In this document: piece by piece, positions 1 to 64,000 of the stretch
How the letters are laid out: the number at the start of each line of letters is the position of its first letter
Position numbering within the stretch: the first letter of the stretch is position 1
From: an uncultured Pirellulaceae bacterium
GTDB taxonomy: Bacteria; Planctomycetota; Planctomycetia; Pirellulales; Pirellulaceae
DNA: 64,000 bases
NCBI GenBank assembly: GCA_937941455.1
Contig: CALDHM010000010.1
Span: 124,001-188,000, forward strand
Direction: 5' to 3'
Program-made: the position numbers and the translations under genes
The notes under the pieces: model-generated
What the model was told of the DNA's origin: nothing
The model's input: the letters and a program-made list of their open reading frames with translations, nothing else
The model's database searches: none

Positions 1-2
1 TT

Positions 3-1322
3 CGCCTGGCGACCACGATCGACTTCGACGCGATTCCGTTGGCCATCGAAATTCCCCCCGAAGATCTCCATCGAGTACGACAGCCCGACTACGTGCTCCC
101 CAAACGGGGCCAAAAAGATAAATTCACGCAGTTGCTCGACCGCATCCCTGAGTTTTCCCTCGCGCCCCCGAACGAAACAAAAGCCTCCGCAGTTCCCGGT
201 CCAGCGTCCGTCGAAGAGCCACGCTCTCGAACCTCACAAAAGACTGAAACGAATACGGACTTGTCGGCCCTTCGGCCAGACAAGCCGTTGGCGACTTCGG
301 CCACCGATGTGCAGCGGCAGTTGGCTGACTTCGCGCCGGTCTCCTACATCGATGATCGTGATACCCACTTTGCAGAAAAGCAGATTCCACGGACCAACGA
401 CTCGGTTCACGACACTGTTGAAATAGCCGGACCGGAAAATCGTCCCGTGCCCATGCGACCGACTCCCGGGGCCGCCGCTCCACCGCAACCTGATTTCGAG
501 AGTGATTTTGATCCCGCACAGCCCAAACACGACGCCGTGAATTCAAACGCCTCCACGATGATGACTTGGCGAGGTGATTTTGACCCTGCTGAGCATTCGA
601 ACGACTCCGCAGGTGCCCTAAGGCCCCCGACTGTAAACGATCTGACGTTCACCTTGCCGGGATCGCAGACGACCACCACGCTGCCGACCACGAACAACTC
701 GTTCCATCCCGCAGAACGCTCAGAGCCTGCTCAGCAAGCGGCCACGGTCGCCGTCTCTGACAACGAAACCGGCAGCCGTTTTGTTCCCCCTTTCCCCCAA
801 TTCGCCGAGACACTCCCTCCAACATTGAGCACGACGACCGCGGACGCTCTGAAACCGACAACCGCAACCGCCGCCGCGACCAAGACCGAAGAAAAAACAG
901 TTAAGCCAGTTCGGTCCGCCGACGAGGGATTCGTAACCGTTGTTGCAGGCGACACCTTGTGGGACCTGACCGAGCGGGTTTATGGCGATGGCCGGCTGTT
1001 TCGCGCCGTCTTCGCGGTCAACGAGACCGCTTTGCGGGGAAACAGCAAATTGCGACCGGGAACTCCCCTGCGGTTTCCCGCGCAACAGGAACTCGTGCGA
1101 CGATTCCCCGAGTTGATCCCCGCGGACCTGCTCGAGCCCTCCGCAAGTCCAGCGTATCAAACGGCCGCGGGAGACTCCCTGTTCTCCATCGCGCGCGACG
1201 AACTCGGACAAGCGTCACGATATCTCGAGATCATGGAACTGAACCGCGATGTCTTGCCCGCCAACTTACGACATTCTGACGAATTGCCGATCGGACTGAA
1301 ATTGATTCTTCCAAATCGTTAA
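3..1322 (+). CDS. LysM-domain protein, 5'-partial
   Basis: The frame is open from the first complete codon at base 3, so the gene probably starts outside the window; a TTG at 39 is an unlikely start. Most of the visible protein is a Pro/Thr/Ser-rich, low-complexity linker. The C-terminus holds two LysM-like modules, roughly bases 927-1068 (VVAGDTLWDLTERVYGDG) and 1158-1319 (AAGDSLFSIARDELG), each ending in a G-x-x-L-x-(F/I)P-like strand. LysM modules usually bind peptidoglycan or other GlcNAc polymers, so an envelope location is inferred. A second LysM protein with a long disordered linker lies at 57611-58834. No catalytic domain is visible in this part. Confidence 0.75.
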   Translation, partial: RLATTIDFDAIPLAIEIPPEDLHRVRQPDYVLPKRGQKDKFTQLLDRIPEFSLAPPNETKASAVPGPASVEEPRSRTSQKTETNTDLSALRPDKPLATSATDVQRQLADFAPVSYIDDRDTHFAEKQIPRTNDSVHDTVEIAGPENRPVPMRPTPGAAAPPQPDFESDFDPAQPKHDAVNSNASTMMTWRGDFDPAEHSNDSAGALRPPTVNDLTFTLPGSQTTTTLPTTNNSFHPAERSEPAQQAATVAVSDNETGSRFVPPFPQFAETLPPTLSTTTADALKPTTATAAATKTEEKTVKPVRSADEGFVTVVAGDTLWDLTERVYGDGRLFRAVFAVNETALRGNSKLRPGTPLRFPAQQELVRRFPELIPADLLEPSASPAYQTAAGDSLFSIARDELGQASRYLEIMELNRDVLPANLRHSDELPIGLKLILPNR

Positions 1323-1823
1323 ACGTCCCGCGGATTACCAACTAAATCGATCAGCCGGATTGCGCTGGCGTCCAGTTTTCGCACGAATCCCAGGCCGCTA
1401 TCACGCGCTCCACGGGCAACAAAAAAAGGTGCCAGCCGACGACATCTTCAACCACCGTCCCCTGCGGAAGGTCGAGGCCGAGCGCAACAAGGCCGAGGGG
1501 AGGGCCGATGCTCGCAACTATCGCGTACCATCGAAAACAAGAGCGCCCTGAGACAGGCTCAAAACGGCACGCCTACCGCCCCGGAAAATATCGACTGCGA
1601 CGGTCCGCCGCGCGAATCGCAGGCCCTCGCGCAGAAAAATCTCGGTTCCAAATCTTGCTTTGTCGCGACTCCTTCCCAACAATAACTCCGTAAATTTTGG
1701 AACGTTCGCGCGATTGAGCGTCGAGGAGCGACACGGACGGGCAATTCCTGCCGCTGATCGTCGCCTGCCCCCGCCTTGGTCCGCAGCGTCAGCTGTCGCC
1801 TCGTCCTTTCGCCCTGACCCAAC
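1323..1823. other. intergenic region, no gene recognised
   Basis: About 500 bases between the LysM gene and the ABC exporter. Short open frames occur on both strands, but none has a recognisable protein sequence or convincing start signal. The region probably contains the exporter promoter; no clear -35/-10 pair was identified. Confidence 0.4.
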
Positions 1824-3779
1824 ATGCCCAAGTCGACCACGTCGCGCAAACGCTACCAGGATTTTCTCGAAAAATTTCGTCGTAATGAAATTGGTCACGA
1901 GCCGCACGAGGAAGAGGAGGCGCTAGGCCAGCAGCCCCCACCAGGCGCGACCACCGATACATTTGCCGATAAAACCGCGAAGCAGCAACGTCGGCGGCAA
2001 TACCTTCGCTTGTACGTGCGGGAATTGTATCCCCATGCGCCGGCGGTCTTGCTGCTGACCGTACTCGCGCTGCTAATCGCCAGCTTGGAATTGGCTCAGC
2101 CGTTGTTTTTTCGTTACATCGTGGACGATGTCTTGCTGAAGGAGGCCCTGCCGCTGGGGGAACGACTGCGGGCCCTCAACGTGGTCGGCGGCCTCGCCCT
2201 GATCGTCGTTATCGTGTCTCAGATTTTGGGAATCTACAAGAACTATCATCAGCATTTGTTGAATGTCAAAGTCATCCTGACTCTCCGCCGAGCGCTATTC
2301 GATCGCATGCTGCGGCTGCCTCTCGAAAAGTTGTACCACATGAAAACGGGCGGCATCATCGCGAGACTGACCGACGACGTCAACACGACGACCGGTCTGC
2401 TGGAAATGGCCGTGATCAGTCCCGGCGTAGCCGCCGTCCGCTTGATCATCGCGCTCGCCGTGCTGTTCGTTTTGAACTGGCAATTGGCGCTGACCGCCGT
2501 CTCGATCATCCCTCCCATAACGCTGATCAGCTTCATCGCCGCGCGGCGGATTCGCCCCATTTATCGACAGGTTCGGAACGAAGTCTCCACCGTCGATGGC
2601 CGCGTCGGTGAGGCTTTCGAGGGGATCCGCGCCGTGCGAGCCTTCCAAGGCGAATTGCGTGAGGAGCACGAGTTTTCTTTGGGGCACCATTTGATCACCC
2701 GGATGAAAATGTTCGCGCGCAAACGGGAATTGGTGCTGTGGAGCAGTTGGGGTTTCATCATGGCGGTCATCAGCCTGGTGATTTTTTGGGTCGGTGGCTA
2801 TTTGTACCTACAAGGGCGTGCGACCATCGGCGATATCACGGCCTTCCAGGTTTACACCATGATGCTGCTGGGCCCCGTATGGCAGATCGTCAACTCATTT
2901 TCTGAATTGCAACGATCACTAGCAGCCATGGAACGGGTTTTCGATGTTCTGCAAACCCCGGAGGATAAACCCGATGCCCCCACTGCCGTGGTGGCCCCGC
3001 CAGAAGTCGATCAGATCGAGTTCCGCCAGGTCGGCTTCGAATACGAGACTGGCCGACCAGTCATCAGCGACTTCCAACTCACCGTCCCCGGCGGCTCGGT
3101 AATCGCTCTGGTCGGCAAAAGCGGAGCGGGAAAAACGACCATCACCGACTTGATCGCTCGCTTCTATGACCCGACCCAAGGCCAAATTCTGCTGAACGGG
3201 ATCGATCTGCGACAGATCAGGTTGGCTTCTTACCGCAAGCTGCTCGGCGTTGTTCAACAAGAGGTCTTCCTCTTCGACGGCACAGTTCGCGACAACATCG
3301 CCTACGCGCAGCGACATGCGACAGAGGAACAAATTATCGACGCTGCCAAGCGGGCCAATGCCCACGAGTTCATTGAAAAACTTCCCCAAGGCTATGAGAC
3401 GATCATCGGCGAACGGGGTGTGAAACTCTCCGGCGGACAGCGGCAACGGATGTCGATCGCCCGCGCGCTCCTTGCCGATCCCAAAATCCTGATTCTCGAC
3501 GAAGCGACGAGCAATCTGGATACCGAAAGTGAACAATTGATCCAAGCGTCGCTGGCTGAATTGCTGAAAAACCGTACGACCTTCATGATCGCCCATCGCC
3601 TATCAACCATCGCCCACGCGGACAAGATCGTAGTGATGGACCGTGGGCGCATCGTCGAAATCGGCAACCACGAGGAATTGCTCGCTAGCGGTGGAGTCTA
3701 CGCCGAGATGGTGGCGCGGCAGCAATCGGCCATGATTGGACTGGACGCAGAGAACTATTGCCCTGCGGTCCCCGATTAA
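1824..3779 (+). CDS. ABC transporter, fused permease and ATPase (MsbA-like exporter)
   Basis: A 651-residue half-transporter with one membrane domain followed by one nucleotide-binding domain, the usual layout of lipid or multidrug exporters. A charged cytoplasmic N-terminus of about 65 residues precedes the membrane helices (about 70-350). The ATPase part shows Walker A GKSGAGKTT (431-439), the signature LSGGQRQR (from 535), Walker B ILILDEATS (555-563) and the switch His in IAHRLSTI. Such proteins work as homodimers in the inner membrane. The substrate cannot be told from sequence; lipid A/lipid or drug export is the family default. It stands alone with no co-transcribed neighbour. Confidence 0.93.
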   Translation: MPKSTTSRKRYQDFLEKFRRNEIGHEPHEEEEALGQQPPPGATTDTFADKTAKQQRRRQYLRLYVRELYPHAPAVLLLTVLALLIASLELAQPLFFRYIVDDVLLKEALPLGERLRALNVVGGLALIVVIVSQILGIYKNYHQHLLNVKVILTLRRALFDRMLRLPLEKLYHMKTGGIIARLTDDVNTTTGLLEMAVISPGVAAVRLIIALAVLFVLNWQLALTAVSIIPPITLISFIAARRIRPIYRQVRNEVSTVDGRVGEAFEGIRAVRAFQGELREEHEFSLGHHLITRMKMFARKRELVLWSSWGFIMAVISLVIFWVGGYLYLQGRATIGDITAFQVYTMMLLGPVWQIVNSFSELQRSLAAMERVFDVLQTPEDKPDAPTAVVAPPEVDQIEFRQVGFEYETGRPVISDFQLTVPGGSVIALVGKSGAGKTTITDLIARFYDPTQGQILLNGIDLRQIRLASYRKLLGVVQQEVFLFDGTVRDNIAYAQRHATEEQIIDAAKRANAHEFIEKLPQGYETIIGERGVKLSGGQRQRMSIARALLADPKILILDEATSNLDTESEQLIQASLAELLKNRTTFMIAHRLSTIAHADKIVVMDRGRIVEIGNHEELLASGGVYAEMVARQQSAMIGLDAENYCPAVPD

Positions 3780-4249
3780 CCCGATTCCCATCGCCTTTAG
3801 CACAAAAGATTCTCCGCAGAGCGCTTTTTCCGTCTCCCTAGTTCGACAGCTTGCCTCTTCGTTGAGACGGGTGGAGTTGGAGGTTGCTGACACGGTTGGC
3901 AAGCGTCGTTGGAATTTCTCCACTTTCCCTCTGGGAGAGTCGACCCGCTAGGGCCTCTGAGAGGGAGAACTGTGTCAGACGGCAGAGCAGGAAGAACCGA
4001 TGATTGCCCTTGGCGAACCGCTCTTCCTCCCCGCGATCTCGCGGCATTCCCTCCCCGCGGCTCGCCCCGCGCCCCTCGCAGTGGAAGGGAGGGGTGGGGG
4101 GGTGATTCACCCCGCTACCAGAACCGCCTATGGCGGTGAAGGAATGGGCCACGACCGTCCCAGAGGGTGGGTGGTTTGCATGTTCAACACGCTCTCTGAA
4201 TGAGCAGCGGCAAAAAACTTAGCCCTTCATTTGTCAGCTTCCTGACGAG
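3780..4249. other. intergenic region, no gene recognised
   Basis: About 470 bases between convergent genes. It contains low-complexity G-rich stretches (around 4080-4105) and a few short inverted words but no credible coding frame. The flanking genes converge here, so transcription terminators would be expected; no hairpin with a T tract was identified. Confidence 0.4.
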
Positions 4250-4717
4250 CTACCAGCGGTGGTAGGCGGGATGCCCTGCGCGTACTGCGACAAAGATCCC
4301 GCGGCAGCGAGCTGTGATCAGGCCGTCGGCCGACAACGTCCCTTCGACGGTCACGCGGCGGTCAGAGGCCTCGACCGGCCAAGCCCGTAACAGAACGGGC
4401 TTGGCGATCGGCGTGGGGTGCTCCATCTTGACGGTGTACTCGGCGGTCACCGTCGTGGGGGGGGCAGAAAGCCCCAGGCGTTGCATCAGATGACAACAGG
4501 CCATCCAATTGCAGTGGCAATCCAACAAGGTGCCGATCACGCCGCCGTTCAGCATCCCTTCGAAGGCTTGATGCTTCTTTTCGGCTTGAAACTGGGCTAC
4601 CAAATGGTCTCCCTCGAGAAAGCTTTTTAGCCGCAGCCCATCGGGATTGGCAGGACCGCAACCGTAGCAAATCAATCGTGGTGCGTAGCGGTCTTGGACC
4701 GCGAGCGTCTCGGACAT
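4250..4717 (-). CDS. PaaI-family hotdog thioesterase
   Basis: A 155-residue single hotdog-fold protein. The pattern CYGCGPANPDGL near the N-terminus, followed by the NGGVIGTLLDCHCNW helix (an HGG-like turn plus the conserved Asp), is typical of PaaI/YbgC-like acyl-CoA thioesterases, which hydrolyse CoA esters in the cytoplasm as dimers or tetramers. The frame is open further upstream to 5056, but that part overlaps the methyltransferase gene. The ATG at 4717 has a GGAAGAG ribosome-binding site just upstream and is preferred. It lies 56 bases downstream of the methyltransferase on the same strand and may be co-transcribed with it. Substrate unknown. Confidence 0.8.
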   Translation of the reverse strand: MSETLAVQDRYAPRLICYGCGPANPDGLRLKSFLEGDHLVAQFQAEKKHQAFEGMLNGGVIGTLLDCHCNWMACCHLMQRLGLSAPPTTVTAEYTVKMEHPTPIAKPVLLRAWPVEASDRRVTVEGTLSADGLITARCRGIFVAVRAGHPAYHRW

Positions 4718-4773
4718 CGGGTTCTCTTCCACAAATTTGAAATAGGGAATTACTCGGCGAACAGCGTGGCGAA

Positions 4774-5739
4774 TCACGTCGGTTTTCGCATGAGGACCAC
4801 CGTTTGATGAAAATGGTACCGGGGCAGAATCTCCAAAATCTCGAAGAACCTTCCCCAAACTTGGCGAAGGTACGCTGTCGTGTGAAAAACCTGGCTGGTA
4901 TAGGGGCCTTGGCGAGCAAACCGAAAAATCAACCGCGGTGCCGGCATCTCGCCAGCCAACTTTTTGTCGATTTCCGGATCGGCCGCCAGCAGCGATTGAT
5001 AGTGCCGCGACACCGCCCCAGAGCCCTGACCTGCCTCGGCGCGCAAATCCTCCCACGTCGCCTCGTTATGCACCGTAATGTAGGCCAAACCGCCAGGACT
5101 CAAGACTCGCCGCAATTCACATAACCATGTCGATTCGAAGGTGTCCAGATGCGTGAAGACAGAAAACGCGGTCACCAAATCGAAACTGCGATCTTCCAGG
5201 GGCAATGAGGGAATGGCCGGATTGAACACCGCCTTGATTTCGGGCAGATGAGCCTCTAGCCAGCGAATATGTCGGTAATTCAAATCGCTGCCCCACAAGT
5301 CGCGTCGCTGAGACGGTGATTGAAATTGATTCTCCACTACGAAATGCCGGAGGACCCGACCCGAAGCGCAACCAAAATCGAAGACACGCCGGGATTGTAT
5401 TCCATGTCGGTGGGCTGCCGTGAGGACTTTGGCGAAATCGACAAGTCCGGACGCCCAATACCGCCAAGCGAACGGCGCGTACCCCTCACGGTCCTTTTGA
5501 GAGGGAATCGGAAAGGTGTCGTGATCGATCAGCGTGTCGAGATCGGCAAGCCCCGCGCGGTCAAGCATCGCTTGGTCCACCACCCTTTTAATTCGCAATC
5601 GCTCCTCGAACCCGCAACCGGCGATCGGCGGCTCGTTGTCAAACGGGGCTTGGTCCCAGGGTTTTTCGGCAACGTCGAGTTCCCAGCGATCTTGAGGGAC
5701 GGCCGCCGCGGGCTGGGGGACTCGGGAGGTTTCGGACAT
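4774..5739 (-). CDS. class I SAM-dependent methyltransferase
   Basis: A 321-residue protein. Motif I is RVFDFGCASGRVLRHF and a later acidic strand (LWGSDLN) fits the SAM ribose contact. The motif IV region (SFDLVTAFSVFTHL) and the post-motif (LRRVLSPGGLAYITV) match the Methyltransf_11/25 fold. The N-terminal 90 residues are specific to this protein and may help bind substrate. The frame is open upstream across the tRNA gene, giving the false peptide MQVRILPGA; the ATG at 5739 is chosen because it lies between the tRNA and the conserved region. The methyl acceptor is unknown. Confidence 0.85.
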   Translation of the reverse strand: MSETSRVPQPAAAVPQDRWELDVAEKPWDQAPFDNEPPIAGCGFEERLRIKRVVDQAMLDRAGLADLDTLIDHDTFPIPSQKDREGYAPFAWRYWASGLVDFAKVLTAAHRHGIQSRRVFDFGCASGRVLRHFVVENQFQSPSQRRDLWGSDLNYRHIRWLEAHLPEIKAVFNPAIPSLPLEDRSFDLVTAFSVFTHLDTFESTWLCELRRVLSPGGLAYITVHNEATWEDLRAEAGQGSGAVSRHYQSLLAADPEIDKKLAGEMPAPRLIFRFARQGPYTSQVFHTTAYLRQVWGRFFEILEILPRYHFHQTVVLMRKPT

Positions 5740-5769
5740 GGTTCCCCACTGTAAGCACCAATCGAAAAG

Positions 5770-5842
5770 CGCGCCCGGCAGGATTCGAACCTGCAACCCT
5801 CGGTTCCGAAGACCGATGCTCTATCCATTGAGCTACGGACGC
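5770..5842 (-). tRNA. tRNA-Arg (anticodon TCG)
   Basis: Read on the minus strand, a 73-nt cloverleaf is complete. The acceptor stem GCGTCCG pairs with CGGGCGC (one G-T pair), the discriminator is G, the D-arm contains AGCTCAATGGATAGAGC, and the anticodon stem TCGGT/ACCGA encloses the loop CTTCGGA with anticodon TCG. The T-arm carries GGTTCGAATCC. CCA is not encoded. It would read CGA codons, and other CGN codons by wobble. Confidence 0.95.
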
Positions 5843-6287
5843 TCACTGGCCCAGGACCCCGCCTTGCCCCTAATGCGGCCAGCCGCGAGACATGCGTCTG
5901 CGGCTCCATTGAAGACCGCGTCCCAACGTGATCCGGCGAACCATTACAGGACAAAGCCTGAGTACGACATTTTTATCCAGGACTTGCTCGGGCGATTATG
6001 CCCTTGAACCGGCGAGTTGACAAGGTGACCTTAGGCCCCGGGTTTTTGATCGGTCCCCGCAGTCCTCTGAGCTCGCGGCGATTCTTTCAGTCATTGGGGA
6101 ACTTCAAACTGTCCGATGCGTTTCGCTTTCCACGCCGACGATCTCGATGGCGGTTCGGTGCCGCGCGGCTTGAAGCCACCGTCTCATCACGGCGTCTGGA
6201 CTCGATATGGATTTTGACGGGTTGCACCTCGAGGGGTTCACCATTTTAGACTGATCCGATGCTGCGGCCGCTAGGTCAACTCGACGA
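5843..6287. other. intergenic region, no gene recognised
   Basis: About 445 bases upstream of the tRNA (which reads on the minus strand) and downstream of the secreted protein gene. Only short frames with no recognisable product. It should contain the tRNA promoter near 5850-5900; no clear match was picked out. Confidence 0.35.
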
Positions 6288-7202
6288 TCATCGACCGCCT
6301 GGAGTCACGGTGTAGCGGATGGGCGTGCTGTCGGCGGCCGCGGGAGCGTCGGCTCGCACGGACAGCGGGGCAGCCGCCTGGGCGCGATCGAATACACGGC
6401 CAGCCACATCGATGAAGGCTTGGCGGACCTCCGGGGCAAGCCCCTCCAGGCGATAGGCCATGCCCTGCACACCCGGCCCATTCCGTTCGGTAGTCTCATT
6501 GAGTCGTTGCACGAACTTCATCGTTTCGACGAAGTTCTGATCGGCCGTGCGCCCCACGATCGGGTTAAGTGTCTTGGCGACAAGCCCGGCCGTCGCGTTT
6601 TCGATTTTTAAGAAGATATCCAACGAACTCGTTTGCAGGACGCTCCCCGATGGCGAATCGCTGGCGGAGGTTCTGAGGACCAGAACGCACTGCCCGTTGA
6701 CCGGCTTGCGCAATACCGGGCCCTCGTAGCTGCCGGTGCCGTAGAAAACGTGCAGGCGATTGTTGCCGTAGATTAGTTCGACGTCGTTGATTCCGCCCAC
6801 GCCGTCCTCGGTGTGCAATTCGAAGGGGCCCGTTCGCTGGCATTTCATTTCGGTGACCCCCATCAGTCGCCAGATTTCCACGATGACCTCGGGGTAGCGG
6901 CACAGGAAGGTGTAATACTCCGAGTCGCATTCGATTTGCGTCAGCGGCAAGCGGCGATAGATGCTGTAGTCGTTGAGCACCGCCGTGATTTTGGCTTGGG
7001 CCGCCTGCGTCATGTTCTGCAGCGGAATCGCTGTAATGGCTTCATCCTTCGCTGATTTCGAACTGGTGCCGGCGGTCAATTGCTGCGCCGAGCATGTTGG
7101 GGCCGCTCCTGACAGCCACGCGATGACTAAGCAGAGCCCTAACAGCCCCTCGCGAAACGTCCTACGCCGAACCGACTCGCCAGGTTTTCGAAATGACGAC
7201 AT
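6288..7202 (-). CDS. secreted protein of unknown function
   Basis: 304 residues. The N-terminus has a basic RRRTFREG patch, a hydrophobic segment (about 20-35) and a probable signal cleavage near CSAQQ, so export is likely. The remainder is a soluble domain of mixed charge with four Cys residues in the central part and no repeats or known catalytic motif. It resembles conserved hypothetical proteins of planctomycetes in style, but no family is recognised. The C-terminal 40 residues are Ala/Pro-rich. Both flanks are gene-poor, so context says nothing about its role. Confidence 0.7.
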   Translation of the reverse strand: MSSFRKPGESVRRRTFREGLLGLCLVIAWLSGAAPTCSAQQLTAGTSSKSAKDEAITAIPLQNMTQAAQAKITAVLNDYSIYRRLPLTQIECDSEYYTFLCRYPEVIVEIWRLMGVTEMKCQRTGPFELHTEDGVGGINDVELIYGNNRLHVFYGTGSYEGPVLRKPVNGQCVLVLRTSASDSPSGSVLQTSSLDIFLKIENATAGLVAKTLNPIVGRTADQNFVETMKFVQRLNETTERNGPGVQGMAYRLEGLAPEVRQAFIDVAGRVFDRAQAAAPLSVRADAPAAADSTPIRYTVTPGGR

Positions 7203-7622
7203 TCAAAAAATACCTTGCAGTTGAACTCAGGAGCATGCTTGCTCGACATGCTCGAGGTAGGGAACGTCCCACAGTGACCATCGAGGACCATTGCTAATCG
7301 ATATTTCGGAATCCGAGCGCGGGTTGCTGAGTGATTTCGCCGTTTGCCACGGAGAAAGCTGCCAGAGGTCGCAGCGTGATTCTCAGGCCCGCTAGCTTGG
7401 GCTAAAATTAGGCAGTTCGGCCAAGCTGGCGAACTTGTCGGCAAGCAAGTGACACCCGTCGCGGCAGATCGCTCCGAGCCAGTGCCAAAACCATCAAAGG
7501 CAGTAAACCGAAGCGTTAGCGAGGGCCCCTGGTTAGATAGGCTCGTTTCCGAGGACAGCGACGCCGAAGTTACAAAGCTGAATGGATCCCGAATCTCATT
7601 GAAGTTAAAGGGGCAACCCAAG
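7203..7622. other. intergenic region with a short interspersed repeat
   Basis: Divergent promoter region between the secreted protein and the beta-propeller gene. It carries one copy of the CCGAAGCG-type repeat near 7504-7545 (see repeat entries). The plus-strand frame of the propeller gene extends back to 7449 through this repeat, but that extension looks non-coding. Confidence 0.4.
7504..7545 (+). repeat. interspersed repeat, CCGAAGCG...GCGAGGG type
   Basis: Contains AACCGAAGCGTTAGCGAGGG followed by a GATAGGCTC-like end, matching the core and one terminal word of the copies at 25043-25115 and 57473-57546. Confidence 0.55.
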
Positions 7623-8702
7623 ATGACGAAAACCTGCACACGTCGGACGTTCGTGGCTGCTGGAGCCGCTTGTCTCGCGGCCCCGGCCCTATTCACGCAA
7701 AAACGGCTCAAGGCCCGCGAGCGCGATGAAGTCATCATCGGCGATGGGGACTATCGCTTCCGCGCCGATCATTCCTGGTGCCAACTTCCCGATCGATTCC
7801 GTTGGCAGACAACGCACAACGTCGCCGTGGACTCGCAGAACCAACTTTATGTGATCCATGAGGGGGAACGACAACTCAAGGATCATCCCGCCATCTTCGT
7901 GTTCGACGCGTCAGGAAAATTCGTGCGTGCCTTCGGCGCTCAGTTTCAGGGGGGCGGCCACGGGCTCGAAATTCGCCGCGAGGGGGGGGAAGAATTTTTA
8001 TATGTGGCGGCCTACCAACAGGTCAAATCCATAGCGAAGTTGACGACGGCTGGCGAAATCGTGTGGTATCTAAAAGCCCCGATCGAGTCGGGTATCTATG
8101 ACGAACGAGAACAATTCTCGACCGAACCGAATTGGTCACGCCGCGGATTTTTGCCGACGAATTTCGCGTTTTTGGAGGATGGAGGATTTCTCCTGGCTGA
8201 CGGTTACGGCAGCTATTGCATTCATCGCTTTGATCGAGACGGAAAGTGGCTCAGCCACTTTGGCGGAGCCGGTGAAGGGCAGGGGACCTTCGACACGCCC
8301 CACGGACTCTGCGTCGACCAACGCCCGGACAGAATGCCGAGCATTGTGGTGACCGATCGCGCCCACGGCACGCTGCAGCGGTTCGACATGCAAGGCCGTT
8401 ACATCGAGACGATCGCTGGGTTCGGCTTGCCGGCCAATCTCGAGACGCGTGGAAATTTGCTGCTGGTGCCCGAGTTGAAGGCCCAAGTCACCCTGCTGGA
8501 TAAACAAGATCAAATCGTCGCCCGTCTGGGAACGGGAACGCAGCGACTTGGACAAATTGAACAGCTGCGCGGGAAGCCCGATCAGTGGAAAGATGGAGAA
8601 TTCATTCACCCCCATGACGCCTGTTTCGACGCGGAGGGGAACATCTTCGTCGCGGAATGGGTACGCCCAGGGCGGGTGACAAAACTGTCCAGAATTCCTT
8701 AA
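7623..8702 (+). CDS. Tat-exported NHL-repeat beta-propeller protein
   Basis: 359 residues. The N-terminus TRRTFVAAGAACLAAPALF is a twin-arginine-type signal, so export in folded form is likely. The mature part is built of NHL-like blades (NVAVDSQNQLYV, HGLCVDQRPDR, HDACFDAEGNIFVAEW), as in six-bladed propellers related to peptidyl-alpha-hydroxyglycine lyase. The lyase metal ligands were not checked, so catalysis is uncertain and a binding role is equally possible. The ATG at 7623, after AAGGGG, places the Tat signal correctly; the open frame back to 7449 runs through a repeat. Transcribed alone. Confidence 0.8.
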   Translation: MTKTCTRRTFVAAGAACLAAPALFTQKRLKARERDEVIIGDGDYRFRADHSWCQLPDRFRWQTTHNVAVDSQNQLYVIHEGERQLKDHPAIFVFDASGKFVRAFGAQFQGGGHGLEIRREGGEEFLYVAAYQQVKSIAKLTTAGEIVWYLKAPIESGIYDEREQFSTEPNWSRRGFLPTNFAFLEDGGFLLADGYGSYCIHRFDRDGKWLSHFGGAGEGQGTFDTPHGLCVDQRPDRMPSIVVTDRAHGTLQRFDMQGRYIETIAGFGLPANLETRGNLLLVPELKAQVTLLDKQDQIVARLGTGTQRLGQIEQLRGKPDQWKDGEFIHPHDACFDAEGNIFVAEWVRPGRVTKLSRIP

Positions 8703-9155
8703 AATGCGGAAAAATTTGTCGCATTGATCCGAGCGGCATTGGCCAGACGCAGCAATTGTGTCAGAATAGGTTCAATCTGAGCGGAATAGCAGCGAAGAGC
8801 ACGGTCCAACTTCGCCGGGGAACAGCAGACACTGTAAGCTGTTGCGAATAGCCGCAAAAAGCAGCCCCGATCATGGTCCTTCGGCTTTGGGAAGCGAGCG
8901 TCTGTGCCTGAAACGGTGGTTGCAATTCTATCCGTTCGAGAGCGAGCAAATCGTGATGAAATCCCATCGTGAGAATGCGGGCCGATTCGGCAATGGATTG
9001 GTGAAGTTTGAGGAATGTTTTTCGGTCCGACAGGTGACGGCGTAATTTTTTTTGGATCGACATTGTGAAAAAATTCACGATGTCGAACTGATGATCGGAA
9101 AGCGGCTCACACGGGCGGATTTCGGTTTTATTTACTTCGAGGTTTGAGCGTCAAG
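8703..9155. other. intergenic region upstream of nqrA
   Basis: About 450 bases. A 105-codon minus-strand frame (9078-8761) exists but has no recognisable sequence and would be divergent from nqrA; it is not called. The nqr promoter is expected here. A short inverted pair GTGAAAAAATTCAC at 9064-9077 could be an operator or chance. Confidence 0.35.
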
Positions 9156-10490
9156 ATGCAGCGAATTCAACGAGGTCTGAAGCTTCCGATTACCGGAGAG
9201 CCATCGCAAGATATCGAAAATGGGCCACCGATTACACGGGTCGGGCTGAATGGCGACGATTACATCGGGTTGGTGCCGAAGATGCTCGTGCAGGTTGGCG
9301 ACCAGGTGCAACTGGGCCAACCACTGTTCGAAGACAAAAAAAACGAGGGGGTTCTTTTCACCGCTCCCGCCAGTGGCCGGGTCATCGAAATCAACCGTGG
9401 CGCGAAGCGCAAATTCGAGTCGCTCGGCATTGAAATTGCTGGAGACCAAGAGCGTGAATTTGCCGCCCACCGCGACCTGCAATCGCTCAGCCGCGATCAA
9501 ATCGTGGTCCATCTGGCCGAGTCGGGTTTGTGGACCAGCCTGCGAACTCGTCCCTACAACAAAATTCCTCGGCTACGGAGTGAACCGCACAGCGTCTTCG
9601 TGACGGCAATGGACACCAATCCCCTGGCGGCCGATCCTGAATTGATCGTCGAGTACCACAAGGATCATTTCGTGGCCGGTTTGAATGTCGTGAGCAAGTT
9701 GACTCGCGGCAAGACGTTCGTCTGCACCCGCAATCATTCGCGAATTCCTGGCAAAGACGTGCCGGGCGTCCAATTCGAGGTGTTTGATGGGCCGCATCCT
9801 GCTGGTTTGCCGGGAACGCACATTCACTTCCTCGATCCCGTCGGTCCCAAGAAAACGGTCTGGTTCATCAACTATCAAGATGTCATCGCGATTGGACATC
9901 TGTTCACCACTGGGCGGATCATGACGGAGCGGACCATAGCCGTCGGTGGCCCGAGGGTGCGGAATCCGATCTTGCTGCGGACCCGCTTGGGTGCCCATGT
10001 CGGCGAATTGGTGGCTGGCCGTGTCCAAGGGACCAACAATCGCATCATCTCTGGCTCTGTGTTCAGTGGACGGAAATTTGCGCCGCCGCATGAATACTTG
10101 GGGCGCTATCACCTGCAAGTTTCCGTGCTCGAGGAGGGGAACCACCGCGAGTTTCTGGGCTGGCAAAAACCAGGAGCCGACAAATTTTCGGTGACGAAGG
10201 CCTATCTCGGATCGTGGCTTTCGCGGAAGCAGAATTTCACCACCAGCACGGGTGGCAGCCACCGCGCGATGGTTCCGATCGGCGTTTATGAGCGGGTGAT
10301 GCCGCTGGATATCCTGCCGACCCAACTGCTGCGAGCGCTATTGACGAAGGACACCGATACCGCTCAAGCCTTGGGTTGCCTGGAATTGGATGAAGAAGAC
10401 CTGGCGCTGTGCACCTTCGTTTGTCCCGGCAAACACGACTATGGTGCGGCGCTGCGAGAAAATCTGACCATGATCGAAAAAGACGGCTAG
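9156..10490 (+). CDS. nqrA: Na+-translocating NADH:quinone reductase subunit A
   Basis: 444 residues. The N-terminus [16 protein letters not shown] and the following [20 protein letters not shown] match the start of NqrA. The protein is the soluble subunit of Na+-NQR on the cytoplasmic face and is linked to quinone binding. A TTG at 9144 in frame would add four residues, but the GAGG at 9139-9142 is spaced for the ATG at 9156. It is the first gene of a complete six-gene nqr cluster (48 bases to nqrB). Length and content are normal for the family. Confidence 0.95.
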
Positions 10491-10538
10491 TGCGTCTGGA
10501 ATATCGAATCCTTCCTTATAGCCAAATCGTTAAAAAAT

Positions 10539-11834
10539 ATGCTTCGGAAACTGCTCGACAAAATCGAACCGCTGTTCAAGCCCGGGGGGAAGTACGAGAA
10601 GTTCTACCCTCTGTATGAGGCTCAAGATACCTTTTTGTTCACGCCCGGCGAGGTAACGCATGGCTCGACGCATGTCCGCGATGCGTTGGACCTCAAGCGG
10701 TTGATGAGCATGGTGATCGTCGCCTTGATTCCGTGCATTTTCATGGCCTGCTACAACACGGGCTACCAAGCCCAAAAGATCTTGCACGCGGCCGGCGAGG
10801 TTAAGCTGCCCGAAACGCTCTGGGATGGTTCTTGGCGTTACTCGATCATGGACGCCTTGGGGATCAACTACAAAGCGAATCGCGGCGAATTCCTGAGCTT
10901 TGGCAGCCTGCTCCCTTGCCTGATCCATGGTGCGCTGTTTTTCTTGCCGATCTACATCGTGACGATGGCCGTCGGGGGTACCTGCGAATTGATCTTCTCG
11001 ATCGTTCGCAAGCATGAAATTAATGAAGGCTTCTTGGTCACCGGCATGCTGTTCCCGCTCACCTTGCCGCCGAACATCCCGCTGTGGCAGGTCGCTCTCG
11101 GGATCGCGTTCGGCGTGGTAGTCGGCAAGGAAATTTTTGGCGGCACCGGGCGAAACTTCTTGAATCCGGCACTTACTGGCCGCGCGTTTTTGTATTTTGC
11201 CTACGCGAAGGAAATTTCCGGTGACAAAGTCTGGACGGCTGTCGACGGCTACAGCGGCGCGACCGGTCTGGGGCAAATCAATGCCGTTGAACCGGGTACC
11301 GCCACCGCGGCGATGATGGCCAGTTTGAGCGGTACATACAACGGCGAAAAAATCGCGGCGGGCGCGGCGAGTTGGTGGGACGCTTTCATCGGCAATATGC
11401 ATGGCTCGATGGGAGAAACCAGTGCCTTGGCCTGCTTGATCGGCGCGGTGATCCTGATAGCCACCCGCATCGGCTCATGGCAAATCATGGCGGGCACGTT
11501 GGTCGGCTTGCTCGGCTTGTCCACGGTCTTCTGGTTGCTCCCCTTCCATGCGGCCGCCTACCATATTCCCCCCTGGTGGCATTTGGTGATTGGCAGCTAC
11601 GCCTTCGGTGCCGTTTTCATGGCCACCGATCCGGTATCGGCGGCGATGACCACCAAAGGAAAGTGGCTGTATGGCATCCTGATCGGCGTCGTGACGGTGA
11701 TTGTCCGGTGCATGAACGTGGGATTCGCCGAAGGGGTAATGCTCGCCATCTTGTTCGCCAATACATGTGCTCCGTTGATCGATTACTTTGTTGTGCAGCA
11801 GAACGTCAAACGGCGATTGCTGCGAACGGCCTGA
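10539..11834 (+). CDS. nqrB: Na+-NQR subunit B (covalent FMN, membrane)
   Basis: 431 residues with about ten hydrophobic segments. The covalent FMN site is visible as the SGAT motif with Thr242 ([10 protein letters not shown]), the residue flavinylated by ApbE. NqrB forms much of the Na+ channel and also holds riboflavin and the quinone site region. The N-terminal cytoplasmic stretch ([15 protein letters not shown]) is characteristic. It sits 16 bases before nqrC and 48 after nqrA, so it belongs to the nqr operon. Confidence 0.96.
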
Positions 11835-11850
11835 GGGAGATGATCTGCCA

Positions 11851-12630
11851 ATGAACAAAGACAGTATTGCCAACACCATCATCACGGCGATCGTGCTGTG
11901 CCTGGTTTGCTCCACGATCGTCTCGTTCGCTTCGGTCGGTCTGCGCAATCGCCAGAACGAGAACCGAGCCTTGGACAAAAAGAAAAATGTGCTGTTGGCG
12001 GCCGGATTGCTTGAAGGTGCCTCAACGCGCAAGGTAAGCGAAGTCTTCGCAGAGCGAATCGAGACGCGAATCATCGACCTGGAAACGGGAGCGGACGTTA
12101 CGAAGGAGTACGACAAGCCCGACGAATTCGATCCGGCCCCCCTGCTAATCTATCGCGAGCATCGCGTGGACATTCCCGCCGACCAGGACCTCGCTCAAAT
12201 CAAACAACGCGAATTGCGAGCGCCGGTCTATGTGATCAAGACCTCTGCGACCGACAACACGCCACTCGGCTACGTCTTTCCAGTCCGCGGCAAAGGGCTG
12301 TGGTCGACACTCCGCGGCTTTTTGGCGATGGATGCTGGAATGAAGAACTCGATCGGCATCACCTTCTACGAGCACGCCGAAACGCCCGGTTTGGGGGCCG
12401 AGATCGAGGCCGACTATTTTCGCAATGCCTGGAAAGGCGCCAAAATCTTCGACGACAAGGGGCAAATCGTGATCGAAATCACGAAGGCTCGCGTGGAGGG
12501 GGCTAACAATCAAATCGACTCTCTCTCCGGCGCCACGATCACATCGGAGGGGGTCGAAAAGCTGGTGAAGTTTTGGCTCGGTGAAAACGGCTTCGGCCGC
12601 TTCATTGCGTCCCTGACAAAAGCTTCGTAA
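11851..12630 (+). CDS. nqrC: Na+-NQR subunit C (covalent FMN)
   Basis: 259 residues: one N-terminal membrane anchor (about 8-30) and a periplasmic FMN-binding domain. The flavinylation motif is DSLSGATIT with Thr229 as acceptor, which matches the ApbE target consensus and the one in NqrB. The ATG at 11851 follows GAGGGAGATG and is preferred over an upstream in-frame ATG (11788) inside nqrB. Third gene of the operon, 52 bases before nqrD. Confidence 0.95.
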   Translation: MNKDSIANTIITAIVLCLVCSTIVSFASVGLRNRQNENRALDKKKNVLLAAGLLEGASTRKVSEVFAERIETRIIDLETGADVTKEYDKPDEFDPAPLLIYREHRVDIPADQDLAQIKQRELRAPVYVIKTSATDNTPLGYVFPVRGKGLWSTLRGFLAMDAGMKNSIGITFYEHAETPGLGAEIEADYFRNAWKGAKIFDDKGQIVIEITKARVEGANNQIDSLSGATITSEGVEKLVKFWLGENGFGRFIASLTKAS

Positions 12631-12682
12631 TCGGAGCAGATCGCTCAACCATTTGATAAACATCCTGAACGACAGGTGAACC

Positions 12683-13306
12683 ATGGCAGAATCTAACGTC
12701 AAGTCGATCCTTTGGACGCCCATCTTGCGGCGCAATCCGATCGCGCTGCTGGTGCTGGGTATTTGTTCCGCCCTTGCGGTTACTACCAAATTGGACAAAA
12801 CACTAATCATGTGTGCGGCGGTGACCTTCACCGTTTGCATGTCGAACATGGCAGTCTCGCTGATCCGCAATCATATCCCCAGCAGTATTCGGATCATCGT
12901 CCAAATGACCATCATCGCTTCGATCGTGATCTTGGTCGATCAATTCCTCAGGGCGTATTTCTACGCATTGTCGAAGGAATTGTCCGTGTTCGTCGGTCTG
13001 ATCATCACCAACTGCATCGTGATGGGCCGCGCCGAAGGCTTCGCGATGAGCAATAACGTGCGGGACAGCTTTTTCGATGGACTCGGGAATGGCCTCGGGT
13101 ACAGCTTGGTGCTCATTTGCGTGGCGATTGTTCGCGAATCGCTCGGCTCGGGAAGCTTGCTGGGATTCAAGTTGCCTGTACTCGGGAACCCCGATTGGTA
13201 TACCCCGAACGGCTTGATGTTCACTCCTCCGAGCGCGTTTTTCTTGATCGCTGCCTTCATTTGGGCGGTGCGGACGGTTTACAAAGACCAACAAGAGAAG
13301 GAATAA
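12683..13306 (+). CDS. nqrD: Na+-NQR subunit D (membrane, Fe site)
   Basis: 207 residues, about six membrane helices, start [20 protein letters not shown] typical of NqrD. The two conserved Cys expected to ligate the intramembrane iron centre shared with NqrE are present (Cys28 and Cys111, in GICSAL and [12 protein letters not shown]). Stop and the nqrE start are separated by only three bases, so translation is probably coupled. Confidence 0.96.
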
Positions 13307-13309
13307 ACC

Positions 13310-13930
13310 ATGTGGAATTATTCGTACGACCTGTTCAGCCTGTTCATGCGAGCTGTGTTCGTCGAGAACCTCGCGTTGGCTTTCTTTCTCGGCATGTGCA
13401 CCTTCATTGCCGTTTCAAAGAACGTCAAGACCGCCATCGGGTTGGCGATTGCCGTCGTTTTGGTGCAGACGATCACCGTCCCGACCAATAACCTCCTTTA
13501 CAACTACATGCTGAAGCCGGGGGCCCTCGCATGGCTCGGCTCGAATTTCAAAGATCTGGATTTGTCGTTTCTCGGCTTGATCGTTTACATCGGCGTGGTG
13601 GCGGCGATGGTGCAGATCATGGAAATGATTCTCGACAAGTACTTCCCTGCCTTATACAACACGCTGGGGATTTTCTTGCCGCTGATCACGGTCAACTGCG
13701 CGATTCTGGGCGGCTCGCTGTTCATGGTCGAAAACAAATACGATTTCCCGCAAAGTGTCGTTTACGGCCTGGGGGCTGGCTTCGGCTGGGGGCTCGCGAT
13801 CATGCTCCTTGCGGCCATTCGCGAAAAATTGCGATACGCTGATATTCCGGCCGGTTTACGCGGCTTGGGGATCACGTTCGTCATTTGTGGTCTGATGGCT
13901 CTCGGCTTCATGTCGTTCCAAGGCATTTAA
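13310..13930 (+). CDS. nqrE: Na+-NQR subunit E (membrane, Fe site)
   Basis: 206 residues, paralogous and inverted in topology to NqrD. It carries the matching Cys pair (Cys30 in FLGMCTF and Cys130 in [13 protein letters not shown]) that completes the four-Cys iron site in the membrane, whose assembly in other bacteria needs NqrM. A strong NqrE signature is [14 protein letters not shown]. Placed 3 bases after nqrD. Confidence 0.96.
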
Positions 13931-14009
13931 GAATCGCTGATCGTTCCGGAATTTCGCTTCAGGCTTGAAGGCTCGCGCCCAACGGCCAACCAACTCCACG
14001 AGACTTTAT

Positions 14010-15296
14010 ATGGCACCAATCCCTCAACTCAATTTTTTGCCCATAGCCGCCTGGGACCTCTTGGCTTCAACCAACACCCAAGCTCTCAGCTCCAGCGTGG
14101 TCATGTTCACTGGGGTGGTGATGGCCCTGGTTGCCTTGATTCTGGTGGCCAAAAACTTTTTGGTTCCCAAAGGCAAAGTCAAAATCAAGGTCAACGGCCA
14201 AAAAGAATTCGAGGTGCCGATGGGGGGCAAACTTATGGGTGCCCTGGCTGATCAAGGCATTTTCGTTTCGTCCGCTTGCGGTGGTGGCGGAACCTGCGCT
14301 CAGTGCAAGGTCAAGGTCCTCGAGGGTGGCGGAGATATCCTGCCCACCGAAAAGTCCCATATCAATAAACGCGCCGAACGAGAGGGTGTCCGCTTGAGCT
14401 GTCAAGTGGCCGTCAAGCAAAACATGGTGGTCGAAGTCCCCCACGAGGCGTTCGAAACCAAAAAATGGCTGTGCACGGTTCGCTCCAACCGCAACGTCGC
14501 GACGTTCATCAAGGAACTGGTGCTGGAACTGCCACCCGGCGAAGAGGTCGACTTCAAAGCCGGGGGCTACATTCAAATCGAGTGCCCACCGCACCACGTG
14601 AATTACAAAGACTTCGTGATCGAGGAACGGTTCCATCCGGACTGGGATAAATACAACGTCTGGCAATATGAATCGAAGGTCACCGAACCCGTCACTCGAG
14701 CCTATTCGATGGCTAACTATCCGGGCGAAAAGGGGATCATCATGCTCAACGTCCGTGTGGCGACTCCGCCCCCCCGCATTCCCAACGCTCCTCCCGGAAA
14801 AATGTCGTCCTACATTTTCAGCCTCAAACCGGGGGACAAGGTCACGATTGCTGGCCCCTTCGGCGAGTTTTTCATCAAGGACACGAATGCCGAAATGGTT
14901 TACATCGGCGGTGGTGCCGGGATGGCCCCGCTGCGAAGCCACATCTTCGAGCTATTCAAACGTCGAAGGACGAACCGCAAGGTTTCCTACTGGTACGGCG
15001 GTCGCAGCCTGCGTGAACTGTTCTACGTCGAGCACTTCCGTGAAATCGAGAAGGAATTCCCAAACTTCAAGTTCAATATCGCACTGTCCGAACCGCTCCC
15101 CGAAGACAACTGGACGGGCTACAAGGGGTTCATCCATCAGGTTTTGCTGGACGAATACCTCAGCAAACATCCGGCCCCCGAGGACATCGAATATTACCTT
15201 TGCGGACCACCTATGATGAATCAAGCAGTTTTCAAAATGCTGGACGATCTGGGCGTTCCGCCGGAAAACATCGCCTTCGACGATTTCGGTGGCTAG
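14010..15296 (+). CDS. nqrF: Na+-NQR subunit F (NADH dehydrogenase, 2Fe-2S, FAD)
   Basis: 428 residues: an N-terminal membrane helix (about 30-50), then a plant-type 2Fe-2S ferredoxin domain with Cys90, Cys96, Cys99 and Cys131, then an FAD/NADH reductase domain with [13 protein letters not shown] (FAD), [12 protein letters not shown] (NADH) and [12 protein letters not shown]. It is the electron entry point of the complex on the cytoplasmic side. The ATG at 14010 is chosen over the in-frame TTG at 13965. The N-terminus before the helix is slightly long. There is a 79-base gap after nqrE, but the gene clearly belongs to the cluster. Confidence 0.96.
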
Positions 15297-15306
15297 GCTT
15301 CGTGTC

Positions 15307-15352
15307 TAAACCGTAAGCCGCAGTGCCCTAGCCTGCGGTTCTCGCGAAATCC
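15307..15352 (+). repeat. interspersed repeat, CCGTAAGCC...CCGGACGC type
   Basis: Aligns with 27757-27808: both read (A)ACCGTAAGCC, then a variable hairpin-like segment, then TCTCGxGAAA and CCGGACGC. Intergenic and palindrome-rich, REP-like. Confidence 0.6.
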
Positions 15353-15440
15353 GGACGCTAACCTGTTCTCGCTAATTGCTTGAGGACAAAGCCCAGTAAC
15401 ACTAGCAAACCACTTGGCTTAATCATCTCAAACCGTTGAG

Positions 15441-15489
15441 AGTCTATCCCACAACCACCAGCATCCGAAACCCGAAGCATAAGCGCGGG
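15441..15489 (+). repeat. degenerate CCGAAGCG-type repeat
   Basis: GTCTATCCCACAAC followed 16 bases later by ACCCGAAGCATAAGCGCGGG, matching the terminal word and core of the better copies at 25043 and 57473. Confidence 0.45.
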
Positions 15490-15506
15490 CTGGTCGCGGG
15501 AAAGGC

Positions 15507-15541
15507 CATTAGCCGAAACGCTCTAGCGTCCGGTTTTCGTA
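15507..15541 (-). repeat. CCGGACGC-type repeat, inverted copy
   Basis: On the minus strand it reads GAAAACCGGACGCTAGAGCG then TTTCGGCTAA, close to the GAAAACCGGACGCAACCGCG then TTCCGGCTGAA segment of the copy at 27757-27827. Confidence 0.5.
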
Positions 15542-15788
15542 TCAACTGTGGAATATTGCCTTGTCGCTGACAGCCAGCGGACCAAGCCACGTATCTTCCA
15601 GTTGGACAAAATCGAGGGTGGACAACCCTTAATTCGAGGTCGAGAGGGCTGGGCTACAACACATCGGACGTGCGTTTGCCTGCCATTCAGCCAATGGAAA
15701 ATACTTTGCGAAAGCCCGGCCGACTCGTCCGCAGGCGTTTTGTTGGGATACGCACCGACGATTTCATATTCGCCAAACCATCTGGACC

Positions 15789-17072
15789 ATGATTTTCATG
15801 AACGACTCGAGACGAACGCGGATCGCTGCAATGCTGTTGGCGGTAATGTGGGTCGCTGCGACCGTTGCCAGTGCCCAAGATGTCGTGCACAGCTGGTCGG
15901 GCAAGACCATGGGGCCGATCGACTACACCGTGAAAATCATCGGCCCGAAACAGATTGACGTCGAACCCGTACAAGCTGAGGTTACTGCTGTTCTCGAATC
16001 GGTGAACTCGTGCATGTCGACGTATCAACCGGATTCGGAGATCAGCCGCTTCAATCGCAGCCAGTCCACCGATTGGTTCTCGGTCACCAACGCGACGGCG
16101 GTAGTTATCAAACGATCCCTAGAAATCAGCGAAATCACGCAGGGGGCGTTTGACATTACCGTCAAACCGATCGTCGAGCGATGGAATTTCGGCGCAGGAA
16201 AACAAAGCGACTTTACCCCCCCCTCGACTGAAGAAACCCGGGCTCTGCTCGAACGGATTGGCTACCGCAAACTAGCAGTTCGGCTCGAACCGCCAGCCAT
16301 CCGCAAAACGGAACCGCACTTGCAAATCGATCTTTCGGCCATCGCCAAAGGTTACGCAGTGGACTTGGTTTCGGCGAAATTGACAGAACTCGGATTTCCA
16401 GCGCACTTCGTGGAGATCGGCGGCGAGGTGCGGGCGCACGGTGCCAAGCCCAATGGACGCCCCTGGGTGGTGGCGATCGAAAAGCCGACCGTAGGGGTCC
16501 GTCAACTCGATCGCACCGCCGCGATTCGCGATGCCGCCATGGCGACGTCGGGGAACTATCGAAATTTCGTCGAAGTCGCCGGTCGCCGCCGTTCGCATAC
16601 GATTGATCCGCGGACCGGCGAACCGATCGAAAATCATGTCGCCAGCGTGTCCGTCGTCGCGGCCGATTGCATGACCGCCGACGCTTTGGCCACAGCAATC
16701 ATGGTGCTTGGGCCTGCCGAGGCAGCACGCCTTGCCGAACAACGGCGGTTCAGCGTTTTCGTGATCGAGTTGGACGGCGGAGAGCGAACAGAGACGATCG
16801 CCGGGGATTTTCCGTTTTACGAACTCGATGTCTCTAGCGCTGCCGCGGATGGCCCAACAATTTGGACGGCATTGATCGCAGCGTTCGTATTGTTTGGATT
16901 GGCTGTACTCGGCATGGCGATCGGAGCGATTTTTTCGAGGCGTCCCATTCAAGGGTCCTGTGGTGGCCTCGCTGCGACAACCAATCCAGACGGTTCAACC
17001 CGTTGTTCGCTTTGCCAAAACCCCAGCCAAGACTGCCGCGAGAAACAGACGGGCGAACCTTCTCGTCGATAA
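15789..17072 (+). CDS. apbE-nqrM: fused FAD:protein FMN transferase and NqrM-like maturation factor
   Basis: 427 residues. Residues 1-30 are a signal sequence (basic RRTR, hydrophobic run, cleavage near ASAQ). Residues about 35-345 are ApbE: TMGPIDYTVKI, PDSEISRFN, DLSAIAKGYAVDLVSA, HTIDPRTGEPI and ADCMTADALATA. ApbE moves FMN from FAD to Thr in the SGAT motifs, here NqrB Thr242 and NqrC Thr229. Residues about 358-383 are a membrane helix, followed by RRPIQGSCGGL and Cys391, Cys406, Cys409, Cys416, which is the NqrM (DUF539) pattern; NqrM is needed for the NqrD/E iron site. Topology fits: ApbE outside, Arg-flanked Cys tail inside. In Vibrio these are two separate genes after nqrF. Confidence 0.92.
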   Translation: MIFMNDSRRTRIAAMLLAVMWVAATVASAQDVVHSWSGKTMGPIDYTVKIIGPKQIDVEPVQAEVTAVLESVNSCMSTYQPDSEISRFNRSQSTDWFSVTNATAVVIKRSLEISEITQGAFDITVKPIVERWNFGAGKQSDFTPPSTEETRALLERIGYRKLAVRLEPPAIRKTEPHLQIDLSAIAKGYAVDLVSAKLTELGFPAHFVEIGGEVRAHGAKPNGRPWVVAIEKPTVGVRQLDRTAAIRDAAMATSGNYRNFVEVAGRRRSHTIDPRTGEPIENHVASVSVVAADCMTADALATAIMVLGPAEAARLAEQRRFSVFVIELDGGERTETIAGDFPFYELDVSSAAADGPTIWTALIAAFVLFGLAVLGMAIGAIFSRRPIQGSCGGLAATTNPDGSTRCSLCQNPSQDCREKQTGEPSRR

Positions 17073-17208
17073 TCCCCACTGAGATTCCGGCGACACGCCT
17101 CCTTCCTGAACGCTCCTGCGCGCCGCATTGCCGCAAATCGGGAGGCCGAGTTGTTCGCCGGCCGCAGCAGGTCCGAGCGATTCCCCTTGACTAAGTTATC
17201 GTCAGACA

Positions 17209-18285
17209 ATGCACTTCGATCACCCTCAACCCCATCGAGCGGTTTACGAGTTGGAACTCGTGGCGGGGGACACCTTTCAGGCTGCTGCGGGGGGCGTTGC
17301 CAACGCCAACTCAAGTGGCGAGCAGATTTCGGAAACAGCGATCTTGAGAACAACGGTACCGTCCCCACAACTGTGGCAAGTCCTTTTGGAGTGGCGTGAC
17401 CACCTCGGCAACGAAGATCTGTCGCAGTTTCGCATCCGTTACAAAACGACCGACCAAGCGTTTACCCGTTCAATACCATTTCTCGACTTTTGGCGGCACC
17501 ATTTTGTCAGCGGCTTGCGAGATGAATTGACCCGCGGGAAATTGGGATGCAAGTTTCAATCGATCTGGACCCGCGAAAACCGCGAAGTTTTCGGCTATGA
17601 GCTGTTGATCAATTTCAAGGATCACGATCTCGACCTCAGCGGCGGTGATCTGTTCCAGCGCGTGCTGGACGAACAAGAACGGCTTACGCTCGAAGGCGTC
17701 AGCTGGATCGCGTGTCTCCATGCTCTCAGCTCGTTGCCCGATGGAGCGCTGGGATTCGTCAATCTCAATCCGGAAATTTTCTTTCGCGGGATCACCGATT
17801 GGCGGCGGACGATGGCGTACCTCGGGCAGGAAGTTTGCCGGTCGCGAATCGTGTTGGAGTTATTGGAAACCTCAGGCAGTTATTGCGAGCGGTCCCTACG
17901 GGAATTCGCGCGAGACTGCCGCCGGCGCGGCTTTTTGTTGGCCATCGACGATTGGGGCCAGCATCAAGGCAATTTGGCGATACTCGAAACTGTGCGGCCC
18001 GATTTCGTGAAGCTCGAGGTCGAGATGGTGCGGGGCGCTCATGCTCATCGATTTCGTCGTTCTTTGGTCGAGGGGGTGATCGAATTGTGTCGATCGCTAA
18101 ATATCAAAATCGTGCTCGAGGGCATCGAAACGGAAAGCGATTGGCGTTGGGCGAAAGCGTCTCAAGCCGACTTTCTGCAAGGCTATTTTCTGGGTCGTCC
18201 GCTGCGTCTCCCGATTGAATGCCGACTCCCAATCGCGACAATCAGTAGATCGGCGGCGCGGGCGGCGGTTTCTGCCAAGGGTTGA
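17209..18285 (+). CDS. EAL-domain protein (probable c-di-GMP phosphodiesterase)
   Basis: 358 residues. The EAL domain spans about 110-340 and keeps the main metal and catalytic positions: Glu131 (YELL), Asn185, Glu217, Asp247-Asp248, Lys268, Glu304 and Gln324 (QGYFLGRP). The loop-6 segment reads DDWGQHQGN instead of the usual DDFGTGxSS, a region that affects activity, so the protein is either a phosphodiesterase or a c-di-GMP receptor. The first 105 residues show no known sensor domain. No GGDEF or membrane segment. It ends 54 bases before the GGT start and may be co-transcribed. The start at 17209 has only a weak ribosome-binding site. Confidence 0.85.
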   Translation: MHFDHPQPHRAVYELELVAGDTFQAAAGGVANANSSGEQISETAILRTTVPSPQLWQVLLEWRDHLGNEDLSQFRIRYKTTDQAFTRSIPFLDFWRHHFVSGLRDELTRGKLGCKFQSIWTRENREVFGYELLINFKDHDLDLSGGDLFQRVLDEQERLTLEGVSWIACLHALSSLPDGALGFVNLNPEIFFRGITDWRRTMAYLGQEVCRSRIVLELLETSGSYCERSLREFARDCRRRGFLLAIDDWGQHQGNLAILETVRPDFVKLEVEMVRGAHAHRFRRSLVEGVIELCRSLNIKIVLEGIETESDWRWAKASQADFLQGYFLGRPLRLPIECRLPIATISRSAARAAVSAKG

Positions 18286-18338
18286 ACATCTTTCGGCTCC
18301 CGTGCGGCTCCAGGGTCTACCACGGCGGGGGCGTTACG

Positions 18339-20078
18339 ATGGGCAAGTTCAACGAGGTGCGAGTCGGCTGGTCGCGGCGATTTGTGACCTATTTTTGTGC
18401 TTGGTTGGTTTTTTCGGGCATGGCCGCGGCTCAAGATCGCATCACGGGTAAACCCTTCGCGACGCGCTCCGAAGTCATCGCTCGCCGCGCGATGGCAGCC
18501 ACCAGCCAGCCACTGGCAACCCAAGTCGCACTGGATATCATGCGCGGGGGGGGCAATGCCATCGACGCCGCGATCGCGGCGAATGCCGCCCTTGGACTCA
18601 TGGAGCCGACGGGCTGCGGGATGGGGGGCGATCTGTTTGCCATCGTCTGGATCCAAGCCGAGCGAAAACTGTATGGTCTGAACGCCAGCGGGCGGTCTCC
18701 AAAAGGGTTGAATTACGACGACCTGAAGAAAATCTTGGACGAACAACGACTGAGCAAAATCCCCCCCCTCGGTCCGCTGCCGATTTCTGTTCCCGGTTGC
18801 GTCGATGGGTGGTTCGAATTGCATCAGCGATTCGGCAAGTTGCCGATGCATCAGATCCTGCAACCGACCATAGATTACGCCCGAGACGGCTTTCCCGTCT
18901 CCGAGTTGATCGCCTACTACTGGGGAGCCAGTCGGCGGCTAGGGCAGTATCCCGGTTTCCAGGAAACGTTTATGCCGGATGGGCGTGCCCCGCGCAAAGG
19001 GGAAATCTTCCGCAATTCGCGGCTTGCCAAGACCCTTGAGCGGATCGCCGCGGGCGGGCGCGATGAATTTTATCGCGGAGGCATCGCCAGGGAGATCGAC
19101 CAGTTCATGCGAGCCCACGGAGGCTTCCTTCGCTACGACGACCTGGCCGACCATCGGAGCGAATGGGTCGAACCGGTAGCGATCGACTATCGCGGCTACC
19201 GCGTTTGGGAACTCCCCCCCAACGGTCAAGGTATCGCGGCACTGCAGATGTTGGGGATGCTGCGCGATTACGACTTTTCGAAAATTCCTTTCGGGAGCGC
19301 AGAGCATATCCATCTGTTCGTCGAAGCGAAAAAACTTGCCTTCGAGGACCGCGCTCATTTTTACGCCGACCCGGCCTTCAACCGAATTCCCACACTGCAG
19401 TTGATCTCGGATCAGTATCTGCAGCAGCGGCGAATGTTGATCGACCCGCAGCGAGCGGCCGATCGCTACGACGTGGGCAATCCGGCCATCGAGGACGGAG
19501 ACACGATCTACCTTACGGTCGCCGATAGCGAGCGGAACATGGTCTCGCTGATCCAGAGCAACTATCGCGGCTTCGGCTCGGGTTGGTGCCCCGCCGACTT
19601 GGGATTCTGCCTGCAGGATCGGGGGGAAATGTTCGACATGAGCCCCGGACGGTTCAACACCTACGCGCCAGGAAAACGTCCGTTCCACACGATTATTCCG
19701 GCATTCGTGACCAAGGACGATCAACCTTTTTTGAGCTTCGGGGTTATGGGAGGGGCCACCCAACCGCAAGGACATGTGCAAATCGTCATGAACATCGTTG
19801 ACTTCGGGATGAATATTCAAGAAGCCGGCGACGCGCCGCGGATCCTGCACAACGGATCGTCCGAGCCCACGGGCGAGCGGATGACGGACGGCGGGAGCGT
19901 ATCCTTGGAATCAGGATTTTCCCCGGCGGTAATCGAACGCCTAAAAGAACTGGGGCACAAAATTGGTCGCGACCGCGGCAATTTTGGCGGCTACCAGGGG
20001 ATTCGCTACGACCCGGTTCATGATGTCTACTATGGAGCCAGCGAGTCCCGCAAGGACGGGCAAGCGGCGGGCTATTGA
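18339..20078 (+). CDS. ggt: gamma-glutamyltransferase, secreted
   Basis: 579 residues. An N-terminal signal (WSRRFVTYFCAWLVF, cleavage near AAAQD) directs it to the periplasm. The Ntn-hydrolase fold is evident from the large-subunit start (SQPLATQVALDIMRGGGNAIDAA), MEPTGCGMGGDLF and the small-subunit start at EDGDTIYLTV, where Thr389 should be both the autocleavage site and the nucleophile. GGT hydrolyses or transfers the gamma-glutamyl group of glutathione and similar peptides. The ATG at 18339 is preferred to a TTG at 18282 that overlaps the EAL stop codon. Confidence 0.93.
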   Translation: MGKFNEVRVGWSRRFVTYFCAWLVFSGMAAAQDRITGKPFATRSEVIARRAMAATSQPLATQVALDIMRGGGNAIDAAIAANAALGLMEPTGCGMGGDLFAIVWIQAERKLYGLNASGRSPKGLNYDDLKKILDEQRLSKIPPLGPLPISVPGCVDGWFELHQRFGKLPMHQILQPTIDYARDGFPVSELIAYYWGASRRLGQYPGFQETFMPDGRAPRKGEIFRNSRLAKTLERIAAGGRDEFYRGGIAREIDQFMRAHGGFLRYDDLADHRSEWVEPVAIDYRGYRVWELPPNGQGIAALQMLGMLRDYDFSKIPFGSAEHIHLFVEAKKLAFEDRAHFYADPAFNRIPTLQLISDQYLQQRRMLIDPQRAADRYDVGNPAIEDGDTIYLTVADSERNMVSLIQSNYRGFGSGWCPADLGFCLQDRGEMFDMSPGRFNTYAPGKRPFHTIIPAFVTKDDQPFLSFGVMGGATQPQGHVQIVMNIVDFGMNIQEAGDAPRILHNGSSEPTGERMTDGGSVSLESGFSPAVIERLKELGHKIGRDRGNFGGYQGIRYDPVHDVYYGASESRKDGQAAGY

Positions 20079-20201
20079 GTTCTGAAACATGCGGCCAACC
20101 GACGGCGAACAAGCGGTGTGCGGCGTCGCGAAGAATCCTCGCCGCCACCAGGGCGAGGCCTCCCATAAATTGCAAGATTGCCAAATTTCGAGGAGTTCAC
20201 A

Positions 20202-21491
20202 ATGACATCCACTACCGTGGCCACCGAACCATTATTCTGCCCTGAGATCGCAGGATTCGACGTCAGCGAACTCGCCAAAAAGTATGGCACCCCCACCTAC
20301 GTCTATGACGCCGCGCAAATCATTCGTCAACTCGATCGTCTAAGAGCTTTTGATGTCATTCGCTACGCTCAAAAGGCCAATTCGAATCTCGCCATTTTAG
20401 CTTTGATGCGGCGCCAAGGCGTCGTCGTCGACGCCGTGAGTGTTGGCGAAATGTATCGGGCCCATCGCGCGGGCTATCCGTTCACCACTGCGGCCGGATT
20501 GCCGCCGCCGATCGTCTACACGGCTGATATCTTCGACCGCGAGGCATTAGAGTGGGTCGATCGCCATCGGATCCATCCGAACCTCGGCTCACCTGACATG
20601 ATCGATCAGTTCGGGCAGCGTTGTCCCGGTCGCCCGGTGACGCTGAGGATCAATCCGGGCTTCGGGCATGGACACAGTCAAAAGACCAACACCGGCGGCC
20701 CTTCGTCGAAGCATGGGATTTGGCACGAGCAACTCGAGGAATGCCTCCGCCTTGCTGAGCGGTATCGCTTGCCCGTCGTCGGCCTGCACATGCACATCGG
20801 TTCCGGCACCGACTTTGAGCATTTGGCTCAAGTGTGCGAGGCGATGGAGCGAATGGCTCGGCGAGTCGGGCCACAACTGACAACGATTAGTGCCGGGGGC
20901 GGGTTGCCGACCCCCTATCGAGCCGACGACATCGAGATCGATATCGATCGGTATTTCGAATTGTGGAACGCCACGCGTCGGCGGCTGGAACAAGCCTTGG
21001 GGCATTCCTTGACCCTCGAGATCGAACCGGGACGATATCCCGTGGCCCAAGCCGGATATTTGATTGCCGAAATTCGCGCAATTAAAACGATGGGCAACAA
21101 CTTGTTCTATCTTGTCGATGCCGGATTCAACAATCTCGCTCGGCCAATTTTGTACGGGGCCTATCACCCGATGGCGATTGCTACGAAGGATTTCAGCCAG
21201 CAGAGCGAGACGGTCGAGGTCGTCGTGGGCGGGCCGCTATGCGAGTCAGGAGATATCTTCACGCAAACCGATGGAGGCACGGTCGTCCGCCGACGGTTGC
21301 CGCCAGCGCGGGTCGGCGATTACCTCGTGATCGGCGGCGCTGGGGCTTACGGCTTCGTGATGGGTTCGAATTACAACAGCAAAACCATGGCGGCAGAGGT
21401 CCTGCTGCAACAAGGAGCCGATTATCTCGTTAGGAACCGCGAACCGGTCGAGGATTTGTGCCGCTTGGAAATGATTCCGACGAACTACTGA
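20202..21491 (+). CDS. lysA: diaminopimelate decarboxylase (or close PLP decarboxylase relative)
   Basis: 429 residues. PLP binding Lys58 lies in RYAQKANSN; the HIGSG motif (LHMHIGSGTDFEH), the ISAGGGLPTPY phosphate loop, EPGRYPVAQAG and the C-terminal GxxCESGD pattern (VVGGPLCESGD, supplying the active-site Cys) all fit group-IV decarboxylases. LysA converts meso-diaminopimelate to lysine. Some paralogues (carboxynorspermidine or ornithine decarboxylases) share the fold, so specificity is likely rather than proven. AGGAG at 20191-20195 sets the ATG at 20202. No lysine riboswitch is apparent in the short upstream gap. Confidence 0.82.
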   Translation: MTSTTVATEPLFCPEIAGFDVSELAKKYGTPTYVYDAAQIIRQLDRLRAFDVIRYAQKANSNLAILALMRRQGVVVDAVSVGEMYRAHRAGYPFTTAAGLPPPIVYTADIFDREALEWVDRHRIHPNLGSPDMIDQFGQRCPGRPVTLRINPGFGHGHSQKTNTGGPSSKHGIWHEQLEECLRLAERYRLPVVGLHMHIGSGTDFEHLAQVCEAMERMARRVGPQLTTISAGGGLPTPYRADDIEIDIDRYFELWNATRRRLEQALGHSLTLEIEPGRYPVAQAGYLIAEIRAIKTMGNNLFYLVDAGFNNLARPILYGAYHPMAIATKDFSQQSETVEVVVGGPLCESGDIFTQTDGGTVVRRRLPPARVGDYLVIGGAGAYGFVMGSNYNSKTMAAEVLLQQGADYLVRNREPVEDLCRLEMIPTNY

Positions 21492-21492
21492 G

Positions 21493-22278
21493 TCACGTTT
21501 TAATACAGTGGCACACCCAGCCGATCGGCGTTCGCTGCTGATTCGAGTCGGGAATGTCGTAGGTTGCTCGAATCGTCAAGCCAGCATCGCGCAATTCTCT
21601 ATGCAGGGCGGATCGGGTGAAGCTATGGAGAAACAAGCCAGCGACATGGCGCTGATCAGCATAGCGGTCCCCGTACTCGAACGAGGAACTGATCAGACTG
21701 CGCAGACCGCTGAGGATCAGCCACCGTTTGCCACCGGGAAAACGCGCTTGATGCCAGAGATTGTGGGCGTGCACCAAAAAGCTCCCGCCCCTCTTCAAAA
21801 CGCGCACGACCTCGCGAAGGAAGAAATTTCGATGCTTGCGGAATCGAATCATACCAAGCGTGCTAAAAAAACAGCCCGCCAAATCTGCCGAGTTGTCGCC
21901 GAGCCACCCCAAGTCGCGCAGGTCGGATTGAACGAGCAACCACCGTTGTTGAGTGGCAGCCACCCCCTCGGCCCGCATCTGCAATTTCCTCTCCGCCCGC
22001 TTCAACATTGGCATCGATAAATCGACGCCAATGACCTTGAATCCACGAAGGTCTGCCGGGCCAAGCGAACGCCCCGTGCCGCAGCCAAAATCGATCACCG
22101 TCGCGTCCTTCCCTTGGTTGGCCAGTTCATCGAGGAACTGACACCACAGACGTTCATCGAAGGCCGCGATCGAATTGCCTCGCAAGGAATCATCGTAGGT
22201 ATCGGCGACCGCTGGTTCCTGGAAGTAACGCCGATTTCCCGGCGGAATCGCCGACTGCGACAACTTGTCGATATCCAT
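21493..22278 (-). CDS. class I SAM-dependent methyltransferase
   Basis: 261 residues. Motif I is VIDFGCGTGRSL and the SAM acidic strand is VIGVDLSMPML; a core Methyltransf_11/25-like fold covers about 40-190. The N-terminus AVADTYDD...FDERLW is typical of small-molecule methyltransferases. Its 3' end meets the lysA stop (one base apart) in a convergent arrangement. Substrate unknown. Confidence 0.85.
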   Translation of the reverse strand: MDIDKLSQSAIPPGNRRYFQEPAVADTYDDSLRGNSIAAFDERLWCQFLDELANQGKDATVIDFGCGTGRSLGPADLRGFKVIGVDLSMPMLKRAERKLQMRAEGVAATQQRWLLVQSDLRDLGWLGDNSADLAGCFFSTLGMIRFRKHRNFFLREVVRVLKRGGSFLVHAHNLWHQARFPGGKRWLILSGLRSLISSSFEYGDRYADQRHVAGLFLHSFTRSALHRELRDAGLTIRATYDIPDSNQQRTPIGWVCHCIKT

Positions 22279-22467
22279 GTTTTTCGTTCGTCGCTGTAGA
22301 GCCGAACAAAAAAAGGTAAACTATAACAATCGTGTTTGGTAAGTGTTGGCGCCGCTAAACGGCGGCTCATGATGACCATCTCGCCAAACACCGCGATTCG
22401 AGTCGGCTTCGAATCGCCAAACCAAGGGGCACGCAATGAGCGGCCCCATCCTCGCATATGACTCTAA

Positions 22468-23508
<1,041 letters not shown>

Positions 23509-23509
23509 C

Positions 23510-24817
23510 ATGTCCACCGACGCGACGAAGACCGAAGTCGGCAGCTATTTCATCTCCAACTATCCGCCCTACAGCCAGTGGAGCGAACGATTTTTGGATG
23601 ACGCTCGAGCGGCAATGGCCGCGCCGCCGGCTGATGTGCCGCTGGGTTTGTACCTGCACATCCCCTTCTGCCGCAAACGCTGCAAATTTTGCTACTTCAA
23701 GGTCTTCACCGAAAAAAACGCCGCAGAGATCGAGCGCTATGTCCAGGCGCTCTGCCGCGAAATCGAGTTGGTGAGTCACCAACCCGTGATGGGAGGACGA
23801 CCTTTTCGGTTTGTCTACTTTGGTGGCGGCACGCCGTCGTATTTGAGCAGCAAGCAACTTGTCAGCCTGGTGGATCGGCTGCGCGAAAATATTCGCTGGG
23901 ACCACGCCGAGGAGGTCACGTTCGAATGCGAGCCGGGCACGCTGCAAGAAGGAAAACTGCAGACACTCAAGGATTTGGGGGTCACCCGGCTGAGTCTGGG
24001 TGTCGAGAATTTCAGCGACGCCATTCTCGAGGAAAACGGTCGCGCCCACCTGTCGAAGGAAATCTATCGAGCCTGGGAATGGATCTCCCGTGTCGGCTTC
24101 CATAACGTGAACATCGATTTGATTGCCGGTATGGTCGGCGAAACTTGGGATAATTGGCGGGCAAACATCGCCAAGACCATCGAATTATCACCCGATAGCG
24201 TCACCATCTACCAACTCGAATTGCCCTTCAATACGGTCTACTCCAAAGATTTACTCGGAAACCGCATCGAAATTTCCGTCGCCGATTGGCCGACAAAGCG
24301 AGCTTGGCTCAATTATGCGTTCGATGAATTATTGGCGGCAGGTTATCATGTGAGCAGCGCCTACACACTGGTAAAAAATCCGCACCAGGTGAATTTCAGT
24401 TATCGCGATAATCTGTGGCAAGGTTCCGACTTGATCGCCACCGGTATCGCCAGCTTCGGCCACATCAGCGGAGTGCACTATCAAAACAAACCCGAATGGG
24501 AGTCGTACCTCGGCGATTTGCTGGATCGCAACGAGCTGCCTATCGGTCGCGCTTACACCCCAACGCCGCGCCAACGTCTCATCCGCGAGTTGATTTTGCA
24601 ACTCAAGCGGGGTTATTTGGACGTCGCCTATTTCCAGCAGAAATATGCCACGAAAATTCTTGAAAAGTGGCGCGATGAGTTCACCACATATCGCGATTGT
24701 GGCCTGCTGACGTTCGACAGCGCACGCGTCGAACTCACCCGCGCAGGCCTCCTTCAGGTCGACGGATTACTCCCAGCCTTTTTCGAACCTGAGTTCCGCA
24801 ACGTGCGCTACACATAG
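23510..24817 (+). CDS. HemN/HemW-like radical SAM protein
   Basis: 435 residues. The radical SAM cluster motif is Cys54, Cys58, Cys61 in HIPFCRKRCKFCYF, a HemN/HemW/HutW-type C-x3-C-x2-C. The SAM-binding FGGGTPSYL and the HemN-like C-terminal winged region (LIRELILQLKRGYL) follow. Known relatives are coproporphyrinogen dehydrogenase (HemN), a heme chaperone (HemW) and heme-degrading HutW; this one cannot be assigned safely. The ATG lies one base after the gapA stop, with no separate ribosome-binding site, so it is probably translated by coupling to gapA, an unusual partner. Confidence 0.85.
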   Translation: MSTDATKTEVGSYFISNYPPYSQWSERFLDDARAAMAAPPADVPLGLYLHIPFCRKRCKFCYFKVFTEKNAAEIERYVQALCREIELVSHQPVMGGRPFRFVYFGGGTPSYLSSKQLVSLVDRLRENIRWDHAEEVTFECEPGTLQEGKLQTLKDLGVTRLSLGVENFSDAILEENGRAHLSKEIYRAWEWISRVGFHNVNIDLIAGMVGETWDNWRANIAKTIELSPDSVTIYQLELPFNTVYSKDLLGNRIEISVADWPTKRAWLNYAFDELLAAGYHVSSAYTLVKNPHQVNFSYRDNLWQGSDLIATGIASFGHISGVHYQNKPEWESYLGDLLDRNELPIGRAYTPTPRQRLIRELILQLKRGYLDVAYFQQKYATKILEKWRDEFTTYRDCGLLTFDSARVELTRAGLLQVDGLLPAFFEPEFRNVRYT

Positions 24818-25238
24818 CGTCGGCAAACCACATCACCGATTTGCATCCAATACGCCCCCGACCAGTCGACCCGGCACTTCCTCCACGACAACTCGCCCCT
24901 CAGTCGCGCCGCAAAGTATGAAGCTCCGTCGCAAAGTTCGCCATTCGCAGGGCCAAGGCCTTCGGTTCGCACGAAAACTAAATAAAAGCGCGCGGTGCCG
25001 AGGGCGTTACTGCTCTGGGGGCCTGGGGGAGCCGGGGGTTTTTAAGCCTATCCCAAAACAAGTCCGCGCTTTCGCTTCGGGCTACGGTGGCTGACGGATT
25101 TGGAACAGGCTCTTAAATGCCCCAGGTTATCAAGCGTTTCGCGTAAGCGTAGTTTCGACTTGCGAGTGATGATGATAGTCTGGGTTAGACCACTGGAGGT
25201 GCTGATTCCATCGACTGAGAGGTGAAGCTGAGCGACAG
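24818..25238. other. intergenic region with an inverted-repeat element
   Basis: No gene recognised. The middle part (25043-25115) is a copy of the interspersed element with inverted ends; the rest is unremarkable apart from a G-rich run near 25018-25040. The CPBP gene promoter should be in the last 120 bases. Confidence 0.5.
25043..25115. repeat. MITE-like element with inverted ends
   Basis: The left end TAAGCCTATCCCAAAAC is inversely repeated at the right end as TTTGGAACAGGCTCTTA, imperfectly. The centre has GCGCTTTCGCTTCGGGCTAC, the inverse of the CCGAAGCG core. About 73 bases; non-coding. Same family as 57473-57546. Confidence 0.65.
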
Positions 25239-25838
25239 ATGACCCCGACGAAGCGCTTCATGATGTTATTTTTGGCCGAATTATCGCTGATGGGATTGGC
25301 CATCGTCGTGGCCTGGCTTGGGTTTTACGATCGGCGCGAGCCCCTCACGATGGACTGGCTGAAGGAGAAGTGGAGCGCCGGGCTGCTGTGGGGTAGCGTG
25401 GCAACCATCCCGCTGGCGATAGCGCTTCTGAGTTTGAAACGAATCAACTGGCGTTCGCTCCAGAATTTTTTGTCGGAGATAGAATGGCAGATCGCACCAT
25501 GGTTTCAGGTGATGCCCAGTTGGCAATTGGGATTGCTCTCCATCGCTGCCGGCCTAGGCGAAGAGATGCTGTTTCGTTGGGTGCTCCAAGGGGGGCTGAT
25601 ATCGATGCTGGGGGGAATCCTAGGCACCGCTGTCGGGCTAGGCTTTGGCGCACTCGCCTTCGGTGTTGGCCACTACATCAGTACGGCCTATGCAGTGTTT
25701 GCGACTGCCATGGGTTTGTATTTGGGAGTTGCCATGATTGTTTCAGAGACCTGGTTGGTTCCTGCGGTTTGTCATGCGTTGTATGACTTCCTGGCCTTGC
25801 TGTATTTGACCGGAAGGTTGCGCTGGAAGCTCGCTTAA
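25239..25838 (+). CDS. CPBP-family intramembrane metalloprotease
   Basis: 199 residues with about five or six hydrophobic segments. The CPBP (CaaX protease/bacteriocin-processing) signature is intact: Glu108-Glu109 with Arg113 (GEEMLFR), His145 (FGVGH) and His179 with Asp183 (HALYDF). Such proteins are membrane proteases or, in bacteria, often immunity or regulatory factors of unknown substrate. A GAGAGGTG ribosome-binding site precedes the ATG. It is isolated between two repeat-rich gaps. Confidence 0.85.
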   Translation: MTPTKRFMMLFLAELSLMGLAIVVAWLGFYDRREPLTMDWLKEKWSAGLLWGSVATIPLAIALLSLKRINWRSLQNFLSEIEWQIAPWFQVMPSWQLGLLSIAAGLGEEMLFRWVLQGGLISMLGGILGTAVGLGFGALAFGVGHYISTAYAVFATAMGLYLGVAMIVSETWLVPAVCHALYDFLALLYLTGRLRWKLA

Positions 25839-26217
25839 CGTGCGCTGTGGGCAGGAGGATTTGATCACGGGATGGATTTCTCGCAGTGTTGATTGACGGC
25901 CTATCCCAAAACGTGCCCTGGCTATACAGTGCCCTCCCTTACGCTTCGGGCGGCCCTAAGTTTGGCTGGTTTCTGCCGGAGTAATTCCGCTCGGAAACGT
26001 ACCCTTGCTTACACTTCGGGTTACTGACTCAGACAGCTTTGAGGAGGACTCGGTTTGAGATACTGCTCACCATTGCGCTGCGCAGTCCTCGCTAGGTCGG
26101 CACTGAGGGTGCTCACTGAGGGTGCGATTGCCGCCCGAGGAACCTTCAGTTGGCTGCCGAATCTAAGTTCATGAAACCCATTTTTTCAGCTGGGAACCAC
26201 ACACTCGATGGAACCTA
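25839..26217. other. intergenic region with degenerate repeats
   Basis: No gene recognised. It contains a degenerate copy of the inverted-end element (25897-25960: GGCCTATCCCAAAAC and CCTTACGCTTCGGGC) and a shorter fragment at about 25998-26026 (CCCTTGCTTACACTTCGGGTTAC), plus a near-direct repeat GAGGGTGC around 26105-26125. Confidence 0.5.
25897..25960 (-). repeat. degenerate copy of the inverted-end element
   Basis: Retains the left terminal word GCCTATCCCAAAAC and the TTACGCTTCGGGC core; the right terminal inverted word is lost. Confidence 0.5.
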
Positions 26218-27525
26218 CTAAGCCGGAACCAGGACATCATTCAAGACATGAATGATTCCGTTCTTAGCTCGGATATCGGTGGCCGCCAAGGTCGCATTGC
26301 CGTTGAGCACCACATTGCCGCCGGAGACAGACACGCTGAATGATTTGCCGAGCAAGGTATCAATCGACGTGCGCGAGACGACATCGGCTGAGGTGAGCGA
26401 ACCGGACGCGACATGGAACTTCAGCACATCGGCTAATTGGTCGTTCGTCAGCCCGCCGACGATCTCTGAAATCTTTTCAAACGCGCTGTTGAGCGGCGCG
26501 AAGACGGTAAACGGCCCGGGTGCCGCGAGTGCCGCGTCGAGGCCTGTGGCTTGCAACGCACCGACAAGCGTTGAAAAATCCGGATTCAACCGCGCGATTT
26601 CGACGATCGTTCCGATGCGGGCGCCACTGGTGATCAAGTCATCGAAAATCGTTCCGACTCGCGTGGTGGCGTTACCGACCTGAGTACCCTCGAAGCTCCT
26701 GGTGACTGGCGTTACATCGAAGGTCATGGATGATTCTACTTGGAGCCGATCGTTCCCAGCACCGCCACGGGCGTTAAGTCGCTTCATGAATTGCGAGGTG
26801 CTGGTGAAAACTTCGTCATCACCCAGGCCCGTCCGCAGTCGTGCATTAGCAGAAATCCGCGTCCCCTCCACCGCTACAAAATCATTCCCGCCGCCAGTCG
26901 CAATGAATACAGGACCGCGGTGTTGCGAATCGCGGACGCTAGATCGATCATGACCGCCCCCCGTGATGATCGTTGTATCTCGATTGACCCGCGATTTGTC
27001 GATCCCCAACGTGTCATTTCCACCACCGGCGATCACGATCAAGTTCCGTGAAATCGTAGACTCGTCGACCGACACGAAATCATTCCCGGCGCCGCTGTCG
27101 ATCAGCACATCGTGGCGCACTTGGACGCGATACAAGCCGATCGCATTGGCACCGCGATCACCGAAAATGAGCATCGATCCGCTGGTACGAAAGTTTTCGA
27201 CCAACAATGTATCGTTGCCCGCACCAAGATTGGCCGTGAGTCCCGCTGGCATCATGTTGGCGCGGCGCACGGTGAACTTCGCTCCACCGTTGATTCGCGT
27301 ACCGTTGTTTCCTTCAACTTCCACGCCGCCCCCCTCTAATCCACGCACGGTAACTTGATTGGCTGCCGCGTCCCCTTGGATCACGAGTTGCCCACCCGAC
27401 AAGAAAGCCATAACGTCCCCGGCGAGTAGCTTTCTTTGTTCCAAGGCTTGGTAATCGAGCGATCTGTCCGAATTAACGCGAGTTCGATACTGTCGGCAGG
27501 TTGCTGATTTGATCCTTGGCAACAT
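26218..27525 (-). CDS. LEPR-XLL-like secreted protein with fasciclin domain
   Basis: 435 residues. Residues 26-37 (YQALEQRKLLAGD) match the planctomycete LEPR-XLL motif found at the N-terminus of secreted or surface proteins in place of a standard signal. Residues about 60-300 are Gly/Asp/Asn-rich repeats with GAGND- and GGGND-type turns, like beta-roll or right-handed helix repeats. Residues about 315-435 form a fasciclin (FAS1) domain: TVFAPLNSAFEKI, LKFHVASG and NGIIHVLNDVLVP. FAS1 domains mediate adhesion, so a surface adhesion role is inferred. GGAG lies upstream of the ATG. Monocistronic. Confidence 0.88.
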   Translation of the reverse strand: MLPRIKSATCRQYRTRVNSDRSLDYQALEQRKLLAGDVMAFLSGGQLVIQGDAAANQVTVRGLEGGGVEVEGNNGTRINGGAKFTVRRANMMPAGLTANLGAGNDTLLVENFRTSGSMLIFGDRGANAIGLYRVQVRHDVLIDSGAGNDFVSVDESTISRNLIVIAGGGNDTLGIDKSRVNRDTTIITGGGHDRSSVRDSQHRGPVFIATGGGNDFVAVEGTRISANARLRTGLGDDEVFTSTSQFMKRLNARGGAGNDRLQVESSMTFDVTPVTRSFEGTQVGNATTRVGTIFDDLITSGARIGTIVEIARLNPDFSTLVGALQATGLDAALAAPGPFTVFAPLNSAFEKISEIVGGLTNDQLADVLKFHVASGSLTSADVVSRTSIDTLLGKSFSVSVSGGNVVLNGNATLAATDIRAKNGIIHVLNDVLVPA

Positions 27526-28057
27526 GGCGGAAACTCCAGTTATCTGATAGGAAAGATACGGGACCTGGGGAAATTAATTCGGTCGTTTGACTGTCAAGGC
27601 AGGTTCGATTTAACCGTTAAATTTTGTCAACTCGGCAAGTTTTACCGATTCACTACAAACTCGATGGGCTCGTAAACAACGGGCTGAGGTGGCCTACGTT
27701 CATTCGAACTGGCGTTTACGATGGCGGCGGCGAGAATCGACCAACTGGGATTGGAGTGAAAACCGTAAGCCCTTGGGCGCCAGCCCGTGGCTCTCGAGAA
27801 AACCGGACGCAACCGCGTTCCGGCTGAACGTTTTGAAACAAAGCGTAGGACAAGCACCGCTGGCCCCCAATGTTTCTTGCGAGGCTGTTTGTTGGTTGGT
27901 TCGCCTCACTCAACAGGGAACTATCGTCAATCTACTCGCCAACGAGGTATTGCCGTTGCTCGCATCAGCGGGTTGGACTGAGTAGGAAGTATTTGCCTGA
28001 GTTCGCTGTTGGCGTCGCGTTTCAAGCGGCGTCTCATAACGAAGAGGCAGTAAGCGC
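27526..28057. other. intergenic region with a REP-like repeat
   Basis: About 530 bases with no gene recognised. The stretch 27757-27827 holds the best copy of the CCGGACGC-type repeat. Short frames on both strands across it are repeat-derived. Confidence 0.45.
27757..27827 (+). repeat. interspersed repeat, CCGTAAGCC...CCGGACGC type
   Basis: AAAACCGTAAGCCCTTGGGC, then GCCAGCCCGTGGC, TCTCGAGAAAACCGGACGC and GTTCCGGCTGAA. It matches 15307-15352 and, inverted, 15507-15541. Internal complementarity (GGGCGCCAGCCC, CTCGAG) suggests a hairpin. Confidence 0.6.
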
Positions 28058-28528
28058 TCAGCGGGCTGCCGAAAAAGCTTCAACGTATTGGATGATCCAG
28101 GAATCGACCAATTTCTTGAAAGCCTCTAGATCGACTTTAGCCAGTTCCGCGAAGTGGTTCCAGCTGAACAACTCACGGTTCTTGATGGTGCCGCGGCCCA
28201 CCATGACGAGCAAATTGAATTCGCTGAGGGGTGGGATCGTGATCTCGAGACGACTGTAGGCCGGTCCCCCTCGTTGCAAGTCATCACGGGAGATCGCGCC
28301 GCCCCACCCGCGCGAGCCGTAGACGGTTTCGTACTTGAATCCCGGAATGACTTGCGGAATTTGTTTCAGATTGTGTTCGATGTATTCGCTGAGACCGAGC
28401 CGATAATCCGAGTGACGCCGCCGCAGTTCGTCCTGGGAAAGTTCGGCGGCTCTTTGTTCGGCGTGTGCGAGCTGATGTTTTTTGGCTCCGCGTTCCAGGG
28501 CTTGTTTGATTTGATCTTCGAAATTCAT
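28058..28528 (-). CDS. conserved hypothetical protein
   Basis: 156 residues, starting MNFEDQIKQALERGAKK. The first 65 residues are highly charged and helical (coiled-coil-like, QLAHAEQRAAELSQDELRRRH). The second half has YETVYGSRGWGGAISRDDL and a strand-rich LEITIPPLSEFNLLVMVGRGTI segment. No family, motif or signal peptide recognised. The frame is open to 28696, but the ATG at 28528 begins the conserved-looking part. It is divergent from the isomerase gene. Confidence 0.65.
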   Translation of the reverse strand: MNFEDQIKQALERGAKKHQLAHAEQRAAELSQDELRRRHSDYRLGLSEYIEHNLKQIPQVIPGFKYETVYGSRGWGGAISRDDLQRGGPAYSRLEITIPPLSEFNLLVMVGRGTIKNRELFSWNHFAELAKVDLEAFKKLVDSWIIQYVEAFSAAR

Positions 28529-28974
28529 GTTGATCGTATTTTTCACCAGAATATGGTGTTTGACAGCCGTCCACGTTTCGCAGCGGACGACCGGCCCACG
28601 GTGGTTTGCACCACAATACCGCACTGCGACAAACTCGTCGCTGCCGATCGCTCGAATGCTGTCGTCAATTGCAGCACAGATCATTGGGATTGTCAAATCG
28701 TGACGAGATCCGTATTCTGGCCAGTTTACATCGGAGCGGTGAGGTCACGATGCCTTGACGAGGTGCTGCGGCGTCCCTGCTAGGCCTTGCGCCGCTGCCG
28801 AGGGAAAGCGGATATATTGTGAATTGTCGCTGGCTTTGACCCGAAACTGGTCACCCGCAGGGCACTCGCCCGAGGTCGTTGTGAAAACCAGATGCTTATG
28901 CGTTCCGGCTGATCGTCAACTGATCGTTTTGGTGCAAAGCCTTGGGAATTTGGAGATCCACAGGAGTTTTTTGA
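28529..28974. other. intergenic region, divergent promoters
   Basis: About 445 bases between the hypothetical gene (minus) and the TIM-barrel gene (plus). Nothing recognisable beyond the CAGGAG ribosome-binding site at 28961-28966 for the downstream GTG start. Confidence 0.35.
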
Positions 28975-29727
28975 GTGATTGTCGCAGCGTCCACGGCCTG
29001 CTTCTTCGAATTGCCGTTTGAAGAAGCTGTTGAAAAAATTGCCGACTTGGAATATTCCAGTCTCGAAATCGCCATTCACCAAGACGAAAATCATCTCAAA
29101 CCGTCCGAGGTGGTCGAACGGTTCGAGCATGCAGTCTTGACTTGCAACTCCGTACGCCGGTTGAATGTGACGGGTTACAGTCTGCGCTTCGACACGTCGG
29201 GCGAAGCATTTTTCGACCAGTTTGCCAAATGTTGTCAGCTGGCCAAGGCCACCAAGGTGGTCTGTCTGACCGTCGACAGCGGCGAGCATGGAACACCATT
29301 CAACGAAGAGGTCGAGCGGTTCAAGCGACTGGTCGCCATCGCACAAAATCACGGCGTTTGCGTCAGCATGCGGAGCCAGCATGGCCACTTGTCTGGCGAC
29401 GTCGATCAAGTCTCCGTGATTTGCTCGCATGTCAAAGGGGTTGGGCTGTCCCTCGACCCATCGCAGTACATTTTCGGCACTGATCGTCCAGCGAATTACG
29501 AAAAACTGTTGCCTTACGTGCAAAACGTCTATCTCCGCGACTCCACCCCCAAGGCGCTGCAAGTCCGCGTCGGCCAGGGGGTGATCGATTTCGGGCGGTT
29601 GATTTCACAGCTCGAACAAGTCAAGTACCAGCGAGCGCTCGTGGTAGAGCTCCGTCCCCTCCCCGATGTCGATCATCTGGGCGAACTGCGGAAAATGCGA
29701 CTCTTGCTGGAAAGTCTGATCGTCTAG
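28975..29727 (+). CDS. sugar phosphate isomerase/epimerase-like TIM barrel
   Basis: 250 residues of the AP-endonuclease-2/xylose-isomerase-like TIM-barrel superfamily, recognisable from the strand ends SSLEIAIH, VVCLTVDSG, GVGLSLDPSQYIFG, NVYLRDS and ALVVELRPLP. Metal-ligand positions typical of the family (Glu/Asp/His at strand ends) are only partly apparent, so activity is uncertain. Start is GTG at 28975 with CAGGAG 8 bases upstream. It precedes the metal-importer operon by 155 bases, with no functional link evident. Confidence 0.72.
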   Translation: MIVAASTACFFELPFEEAVEKIADLEYSSLEIAIHQDENHLKPSEVVERFEHAVLTCNSVRRLNVTGYSLRFDTSGEAFFDQFAKCCQLAKATKVVCLTVDSGEHGTPFNEEVERFKRLVAIAQNHGVCVSMRSQHGHLSGDVDQVSVICSHVKGVGLSLDPSQYIFGTDRPANYEKLLPYVQNVYLRDSTPKALQVRVGQGVIDFGRLISQLEQVKYQRALVVELRPLPDVDHLGELRKMRLLLESLIV

Positions 29728-29882
29728 CGCCGTTTTGACTGTTCAGATCATACGGCCACCCACAAGGTTCCGCCGCCATCGCGTGAATCGCCGCGATCAG
29801 GGCGTCTCGTCGCTATGCAGTCCGCTCGTGTCGATCCCTCCCTGCCTTGACCTGCCCCCTGACACGCTGCAAAATGTAGCCT

Positions 29883-30932
29883 ATGCTACACTTTTGCGAA
29901 CGCATCATGGTTCTGGCGATTTGGCTGCTCCTCGGCTGGCTCGTTTGCGCCTCGGGATGCCGACCAGCGGACGACCAAGCGGCATTGATCATCGATCGGT
30001 TACCGACGAAGATCGAAAAAATCCGCGTTGTCGCCACGGTAGGCATGGTCGCTGATATGGTGCGCGGTATCGGCGGCGAGCGAATCGAGGTCGTGCAAAT
30101 GATGGGCTCAGGCGTGGACCCTCATCTTTACAAGCCCACCCGTGACGATGTGCGGATGGTGATGCAAGCGGATGTCATCTTCTCGGCCGGGTTGCATTTG
30201 GAGGGGAAATTGGCTGAGACACTGGCGCGGGTCGCAAAGACGAAGCCCGTTTATGCCATCGCCAACGGGTTGCCTGCCAGCAGTGCGATTCGCCTGGGGG
30301 ATGTTCAGGAGGGAGCCGATCCCCATTTCTGGATGGATGTTTCTCTGTGGGCGACGGCCGCGCGGGCCCTGAGCGACTGGCTGTCGGCTTTCGACCCCGA
30401 CCACGCGGAAGTCTATCGCGAAAATTTGCGGAAGTATCTCGGACCGGTCGAGGAGTTGCACGAATACGCCTTAGCCACGCTCCGCTCGATTCCCGAGGCC
30501 CAGCGTTTCTTCGTGACTTCCCACGATGCCTTTCGATATTTCGGGCGAGCATATGGGTTGACCGTGATTGGAATTCAGGGATTTTCCACAGAATCCGAGG
30601 CTGGATTGCGGCGCATCAATGACTTGGTGGCTCTCCTAGTGGATCGGCGGATACCGGCCGTGTTTTTCGAGTCGAGTGTACCGCGGCGCAGTCTGGAGGC
30701 GATTGTCGAGGGGGTCCGCGCGCGGGGGGGGAATGTCGTGGTGGCTGGGCCGCTGTATGCCGATGCGATGGGCGAACCGGGAACGAGCACGGGAACCTAC
30801 GTGGGGATGATGCGACATAATATTGATCTGATTGCGCGATGCCTGCGAGGAGAATCGAGCGATGCCGAGGCGGCGAGTTCCCTGTCGCCTTCGGTCGACT
30901 CTTTGGTTAGGAGTGGTGGACAGCGACCATGA
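29883..30932 (+). CDS. metal ABC transporter, substrate-binding lipoprotein (TroA/ZnuA-like)
   Basis: 349 residues. A hydrophobic N-terminus ends in the lipobox ASGC with Cys26, so it is lipid-anchored outside the inner membrane. The metal ligands of cluster A-I binding proteins are present: His81 (VDPHLYKP), His148 (DPHFWMD), His214 (TSHDAFRYFGRAYG) and an acidic residue in GPLYADAMG (Asp294). The third His is of the TroA/ZnuA kind rather than the Glu of PsaA. It should bring Mn, Zn or Fe to the permeases. The stop overlaps the ATPase start (ATGA). Confidence 0.92.
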   Translation: MLHFCERIMVLAIWLLLGWLVCASGCRPADDQAALIIDRLPTKIEKIRVVATVGMVADMVRGIGGERIEVVQMMGSGVDPHLYKPTRDDVRMVMQADVIFSAGLHLEGKLAETLARVAKTKPVYAIANGLPASSAIRLGDVQEGADPHFWMDVSLWATAARALSDWLSAFDPDHAEVYRENLRKYLGPVEELHEYALATLRSIPEAQRFFVTSHDAFRYFGRAYGLTVIGIQGFSTESEAGLRRINDLVALLVDRRIPAVFFESSVPRRSLEAIVEGVRARGGNVVVAGPLYADAMGEPGTSTGTYVGMMRHNIDLIARCLRGESSDAEAASSLSPSVDSLVRSGGQRP

Positions 30933-31738
30933 ATAATGGAACGGATTTTGGCCGTCAGGCGCTCGATCGGCGTGCGGTGACAGCGCCACTCGAAATTCAA
31001 CACTTGACGGTATCGTTCGCTCGCAAGCCAGTCCTGTGGGATGTCACCTTCGTGGCCTCGGCCGGGAGTCTGATTGGCGTTGTCGGCCCTAATGGTGCGG
31101 GCAAGAGCACCTTGTTCAAGGCGATCATGGACTTGATTCCCCGCCAAGGGGGCGAGATTCGCGTTTTCGGAGATCGCTTCACGGCGCAACGTCGACGCGT
31201 CGCTTACGTACCGCAACGCGAAAGTGTGGACTGGGATTTCCCGGTCACGGCTGGAGAGGTCGTCACGATGGGCTTGTACTCGGAAATCGGTTGGTTTCGC
31301 CGAGTGACCCGCGAACATCGGCGTCGGGCGTTGGCGGCTATGGAACGACTGGGGATTGCAGACCTTGCGAATCGCCAGATCAGTGAGCTCTCCGGTGGGC
31401 AGCAGCAGCGAACGTTTCTGGCCCGGGCCTTGGTCCAACAAGCGGACCTCTATTTGCTCGATGAGCCGTTTTCTGCAGTCGACGCGGCTACCGAGACGAT
31501 CATCGTCGAGGTTTTGCGCGAGTTGCGCGACGCTGGGAAAACGGCCTTGGTGATTCACCACGATCTCCAGACAGTTCCGAGCTATTTCGATACGGTGCTC
31601 CTGCTCAATCTGCGAGTGGTGGCCTTTGGCAAAACCGACGAGGTTTTTCAGGCAGAGAACCTGCAAAAGACCTATGGCGGCCGCTTGACGCTGCTGGACG
31701 AGGCGACCGAGGCCATGCGGCATCGGAGGACGATATGA
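30929..31738 (+). CDS. metal ABC transporter, ATP-binding subunit
   Basis: 269 residues. Walker A GPNGAGKST, Q-loop VPQRESVDWDFPV, signature LSGGQQQR, Walker B YLLDEP and switch His (IHHD) are all present. The PQRESVDWDFP stretch is typical of MntB/TroB/ZnuC-type ATPases. It overlaps both neighbours by four bases (ATGA at 30929 and 31735), so the operon is translationally coupled. Confidence 0.94.
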   Translation: MNNGTDFGRQALDRRAVTAPLEIQHLTVSFARKPVLWDVTFVASAGSLIGVVGPNGAGKSTLFKAIMDLIPRQGGEIRVFGDRFTAQRRRVAYVPQRESVDWDFPVTAGEVVTMGLYSEIGWFRRVTREHRRRALAAMERLGIADLANRQISELSGGQQQRTFLARALVQQADLYLLDEPFSAVDAATETIIVEVLRELRDAGKTALVIHHDLQTVPSYFDTVLLLNLRVVAFGKTDEVFQAENLQKTYGGRLTLLDEATEAMRHRRTI

Positions 31739-32751
31739 ACGGCCTGTGTGACACGTGGCTGGGATCCATGATTATTGGGGGGGGCAACTGGCTGCTCGAC
31801 GGTCTGACGCTGCTTGCGCTGGGAGTTTTTGGTACGGCTCCTACAGACTCGCAAGGGCCTGTAACTTGGGCTGACTACAACACGCAAGTCGTCTTGATCG
31901 GGACGAGCTGTTTGGGTTTCGCGGCTGGGCTGGTGGGGTGTTTTGCACTACTCCGGCGGCAAGCACTCGTGGGGGATGCCCTGAGCCATGCGACCTTGCC
32001 GGGGATCGCGGCTGCATTTTTGTTGGCAGAATTCTTCGGCGGCGATGGGAAACGCTTGGAGTGGCTTCTGCTGGGAGCCACATGTTCCGGCATTCTGGGC
32101 ATGTGGATGATGATGCAGTTGGAACGCTTGCCGAGGATCAAGCCAGACGCAGCGATGGGAATTATTCTGAGCGTCTTTTTCGGCGCAGGGATTGTACTGG
32201 TGACAATCGTTCAGCAAACAGAAGCGGGACATGCGGCGGGGCTCGAGTCGTTTATCTATGGCAAAGCGGCCTCGATGCTGCGGCGGGATACCATGATGAT
32301 TGCGTCGATGGCGGTCGCCGTCTCCGTCGTTGTCGGTTTATTTTTCAAGGAATTAAAACTCCTTTGCTTCGATGAAGGCTTCGCCTTGGCGCGAGGTTAC
32401 CCGGTGTCTCGGTTGAATGCACTCATCTTGGCCCTTGTGACGGTGGTCACCGTGATCGGCCTGCAAGCCGTCGGCTTGATTCTGATCATCGCCTTACTCG
32501 TGATTCCTCCGTCGGCGGCCAGGTTTTGGACGAATTCGTTGGGACCCATGTGTTGGATCTCGGCGGGTATCGGAGCCATGAGCGCAGCGGCGGGGGCGAT
32601 TGCCTCTGCGTGGGCGCCGGATTTGCCCTCCGGCCCAATGATGGTCATGACGTGCAGTGGTATTTTCGCGATCAGCCTGATTTGCGGTCCAGCGCGGGGA
32701 GTTTTGGCCCGATTGGCGCGGCGGCGCGACGCGGCGGGGAGGCGCACGTGA
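31735..32751 (+). CDS. metal ABC transporter, permease 1
   Basis: 338 residues with about eight hydrophobic segments, ABC-3 family (MntB/TroC-like): ALVGDALSHATLPGIAAAF, a strongly conserved motif, and FKELKLLCFDEGFA. It ends in a Lys/Arg-rich cytoplasmic tail. The next permease starts inside its stop codon (GTGA at 32748-32751). It should form a heterodimeric channel with that protein. Confidence 0.92.
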   Translation: MNGLCDTWLGSMIIGGGNWLLDGLTLLALGVFGTAPTDSQGPVTWADYNTQVVLIGTSCLGFAAGLVGCFALLRRQALVGDALSHATLPGIAAAFLLAEFFGGDGKRLEWLLLGATCSGILGMWMMMQLERLPRIKPDAAMGIILSVFFGAGIVLVTIVQQTEAGHAAGLESFIYGKAASMLRRDTMMIASMAVAVSVVVGLFFKELKLLCFDEGFALARGYPVSRLNALILALVTVVTVIGLQAVGLILIIALLVIPPSAARFWTNSLGPMCWISAGIGAMSAAAGAIASAWAPDLPSGPMMVMTCSGIFAISLICGPARGVLARLARRRDAAGRRT

Positions 32752-34091
32752 CCCGGATCATCACCGATTGGTATTGGCCGCTCGATGGTTGGATCATCGC
32801 GATCGGCATTTTGTGTGCTGCGAGTGCCGCCTTGCTCGGCAGTTTTCTCGTGCTGCGACGCCTGAGCCTGCTGGGAGACAGCATCAGCCACGCCATTTTG
32901 CCGGGATTGGCTTTGGCATTCATGTGGACGGCGAGTCGCAGCGGTTGGCCCGTTTTCGCCGGAGCGATCGTGGCCGGGCTGTTGACTGCCCTCGCCTCGC
33001 AGTGGCTGCAGCAGCGTGGGCGCGTCGATGAAGGAGCCGCATTGGGGGTCGTTTTCACGACCTTGTTCGCGATCGGTCTGATTTTGATCAACTATGGTGC
33101 GGCGCGGGTCGATCTGGATCCTGGCTGCGTGCTGTACGGAGCAATCGAATTCGCTCCGCTCGACAGGCTGTCCATTGCCGGCTGGGAGATGCCGCGGGCG
33201 TTTGTCGTGCAGTTGATTGTCTTGGTGCTGAACACTTCGTTCGTGCTGGTGTTGCACAAGGAATTGAAAATCGCCACGTTCGCGCCGGAGTATGCGGAAT
33301 CGCAGGGAATCCCTGTGCCGTGGCTGCATCGCGGGTTAATGGTCCTGGTGGCCATCACTGCGGTCGCGTCGTTTGAAAGCGTCGGTTCGATCTTGGTGGT
33401 CGCCATGTTGGTCGTGCCACCTGCGACAGCTTTGCTGTTCGTTAACCGGTTAAAAAGTCTACTTATCGCAAGTATGCTGTTGGGGGCAGTAGGGGCAATC
33501 GCAGGCCATTTGGCGGCGATTTCTCTGCCGAAATGGTTCGGATTACGTAGCGCATCGACGGCAGGCATGATGGCGGTCGCTGTGGGTGGGCTATTCGTGC
33601 TGGTGTGCTTGGTGAGTCCCCGGTGTGGTTTGCTGGCTGCTGGCTATCGCGGGCTGTCCCTGCGTCTGAAGATCGCCTTCGAAGACGTGCTGGCGTGCCT
33701 CTATCGCCGCAGCGAAAGGGGTGCGCGATCGCCAGCCAAGCTCGAGGAAATTTGCAATCGGCTGGGACGGTCTCCATTCCTGGTGCAGCTGGCGATCTGG
33801 CGGTATCGTCGCCTTGGGCTGTTGGTGCATTCGCAGGACGGTTGGCGATTGACCGAGTCGGGGTTCGAGCGCGCCGAGGAGTTGGTGCGGTCCCACCGCT
33901 TATGGGAAACCTATCTGGCCGAAAATTTAGCAATGCCTGCCGAGCGATTGCATGAAGCGGCGGAATCGCTCGAACACTTTACGGCTCAGCCGTTGCGGTC
34001 CCGGCTGGCGGAAGAGATTTCGGCGACGGAGGACCCGCATGGTACGCCGATTCCGCCCGAACGTGGGACCCCCAGGAAACCTCAAGACTGA
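32748..34091 (+). CDS. metal ABC permease fused to a DtxR/MntR-like metal-sensing domain
   Basis: 447 residues. Residues about 1-300 are a second ABC-3 permease (LLGDSISHAILPGLALAF; HKELKIATFAPEYAE). Residues about 308-447 resemble the iron/manganese-dependent repressor family: a winged-helix part (EDVLACLY, KLEEICNRLGRSPFLVQLA, YRRLGLLVHSQDGWRLTESG) and a metal/dimerisation part (SHRLWETYLAENLAMPAERLH, then AAESLEHF). The ligand His of SHRLWE and Glu, Glu, His of ESLEH correspond to MntR His77, Glu99, Glu102 and His103; MntR Glu11 appears to be Ala. Start GTG overlaps the previous stop; GGGGAGG is the ribosome-binding site. No stand-alone repressor is in the operon. Confidence 0.9.
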   Translation: MTRIITDWYWPLDGWIIAIGILCAASAALLGSFLVLRRLSLLGDSISHAILPGLALAFMWTASRSGWPVFAGAIVAGLLTALASQWLQQRGRVDEGAALGVVFTTLFAIGLILINYGAARVDLDPGCVLYGAIEFAPLDRLSIAGWEMPRAFVVQLIVLVLNTSFVLVLHKELKIATFAPEYAESQGIPVPWLHRGLMVLVAITAVASFESVGSILVVAMLVVPPATALLFVNRLKSLLIASMLLGAVGAIAGHLAAISLPKWFGLRSASTAGMMAVAVGGLFVLVCLVSPRCGLLAAGYRGLSLRLKIAFEDVLACLYRRSERGARSPAKLEEICNRLGRSPFLVQLAIWRYRRLGLLVHSQDGWRLTESGFERAEELVRSHRLWETYLAENLAMPAERLHEAAESLEHFTAQPLRSRLAEEISATEDPHGTPIPPERGTPRKPQD

Positions 34092-34815
34092 CGCGACGCA
34101 TGCCCCGACGTCAGGTCTGGCGAAGTGATTGCCGAAGCTGTTGGCCAAACATTCCGGTCGCTGGAGCGGGAGGCAACGACGAAGCAGCCGCCGATGCTGG
34201 ACGTTGCTCGCGGGCAGCCGGTTATTGAAGTGGCGGTATGTCGCGTGGGTCGAGATCTTGTTTGGATTCCTTTGAAGTAGAATCTGATTTTTCTCGAATT
34301 TTTTGAGCGGATCGTCGAGCTTGAATTCTCGCTCGGCCGGTAGTTCCGCATTGCGATAACGGTCGACGCTCGCTGTTGGCGACGTCGGCGCCGATTAGGG
34401 TATTGGTAAGGTCCGTCTACCGAGAGGTCCAACTGCCCCGAATCGCTCTTCGACGAAAGTAACTCCGTGAGATTCGAGAAGCGTACCGGTCTGTAGTTCT
34501 AAGGCTGCGAGCTCAGAGTGGTAACGCGAGCGGTAGATACGTAGCTACCTTTGCCGGATGGTAGATAGCAAGCGAGCCTAACGTCTGGCGACGATAGCTA
34601 CGGCATGTTTTCAAGTGATGCTTGCGTCACGAGAAAACTACGAGAAGTTTGAGCAGAAATCGTAGATGTCAGTCGAACCGTTTATCGTGGGAGCAAGGTT
34701 TGTTGCGAACCACAGGTATAACCACGGTTAGGACTTAGCCATCGACACGGGCGATCTCGATCGCCAACGTGAGCACATGGCACGAGCGTAATGATCGATC
34801 CCCAATCATGCTTAC
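34092..34815. other. 724-base gene-free region, possibly a structured RNA
   Basis: No convincing gene on either strand; a 116-codon minus frame near 34082-34432 has no recognisable product. The part 34530-34600 contains partly self-complementary words (GGTAGATACGTAGCTACC, GCGAGCGG, GATAGCAAGCGAGCC) that could fold. It does not match tmRNA, RNase P or SRP RNA by their conserved words. It lies between two genes that converge here. Confidence 0.3.
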
Positions 34816-36024
34816 CTAACATTCGGCGGTTTGTTCCACGCATTTGGCGATGGCGTCGCAAATGGTTTCGAGATTTCTCGAGTTGATGCCCGCAATGTTG
34901 ATCCGGCCGCTTTCGACGGCGTAAATGGCGAACTCGCTACGCAAGCGAATGACTTGCTCGCGACTGAGTCCCGAGAAACTGAACATACCGACTTGCCGCC
35001 GGATGAAGCTGAAATCGTGGTCAGGAATCCGTTCCGCCAAACGCTCAGCGAACATTTCCCGCAGATCGATGATTCGCCGCCGCATCGTGTCGAGTTCGAC
35101 GATCCATTCGCTGCGTAGTTGCGAATCGCTCAGCACTGTTTCGACGATGGCGCCCCCGTGTTGGGGCGGCGTCGAGTAGATGGTGCGGATGATCGCCTTG
35201 ACTTGGCTGAGCACGGCGGGTTGGGAGCGAGACTCACTGGTCACGAGGGTCAGGCCGCCGACGCGTTCACCGTACAACCCCATATTTTTAGAGAAGGAGT
35301 TGCAAACGATGCCGGCGTGCCCATCGGCGAAGTACTGCCGGAGCACGGCTGCATCTTCATCCAAACCTTCGCCGAATCCTTGGTAGGCGAAGTCAAAGAT
35401 CGGTACCATTTCCTTCGACTTGACCAATTCGAGCGTTTGCATCCACTGCTCCCGACTCAAATCGAATCCCGTGGGGTTGTGGCAAACGGTATGGAGCAAG
35501 ATTGCGTCGCCGGATTCGGCGCGTTCCAGGGCGTCGAGAAAGTGTTCAAAGTCCAGACCCCGTTGATCAGGGGTCAAATAGGGGAACCAAAGGACTTCCA
35601 AGCCAGCCGCCTTGAAGATCTGCGGATGATTAGCCCAGGTCGGGTTGCCGATCCAAATCCGCCGTGTGCCACATTGTTGATGCAGCAAATCCGCCGCGAC
35701 TCGCAAGGCTCCCGTACCCCCTGGCGTATGTGCCGTCGCGGTGCGCCCATCCGCGATGGCTGGGTGTTGCTCGCCGAGCACCAATCGCGCGACGAGTGAC
35801 GCAAACGTTGCCGTTCCATCGATCGGCAAGTAATTTTTGGTCGTTTGCCGCTCGTGGATCAGCTTCTCGGCTTGCTTGACGCAATTGAGCACCGGGGTGG
35901 TCCCGTCCTCGGTTTGGTAAGCTCCCACCGTCAAATTTATCTTGGCGGGATTCGGATCGGCGCGAAACATTTCTGCCAAACCAAAAACCGGGTCAGGGGG
36001 AGCAATTTTTAATTCCTCGAACAT
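34816..36024 (-). CDS. class I aminotransferase (aspartate/aromatic, TyrB/AspC-like)
   Basis: 402 residues, family I-alpha aminotransferase. PLP-binding Lys246 is in NSFSKNMGLYGERVGG, which is diagnostic; also GGTGALRVAADLL, LLHTVCHNPTGFD, YSTPPQHGG and the C-terminal substrate Arg (ESGRINIAG). It transfers amino groups between aspartate or aromatic amino acids and 2-oxoglutarate. Specificity between AspC and TyrB cannot be read safely. Alone on its strand; inositol-phosphate synthase is divergent. Confidence 0.92.
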   Translation of the reverse strand: MFEELKIAPPDPVFGLAEMFRADPNPAKINLTVGAYQTEDGTTPVLNCVKQAEKLIHERQTTKNYLPIDGTATFASLVARLVLGEQHPAIADGRTATAHTPGGTGALRVAADLLHQQCGTRRIWIGNPTWANHPQIFKAAGLEVLWFPYLTPDQRGLDFEHFLDALERAESGDAILLHTVCHNPTGFDLSREQWMQTLELVKSKEMVPIFDFAYQGFGEGLDEDAAVLRQYFADGHAGIVCNSFSKNMGLYGERVGGLTLVTSESRSQPAVLSQVKAIIRTIYSTPPQHGGAIVETVLSDSQLRSEWIVELDTMRRRIIDLREMFAERLAERIPDHDFSFIRRQVGMFSFSGLSREQVIRLRSEFAIYAVESGRINIAGINSRNLETICDAIAKCVEQTAEC

Positions 36025-36228
36025 GTTGATGTAAGCCTGTATTGCCGAACCGAGTCGAACGTCGCATCACGAATTTCCCATTGTACCGTTTCTCGCCGCT
36101 GCCGGCGCTGGTTAACGTGCGGTAGATCGACCGCAGCTTGCGGGCGGCTTGGGGAGAATGCCGATCGCAATTAAGATAGGGGATTCGCGCGGTCCATCGT
36201 GTCGTCATCGAGGATTCGAGAGTTCTGA

Positions 36229-37431
36229 ATGACTCGCAAACTTGGAATATGGTTGATCGGGGCAGGTGGCGGGGTCGCCTCGACTGTTGCGGTCGGTCTG
36301 GCAGCGCTGTCCCGTGGCTTGGTGCCTCCGACGGCGCTCGTATCTGAATTGCCATCGTTTCGAGGGTTGCCCTTCTGCCCTTGGAGTAACTGGACCTTGG
36401 GCGGACATGAGATTCGCAGCAGCGATTTCTTGGCCGGCGCTCGTCAGTTAGCCTCGACCAGCCGCGCGATTCAGCCACAACTCGTCGAGCAAGTCCATGA
36501 TCAATTGGCCAATTGGAGCGAACACATCCGCCCCGGCTTTGTGCACCGCTGCGGGGACGCGATTGACGCCTTGGCCGAGCCGCATATCGCGCGTCGACGG
36601 ACCAAACCGACCGAGATCATCGAGGCCATCAAGCAGGATCTGATTGACTTTAGCCGGGGCGAATCATTGCAGCGGATCGTGATGGTCAACGTGGCGTCGA
36701 CCGAACCAGCGCATGATCCCCAGCTCGACAAGCTGAATTGGGAACAATTTCGCGAGCAGTTAGACGACCCCGAATTTCCAGTAAGGGTCAGCACGCTGTA
36801 TGCCATCGCCGCGATCGAATCAGGCTGCCCCTATGTAAATTTCACGCCCAGTGTCGGCAGCAACCTGCCCGCGGTCCGCGAATTGGCGGCGAACTGCAAA
36901 ATGTGTCACGCGGGACGAGATGGCAAGACAGGCGAAACCTTCTTGAAAAGTGTCCTGGCGCCGGCGTTTGCCGCCCGCCATTTGCAGGTCATGAGTTGGG
37001 TCGGCCACAATATCTTCGGCAATCTCGATGGCCGGATCCTCGACGACCCGCGGAATAAGGCGACCAAGGTTCAGAGCAAAGATTCGTTGCTGGGCAACAT
37101 CCTGGGCTATACTCCGCAAACGCACACCAGTATCGAATACATAGAGAGTCTCGGGGATTGGAAAACGGCTTGGGATCATATCCATTTCCAAGGATTCCTC
37201 GGAACGCCGATGATCATGCAGTTCATCTGGCAAGGTTGTGATTCTATTCTGGCAGCACCGTTGGTGCTCGATTTGGTACGCTTCGCTGATTTGGCAGCCG
37301 AGTCCGGAGTCGTCGGCGAGTTGGACTGGCTGGCAAGTTTTTTCAAGTCTCCGCAGGGAACCGCGTTACAGTCGTTCGGCCAACAATTCGCGCTGCTCGA
37401 GGCATGGGTCAAAAAAACGTACCGAAGGTGA
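36229..37431 (+). CDS. myo-inositol-1-phosphate synthase
   Basis: 400 residues. NAD-binding GIWLIGAGGGVAST, the NFTPSVGSN loop, the GKTGETFLKS motif and SWVGHNIFGNLDGR...KATKVQSKDSLLG are hallmarks of inositol-3-phosphate synthase, which isomerises glucose-6-phosphate. The product feeds phosphatidylinositol, mycothiol-like or compatible-solute synthesis; none of those genes is adjacent. The start ATG follows GAGAG. It is unlinked to the STAS gene 220 bases downstream. Confidence 0.93.
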   Translation: MTRKLGIWLIGAGGGVASTVAVGLAALSRGLVPPTALVSELPSFRGLPFCPWSNWTLGGHEIRSSDFLAGARQLASTSRAIQPQLVEQVHDQLANWSEHIRPGFVHRCGDAIDALAEPHIARRRTKPTEIIEAIKQDLIDFSRGESLQRIVMVNVASTEPAHDPQLDKLNWEQFREQLDDPEFPVRVSTLYAIAAIESGCPYVNFTPSVGSNLPAVRELAANCKMCHAGRDGKTGETFLKSVLAPAFAARHLQVMSWVGHNIFGNLDGRILDDPRNKATKVQSKDSLLGNILGYTPQTHTSIEYIESLGDWKTAWDHIHFQGFLGTPMIMQFIWQGCDSILAAPLVLDLVRFADLAAESGVVGELDWLASFFKSPQGTALQSFGQQFALLEAWVKKTYRR

Positions 37432-37652
37432 GGCGAAGTAGCGAACGCCGAACGTTTACACCGCGTTGCGACTCGTCGGGGCATGCGCGATGGCGTCGCC
37501 GAGTGTGACTTTCGCAACGGGGTCGCACGCACTCACCAGGGCTTCCGCCCAGGTGTCTCCCACGGGATTTCTAGACTATAATAGAAAGGTCGAGTTGCTC
37601 GTCGAAATTTAACAATTGTCTACGTTGACTCAGGCAGGATTGAGACCGGGCG

Positions 37653-38024
37653 ATGAGCCACAAACATTATCAATGCATCCGCACTCAAGAGATCGATGGG
37701 GTCACAGTCGTCCAGTTTGTCGATGACAAAGTCATGGATGCCGCGCGGATCGAGCAATTAGGAGCGGAATTGAATAAATTGACTGAGGAGCGAACGCCAC
37801 CAAAGTTGATTGTTGACTTCTCCGACGTAAAATTTTTTTCAAGCGCCGCGATCAACAAATTGATCGTGCTCGAGAAGCGCGTCAAGGAAAAGGGGGGACA
37901 AACCCGACTCAGCAACCTTCGCCCGGAAGTTCGCGATCTGTTTGGTTTCACCCACCTCGACTCGGTTTTTCGAATTCACGAATCGCAAGACGATGCGATT
38001 CGCGAGCTCAAGAAGAATCAGTAA
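37653..38024 (+). CDS. STAS-domain anti-sigma factor antagonist (SpoIIAA/RsbV-like)
   Basis: 123 residues, a single STAS domain. The phosphorylatable Ser is in SDVKFFSSAAINKLI (Ser63 or Ser64). In partner switching, the unphosphorylated form binds a kinase/anti-sigma factor. The next gene, 19 bases on, encodes just such a kinase, so the two probably form one module. Confidence 0.92.
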   Translation: MSHKHYQCIRTQEIDGVTVVQFVDDKVMDAARIEQLGAELNKLTEERTPPKLIVDFSDVKFFSSAAINKLIVLEKRVKEKGGQTRLSNLRPEVRDLFGFTHLDSVFRIHESQDDAIRELKKNQ

Positions 38025-38043
38025 AGCCTTTTTAATCGCTGTC

Positions 38044-38499
38044 ATGAAGACCTCCGATTCATCCGAAATCGCCCGCTGGGAATTGCATCAGGAGATTCCC
38101 AGCGACCCGCGTCTGGCTTGCGAACTGATTCGCAATGTCGTTGCGACGGCGGAGGAGTTGGGATGGGATCAAGCGGCCGTGTTCGCCGTTCATATGGCTC
38201 TGGAGGAAGCCATCATGAACAGCATCAAGCACGGTAATCGCCGCGACCTGAATAAGCTCGTCAAAATTGACATTCAAATTTTTCTCGAACATCTGGTCGC
38301 GATCATCTCGGATGAGGGAGAAGGATTTGATCCGGACCAAGTTCCCGACCCACGCTGCGATGAAAACGTGGAGCGTTGCTCGGGTCGCGGAGTCTTGTTG
38401 ATGCGACAATTCATGGATGAAGTCGTCTACGATCAGGAAGGTCGCCGGGTGACCATGCGGAAACTTCGATCGCCCCGCACCAATCCTGTCGATGCCTAG
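38044..38499 (+). CDS. RsbW/SpoIIAB-like serine kinase (anti-sigma factor)
   Basis: 151 residues with the GHKL ATP-binding fold: N-box EEAIMNSIKHGN, G1 box DEGEGFDPDQVPDP and G2 box CSGRGVLLMRQFMD. It likely phosphorylates the STAS protein upstream and sequesters a sigma factor or other target. The frame is open back to 37942, inside the STAS gene; the ATG at 38044 is chosen. No clear ribosome-binding site, so coupling to the STAS gene is possible. No sigma factor gene is adjacent. Confidence 0.9.
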   Translation: MKTSDSSEIARWELHQEIPSDPRLACELIRNVVATAEELGWDQAAVFAVHMALEEAIMNSIKHGNRRDLNKLVKIDIQIFLEHLVAIISDEGEGFDPDQVPDPRCDENVERCSGRGVLLMRQFMDEVVYDQEGRRVTMRKLRSPRTNPVDA

Positions 38500-38560
38500 T
38501 GGACTCTTAAAATAATCGGTCTGCGGGTCGATATGAAATTTTGTTTTCGGTTCCAGGCAG

Positions 38561-39883
38561 ATGTTTGATCGTTTCGAAAAACTGTCGGCTATACTTCATT
38601 CGCCCGTCCGTATCTTGGGGCTAGTCCTGCTCCTGATATTTTCGGTGGAAGTGTGTGTCATGCTCTTGTTGCCCTACTTGATTCCGAATGTTTGGGGGGA
38701 GACAGTCCGAGCCGTGATCGACGCGGTCTTGTTGACTTTGGTCTGTGCCCCCGTCTTGTGGTGGGTGATCATCGGACCGTTGCGACGAATCGCTATCCAG
38801 GAGCATCAACGCAGCGAAACCATTGTGGCGAACGCTGGCGAGGGGATCGTGACGTTCGACCCACTCGGCAAAATTCAAACATGCAATCGCGCTTTGACCG
38901 GACTGTTAGCAACCGACGCCACCGCGATCATCGGCAGAAGCATCCATGAGTTTTTCGAATTTTGGCCGGACACGTTGCCGAGCACCCCGCAGTCCTTGCG
39001 GATGACGGGCTTGCGGCAAAACGGCGAGCGTTTTCCTGTCGAGATTTCGATCAGTGAATATCCATCCCAGACCGGACGGCAGTTGATCGCCATTGCCCGC
39101 GATTTGACCGATTCGGAACGAGCCGAGGCTCACCGGCTGGAGATGGCTCGCGAGTCCGAAGCCCTAAGAGCTCAACAAATGGCGACCTTGGCCCAAGTGG
39201 CGACCGGTGTCGCTCATGAAATCCGCAATCCGCTGACATCGATCAAGCTGCTGATCCAGGTTAATCGCCAAAATTTCGCCAGCATGGGCTTGCCGGCCGA
39301 TGATCTGGAGCTAGTCGAGCATGAAATTCGCCGGATGGAACGGAGTGTCAGCAATCTGCTCGACTATGCCAGACCAGAACAAGGCCATTGGGAAACAGTA
39401 ACCTTGCAGCGAGTGATCCAAAAGACCGTTCAACTTTTGGACGGGCAACTCAAGCAGCGAGGGGTCGAATTGCTGCTCGAAGGGATCGATCAACAATGCT
39501 TGGTTTATGCGGACGCCGCGCATTTGCAACAGTTGCTGTTGAATTTGGCGCTGAACGGTATCGATGCGATGCCCCACGGTGGAAGGCTGACGATCAGTTG
39601 TCAGAAATCGGCGAACAAGATTCACTTAACGGTGCGTGACACCGGGGTTGGGCTCCGCGCCGAAGTCATCGACAAATTATTCACTCCGTTCACAACGACT
39701 AAGCCCAACGGCGTGGGACTGGGTCTGAGTATTTGCCGCCGGATTGCCGAGGCGCATGGCGGCGACATCACGTTCGCAAGTCATCCGGAAGGCGGCACCG
39801 AGTTCCGGGTCAGTTTGCCCATAGCCTTTTCCTCCGCCAGCGACCATGGCCCGTCCTCCGAAGTCCTATGCAACGTCTTTTAG
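38561..39883 (+). CDS. PAS-domain sensor histidine kinase (NtrB-like)
   Basis: 440 residues: two membrane helices (about 18-42 and 52-72) with only about 10 residues between them, a PAS domain (about 80-185), a HisKA domain with the phosphorylated His in GVAHEIRNPLTSIK, and an HATPase domain (N-box LLLNLALNGIDAMP, DTGVGL, GVGLGLSICRRI). The short periplasmic loop suggests sensing in the membrane or by the cytoplasmic PAS. Its 3' end overlaps the response regulator gene by 16 bases. Confidence 0.94.
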   Translation: MFDRFEKLSAILHSPVRILGLVLLLIFSVEVCVMLLLPYLIPNVWGETVRAVIDAVLLTLVCAPVLWWVIIGPLRRIAIQEHQRSETIVANAGEGIVTFDPLGKIQTCNRALTGLLATDATAIIGRSIHEFFEFWPDTLPSTPQSLRMTGLRQNGERFPVEISISEYPSQTGRQLIAIARDLTDSERAEAHRLEMARESEALRAQQMATLAQVATGVAHEIRNPLTSIKLLIQVNRQNFASMGLPADDLELVEHEIRRMERSVSNLLDYARPEQGHWETVTLQRVIQKTVQLLDGQLKQRGVELLLEGIDQQCLVYADAAHLQQLLLNLALNGIDAMPHGGRLTISCQKSANKIHLTVRDTGVGLRAEVIDKLFTPFTTTKPNGVGLGLSICRRIAEAHGGDITFASHPEGGTEFRVSLPIAFSSASDHGPSSEVLCNVF

Positions 39884-41295
39884 TAATCGATGACGAGCCT
39901 TCGATTTGCAAGGCTTTCGTCCGGGCCTTCTCCGACGATTCGACGGAGGTGCTGATTGCCTCCAGCGCGGCCGAGGCGATGGCGATTTACGAGACGTCCC
40001 TGCCGGATGTCATTGTGATCGATTTGAGCTTGCCGGATATGGACGGCTTGGAACTCTTTCGCCGCATCCGTACCATCGACCCGTGCGTGCCGTGTATTTT
40101 CATCACTGGTCACGGTACCGTTCAATCGGCGATCGAGGCCACGAAGTTGGGCGCGTACGACTATCTGTTCAAACCGCTGGAACTGGATGAGATTCGGCGA
40201 CTGCTGGACAAAGCATTCAATTTGAGCCGCATGTTGCGGATCCAACCAATCCTGGCCGACAGCGATACCGAGCCGGCCCTGGGGCAGGACGCGATTGTCG
40301 GGCGATGTCACGCTATGAAGGAGGTCTACAAAGCAATCGGCCTGGCCTCTTCGCAAAACCTGAACGTCATGATCTTGGGCGAAAGCGGAACAGGAAAAGA
40401 GCTGGTGGCCCGAGCGATCTATCACCACAGCGATCGGCATCTTGGCCCCTTTCAAGCCATCAACTGCGCGGCGATCCCCGACGCCCTGCTCGAAAGCGAG
40501 ATTTTCGGGCATGAACAAGGCGCTTTTACCGACGCCCATCGCCAGCGCATCGGCAAGCTTGAACAGGCGCACGGCGGCACCTTATTCCTCGACGAGGTTG
40601 GCGACATGTCGCCGCTGACCCAAGCCAAGTTGCTGCGGGCTGTTCAAGAGAAGGTCTTCGAACGTGTCGGAGGCAATCAGCCCATCAAGGTCGATGTGCG
40701 GATCATTGCCGCCACCAATCACGATCTCAAAAAATTAGTCTCCGAAGGGATGTTTCGCTCCGATCTATACTTTCGGCTCAGCGACATGATCATTCAACTG
40801 CCGCCACTGTGGGAACGGGGCGAAGATCTGCAGGTCTTGGCCGAATACTTTTTGCGGAAATACAGCAAGGAATTCAAGAAGGACCTCCGCGGTATCGCTC
40901 CCGAAACGCTGGCTCAATTGCAAAACTATCATTGGCCCGGCAACGTGCGAGAGTTGGAAAGCGTGATCAAGCAATCGCTATTGACCGCCCGTGGCAATTG
41001 GCTGCTCCCCGATTTCCTGCCGCCGCTGGGGGATCGCCTGACGAATCTCGGCAAGCCCCTGAATGGTGATTATCTTTCCAAGGAATTCATCGCTCGGCGA
41101 TTGTCCGAGGGTAGTACCAATTTGTACTTGGAAGCAATGGCGCTGGCCGAGGCACAGCTCTTCAAACAAGTCTTGACCTTTACCGCCGGTAATCAGCTCA
41201 AGGCAGCCACAATCCTCGGGATCAGTCGAGTGACGCTGCGCAGCAAATTAAAGCAACTGGGAATCGACGCGGCAGATTTCAGCTCCCGCGATTAG
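39868..41295 (+). CDS. NtrC-family response regulator (sigma-54 activator)
   Basis: 475 residues: receiver (phospho-Asp in VIVIDLSLPDMDG, Lys in LFKPL), AAA+ domain (Walker A GESGTGKE, Walker B LFLDEV) and a Fis-type HTH (ATILGISRVTLRSKLKQLGI). The sigma-54 contact loop reads GAFTDA rather than GAFTGA, a substitution at a residue important in the classic activators, so its action on sigma-54 deserves a check. The ATG at 39868 overlaps the kinase gene, so the two are co-translated. Confidence 0.94.
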   Translation: MQRLLVIDDEPSICKAFVRAFSDDSTEVLIASSAAEAMAIYETSLPDVIVIDLSLPDMDGLELFRRIRTIDPCVPCIFITGHGTVQSAIEATKLGAYDYLFKPLELDEIRRLLDKAFNLSRMLRIQPILADSDTEPALGQDAIVGRCHAMKEVYKAIGLASSQNLNVMILGESGTGKELVARAIYHHSDRHLGPFQAINCAAIPDALLESEIFGHEQGAFTDAHRQRIGKLEQAHGGTLFLDEVGDMSPLTQAKLLRAVQEKVFERVGGNQPIKVDVRIIAATNHDLKKLVSEGMFRSDLYFRLSDMIIQLPPLWERGEDLQVLAEYFLRKYSKEFKKDLRGIAPETLAQLQNYHWPGNVRELESVIKQSLLTARGNWLLPDFLPPLGDRLTNLGKPLNGDYLSKEFIARRLSEGSTNLYLEAMALAEAQLFKQVLTFTAGNQLKAATILGISRVTLRSKLKQLGIDAADFSSRD

Positions 41296-41475
41296 CGCCA
41301 TTTCCCAACCGTCACCAGCCGTAACCCTACAGCAAGGGCTGCTTTTACGACAGCCTGATAGTGAGGTCGCAAATCCTTTGCCTTCTCATCGCAATTATTC
41401 CTGGGCCAGTACCGCCGGCGAGGATTCACCAACGTACCCGCGGAGAAACATTGTCCGCGTCTTCTGCTTCGACGG

Positions 41476-44400
41476 CTACATGCCTTCGGTGCGACCAGAC
41501 GGTAGGCCGCGGACAAACCAAGGATAAATGGCCGGAACTACTAGCGAAGTAAGCAGCGTCGACGTGATCAAGCCGCCGATGACAACCGTGGCTAGTGGTC
41601 GCTGCATCTCAGCCCCATCGCTGGTCGACAGAGCCATCGGCAAAAATCCGAGGCTCGCCACCAAGGCCGTCATGAGCACTGGTCGCAATCGGGTCAGCGC
41701 CGTATGGTAGCTGACTTCCGCGATCGGCAGGTCCGATTTGCGAGCATCTTCCGCGGCAGTCACCCACACCAGACCGTTGAGCACCGCGACGCCAAACAGC
41801 GCAATGAAGCCGACGCCTGCCGAAATGCTGAACGGCATCTCACGTAAGTACAAGGCGAAAATCCCACCCGAGGCAGCCATGGGAACCGCCAGGAAAATAA
41901 GTAACGCGAGTTTCAATGAACCGAGACTCATCTGCAGCATGATCAGAATCAACAGCAGAACGATCGGCAGGATGATCGCCAGCCGCAAACTGGCTGATTG
42001 CAAATTCTCGAAATCTCCTCCCCAACGAATTTCGTAACCGGGGGGAAGCTCGACTTTTTCGGCCACCAATTGTTGTGCTTCCGCCACGAATGAAGCAACA
42101 TCGCGACCACGCACGTTGGCCGAAATAAAGGTGCGACGGCGATTGCCCTCGTGTTCAATCGACGGCGGTGTCTCCTCGAGACGAATGTCGGCCAGTTCTC
42201 GCAAGGAAATCGGACGGCCTTGCCCATCGCGGATTGGAATTTGCTCGAGATATTCGATCCTTTCCCGCCAATGCTGCGGAACTCGCACAATGATTGGATA
42301 CCGAGCCCGACCTTCGTAAATTACGCCGACATAGCGACCTCCCAAACTGGCGACGACATTCAAAATTGCCTGCGCGTCGATGCCGTACTGAGCCAGAGCG
42401 TCCGGTTTGGCGGTGATGGTCAGCGTCGACAAATTCGCCTGATAATCTGCCTTGACGTCAGCCGCGCCAGGCAGCGTCTGTAACAGTGCCTCGATTTCCT
42501 TGCCCTTGGCTCCAAGTACCTCGATTTGATCGCCGTAGAGCAGAACGGCGACGTCCGCCTTGACACCAGCCACGAGCTCGTCGACGCGCATTTCGATAGG
42601 CTGAGTAAAGCCGAACACGACGCCCGGAACGGCCTGAGACAATTCCGCTGACATCTGTTCGATCAATTCGTTACGCGTTTTTTTCACGGGCCAATCGTGG
42701 ACTGGCCGCAGCAGGACCCACACGTCGGTTTGGTGGACCCCCATGACATCATTAGCGATTTCCGGCCGACCAGTTTTTGAGAAGACCGATTTCACCTCGG
42801 GATATTTCAGCAATATCTGTTCGATTTGGGTCGACATTTCGATCGACCCTTCCAAGGTGGCGCTCGGCAACCGAACCGCCTCGACCAGCAGGTCCCCCTC
42901 CTCTAATCGCGGCATGAATTCAGCCCCCAAGTGGCGAGCCACGGGGATACTGACCAAAAAGATAGTGAGGGCGATCAATACTGTCGCCACCGGATGACGA
43001 ATGGCACCGGCCACCAGCGGCTGATAAACCGATTTCGTCAGCCGTACCAGCGGTACCTCATGCTCGGTCATCCGCTTCGGTAAAAAAAGGGCAGCCATCG
43101 CAGGGATGAATGTCAACGAAAGAATCATCGATCCGGCTAGAGCGAACAGAATCGTCAGCGCCATCGGCCGAAACAGCTTCCCTTCCGTTCCTTGCAACAG
43201 CAATACGGGAAAGAACACAATCGCGATAATGATCACGCCGAAGATCGACGGACGAAGCACTTCCAGAGCCGCTTGCCGCACGATACTGGCATGCGACGTA
43301 TGGCCATCGCGATGGGAGATCTTGCGGATGCAATTTTCGATCATGATGACGCCGCTATCGACGATTAACCCAAAGTCGATCGCCCCCAAACTCATCAGGC
43401 TCGCCGTGATTCCGGTAAAACCCATAATGTTGGTGGCAAACAGCATCGACAGGGGAATCAGCAGTGCAACGATCAAACCTGCACGCAGGTCGCCCAGCAT
43501 GAGCAACAAAACGGCGATGACCAGCAGCCCCCCCTCTATCAGATTGTTCAGCACCGTTTTCAGAGTCCGATTGATCAAATCAGCGCGATCGTAGGTAATT
43601 TCCAGCGTGACTCCCTCCGGCAGTGTCGCTTCGACCTCTCGCAGCCGCTCTTTGACGGCATTGACGACTTCACGGGAGTTCTCGCCGATCAGCATCATTA
43701 CCATGCCGGTGACGATTTCGCCGCGCCCATCACGGGTCACAGCACCTTGGCGCGTCATTGGCTCGATGCTGACGCGGGCGATGTCGCGCAGCAGAATCGA
43801 TTGGCCATCCGGCTCGCGGCGAATAACGACGTTTTCGATGTCTTGTACATTAGTCAACAGCGACACGCCACGTACAAAACGCTGTTCGCCAGTGTGGACG
43901 ATGTAGCCGCCGCCCGCAGTGCCATTGTTGGCTTCCAGCTTCTGAAAGACCATTTCCAGAGAGATGCCGTAACTGGCCATCCGATCGGGATCAGGTTGAA
44001 CCTCGAAGGTTTTATAAAAACCTCCGTGCGAGTTGATGTCGGTGACCCCGCTGACTTGCTTTAGCCGTGGGGCAATCTCCCACTCCAGCAGCGTTCGCAG
44101 TTCCATCGCCGTGTGCTTCCGGCTGCGCACTTCAAACTGCAGAATTTCGCCAAGGGCCGTCGTCAGCGGACCCAATGTCGGTGTTCCATAGCCAAGAGGA
44201 ATCTGCGCGGCAGCACCGTTCAGCCGTTCGGCGACAAGCTGCCGCGCGCGGAACAGGTCACTTCCCTCGTGGAACACGATCGTGACCACCGAGATGCCGA
44301 ATTTGGAAACGCTGCGAATCTCTTCGACATTCGGCAGACCTCCCATGACCGTCTCGACCGGATAAGTGACGTATCGTTCCACCTCGATAGGCGATAGGGA

Positions 44401-44562
44401 GCCCGCGTCAGTCACCACCTGGACCTGTATATTCGTGAGATCAGGAACGGCGTCGATGGGTAGGCGAATGGCAGAAGATACTCCCGCGCCAGCCATCAGC
44501 AGCGTGAAAATAATCACGAGCAGCCGATTCGACAGGGATGTCTCGATAAGCCTTGCGAGCAT
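41476..44562 (-). CDS. heavy-metal efflux RND pump (CzcA family)
   Basis: 1028 residues, CzcA/CusA-type inner-membrane RND transporter. Two groups of membrane helices frame periplasmic porter domains. The proton-relay helix reads DFGLIVDSGVIMIEN, the Asp/Asp/Glu arrangement of Zn/Co/Ni/Cd exporters (CzcA-like) rather than Cu/Ag exporters. Other marks: RLPIDAVPDLTNIQV, YVTYPVE, HEGSDLFRARQLVAERL. The ATG at 44562 is chosen; the frame runs open to 44661. The adaptor gene is upstream, but no outer-membrane TolC-like gene is in the window. Confidence 0.93.
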   Translation of the reverse strand: MLARLIETSLSNRLLVIIFTLLMAGAGVSSAIRLPIDAVPDLTNIQVQVVTDAGSLSPIEVERYVTYPVETVMGGLPNVEEIRSVSKFGISVVTIVFHEGSDLFRARQLVAERLNGAAAQIPLGYGTPTLGPLTTALGEILQFEVRSRKHTAMELRTLLEWEIAPRLKQVSGVTDINSHGGFYKTFEVQPDPDRMASYGISLEMVFQKLEANNGTAGGGYIVHTGEQRFVRGVSLLTNVQDIENVVIRREPDGQSILLRDIARVSIEPMTRQGAVTRDGRGEIVTGMVMMLIGENSREVVNAVKERLREVEATLPEGVTLEITYDRADLINRTLKTVLNNLIEGGLLVIAVLLLMLGDLRAGLIVALLIPLSMLFATNIMGFTGITASLMSLGAIDFGLIVDSGVIMIENCIRKISHRDGHTSHASIVRQAALEVLRPSIFGVIIIAIVFFPVLLLQGTEGKLFRPMALTILFALAGSMILSLTFIPAMAALFLPKRMTEHEVPLVRLTKSVYQPLVAGAIRHPVATVLIALTIFLVSIPVARHLGAEFMPRLEEGDLLVEAVRLPSATLEGSIEMSTQIEQILLKYPEVKSVFSKTGRPEIANDVMGVHQTDVWVLLRPVHDWPVKKTRNELIEQMSAELSQAVPGVVFGFTQPIEMRVDELVAGVKADVAVLLYGDQIEVLGAKGKEIEALLQTLPGAADVKADYQANLSTLTITAKPDALAQYGIDAQAILNVVASLGGRYVGVIYEGRARYPIIVRVPQHWRERIEYLEQIPIRDGQGRPISLRELADIRLEETPPSIEHEGNRRRTFISANVRGRDVASFVAEAQQLVAEKVELPPGYEIRWGGDFENLQSASLRLAIILPIVLLLILIMLQMSLGSLKLALLIFLAVPMAASGGIFALYLREMPFSISAGVGFIALFGVAVLNGLVWVTAAEDARKSDLPIAEVSYHTALTRLRPVLMTALVASLGFLPMALSTSDGAEMQRPLATVVIGGLITSTLLTSLVVPAIYPWFVRGLPSGRTEGM

Positions 44563-44620
44563 GAATATTGACCTGGCGCGATAAACCTGAAACGTCGAAC
44601 TAAATTCAATGGATCGCGGG

Positions 44621-44812
44621 TCAGCCGACCGGCGCAAAGACCACTTTGGGGGAAAGCGCAATCAGCCTCAATAAGGCTTCACGAGGGCTACTCCTGCCGA
44701 AGTCGATGTGAATGACTGGCCGTTTGCCCTGCGCTGCCCGCCCGGCAACCAACCTTAAACCAACGAAAACCGTCGAACCTGCGGTGAGCCTTGCGCGAGG
44801 TCGTGCCATCAT
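44621..44812 (-). CDS. possible small protein between the RND adaptor and pump
   Basis: A 63-codon frame whose ATG overlaps the adaptor stop (ATGATG; stop TGA) with GGAGG directly upstream, and which ends 58 bases before the pump start. The product is basic with a mildly hydrophobic middle (VFVGLRLVAG) and no recognised family. The coupling is attractive but may be chance in a GC-rich stretch. Confidence 0.3.
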   Translation of the reverse strand: MMARPRARLTAGSTVFVGLRLVAGRAAQGKRPVIHIDFGRSSPREALLRLIALSPKVVFAPVG

Positions 44813-46329
44813 TCCTCCGCGCGCTGTAACAATTCCGACTTCAGCAAAAACGCGCCGCGGGTCACCACAAGTTGGCCAGGTTGTAAGCCGTGAGTAATTT
44901 CCACAAGATCCCCGACAGTCGCTCCCACAGTGACGTCGACCTTTTTAAATTTTCCGTCTTGCAGATCGACGAAGACGAATTGCTGACCTTCATGCTGCAT
45001 CACGGCGTCCGGCGCAATGGTCACAACCTCCCGGGAAGCGCTAACCGGGATTTTGACGCGGACGAACATGCCCGGACGCAACTGTCCATGCTGATTGTCG
45101 ATCGTGGCCACCAGGGGGATCGAATTGTTCTCGACTTGCAATTCGCGGCCAAAATATCGGACATTTGCCGGAAAAGACTGATGATTCAGTGCCGGCACAA
45201 TCACGGTGATCGTCGCCTCCGGTTGCAGACCGATCACGGCCCAATCGTTGTCGCGAATGCTCGCCTCGACCGTCAGTCGCGTAGTATTCGCCAGCACGAA
45301 CAGCGTATCTCCGCGGGACACGCGTTCATTGGCTGCGAACTGGCGGGATTCGATGGTCCCGGCGAACGGAGCGCGAACCTCCAACTTCAACAGCGATTCC
45401 GCAGCGAATTCCTGTGTATCTCGCCGCGGCGCTGGATTGCCCAAAAGGGCGTCGAGCGACTGCCAGGCCAGATTGAGTTGCCGCTCGGCTTCCTCCGCGG
45501 CCGCCTCGGCCCGCGACAACGCCAACCGCGCGGCGTACGCCGCGTCCTCTCGAGCCGTCTGATACTCCGATTCGGCGACGCGTCGCTCGGTCTCCCGCTC
45601 GTACGCGACGCGGCCCGCCACCGCGCCGGTGGCGACAAGCGTAGGCAAGTTTTCGACAAGCTGCTCGGCCAGGCATAGCTTCGAATAGGCTGACAACAAT
45701 CCCTGGCGATAATTTCCCAGCGACTTGTTCCGCAGTTGTTCTTCAATTTTTTCGACCGGCGCTCTCCGTTCGAGCAGTGCCAAAAACTCGTCCAGATTGG
45801 TCACAAGGTCTTGCTCGCGCGCAAGTACCTGGCGTGCGATCTGCAATTCCTTTTGCCGCCTGAGGACTTCTGAGCGCGCCTGCCCAACCTCGGGACTGTA
45901 GACCACCGCTAACAACGCCCCGGCGTCGACCTGCTCCCCCGGCGCCACCCGCAGTTCGACCAAGATCCCCTCAACCGGCGATTTCACATCGATATGACTC
46001 CCCTGATCATACCGCAACCGCCCGGGAACCACATGCTCATGAGCCAGTGATTTGAGCTCGACAAGGCTGCTTTGGAATTGCCCCGCCTGCCGTTTTCCCT
46101 CCGCCAATTCAATCACGTCGGCGTCTTGCAGCTCGGAGACGCTCGGCTCGGCAACATGATCATGACGATCGTGGGTTTGCAGACGGTGAATCGTTAGCCA
46201 CGCTCCGCCGAGGGTTAGCAAGATGAGTACATTTGGCAGCGCATTGAAAAGTCGCTGCCGAACGATCAACCAAACAGACCTTCGGGAGGCAGTCTCCGAC
46301 AACGCTACATCGCTTTCAGGTTTAATCAT
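44809..46329 (-). CDS. RND efflux periplasmic adaptor (CzcB/HlyD family)
   Basis: 506 residues. An N-terminal membrane anchor (about 33-50) is followed by a His/Asp-rich THDRHDH segment that may bind metal. The lipoyl-like half (DVKSPVEGILVELRVAPGEQV), a long helical hairpin (about 150-290, coiled coil rich in Glu/Arg/Ala), the second lipoyl half (VRAPFAGTIESRQF) and a beta-barrel (FVRVKIPV) follow. It links the pump to an outer-membrane channel. Same operon as the pump. Confidence 0.92.
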   Translation of the reverse strand: MIKPESDVALSETASRRSVWLIVRQRLFNALPNVLILLTLGGAWLTIHRLQTHDRHDHVAEPSVSELQDADVIELAEGKRQAGQFQSSLVELKSLAHEHVVPGRLRYDQGSHIDVKSPVEGILVELRVAPGEQVDAGALLAVVYSPEVGQARSEVLRRQKELQIARQVLAREQDLVTNLDEFLALLERRAPVEKIEEQLRNKSLGNYRQGLLSAYSKLCLAEQLVENLPTLVATGAVAGRVAYERETERRVAESEYQTAREDAAYAARLALSRAEAAAEEAERQLNLAWQSLDALLGNPAPRRDTQEFAAESLLKLEVRAPFAGTIESRQFAANERVSRGDTLFVLANTTRLTVEASIRDNDWAVIGLQPEATITVIVPALNHQSFPANVRYFGRELQVENNSIPLVATIDNQHGQLRPGMFVRVKIPVSASREVVTIAPDAVMQHEGQQFVFVDLQDGKFKKVDVTVGATVGDLVEITHGLQPGQLVVTRGAFLLKSELLQRAEE

Positions 46330-46757
46330 TGATTATTGATTCATTTCTCAATTGCTCGACATCGACTATTCGCACGAAAAACCAAGACTCGGTGTGCAAA
46401 TCGCGTACCGGATAAATTGGCCGACGAATTACCGAAAAACAGGGTCCAAAAAAAAGCTATTCCGATGAACTAATAGTTTTATGGACAGTTTTTTACCAAC
46501 GGCCAGCAAGGATCTGACCAGCCGTAAGGTGGGCCATGTGCCTAATTTGGCGGCCAACGCTTGGCACCACTCCGGGGTCCTGCTATCGAGGTCGGATTTT
46601 CATTGCCAAGGGTAATCGCAGCGGTTCGGCGCGCCCTTAGGGCCAATTACGACGCGATTCAACGTTTCTGACCTCGTGATGATGCATCACCCGCTTGTTC
46701 GTCAGGTCGGCGATACTTGTACCCGGTGCAATGGAACGCGAACTCGAAAGGATCGTG
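46330..46757. other. intergenic region upstream of the RND operon
   Basis: About 430 bases between the adaptor gene (minus) and the four-helix-bundle remnant (plus). No gene recognised. The RND promoter is expected near 46340-46450. Confidence 0.35.
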
Positions 46758-47250
46758 ATGGCAGGTTCGAACTTCGAACATGTGCGGCGCGACGTTACTT
46801 CGAACATGCACGACGCGACGTTTATCAGCTATCGATCCAAGTAGGTTGCATGCTCGTATCAAATCGCAAACTCCCTCGATGGCACAAATCGATCAATTCA
46901 GATTTAATGGCTTCGCGCAGCTAAATTGATTCTGCTGACTGATGCAAAGATCATCGGTCAACAAAGCCTCAAAGACAGGAAAGGATGTTTTGAGATGGCG
47001 TACGCTTTTTACAATGTCAGGTGTCTCGATTTACGACGTCTTGCGTGTTGGCGATGCCCGTGACGGCGAATCAAATCGGCGAAGACAATCGGTCGCGAGA
47101 CGAATTGCCTCTGTGGTCCACCGATTGTTCCAATGCAGGGAGTCCGCATCGGCGTTTGAATCGGGCACGAGTACCAGCCCAGCGCGGAATCCTGACGAAC
47201 GAAACGATCCACCGGAACGGAAAGGGCCTGTCGTTTTTTTTGGCATTTTC
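46758..47250 (+). pseudogene. decayed four-helix-bundle (TIGR02436-like) gene, copy 1
   Basis: Upstream CTCGAAAGGATCGTGATG matches the start of copy 2 (minus strand, 59522), and the translation in shifting frames aligns with it: DVYQLSIQ, ACSYQIANSLDGTNR, then a TAA (46905-46907), WLRAAKLI, SLKDRKGCFEMA and, in another frame, SIYDVLRVGDARDGESNRR. Damage includes a 26-base tandem duplication (46771-46796 and 46797-46822), a frameshift near 46845, the TAA and a 2-base loss near 47025. The 3' end is uncertain. Intact relatives are about 120-residue four-helix bundles of unknown function. Confidence 0.75.
46771..46822 (+). repeat. 26-base tandem duplication
   Basis: Two adjacent units beginning ACTTCGAACATG and ending GCGACGTT, differing at a few bases. 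It breaks the frame of pseudogene copy 1. Confidence 0.8.
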
Positions 47251-47515
47251 GAAATTGCTCTCGCTATTTCCTGCCGCTGATCGCCAGTGGCATGAGCGTT
47301 GATACCCTTCTTTAGCCAGCTTCGTGGATGCAAACATGGGTCACGGGCCCATCAACAAATGACGATCCGTCCTGACAAGGAATTTCGAAAACTTGCATGA
47401 TTTTTTCGAGAACTCGCTGCTTAAAAAATGGCAAATTGATGGGCTGTTGTGGCAGCAACTCGTTATAATGAGCGGTGGTCTGGCGTTATCTAGCAAGCTG
47501 TCAACAAGGTCGCTT
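47251..47515. other. leader region of the kinase gene
   Basis: No separate gene recognised. It contains a perfect -10 hexamer TATAAT at 47464-47469, about 47 bases before the preferred kinase start at 47516. Confidence 0.4.
47464..47469 (+). promoter_or_regulatory. candidate -10 box TATAAT
   Basis: Exact sigma-70 -10 consensus; the -35 position 17 bases upstream is poor. If used, transcription starts near 47476, which rules out the upstream kinase starts at 47393 and 47468. Confidence 0.4.
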
Positions 47516-50500
47516 ATGTCCGATTCGATCCGCTTTGACGAGAATTCGTCGGATGCCACCAAAATCTCCCGCGGCGCGGCGGAAGGCGGAGGAACGTCTT
47601 CAACGAAATCTGAACTCAATCTCCCCGAGCGGATTGGCAGATACGAGATCATCTCGTCGTTAGGCCGCGGCGGCTTCGGCATGGTCTACTTGGCAGTCGA
47701 TCCTCAGCTTGGTCGCAAGGTGGCGATCAAGGTACCGCGATGGGATCGGAGCTTGGGTGAGGGCGAAGTCGAAAGGTTTTTGCGCGAAGGCCGCTTGTTG
47801 GCCAAGGCCGATCACCCGGGGATTGTACGGGTACATGACGTCGGCGTCACGGCAGAAGGAATTCCCTTCGTCGTGATGCAATACATTGAAGGAATCTCGA
47901 TGTCGCAGGCCTTGAAAGTGAGGTCGTTCACGATCGCCGAAGCGGTGGAGTTGTTACTGAAAGTTGGCGAATCTTTGTTGCATGCCCACAAATGCGGACT
48001 CGTACACCGCGACCTTAAGCCGGGAAACATTATTCTCGGGACCGACGGCCGAGTTCATTTGGTTGATTTTGGACTTGCTCTGCACGATCAACTGACCCCC
48101 AACGAACTTGGCGAAGAAAACATTGCGGGGACACCGAGTTTCATGGCCCCCGAACAGATCCGTGGTGAAAACCATTTGGTCGATGGGCAAACCGACATCT
48201 GGGCTTTTGGAGTCATCATGTACTTGCTACTGGTCGGCCGATTGCCCTTTCGGGGCACGACCGTCAAGGAACTGATCCGCGCGATTTGCTATAAAAATCC
48301 TCGCCCCCTGCGGCAACTGGATGACAGAATTCCTCGCGAGCTGGAGCGGATTTGCATCAAGTGCTTGGCGAAATTGATCGAAGATCGCTTCCACTCGATG
48401 ATCGATGTCATAGACGATTTGAACTCGTGGTTGGCCAGTATCCGCGAAAAAAACGCGGATCAATGTGCCGCGGAACCGCATGCCCAACAAATCCGTGAAC
48501 GCCTGCTGGCTCTCGAACGAGCGACACCTCAACTGGCCCCGTCGAATGGAACCGACCAAACTCCCCAAGCGCCGAACAACAGTGGCACCCCCGCCAGCCA
48601 CTTGAATTCCGCCAAACAAGATTTGTTGGCGCCTGCGTCAGAAAAAAGTCCGCTGCAAATCGTCCCCAAAGGCCTGCGAGCGTTTGATCAAAACGATAAC
48701 GAATTCTTCCTGAAACTTCTTCCAGGTCCAGTCGATCGGTATGGCATTCCGGAGTCGATTCGGTTTTGGCTTGCACGTCTTGACGTTGACAAACAAGTAG
48801 TTCAGATTCCGATCGGAATTTTGTATGGTCCGTCCGGTTGCGGCAAGAGTTCGTTTGTGCGCGCGGGTTTGATACCCCAGCTTTCGAAGCACGTCGTATC
48901 CGTCTACATCGATTCGACGAATCCCGAATTGGAAAGGAGGACTGTCGAGGCGATCCATCGGGAGATTGATGAAGTATCGCCACAATTGACATTGCTGGAA
49001 ACGATTCGCAAGATTCGACATGGCCATCACTTGCGGCGGGGCGATAAGTTGCTGTTGATTTTCGATCAATTCGAACAATGGCTCAGTCGCTGCGACGACC
49101 TCAATCATCACCCATTCACTTTGGCCATTCGCCAGTGTAGCGCCGAAAGGGTGCAAGCACTGTTTCTGATCCGCGATGATTTCTGGTTGTCCGCTTCGCA
49201 ATTCTTTCGAGCATTGGATCAGCGAATTGCGGAATCGGTGAATGCGCTTTCACTGCCACTAATGGACGAAGAACATGCCATTCAGGTTCTGGCGGCCATC
49301 GGGCACGCCTACAATCGGCTCCCCTCGGACAGTGCACGTTCTCCCGCCGAGCGAAAGTTTTTGAAGGAAGCTGTGGCAGCGATCGCACAGCGCAACAAGG
49401 TCATCTGCGTGCATTTGACCGTGTTAGCCGAGACCTTTCGCGACCGACCATGGACGCATGCCCAATTTGTAGCGGTTGGGGGGTGGCGAGGAATTGCTTC
49501 TGAGTTTGTGGTTGCTAAATTTATCGACCCGGCCGTCCCGCAAATCGTGCGACGCAATACGGATCTGGCTTGCAAAATTCTGAGCCAATTGCTGCCATCC
49601 GCTGATGTTGATCTCAAGGGACACTCGCGATCGATCGAACAGATCGCCGAGTTATGTGGACTATCCCCCGATCATCCGGCATTGTTCTACATGATGGACT
49701 ACCTCGAACGAGATGGTGCCCTGATTTCTGCCACGGAAACCCTAGAAGCCCAAGAAAAAACAAAAGTCCAATATGCATTAAGCCATGACTTTCTCGTCGA
49801 TCCAGTTCGCGATTGGACAGACGCCAAGCAAAATGCCACGTTGCAAGGCCGCGCCGAAAATGAGTTTGCACGACTCGCCGAATACTGGCGGATCAATCAG
49901 CAAACGAGGTTTCTCCCGAGTTTCTTCCAATTTTGCCGCTTTGCGTTGTTCGTCAAAGATAACGTCAAAACGGCACACCAAGCGTATTGGACCAAAGCTC
50001 AACAGGCGACTCTCGTCCGATCGGTTTTCTGGACAGCGGCGATCCTGTTGATTTCCGTGGGGATCATCATGCTGAACAACGCCAAACGGAATGCAGAACT
50101 GGCCCAACGCGTCGAAAGTTTTCTCAACTCGCCTCCCGCTAGTTTTATGGCATCAGCCAAAGAATTAGATCCATGGTTTCGGTCGGCGATGTGGATGCTA
50201 GAACAGACAGCGACAAATTCTGACGAGCTGGGGAAAAAAAATAGGGCTCTAGCGATCTTGATCGCTAAAGGGCACCGACCTTTGAGCGAATCAGGGATCC
50301 TTGACAGTCTTGACATCGCTGCAGCGGAAGACTTCGCAATTTTTCAATTTGCGATATCCGACAAAGTCCCAGAATTCGCAGCCTTATTGGAAGCCAAACA
50401 CGATTCATTGACTCCTAAGCAATCCATTCGTGCAGCAGCCCTGCTCGCGAGTTTAGGCTCCTTTAAAAACCTGAACGAGTTGTTGGCCGAGCGGGATGAT

Positions 50501-51535
50501 CCAACGCGTCGTTACCAGACGATAGCCGAGTTGCGGTATTGGAATGGCGGATGGTCCTGGATTGGCGTACTCGAAAGTCAATTGGAGAAATCCACAAATG
50601 AGCCTTTGTTTTATGGTATCGGAGTAAGTATCGGTCTGACCCCACCAAAGGGTTTGCCTAATCCGCAACGCTTGGAAATCGCGGAATTTTTGCGGCAGCT
50701 GTATAAAAACCATCCGCGGGCAGGTGTCCATTTCGCCGCAAGATATGCGCTAGAGAGGCACGGTTTTGAAGTCTCGAAGGTCAAAACGCTGTGGAATCCA
50801 CAGTGCAATTGGAAGCATTTGTATCTAGTCATCGATGGTGATGAAATTGAAATTCCTATGGTGCAAATCGAGCCTGGGGAGTATCAACCTGGTGCTGGCT
50901 ATTCAGATTTCAATACCCTTTACAACCGTTCTGACATGCCATTGCAATCGGGAAAAATTGAGTCAAAGTTTTGGATAAGTGCCATCGAAGTTCCACCTAT
51001 CTTGGTCAGTAAATACGCGGCCTCTGCGTTGATCCAAAGCCCCAGAAAAAACATCTTAGATTTGATGTCTTGGGAGGATTGCGCAGGCGTGTGCGATTGG
51101 CTGAATGCAAAACTTGACCGAAAGGCCTACTACCAGACTACCGAAAGTGATGCGGCTCAAAGCGAGGAAGAATCCGCAAAAAAATTACCAAGTTTTCGCA
51201 TGCCAACCGCTGATGAGTTTGAATATGCGGCGCGGGCCGGCGCAAACACTCAATATCATTTTGGTCAGGATGTTGAGTTGTTGCCGATCTTTTGTTTGAC
51301 TAACTTATCAGCCGTCCAAAACTCATCATTCAACGCCCCACCGAATGCTTGGGGATTGTTTCATGTGGCCGACGGCGTGCAAGAGTACACCAACAGTAAA
51401 TTTAGAGAGTTGATGGTTCTAAAAGGTGGCTATACTGCCGGCGGGCCCAACGTTTTTTCCGTCAGTTACACCTTTGTTGGTTTTAAGGATAACGCGATAA
51501 ATAACGCGAGGTTTCGCCTCTGCATGAGTGAATAA
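47516..51535 (+). CDS. Ser/Thr kinase fused to STAND-like NTPase, membrane helix and FGE-like domain
   Basis: 1339 residues from the ATG at 47516 (ATGs at 47393 and 47468 are alternatives). Domains in order: PknB-like kinase (about 39-310; GRGGFGMVYLA, VAIKVP, HRDLKPGN near 164, DFGLA, APEQIRG); linker; STAND-type NTPase with Walker A GPSGCGKSS near 438-446, Walker B LLLIFDQFE and a helical tail; one membrane helix near 834-855 (SVFWTAAILLISVGIIML); a helical repeat-like stretch; and a sulfatase-modifying-like domain (from about 1112; FRMPTADEFEYAARAGA, VQEYTNS). The kinase and NTPase should be cytoplasmic, the FGE part extracytoplasmic. This is a signal-transduction protein; the signal is unknown. 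Confidence 0.9.
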   Translation: MSDSIRFDENSSDATKISRGAAEGGGTSSTKSELNLPERIGRYEIISSLGRGGFGMVYLAVDPQLGRKVAIKVPRWDRSLGEGEVERFLREGRLLAKADHPGIVRVHDVGVTAEGIPFVVMQYIEGISMSQALKVRSFTIAEAVELLLKVGESLLHAHKCGLVHRDLKPGNIILGTDGRVHLVDFGLALHDQLTPNELGEENIAGTPSFMAPEQIRGENHLVDGQTDIWAFGVIMYLLLVGRLPFRGTTVKELIRAICYKNPRPLRQLDDRIPRELERICIKCLAKLIEDRFHSMIDVIDDLNSWLASIREKNADQCAAEPHAQQIRERLLALERATPQLAPSNGTDQTPQAPNNSGTPASHLNSAKQDLLAPASEKSPLQIVPKGLRAFDQNDNEFFLKLLPGPVDRYGIPESIRFWLARLDVDKQVVQIPIGILYGPSGCGKSSFVRAGLIPQLSKHVVSVYIDSTNPELERRTVEAIHREIDEVSPQLTLLETIRKIRHGHHLRRGDKLLLIFDQFEQWLSRCDDLNHHPFTLAIRQCSAERVQALFLIRDDFWLSASQFFRALDQRIAESVNALSLPLMDEEHAIQVLAAIGHAYNRLPSDSARSPAERKFLKEAVAAIAQRNKVICVHLTVLAETFRDRPWTHAQFVAVGGWRGIASEFVVAKFIDPAVPQIVRRNTDLACKILSQLLPSADVDLKGHSRSIEQIAELCGLSPDHPALFYMMDYLERDGALISATETLEAQEKTKVQYALSHDFLVDPVRDWTDAKQNATLQGRAENEFARLAEYWRINQQTRFLPSFFQFCRFALFVKDNVKTAHQAYWTKAQQATLVRSVFWTAAILLISVGIIMLNNAKRNAELAQRVESFLNSPPASFMASAKELDPWFRSAMWMLEQTATNSDELGKKNRALAILIAKGHRPLSESGILDSLDIAAAEDFAIFQFAISDKVPEFAALLEAKHDSLTPKQSIRAAALLASLGSFKNLNELLAERDDPTRRYQTIAELRYWNGGWSWIGVLESQLEKSTNEPLFYGIGVSIGLTPPKGLPNPQRLEIAEFLRQLYKNHPRAGVHFAARYALERHGFEVSKVKTLWNPQCNWKHLYLVIDGDEIEIPMVQIEPGEYQPGAGYSDFNTLYNRSDMPLQSGKIESKFWISAIEVPPILVSKYAASALIQSPRKNILDLMSWEDCAGVCDWLNAKLDRKAYYQTTESDAAQSEEESAKKLPSFRMPTADEFEYAARAGANTQYHFGQDVELLPIFCLTNLSAVQNSSFNAPPNAWGLFHVADGVQEYTNSKFRELMVLKGGYTAGGPNVFSVSYTFVGFKDNAINNARFRLCMSE

Positions 51536-51539
51536 AAAG

Positions 51540-51560
51540 ACTGCCCCGTATCGAGGCAGT
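51540..51560 (-). terminator. rho-independent terminator for the Cys-rich gene
   Basis: ACTGCC pairs with GGCAGT around a 9-base loop; read on the minus strand the hairpin is followed by a T-rich run (51532-51539). It fits the 3' end of the Cys-rich protein gene and lies just behind the kinase stop. Confidence 0.65.
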
Positions 51561-51620
51561 TGATGACCAATCGCTTTCTCAAGCAGGGATCTGACGGTTC
51601 GCTATGAGCAGTTCCAGGAA

Positions 51621-52094
51621 CTAGCGACAGGAACCGCGACTTGCTCCCCATATGCCGTTGTTCGGCGATGAACACGGGCTCGGTGCGCAATTAGGATACT
51701 TGAGTACATAACGGCAGTAACATTGACCAATACATTGGTGTAGCAGGTTGTCATTGTTCGAATCACAGTGCGACAGACAAGTAATGACGCACTGGCGATA
51801 CTCCGTGGAAACGGTAGCAGAGAACGGGTCGTGTTGACCGAATAGAGGAACCCTCGATTGGCCTTGGACAACACCAGGCGCATAACCGGACCAACCGCAA
51901 TTCGGCACGACCTGATAGCGCGTGACTGGCGGGCAGTAATGACCGCTGGGACCGCAACGGTTGACACACATCGGTGGAGGGCAACAAGATCGCTGAATTC
52001 GCGAACCGCAAATTCGTCCACACCACTGGCCACAAAGCGTATCAGCACAACAAAACAGCATCGACAACATCAAACAGGGAATAAGGGACTTCAT
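51621..52094 (-). CDS. small cysteine-rich secreted protein
   Basis: 157 residues, 21 of them Cys. A signal sequence (MKSLIPCLMLSMLFCC) is followed by a Cys-rich mature chain with two clusters (CGQWCGRICGSRIQRSCC, and CVITCLSHC followed by HQCIGQCYCRYV). No known family. The Cys spacing could support several disulfides or a metal-rich shell. The ATG at 52094 has AGGAG at an ideal distance; the earlier in-frame start at 52136 lacks the signal-peptide geometry. It has its own terminator. Confidence 0.75.
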   Translation of the reverse strand: MKSLIPCLMLSMLFCCADTLCGQWCGRICGSRIQRSCCPPPMCVNRCGPSGHYCPPVTRYQVVPNCGWSGYAPGVVQGQSRVPLFGQHDPFSATVSTEYRQCVITCLSHCDSNNDNLLHQCIGQCYCRYVLKYPNCAPSPCSSPNNGIWGASRGSCR

Positions 52095-52488
52095 CAACGA
52101 GCTCCTAAAAAAGGCAGGGAAACGGGGAGGGAACATTAATGGGTCCAGAAATCACATCCTTGGGCACGGTGGCCAGCGAGCATCAGTACGCCCGAAAAAC
52201 GCGACTGCCGAAAGCATTCAGTTACCAAAACGGGTGATAGTATAATCCCTGGGACATCGCGGGTTGTGCTCGGACCGCCAAATATTCCCAAGATTTTTCT
52301 ATTGACGGAATTGCCCTAGATTGCTAATTTCACGGGCAAAAATCGGCTTTCTCCAACGATTGGCCAGGCCGATTTAGGAAAAACACGAGGTTTTTCCCGA
52401 GCCGTTCGTCCGATTTGCACCGTCGGCCGCACCGCGAACTTGTGTTAAAACCACATCCCAAACTCCGTATTGCAAGGAGGCAATTCGC
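52095..52488. other. divergent promoter region
   Basis: About 390 bases between the Cys-rich gene (minus) and the DegT aminotransferase (plus). It includes a TATAAT at 52241-52246 and the stronger promoter at 52302-52330. No gene recognised. Confidence 0.45.
52302..52330 (+). promoter_or_regulatory. candidate sigma-70 promoter for the DegT gene
   Basis: TTGACG at 52302-52307 and TAATTT at 52325-52330 with a 17-base spacer. It would give a leader of about 150 bases ending in AAGGAGG. Confidence 0.45.
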
Positions 52489-53655
52489 ATGTTTCAGGCG
52501 CCGTCTATTCCCGTTCCTTTGCTTGATGTAACCCGCGACAATCGCCCTCTGCGGGATCAGTTACTCGAGGCTGTCGCCCGCATCGTGGACTCGGGACAAT
52601 TCATTGGGGGCTCTGATTGTCAACGATTGGAACACTCCGTCGCGCAACTCTGCGGCACTGAATTCGCAATCGGTTGTGCCTCAGGAAGCGACGCGCTGCT
52701 GTTGGCCTTGATGGCTATCGAGATTGGCCCAGGGGACGAAGTGATCGTACCGAGTTTCACGTTCTTTGCGACAGCGAGTTGCGTGTCTCGGCTCGGCGCA
52801 AAGCCGGTTTTTGTCGATGTCTCGCTGGAAACGTACAACCTGGATTGTCTCGCGGTCGAAGAGGCGATCACGCCAAACACAAAGGCGATGATTCCAGTCC
52901 ACCTGTTCGGCCAATGTGCCGACATGGCACCGTTACTGGACCTGGCCCAACGCTACAATCTGCACGTCATCGAGGACTGCGCTCAATCGATCGGCGCGAC
53001 CTATCAAGGGCAACCCGCGGGGAGTATGGGATCGATCGGTTGCTTCAGTTTCTACCCAACCAAAAATCTGGGAGGATTCGGCGATGGTGGAATGATCACC
53101 ACCAACGATGCCGGTTTGGCCGATCGAATTCGATTGCTGGCGACCCATGGCATGCGACCTCGCTACTATCATCAAGCGATCGGCATCAATAGCCGACTTG
53201 ACACGCTGCAAGCCGCCTTGCTGAATGTAAAATTACCTTATCTAGCGGAATGGACCGCCCAGCGGCAGGAGAACGCCAGGACCTATTGCGAATTTTTCCG
53301 GCAGGAGTCGCTGGACGGCTCGTTGATTCTCCCGCATGTCGCGGATGACTCTGGACACGTTTGGAATCAATTCACGGTGCGGATTCCCGGGGGCCAGCGG
53401 GACTGGGTTCGGCAGAAATTGGCCGATGCGAAAATCGGGACGGAAGTTTATTACCCCGTGCCCCTGCATCGGCAAGCCTGTTTTGCCGATTTGGGTTACG
53501 AGGTAGGTAGCTTACCAGTCACCGAGCGGTTGGCCACTGAGGTACTGAGCCTGCCGATTTTCCCAGGGCTGACTCAACGCGAGATGCTCAGTGTCGTCGG
53601 CGCGCTCAGGCAGATTTTCGCCAGCGCAGGTGCCGCACAAAAGGGAGCGGCTTGA
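52489..53655 (+). CDS. DegT/DnrJ/EryC1/StrS-family aminotransferase
   Basis: 388 residues. PLP-binding Lys192 lies in YPTKNLGGFGDGG; GSDALLLALMA, VDVSLETYNLD and HLFGQCADM also fit. These enzymes aminate keto-sugars (usually UDP- or dTDP-linked) for surface polysaccharides or, in some cases, other sugars. A strong AAGGAGG (52474-52480) precedes the ATG. No other sugar-nucleotide genes are nearby, so the substrate is open. Confidence 0.92.
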   Translation: MFQAPSIPVPLLDVTRDNRPLRDQLLEAVARIVDSGQFIGGSDCQRLEHSVAQLCGTEFAIGCASGSDALLLALMAIEIGPGDEVIVPSFTFFATASCVSRLGAKPVFVDVSLETYNLDCLAVEEAITPNTKAMIPVHLFGQCADMAPLLDLAQRYNLHVIEDCAQSIGATYQGQPAGSMGSIGCFSFYPTKNLGGFGDGGMITTNDAGLADRIRLLATHGMRPRYYHQAIGINSRLDTLQAALLNVKLPYLAEWTAQRQENARTYCEFFRQESLDGSLILPHVADDSGHVWNQFTVRIPGGQRDWVRQKLADAKIGTEVYYPVPLHRQACFADLGYEVGSLPVTERLATEVLSLPIFPGLTQREMLSVVGALRQIFASAGAAQKGAA

Positions 53656-53800
53656 CCATCCGATTGGCACCTTTTCTGCAGCACACAACATCAAAGCCAC
53701 GGCGCTCCATTGTCGACGTTGATGAGGGCTGAGCGATGCGGTATTTGCGCAAGGGTTGGAATACCGCATCGCGTTCGAAACCGTCAATCAAGGCGTTGGC

Positions 53801-53840
53801 CATGCCATATCCACATGCCATATCCACCATGCCATATCCA
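53801..53840 (+). repeat. 13-base tandem repeat, three copies
   Basis: CATGCCATATCCA three times, with one extra base before the third copy. Intergenic, in the 234-base gap after the DegT gene. Confidence 0.85.
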
Positions 53841-53889
53841 GTAGTGGCCTCAAACCAAAAAGCCGACAAACATCGCCCGGCATCGGCCT

Positions 53890-54420
53890 TCATCCGATTA
53901 GAATGACGTGGTTGGGGCCGTCTTGATCTTCCTCCCAGTGTCGCCGGACCTCCCTCAATCCGTAGCAGCAAAGCTCAAATTGATTACTCAACCGTTCGAA
54001 CAGCAGGGCTTCGTCTAGACGATCGGGGTTCTCCACATCGATTTGGCTGGCGATTTGATAGGATAGCTTGCCATGAGCGCAATATTCGCTGAACTGATCG
54101 TGACACGGCGAGTTGCTTCGCAGGGCCTCAGGATAGACGCCAGCCCAAAACAATGTGAAGTCGCCGACATGCCGATAAAGCTCGCGGCGAGCGTCGCCGA
54201 TCCGCTCCTTGGCCTCTGACAGCATTTCAGTAATGCTCATTAACGGGCGGCCAGTCACACCCCGAATCCGATGAACAACATCGGATCTAATGAAACGAAC
54301 GAGCAGATCACTGACGTAGTCGATCAGCGGGGGATCGACAACCCCCAGCTCGGAGCTGAACGTATTTTCGGCCAACCCAGCAAAATAGCGGTGGACCGTT
54401 TGTTCCGGTTTAGCGGACAT
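53890..54420 (-). CDS. conserved hypothetical protein
   Basis: 176 residues, predicted all-helical and soluble, with several Cys/His but no recognised motif. Features: HRYFAGLAENTF near the start, RIRGVTGRPLMSITEMLSEA, HVGDFTLFWAGVYPEALR and CCYGLREVRRHWEED at the end. GAGG is placed for the ATG at 54420 rather than the GTG at 54426. It is separated by 113 bases from the GNAT gene on the same strand. Function unknown. Confidence 0.7.
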   Translation of the reverse strand: MSAKPEQTVHRYFAGLAENTFSSELGVVDPPLIDYVSDLLVRFIRSDVVHRIRGVTGRPLMSITEMLSEAKERIGDARRELYRHVGDFTLFWAGVYPEALRSNSPCHDQFSEYCAHGKLSYQIASQIDVENPDRLDEALLFERLSNQFELCCYGLREVRRHWEEDQDGPNHVILIG

Positions 54421-54533
54421 ACGCACCTCTATCGGTCTGTACCTAGAATGACACTGGCTGTTTCAACTCTAGACACGGATCAGACGTTCGGTCAATAGAT
54501 TTTTTTACAACCGTGCTCGCAACGCTGAAAAGC

Positions 54534-55169
54534 TCAGCCTTTGGTGCCGGTCAAATCGATCGACATTTTCTTTCGGGGATCAAGTCTTAGTAGGTTTCCG
54601 CCGATGCTCGCGGTATACCGGCCGAATCCCCAGACCGCTCCCCCGCGGATCCAGCCAATCGGTTTGGCCCCCAACTGGGTCTGCACTCGTTGCGAAACCC
54701 GGTTCGCGCGGTCGACGGCCACAAACCCACCGGAAATTCCCCTCGTTCGAGTCAGTTCTTGCCACGACCGGCGGACGAGTTGGCGAAAGATGCCACGAGA
54801 CCGCAAGTCCCGCCGCACCCAACCGCCGTACCACCAGGCTTGCTGGGATCCCAGTAGGAATTCCACGCCGGTGTCGAGATCGTGGTAGACATCGCTTTGT
54901 GTCCAGACGATCCCGGCCAATTCCCCATCCCTTTTCGCAGTCCAACATTGGCCGCCTAAATCGCGGCGACGGCGTACGATGTCGCGAGACTCAATGCGCA
55001 GAACCAGGTCCCAATCCCCGTCCTGGGCCAGCCCGACGGCGACTGCCAGGTCGTCAGCTTGCAGGGCAGGCATTTCGTTCCAGACATACAAGATCTGCCA
55101 ACACCCGGTGAGGAGCGACCGCGGGACATAGCGCCTGAAGCGACTTTCCAATCGATACCATAAATTCAT
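54534..55169 (-). CDS. GNAT-family acetyltransferase
   Basis: 211 residues. The acetyl-CoA loop RRDLRSRGIFRQL (R-x-x-G-x pattern) follows the strand WWYGGWV, which is GNAT motif A; strand-helix FVAVDRANRVSQR is motif B. The first 50 residues are basic and specific to this protein. The ATG at 55169 has AGGAA at the right spacing; the frame extends to 55247 without a better start. Substrate unknown. Confidence 0.72.
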   Translation of the reverse strand: MNLWYRLESRFRRYVPRSLLTGCWQILYVWNEMPALQADDLAVAVGLAQDGDWDLVLRIESRDIVRRRRDLGGQCWTAKRDGELAGIVWTQSDVYHDLDTGVEFLLGSQQAWWYGGWVRRDLRSRGIFRQLVRRSWQELTRTRGISGGFVAVDRANRVSQRVQTQLGAKPIGWIRGGAVWGFGRYTASIGGNLLRLDPRKKMSIDLTGTKG

Positions 55170-55355
55170 CGGAATTTCCTGGAAGGCGGTTGCTAGGCTG
55201 GCGCGATTTCCCGCGCCGGGACGATCGCAAAAGAACGAAGATAACAATCATCGGCTACAAGGCGTGCGCGAAAGTCGTCGTTTTGGTTCTACGTTTGCTA
55301 CAATCTCCAGCGGCGGTGTTCAGCCCCGATTTCAGCATTTTCCCAAAAAATTGCC

Positions 55356-56666
55356 ATGAGCCTTTTCGAAGCCCAAGAACGCCAGAATACCGAACGGGCG
55401 AAACCGCTGGCAGCACGCATGCGACCTCGCACACTCAGCGAGTTTATCGGCCAAGACCATTTGCTGGGAGAGGAAAGCATCCTAGCGAAATTGATCGCGC
55501 ATGATCGGTTGGGCTCGCTCCTCCTGTTCGGGCCACCTGGCACGGGAAAAACAACTTTCGCCAGGTTGCTGGCTCAAGAAACAAAACGTCATTTTGCGGA
55601 GCTCAACGCCGTGCTCCACGGCGTCAAAGAATTAAGGGACATCCTGATCGCGGCCCGCGATCGCTTGGCCGCCGACGGGCGTGGGACTTTGTTGTTTGTC
55701 GACGAAATTCATCGTTTCAATCGCGCTCAGCAGGATGCATTGCTCGCCGATGTCGAACAGGGGGTGATCCACTTCGTCGGCGCGACAACCAGCAACCCAT
55801 TTTTTGCCGTGAATCCAGCGCTGGTCAGCCGCAGTCAACTTCTCGAGTTTCGTCCACTCGCTCCCGAATCTCTCCGCACGTTATTGTTGCGCGCCGTTGC
55901 CGATCCGGTGCGCGGTTTTGGTCGACTCGCGATCCAGGTGACTGAGGATGCCCTGGACGACGTCATTGAAACATGCGATGGCGACGCGCGGCGCGCCTTG
56001 ACTATTCTCGAGACGGCCGTGCTCAGCCAATCTGAGCCAATTCGATTGACGAAGGAGATACTCGCTGCGGCCGATCTGTTCCGAGCGCAACGCTATGACG
56101 TGACCGGAGATGAGCATTACGACTGTGCGAGTGCGCTGATCAAAAGCATCCGGGGAAGTGACGCCGATGCAGCGATCTACTGGTTGGCTCGGATGCTGGA
56201 GGGGGGCGAGGATATTCGCTTTCTATGCCGGCGCTTGGTTATTTTGGCAAGCGAGGATATCGGCAACGCTGACCCATCGGCATTGCCGCTGGCGGTCAGT
56301 TGTTTCCATGCGTGCGAGCAAATTGGTTTGCCGGAATGCCAATTTGCGCTGGCCCAAACGGCGTTGTATTTGGCCTTGGCCCCCAAAAGCAACGCCGCCA
56401 CCGTGGCTATCGGCTTGGCTCGCCAGGATGTTCAAAACCAAGCGGTATTGCCCGTGCTACGACACTTGCAGGATGGGCATTATGCGGGTGCCGATCGCTT
56501 GGGCCGCGGACAAGGCTACCGCTACTCCTACCAGGAACCGGACGGAATCGCTCAACAGGACTACTTGGGCGTTGAACGCGATTATTATCAGCCGGTACCG
56601 CGAGGTTTCGAGGCCGACTTGGCTGCTCGACTGAAAGCGATCCGCGATCGCTTGCGGGGCAAATAA
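55356..56666 (+). CDS. rarA: replication-associated recombination protein A (RarA/MgsA)
   Basis: 436 residues. AAA+ Walker A GPPGTGKTTFA (about 60-70), Walker B/DEAH-like FVDEIHRFNRAQQDALL, the GATTSNPFFAVN sensor-1 region and the clamp-loader-like C-terminus (ASEDIGNADPSALPLAV) match RarA/WRNIP1. It acts at stalled replication forks. The 5' region is compact: it lies 109 bases from the divergent GNAT open frame. Confidence 0.94.
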   Translation: MSLFEAQERQNTERAKPLAARMRPRTLSEFIGQDHLLGEESILAKLIAHDRLGSLLLFGPPGTGKTTFARLLAQETKRHFAELNAVLHGVKELRDILIAARDRLAADGRGTLLFVDEIHRFNRAQQDALLADVEQGVIHFVGATTSNPFFAVNPALVSRSQLLEFRPLAPESLRTLLLRAVADPVRGFGRLAIQVTEDALDDVIETCDGDARRALTILETAVLSQSEPIRLTKEILAAADLFRAQRYDVTGDEHYDCASALIKSIRGSDADAAIYWLARMLEGGEDIRFLCRRLVILASEDIGNADPSALPLAVSCFHACEQIGLPECQFALAQTALYLALAPKSNAATVAIGLARQDVQNQAVLPVLRHLQDGHYAGADRLGRGQGYRYSYQEPDGIAQQDYLGVERDYYQPVPRGFEADLAARLKAIRDRLRGK

Positions 56667-56694
56667 AAAAGGCCCGTCCTAAACAGGACAGACC
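56665..56694 (-). terminator. rho-independent terminator
   Basis: Ten-pair stem with a 4-base loop (56671-56694) followed, on the minus strand, by a run of six T. It lies 34 bases beyond the stop of the PEP-CTERM remnant and directly after the rarA stop on the other strand. Confidence 0.8.
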
Positions 56695-56728
56695 GTCAAC
56701 GTTGATTGGTGCTGGAAGCACCGCTGCG

Positions 56729-57371
56729 CTATTTGCGACAGCACATCCGCAAGCAACCAGCAAGCAGTCCGAAGATGCCCAAAGTGCTCGGTTCAGGAAA
56801 CAGCAAGATGCCTTCCACCACGACATTGTCGACTTGAGCATACCATTCCCAAGCACCCGTATCTTCGTCCACATCGCGAAATTCGATATCGCAGACGGTG
56901 TTGTCAAGTAGGGACGACAGGCCGATCGCGCGCAGCGCCGCCAGAATTTACAAAAAAGCCCCCCGTGTCGGCCGCAATTTCGTCCACCAGAACACCGCCT
57001 GCGTAAACTTCCAAACGGTCGGCATCCGGCAAGCTGTTGCTGCCGTTGCTACCGTACTTTTAGAAATCCAACAAAATAGCTGAGGGCCAGGATTCTATGA
57101 CCCACAGCCTTAACCGATGCAAGCGCACGCGTCTCGCAGGCCCCGACGCAACCGCGAGGCGTCTGGTGCTTTCCAAATGGCTTAAGTTGTTGTTTGGAAT
57201 GGTAGGTTCCAGATCGCGATTGAGTTGTGTCCAACGATTCCGTCGTCGCAAACGGTTGCTAGCTTCTGTGCCAGATTGGTCTAGTTGCAGACCAAGCGTT
57301 TCACTAAATTCCAGCAAATTTAAGGAAACCCTGTCCTGCGTTACCCAGGGAAATACGAGGTAGCCATTCAA
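56729..57371 (-). pseudogene. broken PEP-CTERM protein gene
   Basis: The last codons encode FPEPSTLGIFGLLAGCLR, then MCCRK and stop: a PEP motif, hydrophobic helix and basic tail, i.e. a PEP-CTERM exosortase sorting signal (56729-56797). Upstream in the same frame is LLDNTVCDIEFRDVDEDTG and WEWYAQVDNVVVEG. A frameshift near 56927-56936 joins this to SLPDADRLEVYAGG and VLVDEIAADTGGFF in another frame, which is in turn cut by TAA at 57060-57062. The part beyond 57062 (to about 57371) is open but of unclear relation. Such proteins are exported and processed by exosortase. The terminator is still intact, so the decay looks recent. Confidence 0.7.
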
Positions 57372-57610
57372 CTCCTCCCTGATGCTGCTAATACCGAGCG
57401 ATTCACCTTGGCGGCAGCTTATGCGACTTCATCAGGAGTTAAACGGCCAACCTGAGTTGTTTCCTCGAATTAAGAGCCTTTCCCAAAACAACGGTCAAGC
57501 GCCGTAACACCAAGCGAAAGCGAGGGCAGTTTTGAGGATAGGCTCTACGGGATGGAGACAGGAGTGGACTAGTTTGAAACGAAACATTGACATCCGCGTG
57601 GCGTGAAACG
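57372..57610. other. intergenic region with inverted-end element
   Basis: Between the PEP-CTERM remnant and the LysM gene; holds the best copy of the 74-base element (57473-57546). No gene recognised. Confidence 0.5.
57473..57546. repeat. 74-base MITE-like element with inverted ends
   Basis: Left end AGAGCCTTTCCCAAAAC (57473-57489) and right end GTTTTGAGGATAGGCTCT (57529-57546) are inverted repeats with few mismatches. The centre has CCAAGCGAAAGCGAGGG. Related to 25043-25115. No coding capacity, so any movement would need a transposase elsewhere. Confidence 0.75.
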
Positions 57611-58834
57611 ATGAACGGATCGAAAAACTTGGTTGTCGCAATTTTGTTGTTGGGTGTGTCCTACGGCGTCTACCAGGTGATCACTGCACCGAAAGAAGAC
57701 GTCGTCCCGCGCTCCGAGTTGACGATCGCGATCTCAGAGGGGCCGTCGCCCGGGTCCCCTAGTGAGTCTGAAGTTGGCGAGCCAAAGGAAGTTGCCGCAA
57801 AGGCTCCTCCTTTGCCCAGTTCCAACAGCTTCGTGAAATCAATTCCCACCGCTCAGCCCCCGCAAAAAGACGAAATCACTCTGGACGTCAGCAGTGACCG
57901 CCAAGCCTTCAGCCCCCCCCAACCGCTGAACCAAGCTACCGAATCTTGGCCTAACTCACAGTCCTTCGAAACGGTCACGGCACGCCCTGCCGACACGGCA
58001 TCATCGGGCCGACAATTTATGACCAGCACACCCGCGCCCTTGACTTCTGAAATGCGGCCCATCACGCCACCGATGGGAGAAGCTCCACCGGATGCCGCAG
58101 AATCGGTAACTAGCCCCTTCAGTTTCCCGGCAAACTCTAACGCCTCGTCACCGTTGGCTCAAAGTGCGGCCATGCCCGCGCAACCCACCGAGCCGCTTTT
58201 GAATGTATTCCCACGAGCAGAGCAGCTATGCCGTGAAGGCTATTTTCGGGACGCACTCGAGATTTTGACACCTTATTACCGGATGGCCGATTTGCCATCC
58301 GATGAGCGTCAACTGCTGATGGAGTGGCTGGATGGACTTGCGGCGAAAGTGATCTTTTCCGATGAGCACCATTTCGTCAGCAGCCCTTACGTCGTTCAGC
58401 CAGGCGACTCATTGGACACCCTGTCCGCCCAGTGGCGGGTTCCCACCAATTTGATTTTCAATGTCAACCAGGACAAAATTCAAAATCCGCTCGTACTGAC
58501 CCCAGGCACCGAACTGAAGCAAATCGCCGGCCCGTTCCAAGCCGAGATCGACCGATCAACACGAACGATTACCTTGTTTGTCGACGACATGTACGCCTGC
58601 CGCTTCGACATTCTGAATCTGGATTCGAGTCTCGAACCTGGAACGTTTTTAGTCTCCAAGAAATCGCGGCGGGACGCGATCCTGGGCGAATTCGTCGTGT
58701 GGCTGGATTCGGGAATCGCCTTATTCGCCGATCAGGGGCAACGGCCAGTACCACAAGCGATCACGCTGCGGCAGCAGGATGCCAAAGACATCAACGAGAT
58801 TCTTTCGCCAGGCAGTACAGTCACGATCCGATAA
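57611..58834 (+). CDS. LysM protein with an apparently inactive L,D-transpeptidase-like domain
   Basis: 407 residues. One membrane anchor (about 6-22), a Pro/Ser/Thr-rich linker (about 35-200), a helical tetratricopeptide-like hairpin (RAEQLCREGYFRDALEILTPYY), a LysM (YVVQPGDSLDTLSAQW, NLIFNVNQDKI) and a C-terminal YkuD-like stretch (RTITLFVDDMYACRFDI, GTFLVSKKS, QAITLRQQDAKDINEIL). In active L,D-transpeptidases the HG and S-x-G-C-I-R motifs come just before that last element; here the region reads IALFADQGQRPVPQAITLRQ without His, Ser or Cys at those places. It therefore probably binds peptidoglycan but cannot cross-link it. The ATG at 57611 is preferred. Confidence 0.72.
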   Translation: MNGSKNLVVAILLLGVSYGVYQVITAPKEDVVPRSELTIAISEGPSPGSPSESEVGEPKEVAAKAPPLPSSNSFVKSIPTAQPPQKDEITLDVSSDRQAFSPPQPLNQATESWPNSQSFETVTARPADTASSGRQFMTSTPAPLTSEMRPITPPMGEAPPDAAESVTSPFSFPANSNASSPLAQSAAMPAQPTEPLLNVFPRAEQLCREGYFRDALEILTPYYRMADLPSDERQLLMEWLDGLAAKVIFSDEHHFVSSPYVVQPGDSLDTLSAQWRVPTNLIFNVNQDKIQNPLVLTPGTELKQIAGPFQAEIDRSTRTITLFVDDMYACRFDILNLDSSLEPGTFLVSKKSRRDAILGEFVVWLDSGIALFADQGQRPVPQAITLRQQDAKDINEILSPGSTVTIR

Positions 58835-58967
58835 CTAGTGAGGTTGCTTCACCAGCAAGTGAGTGCTCAATAAAAAGGTCTGCCGCTGAAAGCTCCTGCC
58901 TCCCTCTGAGCCATCCGTCGTAGCCCGTGGCGTCCGACGGTAAAACTCTCCGATGCGATCCGACTCG

Positions 58968-59522
58968 TTACGATCGGATCGTCAAGTTGCCTCCGGGATA
59001 ACGACCAAGATCACCGAGCGAGCAACGTCGATGATCCACTGCCAACAGCTGCACCATCGCCCACCTCGGTAGCTCGGTTTGTTTATCAGGATTTGGCGGT
59101 TTTTTTTCCTCGTACTCGTACTCAGCTTCGCGGTGCTCGTGCTCGATTCGATCTTCCGCCACGGTTTCCGTCCGTTGGATCAACCAAGTTAGCATCGACA
59201 CAATCCGTTTCAAGTCTGCTGTTCCACGACGATTCGATTCATCGTCAATCGCATCGCAAACACGCAAGAAGTCGTGAATCGAAGCACACTCCAAGGCCGA
59301 ACCGCGAGCGATTTCAAGGGATCGATTTTTGTCCTTGAGGAATTGCTTGCCATTGCCTTCGGCAATGTTCGGCGAGATCGATTGCGCCGCACGCAGCTGT
59401 TAATCGCGAGCTGGTCGATTGACACCACAAAGAGAATTGGCAATGCGATACGAGAACGCAACGTACTCGTTCGCGAGACGATCAACGTCCAGTGGCTCAC
59501 GGTCGAAGGCCAGTTCTATCAT
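58968..59522 (-). pseudogene. four-helix-bundle (TIGR02436-like) gene interrupted by one stop, copy 2
   Basis: One frame from the ATG at 59522 (after CTCGAAAGGATCGTG) to 58968 contains LDVDRLANEYVAFSYRI, ANSLCGVNRPARD, a TAA at 59400-59402, then QLRAAQSI, NIAEGNGKQFLKDK, EIARGSALECASIHDFLRVC and a charged C-terminus (EHREAEYEYEEKK). Family members read RDQ-x-L-R-A, so a Gln codon (CAA) is likely to have become TAA. Only this stop disturbs the frame. Copy 1 at 46758 has TAA at the same place. A restart downstream of the stop cannot be excluded. Function of the family is unknown. Confidence 0.78.
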
Positions 59523-59565
59523 CACGATCCTTTCGAGTACGAGTACGATTGTCCCGGCGAACCCA

Positions 59566-60681
59566 TCAGTTGTCCATCATCTTCTGATAGTAGCGATCGA
59601 ACGCTGCGGCCATCGCCTCACGGTCAGAATATGGCCCGGGCTCGTAACGCGGGCTTGCCACGCCGCGTTGGGTACGCTCGCAAATATCCCAATCTTCGCG
59701 GTTCGTTTGATCCCAAAAAGCCACGGCATCACCGGGATTCGCATCCGCGCGATCAGGCGTACTGGGGTGGAACAGCCAGTAGCAGTCGATCATCGTCCTT
59801 GCCGGAGAAACCGGCCAAAGAATATGGATCATGACGTAATCGTGGTGGAGGGACAACAAAACATTCGGAAAGAGGACGTAATAGTAGACCCGTTGCCGGT
59901 CAAGCGGATCCAACGAGCCCACTGTAGGGCCGCAAGACCTGCCGCTACACGTTAGCGAGCCCCCGACCGCCGTCACATCCATATAGCCTCCCAGAAACGG
60001 GCCTTCGACCAAATCGTTGCCGCCAGAACGCGGGGGAGAAAGGCGCACCAAACCCGGATGAATAACGGCGCAGTGATAACATTCGCTGTAATTCTGGACG
60101 ATCAGTTTCCAATTCGCCGCGACATCGTAGGATTGCTGGCCCAAGCGGACTAATCTCGGCAGATTCCAGGGATTGAATTTATTACGAATCGCGACAATAT
60201 ATTCGAAAAAATCTTCGGCGGCTCGATCAAGATTCACCCAGAGCATGCCCTCCCATTCTTGGCACGCCACCGCATGCAGACCGTAATCGTCTCGGCAAAA
60301 CTCTGCCATCTGGTCCTCATCGGGTACGCCGACCAGGCGTCCATCCAGTGCATAAGTCCATGCGTGATAGGGACATTGAATCGTTTTTCGCAATTGGCCT
60401 GCGGTTTGGGCGCACAATTCCGTACCACGATGGCGGCAATGATTGACATGAGCCCGCGGCTGGCCCGATTCGTCGCGGACCAGCAGCAGCGACTCACCGC
60501 CAACACGGCGCACGATGTACGATCCGGTTGTGGGCAACTCGCAACTAAGACCGGCGCAAACCCAACGCTTGGAAAAAATCAGCTGTCGTTCCTGTTCAAA
60601 AATTTCCGGACTGCAATAGGCTGCGGCGGGAAGCGTGCGCTGATTCTGAGCGCCGATCTCGATGCTGTTCAGAAAATTCAT
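59566..60681 (-). CDS. Rieske oxygenase, quaternary-amine type (GbcA/CntA/choline monooxygenase-like)
   Basis: 371 residues. Rieske 2Fe-2S ligands Cys82, His84 (NHCRHRG), Cys103 and His106 (CPYHAW). The mononuclear iron site reads NWKLIVQNYSECYHCAVIHPG, with Glu200, His203 and His208; the Glu at the bridging position and this segment are features of oxygenases that demethylate or cleave quaternary amines such as glycine betaine, carnitine or choline. The ATG at 60681 is preferred over the upstream open frame, which overlaps the thiolase gene. It is the last gene of the kamA operon, 17 bases after the thiolase. No reductase gene is adjacent. Confidence 0.86.
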   Translation of the reverse strand: MNFLNSIEIGAQNQRTLPAAAYCSPEIFEQERQLIFSKRWVCAGLSCELPTTGSYIVRRVGGESLLLVRDESGQPRAHVNHCRHRGTELCAQTAGQLRKTIQCPYHAWTYALDGRLVGVPDEDQMAEFCRDDYGLHAVACQEWEGMLWVNLDRAAEDFFEYIVAIRNKFNPWNLPRLVRLGQQSYDVAANWKLIVQNYSECYHCAVIHPGLVRLSPPRSGGNDLVEGPFLGGYMDVTAVGGSLTCSGRSCGPTVGSLDPLDRQRVYYYVLFPNVLLSLHHDYVMIHILWPVSPARTMIDCYWLFHPSTPDRADANPGDAVAFWDQTNREDWDICERTQRGVASPRYEPGPYSDREAMAAAFDRYYQKMMDN

Positions 60682-60698
60682 GATCGTGTCACCAGGTT

Positions 60699-61838
60699 CT
60701 AATTCATGCTCACAAGTCGACCGAGGACCGACACGCCTTGTCCGCCACCGACGCATAGGGTCGCAACGCCCAGGTCACCAGGCTGATGCTCCTCGATCAA
60801 GCGGTGCAGGAGGGTAATTAGCAGTCGCAAGCCGCTGGCCCCCAGGGGATGGCCCAGCGCCATGGCCCCCCCCCAGCGATTGACGCGGTCCAAGTCGATC
60901 GATAATTCCTCGATTGAGGCTAAAACCTGAATCGCAAAAGCTTCGTTGATCTCCCAAGCGGCGATTCGATGGGCCGCCAGTCCGTTGCGTGCCAACAACT
61001 GTCGGGTCGCAGGCACCGGCCCCAATCCCATCACCTCCGGGGGCACATGAGCCGCAACCATGTCGCAGATCTCCAAGGCGAACGGTTCTTGACTAGCCAG
61101 CCAGGCGGTTTTATCCACGACCCAACCGAGAGTCGCTCCGTCGGTCAATGGCGAACTGGTGGCCGCCGTGACCGTGCCATGCTCCACAAAGGCTGGCGGA
61201 AGGCTTGCCATCTTCGCTCGGTCCACAGGGACACGAATGAATTCATCCCGTTCGATGAGAAACGGAAAAATCGAGCGGCGATATTTGCCGGCCTCATAAG
61301 CGGCCGCGGCCAATTCGTGGCTGCGAGCCGCTAACTCTTCCTGCCGCTCCCGCGTCAACGCCGGATACGCGCGAGCCACATTTTCTGCAGTCTCGCCATT
61401 GGGGGTGTAGGCCCTCGGGCACGCAGCCTTGATTCGCTCCGACTCTGAAAAATTCGCGCCGCGCCGCGGTATCCGGGTCATGGATTCCACGCCGCCAACG
61501 AGCACGCGCTGGCAATATCCAGCGTGGATTTTCGCGGCGGCAAGACCAGCCGCCTCGAGCGAACTAGCGCAGAGGCGATTAACGGTCATGGCGGGGATCT
61601 GCAAGCCGCTGCCAAGCGCCACCATCCGCGCCACGTTGTAGCCTTGCTCCCCCTCCGGGTAAGCGCAACCCACGATCAATTCATCGGGAGGTCTCTCCCA
61701 CAAATCGCCGAATCGTCCGCGGTGACCGTTGATCAATTCCACCAGCAAATCGTCGGGGCGGGTCTCGGCGTAGGCCCCTTTGCCACTCCGAGCAAACGGT
61801 GTTCGCAATCCGGCTAAAAAATAAGCAGAACGGCTCAT
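60699..61838 (-). CDS. acetyl-CoA acyltransferase/acetyltransferase (thiolase)
   Basis: 379 residues. Nucleophilic Cys90 in NRLCASSLEAA, His in the WEINEAFA/GHPLGASG segments and the second Cys in CVGGGQG are the thiolase catalytic set. It cleaves acetoacetyl-CoA or longer 3-ketoacyl-CoA to acetyl-CoA. It follows the CoA-transferase gene by 23 bases, so acetoacetyl-CoA made by that transferase is the likely substrate. Specificity between short- and long-chain types is not certain. Confidence 0.92.
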   Translation of the reverse strand: MSRSAYFLAGLRTPFARSGKGAYAETRPDDLLVELINGHRGRFGDLWERPPDELIVGCAYPEGEQGYNVARMVALGSGLQIPAMTVNRLCASSLEAAGLAAAKIHAGYCQRVLVGGVESMTRIPRRGANFSESERIKAACPRAYTPNGETAENVARAYPALTRERQEELAARSHELAAAAYEAGKYRRSIFPFLIERDEFIRVPVDRAKMASLPPAFVEHGTVTAATSSPLTDGATLGWVVDKTAWLASQEPFALEICDMVAAHVPPEVMGLGPVPATRQLLARNGLAAHRIAAWEINEAFAIQVLASIEELSIDLDRVNRWGGAMALGHPLGASGLRLLITLLHRLIEEHQPGDLGVATLCVGGGQGVSVLGRLVSMN

Positions 61839-61861
61839 CGGCGGTGCACCTCGGAAATAGC

Positions 61862-62509
61862 CTACTCGAGCAACTCAAGAGGAATGCCCAAATCGTCACG
61901 GCTGACCCCGGGAGCCAGCTTTTCAATGCGGAACGTCTTGCCCGTCGGGACGAACATACCCAATTCGGTGATCACGCGATCGACAACCGCCTTGCCCGTC
62001 AGCGGCAATTTGCACTGTGCCAGCAATTTGCATTCACCGCTACGAGAAAAGTGGCTTTGCATGATGATGATTTGGCGGGCACCATTGACCAGGTCCATCG
62101 CGCCTCCCATGCCGGTTACTTTTTTCCCTGGGATCATCCAATTAGCAAGATTCCCTTGGACGTCGACTTCCATCCCACCCAAAACACAAAAATCGATATG
62201 CCCGCCTCGAATCATCCCGAAGCTCAAGGCACTATCGAAAAAGCTCGCACCCGCTTGCACCGAAATGGTTTCTTTTCCGGCATTGATCAGTGTTGGCGAG
62301 GCCTCGCCGCGCTTGGGCCGCCCCTTGACCCCCAGTACACCATTCTCGCTGTGAATCACGACGGCCTTGGCCGGGTCCATCCGTTCGGCGATCAACGTCG
62401 GCATGCCGATCCCTAGGTTGAGGCTGGCGCCATCAGGAATCAACGCGATGATTTCATCGGCCATTTGTTCGCGGGTCCAGCCGATGGGACGTCCTCCGGG
62501 TTCACTCAT
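61862..62509 (-). CDS. scoB: 3-oxoacid CoA-transferase subunit B
   Basis: 215 residues. The catalytic Glu55 is in HSENGVLG; NLGIGMPTLIA, GGHIDFCVLGGMEVD and MDLVNGARQIIIMQ are typical of the beta subunit (ScoB/AtoA). The enzyme activates acetoacetate to acetoacetyl-CoA using succinyl-CoA or acetyl-CoA and needs an alpha subunit. The alpha subunit, normally adjacent, is absent on this side; it may lie beyond the right edge or elsewhere. The ATG overlaps the kamA stop (ATGA at 62506-62509). Confidence 0.92.
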   Translation of the reverse strand: MSEPGGRPIGWTREQMADEIIALIPDGASLNLGIGMPTLIAERMDPAKAVVIHSENGVLGVKGRPKRGEASPTLINAGKETISVQAGASFFDSALSFGMIRGGHIDFCVLGGMEVDVQGNLANWMIPGKKVTGMGGAMDLVNGARQIIIMQSHFSRSGECKLLAQCKLPLTGKAVVDRVITELGMFVPTGKTFRIEKLAPGVSRDDLGIPLELLE

Positions 62510-63915
62510 CGTTTTTCGCCACTGCGGGCCGCTCCTCCCTCTAGGCGTTCCGCAATTTTCGTGCGTGCCATGTCGGAAATTTCATAATTGCTACGGCGAA
62601 TAGCCTCGTGGACCATCGCCAGGCGACTGTCGCCGTTTCCCCATCGCTCCTGGGCGTCGCGGCTGAGTCGATGCACCGGATCGAAATACAAGAACAGTTC
62701 TCCCGGCTTGACGTTGGGACTGCTCCAGACCGAGATCCCATTCTCGCGATCGTAGTATTCATAGCTCGCCACATGCCGCTTCCCGCCGCCGCCCGGGGCA
62801 TCGCAGACAAAGGTCGGCGTATTGAAGCCCGCGGTCGTGCCGCGAACACTCTTTTCCAACTGGACGGCCTCCCACAACGTGGTCCGCAGATGCTCGCAGC
62901 CGGGGACCATGTCGTGGACGTAAACATAGTAGGGGCGGATGTTCATGTACGCCAGTTGCCGGGTCAACAACACCATGTCTTCGATCGAATTATTGACTCC
63001 CTCCTGCAAAACGGCTTGATTTCGCACAACGACCCCTTCATCGAAAAATCGTCTGGCAGCATCCATGCTGTACTGGGTGATTTCTCGCGGCGAAGAAAAG
63101 TGCGTATGGATCACGACTTGCTTCCCCATTTTCCGACCGCGTCGGTGAATGTCCAAAAAAGCGTCCATCCATTCGTTGTCGGTCAGGATCTTCATGGGCA
63201 GAATCGCCACCCCTTTGGTCGCGTACCGCAGGCGACGAATATGCGGAATTTCCAACAATGCTTCGCCGATCAAGCGAATGTAGCGAGGTGTCAGGTTGAA
63301 CGCATCCCCCCCCGAAATTACGACGTCTTCGACTTGCGGATGATTCCGCAAATACTCGAACGCCGGTTCCCAGTTGGCTGGGTTCGGGCCATAGGTGTCC
63401 TTGTCGACCGTTTCGGTCGAGCCGCCGATAATCCGACTGCGGGTGCAATACGAGCAGTACACCGGACAGGTCGTCAGCGGCAAGAACAGCACCTTGTCCG
63501 GATAGCGGTGCGTCAGCATCGGTACGGGCGAGTCCACGTCCTCATACAGTGAGTCGGCCATGTAATACGGATGGTCCGGCAACATTTGAGAGGCGATCGG
63601 CAAAAACTGTTTCCGCAGCGGATCGTCCGCGGGATTGTCCCAGTCGATAAGCGAAAACACATAAGGTGTAATCCGAATGTTCATCGGAGCGATTTTTAGC
63701 CCGGCAGCAATGTCGTCGATGAATGTCGGACAAATCCGCGAGCCGAGGACGCTTTGCACTTGATCCAACTTGCGAATCGAATGTTTAGACTGCCACAAAT
63801 GATTTCCGAACTCTTGCGGGGTGACGTCCCGCCAACCTGGAATCTCCCGCCAGAATTCATCATTGCGGAAGGTACGATGATCCAGTTCGCCAAGGTCGCG
63901 TGCTCGATCTAACAT
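62506..63915 (-). CDS. kamA: lysine 2,3-aminomutase
   Basis: 469 residues. The radical SAM Cys set is Cys150, Cys154, Cys157 (TTCPVYCSYCTRSR); the PLP-dependent aminomutase region follows with VISGGDAFNLTPRYI, GKQVVIHTHFSSP and the SYEYYDRENG segment. It converts L-lysine to L-beta-lysine, the first step of lysine fermentation or of beta-lysine-derived solute synthesis. GGGAGC lies upstream of the ATG at 63915. It is the first gene seen of a four-gene operon that continues with scoB, thiolase and the Rieske oxygenase; more genes may lie before it. Confidence 0.93.
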   Translation of the reverse strand: MLDRARDLGELDHRTFRNDEFWREIPGWRDVTPQEFGNHLWQSKHSIRKLDQVQSVLGSRICPTFIDDIAAGLKIAPMNIRITPYVFSLIDWDNPADDPLRKQFLPIASQMLPDHPYYMADSLYEDVDSPVPMLTHRYPDKVLFLPLTTCPVYCSYCTRSRIIGGSTETVDKDTYGPNPANWEPAFEYLRNHPQVEDVVISGGDAFNLTPRYIRLIGEALLEIPHIRRLRYATKGVAILPMKILTDNEWMDAFLDIHRRGRKMGKQVVIHTHFSSPREITQYSMDAARRFFDEGVVVRNQAVLQEGVNNSIEDMVLLTRQLAYMNIRPYYVYVHDMVPGCEHLRTTLWEAVQLEKSVRGTTAGFNTPTFVCDAPGGGGKRHVASYEYYDRENGISVWSSPNVKPGELFLYFDPVHRLSRDAQERWGNGDSRLAMVHEAIRRSNYEISDMARTKIAERLEGGAARSGEKR

Positions 63916-64000
63916 GGGGAGCTCCCAAAAATTAGTGGCGATAATACATAAAACTTTATTATCGCATATTTACGAGGAATTTCTCAACACGAGTATTGCC

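Follow-up and report, generated by a model that had tools for sequence, protein, structure and literature searches.

Na+-NQR is one of the principal respiratory pumps in many marine bacteria and in pathogens and, to our knowledge, little is understood of how its membrane Fe centre is assembled. For the Vibrio enzyme, the accessible parts of two accounts (PMC12174285; PMC6209661) describe two maturation factors, viz. ApbE, which attaches FMN to the subunits NqrB and NqrC, and NqrM, which is required for the Fe centre. The Vibrio genes for these proteins are located downstream of nqrF. The two frames directly adjoin each other, separated by just one stop codon, in Vibrio xiamenensis and in several loci of Marinobacter. 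The stand-alone form of NqrM (DUF539, PF04400) consists of a single helix, a basic loop, GSCGG and further Cys residues. ApbE can also be a domain of a larger protein, as in the ApbE-fumarate reductase fusion of trypanosomatids described in the accessible text of PMC12052999.

The window considered here (the whole stretch of DNA that was analysed, 64,000 nucleotides in length) is from the genome of an uncultured Pirellulaceae bacterium, whose assembly of 4.04 Mb in 77 contigs is about 96% complete. The same two proteins follow nqrA-F in this window as in Vibrio; however, whereas apbE and nqrM are two genes in Vibrio, they form one gene in the window. The tail of the encoded protein has all of the above features in common with the stand-alone NqrM, but unlike in the latter a whole ApbE enzyme precedes the helix. 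Similar to the trypanosomatid protein, ApbE is here a domain of a larger protein, but its partner is not a client enzyme, as it is in the trypanosomatids, but a further maturation factor, which has the same complex as its target. An ApbE-NqrM fusion is not named in the parts of the literature on NqrM, ApbE, Na+-NQR and flavinylation that our searches covered, although an earlier mention is possible. Term searches in the accessible text of PMC12052999, PMC8238504, PMC12174285 and PMC6209661 did not show this fusion, nor did a similar search in that of PMC12682751, where NqrM occurs in a reference only. Both parts of the protein are known maturation factors, and the enzyme for which they act is known as well; the fusion described here is real and recurrent.

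The fused gene and its two domains

The features of the locus are listed in Table 1. Both domains are present in one protein, which has a signal-like start, a full ApbE domain, one membrane helix and, at its end, an NqrM tail containing four Cys residues. The preliminary description of this DNA had recognized an ApbE domain followed in the same frame by a membrane helix and a Cys tail, and the Pfam matches to both ApbE and NqrM within a single open frame of 427 aa bear this out; further, Cys391, 406, 409 and 416 are found at the positions which it named. The complete set of Cys residues in the protein comprises these four and Cys75 and Cys294. GSCGGL starts at residue 389, and an Arg pair (R384-R385) comes after the helix. 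In an AlphaFold2 model made from 31 fused sequences (mean pLDDT 86.6), the N-terminal helix, the ApbE part (residues 32-338, approximately) and the membrane helix are all seen, the Cys tail being of low confidence and residues 351-360 of moderate confidence only. The N-terminus is read as a signal peptide.

Table 1. Features of the nqr locus and of the fused apbE-nqrM gene in the window
Feature	Position	Strand	Remarks
nqrA	9144..10490	+	Own NCBIfam model
nqrB	10539..11834	+	Own NCBIfam model; flavinylation motif DGYSGAT at 11244-11264
nqrC	11851..12630	+	Own NCBIfam model; start at MNKDSIA chosen; motif DSLSGAT at 12517-12537
nqrD	12683..13306	+	Own NCBIfam model; both Cys motifs (GICSALA and TNCIVMG)
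nqrE	13310..13930	+	Own NCBIfam model; both Cys motifs present
nqrF	13965..15296	+	Own NCBIfam model; uncertain start; 492 bases between its end and the fusion
Fused apbE-nqrM gene, 427 aa	15789..17072	+	Single open frame; alternative start 15798
N-terminal signal-like segment	15789..15875	+	AlphaFold2 helix 7-25; ASAQD at residues 27-31
ApbE flavin-transferase domain	15924..16745	+	Pfam, residues 46-319, E 3.5e-85
SHTIDP with H270	16593..16610	+	H270 aligned to the His mutated in 6NXJ (H257G)
TADALAT with D298	16674..16694	+	D298 invariant across 31 aligned fused proteins
Membrane helix, residues 358-383	16860..16937	+	AlphaFold2; pLDDT 91-92 over residues 361-380
NqrM domain, GSCGGL	16929..17024	+	Pfam, residues 381-412; Cys391, 406 and 409 inside, Cys416 just beyond

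The match to the Pfam ApbE family (PF02424) is full-length, extending over model positions 5-258 of 266, and the NCBIfam equivalog model for ApbE gives 234.6 bits, which is below its own cut-off of 498. All 39 PDB chains that Foldseek returned at E <= 0.001 are of the ApbE type (ApbE, Ftp or FmnB), and the V. cholerae ApbE structure 6NXI superimposes on the fusion with a TM-score of 0.90 by target length. H270 is aligned with the catalytic His257 of V. cholerae ApbE, which is Gly in the mutant structure. Along with D298 and the four tail Cys residues (C391, C406, C409 and C416), H270 is invariant in an alignment of 31 of the 37 fused proteins found, the omitted six being G207, G666, G167, G529 and G561 (the last three being relatives of rows that were kept), and G492. 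G492 has SHTIHP where the others have SHxID; by eye, it retains both H270 and D298.

The tail is detected by the Pfam NqrM model (PF04400) with an E value of 8.1e-6 and a score of 26 bits (cut-off 22), over model positions 2-29 of 43, the modest score being due to the shortness of this model. A planctomycete NqrM model of 22 rows, comprising both fused and separate forms, matches it at 92.6 bits (E 3.5e-26), the tail itself being one of its rows, and a model made from 11 proteobacterial NqrM rows finds the tail at E 3.2e-15 and no other match, with E up to 1, in the whole genome. Conversely, the planctomycete model recovers the separate NqrM directly following apbE in Vibrio xiamenensis (E 5e-18) and Photobacterium (E 8e-18). 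When nine fused tails were compared with the 11 proteobacterial rows by hhalign a value of 99.4% was obtained, which rules out a chance Cys tail. The layout is also that of NqrM, viz. one membrane helix followed by a basic loop and GSCGG, and the four Cys residues and the Gly of GxCGG are invariant in the 31 aligned proteins. One difference concerns the Cys spacing, which is CX2C in the fusion of the window and CNC or CDC in the Vibrio-type rows. Based on this homology the tail is a true NqrM, in accordance with the preliminary assignment. In an NCBIfam scan, the fusion matched the ApbE model and no NqrM model.

Genomic context of the fusion

The genes nqrA-F are complete and adjacent upstream of the fusion, and for all six subunits the score exceeds the cut-off set for the respective TIGRFAM-type model. 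The Cys motifs of NqrD and NqrE we take to be ligands of the Fe centre. The flavinylation motifs of NqrB and NqrC fit the DxxSGAT form given in the accessible text of PMC12052999. FMN_bind matches in the genome are limited to NqrC and NqrB/RnfD matches to NqrB, and because of this NQR is the only ApbE client recognized in this genome. Two ApbE copies are present, viz. the fusion and a second one on another contig (C33:33768-34586; L168), which looks intact and whose neighbours include FdhD/NarQ and AnmK-like genes. A second nqrM, the presence of which would have spoken against the preliminary description, was not found in the 77 contigs of this approximately 96% complete genome by any of three models. 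As nqrF and the fusion are separated by 492 bases (15297-15788), their co-transcription is not assured; no promoter-like match was found in this gap and terminator-like matches were no more numerous than in shuffles, and likewise the promoter and terminator scans around the fusion gave no excess over shuffled sequence.

Distribution of fused and separate forms

Homologs were sought in two sets of genomes, viz. a phylum sample (391 genomes) and an order sample (296 genomes). In the phylum sample the Pfam NqrM model detected 25 genomes, the planctomycete model 65, and nqrA was over its cut-off in 75; in the order sample the planctomycete model detected 91 genomes, and nqrA (E <= 1e-80) was found in 122. 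Every positive genome of both samples, inclusive of those with the fusion, has exactly one NqrM match. The two NqrM lists share 13 genomes and their union is 143, of which 142 were classified after leaving out G571 (a weak match). A one-frame fusion is present in 37 of these 142 NqrM-bearing planctomycete genomes, 75 have apbE directly upstream as a separate frame, in 29 apbE is absent from the upstream stretch (about 1.5-1.7 kb seen, sometimes ended by a contig end), and one has no usable NqrM match. The GTDB contig scan confirmed at least 589 relatives, and among the best 80 of these, whose choice favoured fusions, 11 loci carry the fusion, 59 have the tandem arrangement and the other 10 have no adjacent NqrM. 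Ten of the 11 fused loci bear the label Planctomycetota or that of one of its families; L060, which is among these ten, is probably the same record as the contig of G212, the two contigs being equal in length. The remaining fused locus, L096, is on a contig from a MAG with the label Nitrosomonas sp., in which the fusion, as read, follows nqrE and nqrF; it possibly represents a fusion outside Planctomycetota, a binning error being the alternative. The fusion is not special to the genome of the window.

With respect to location, nqrA is found within 12 kb of 28 of the 37 fused genes and of 66 of the 75 tandem genes. In the phylum sample alone most of the fused genes looked unlinked from nqrA, suggesting that the fusion was tied to leaving the nqr operon; however, the above numbers show that this does not hold generally. 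Of the remaining fused genes three share a contig with nqrA but are distant from it, five are on another contig (where the linkage may have been cut by contig ends) and for one no nqrA was found, and due to these cases a location in the operon is not obligatory. Six of the eight genes that are distant or on another contig belong to one family (f6). Separately, in genus g275 a lone NqrM lies far from nqrA with no apbE directly upstream (L202, L203, L206 and L268; G533, G663 and G569) and has additional N-terminal residues ahead of the helix; this form may have come from the fused protein by fission.

Another family (f2) has NQR with no standard NqrM. None of its 32 genomes with nqrA in the order sample has an NqrM match by the planctomycete model. 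When the region downstream of the best apbE was surveyed in ten f2 genomes, in two of which no apbE frame was found, four contained a small ORF encoding a helix and a CxC motif, with GSCGG absent. Examples from this family are L279 (G607), L280 (G634), L278 (G589), L277 (G268) and L222 (G666); the motif is CSC, or CNC in G268, and in G666, which has no nqrA match, the CSC tail is fused to ApbE. A comparison of five such tails with NqrM by hhalign gave only 72%, and both Cys motifs of NqrD and of NqrE are present in all seven f2 regions read (L259-L265). The CxC protein is likely a divergent NqrM.

Evolutionary origin of the fusion

The joint proteins were mapped on trees of ApbE. The fused or tandem label needs 16 changes on a tree of 189 rows, and 15 after removal of the 10 rows in which no NqrM is adjacent, with at least four of them forced by well supported branches and about 41 needed for shuffled labels. 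For the 110 rows from the sample genomes, 12 changes are needed on the 189-row tree, and 14 on a separate tree of 109 rows from which G666 was omitted. A single fused clade is rejected on the 109-row tree (AU p 1.1e-43), these trees being quick ones with long branches flagged and the tested group being defined by the trait itself. Due to this rejection it is concluded from the trees that the fusion was gained or lost more than once, the two not being separable by parsimony. Because tandem apbE and nqrM are commonly arranged end to end, the fusion is a small step, involving the loss of a stop codon and, in about two-thirds of cases, a change of frame. In 24 of the 75 tandem pairs the two genes overlap by 1 or 4 bases, based on start codons chosen by the script. 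The number of pairs in the same frame (24 of 75) is about the one-third expected by chance and all three stop codons are used, by which stop-codon readthrough in the tandem pairs is rejected; that same-frame pairs are numerous among the named loci is probably due to selection by the tblastn confirmation step.

Proposed function and alternative explanations

We consider it probable (roughly 0.85) that the fusion is a bifunctional maturase of Na+-NQR, which serves flavinylation of NqrB and NqrC on the outside and the NqrD/NqrE Fe centre from the inside, the activities of the two parts being those that we infer from their families. The N-terminus would be exported, so that the ApbE domain would be periplasmic and would take FMN from FAD and attach it to the Thr of the NqrB and NqrC motifs, while a single stop-transfer helix would return the chain to the cytoplasmic side, where the NqrM tail, with its four Cys residues, would deliver or place iron for the Cys-ligated centre situated between NqrD and NqrE. 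Joining of the two parts would hold the flavin and iron steps together at a 1:1 ratio. As ApbE works outside the cytoplasm and one helix comes after the exported ApbE, the Cys tail is expected inside. This is the topology that had been suggested in the preliminary description (ApbE periplasmic, NqrM cytoplasmic), and both the predicted helix and the net charges agree with it: over 35 fused proteins (the 37 minus G207, which is situated at the edge of its contig, and G666, whose tail is atypical and lacks GSCGG) the 20 residues before the helix have on average 1.4 K/R and 3.2 D/E, and the 20 residues after it 2.6 K/R and 0.9 D/E. However, K/R counts alone are less clear, as in only 21 of the 35 proteins do the 9 residues after the helix contain more K/R than the 20 residues preceding it, with 7 ties. 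The arrangement of ApbE, helix and Cys tail therefore argues for an N-out, C-in orientation of NqrM in general.

That the join is an artefact, in which a frameshift or a missed stop has merged two neighbours, is extremely improbable. Although the two genes are separate adjacent frames in 75 of the classified genomes, the shared frame recurs in 37, including the single-contig assemblies G226, G234 and G348, and in 11 of the best 80 of the at least 589 relatives, and the helix and Cys tail are preserved among the fused proteins. The shared frame likewise removes the frameshift error against which the preliminary description had cautioned, and its overall reading of an ApbE-NqrM maturation protein is upheld. 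It could be supposed that the NqrM tail is defunct and a mere membrane tether for ApbE, in view of the partial coverage of the Pfam NqrM model and of the description of ApbE as membrane-bound in the accessible text of PMC12052999. However, this is very unlikely when the invariance of the four Cys residues and of the Gly is considered together with the finding of no other NqrM in the genome of the window, the single match in each of the other fused genomes and the four Cys residues kept in NqrD/NqrE. It is also unlikely that the fusion is a precursor which is cut after export into ApbE and NqrM, for although the linker is variable in length and sequence, and residues 351-360 are those modelled with moderate confidence, no constant linker site is visible in ten fused proteins. 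The bifunctional maturase is preferred to these alternatives. As a more tentative extension of it, which we regard as somewhat doubtful, flavin attachment outside and building of the Fe centre inside might take place in one assembly intermediate, with the maturase docked on NqrB-C-D-E and the orientation of NqrM fixed (helix N-terminus out, Cys tail in).

Significance

Since the NCBIfam scan matched the ApbE model only, a genome similar to that of the window could be recorded as lacking nqrM. The fusion provides one protein for purifying or imaging the NQR assembly complex and, if both steps do occur in one intermediate, it would be a natural tool for trapping this intermediate. The recurrence of this fusion constitutes genomic evidence that the flavin and iron steps in the maturation of Na+-NQR belong together in space.
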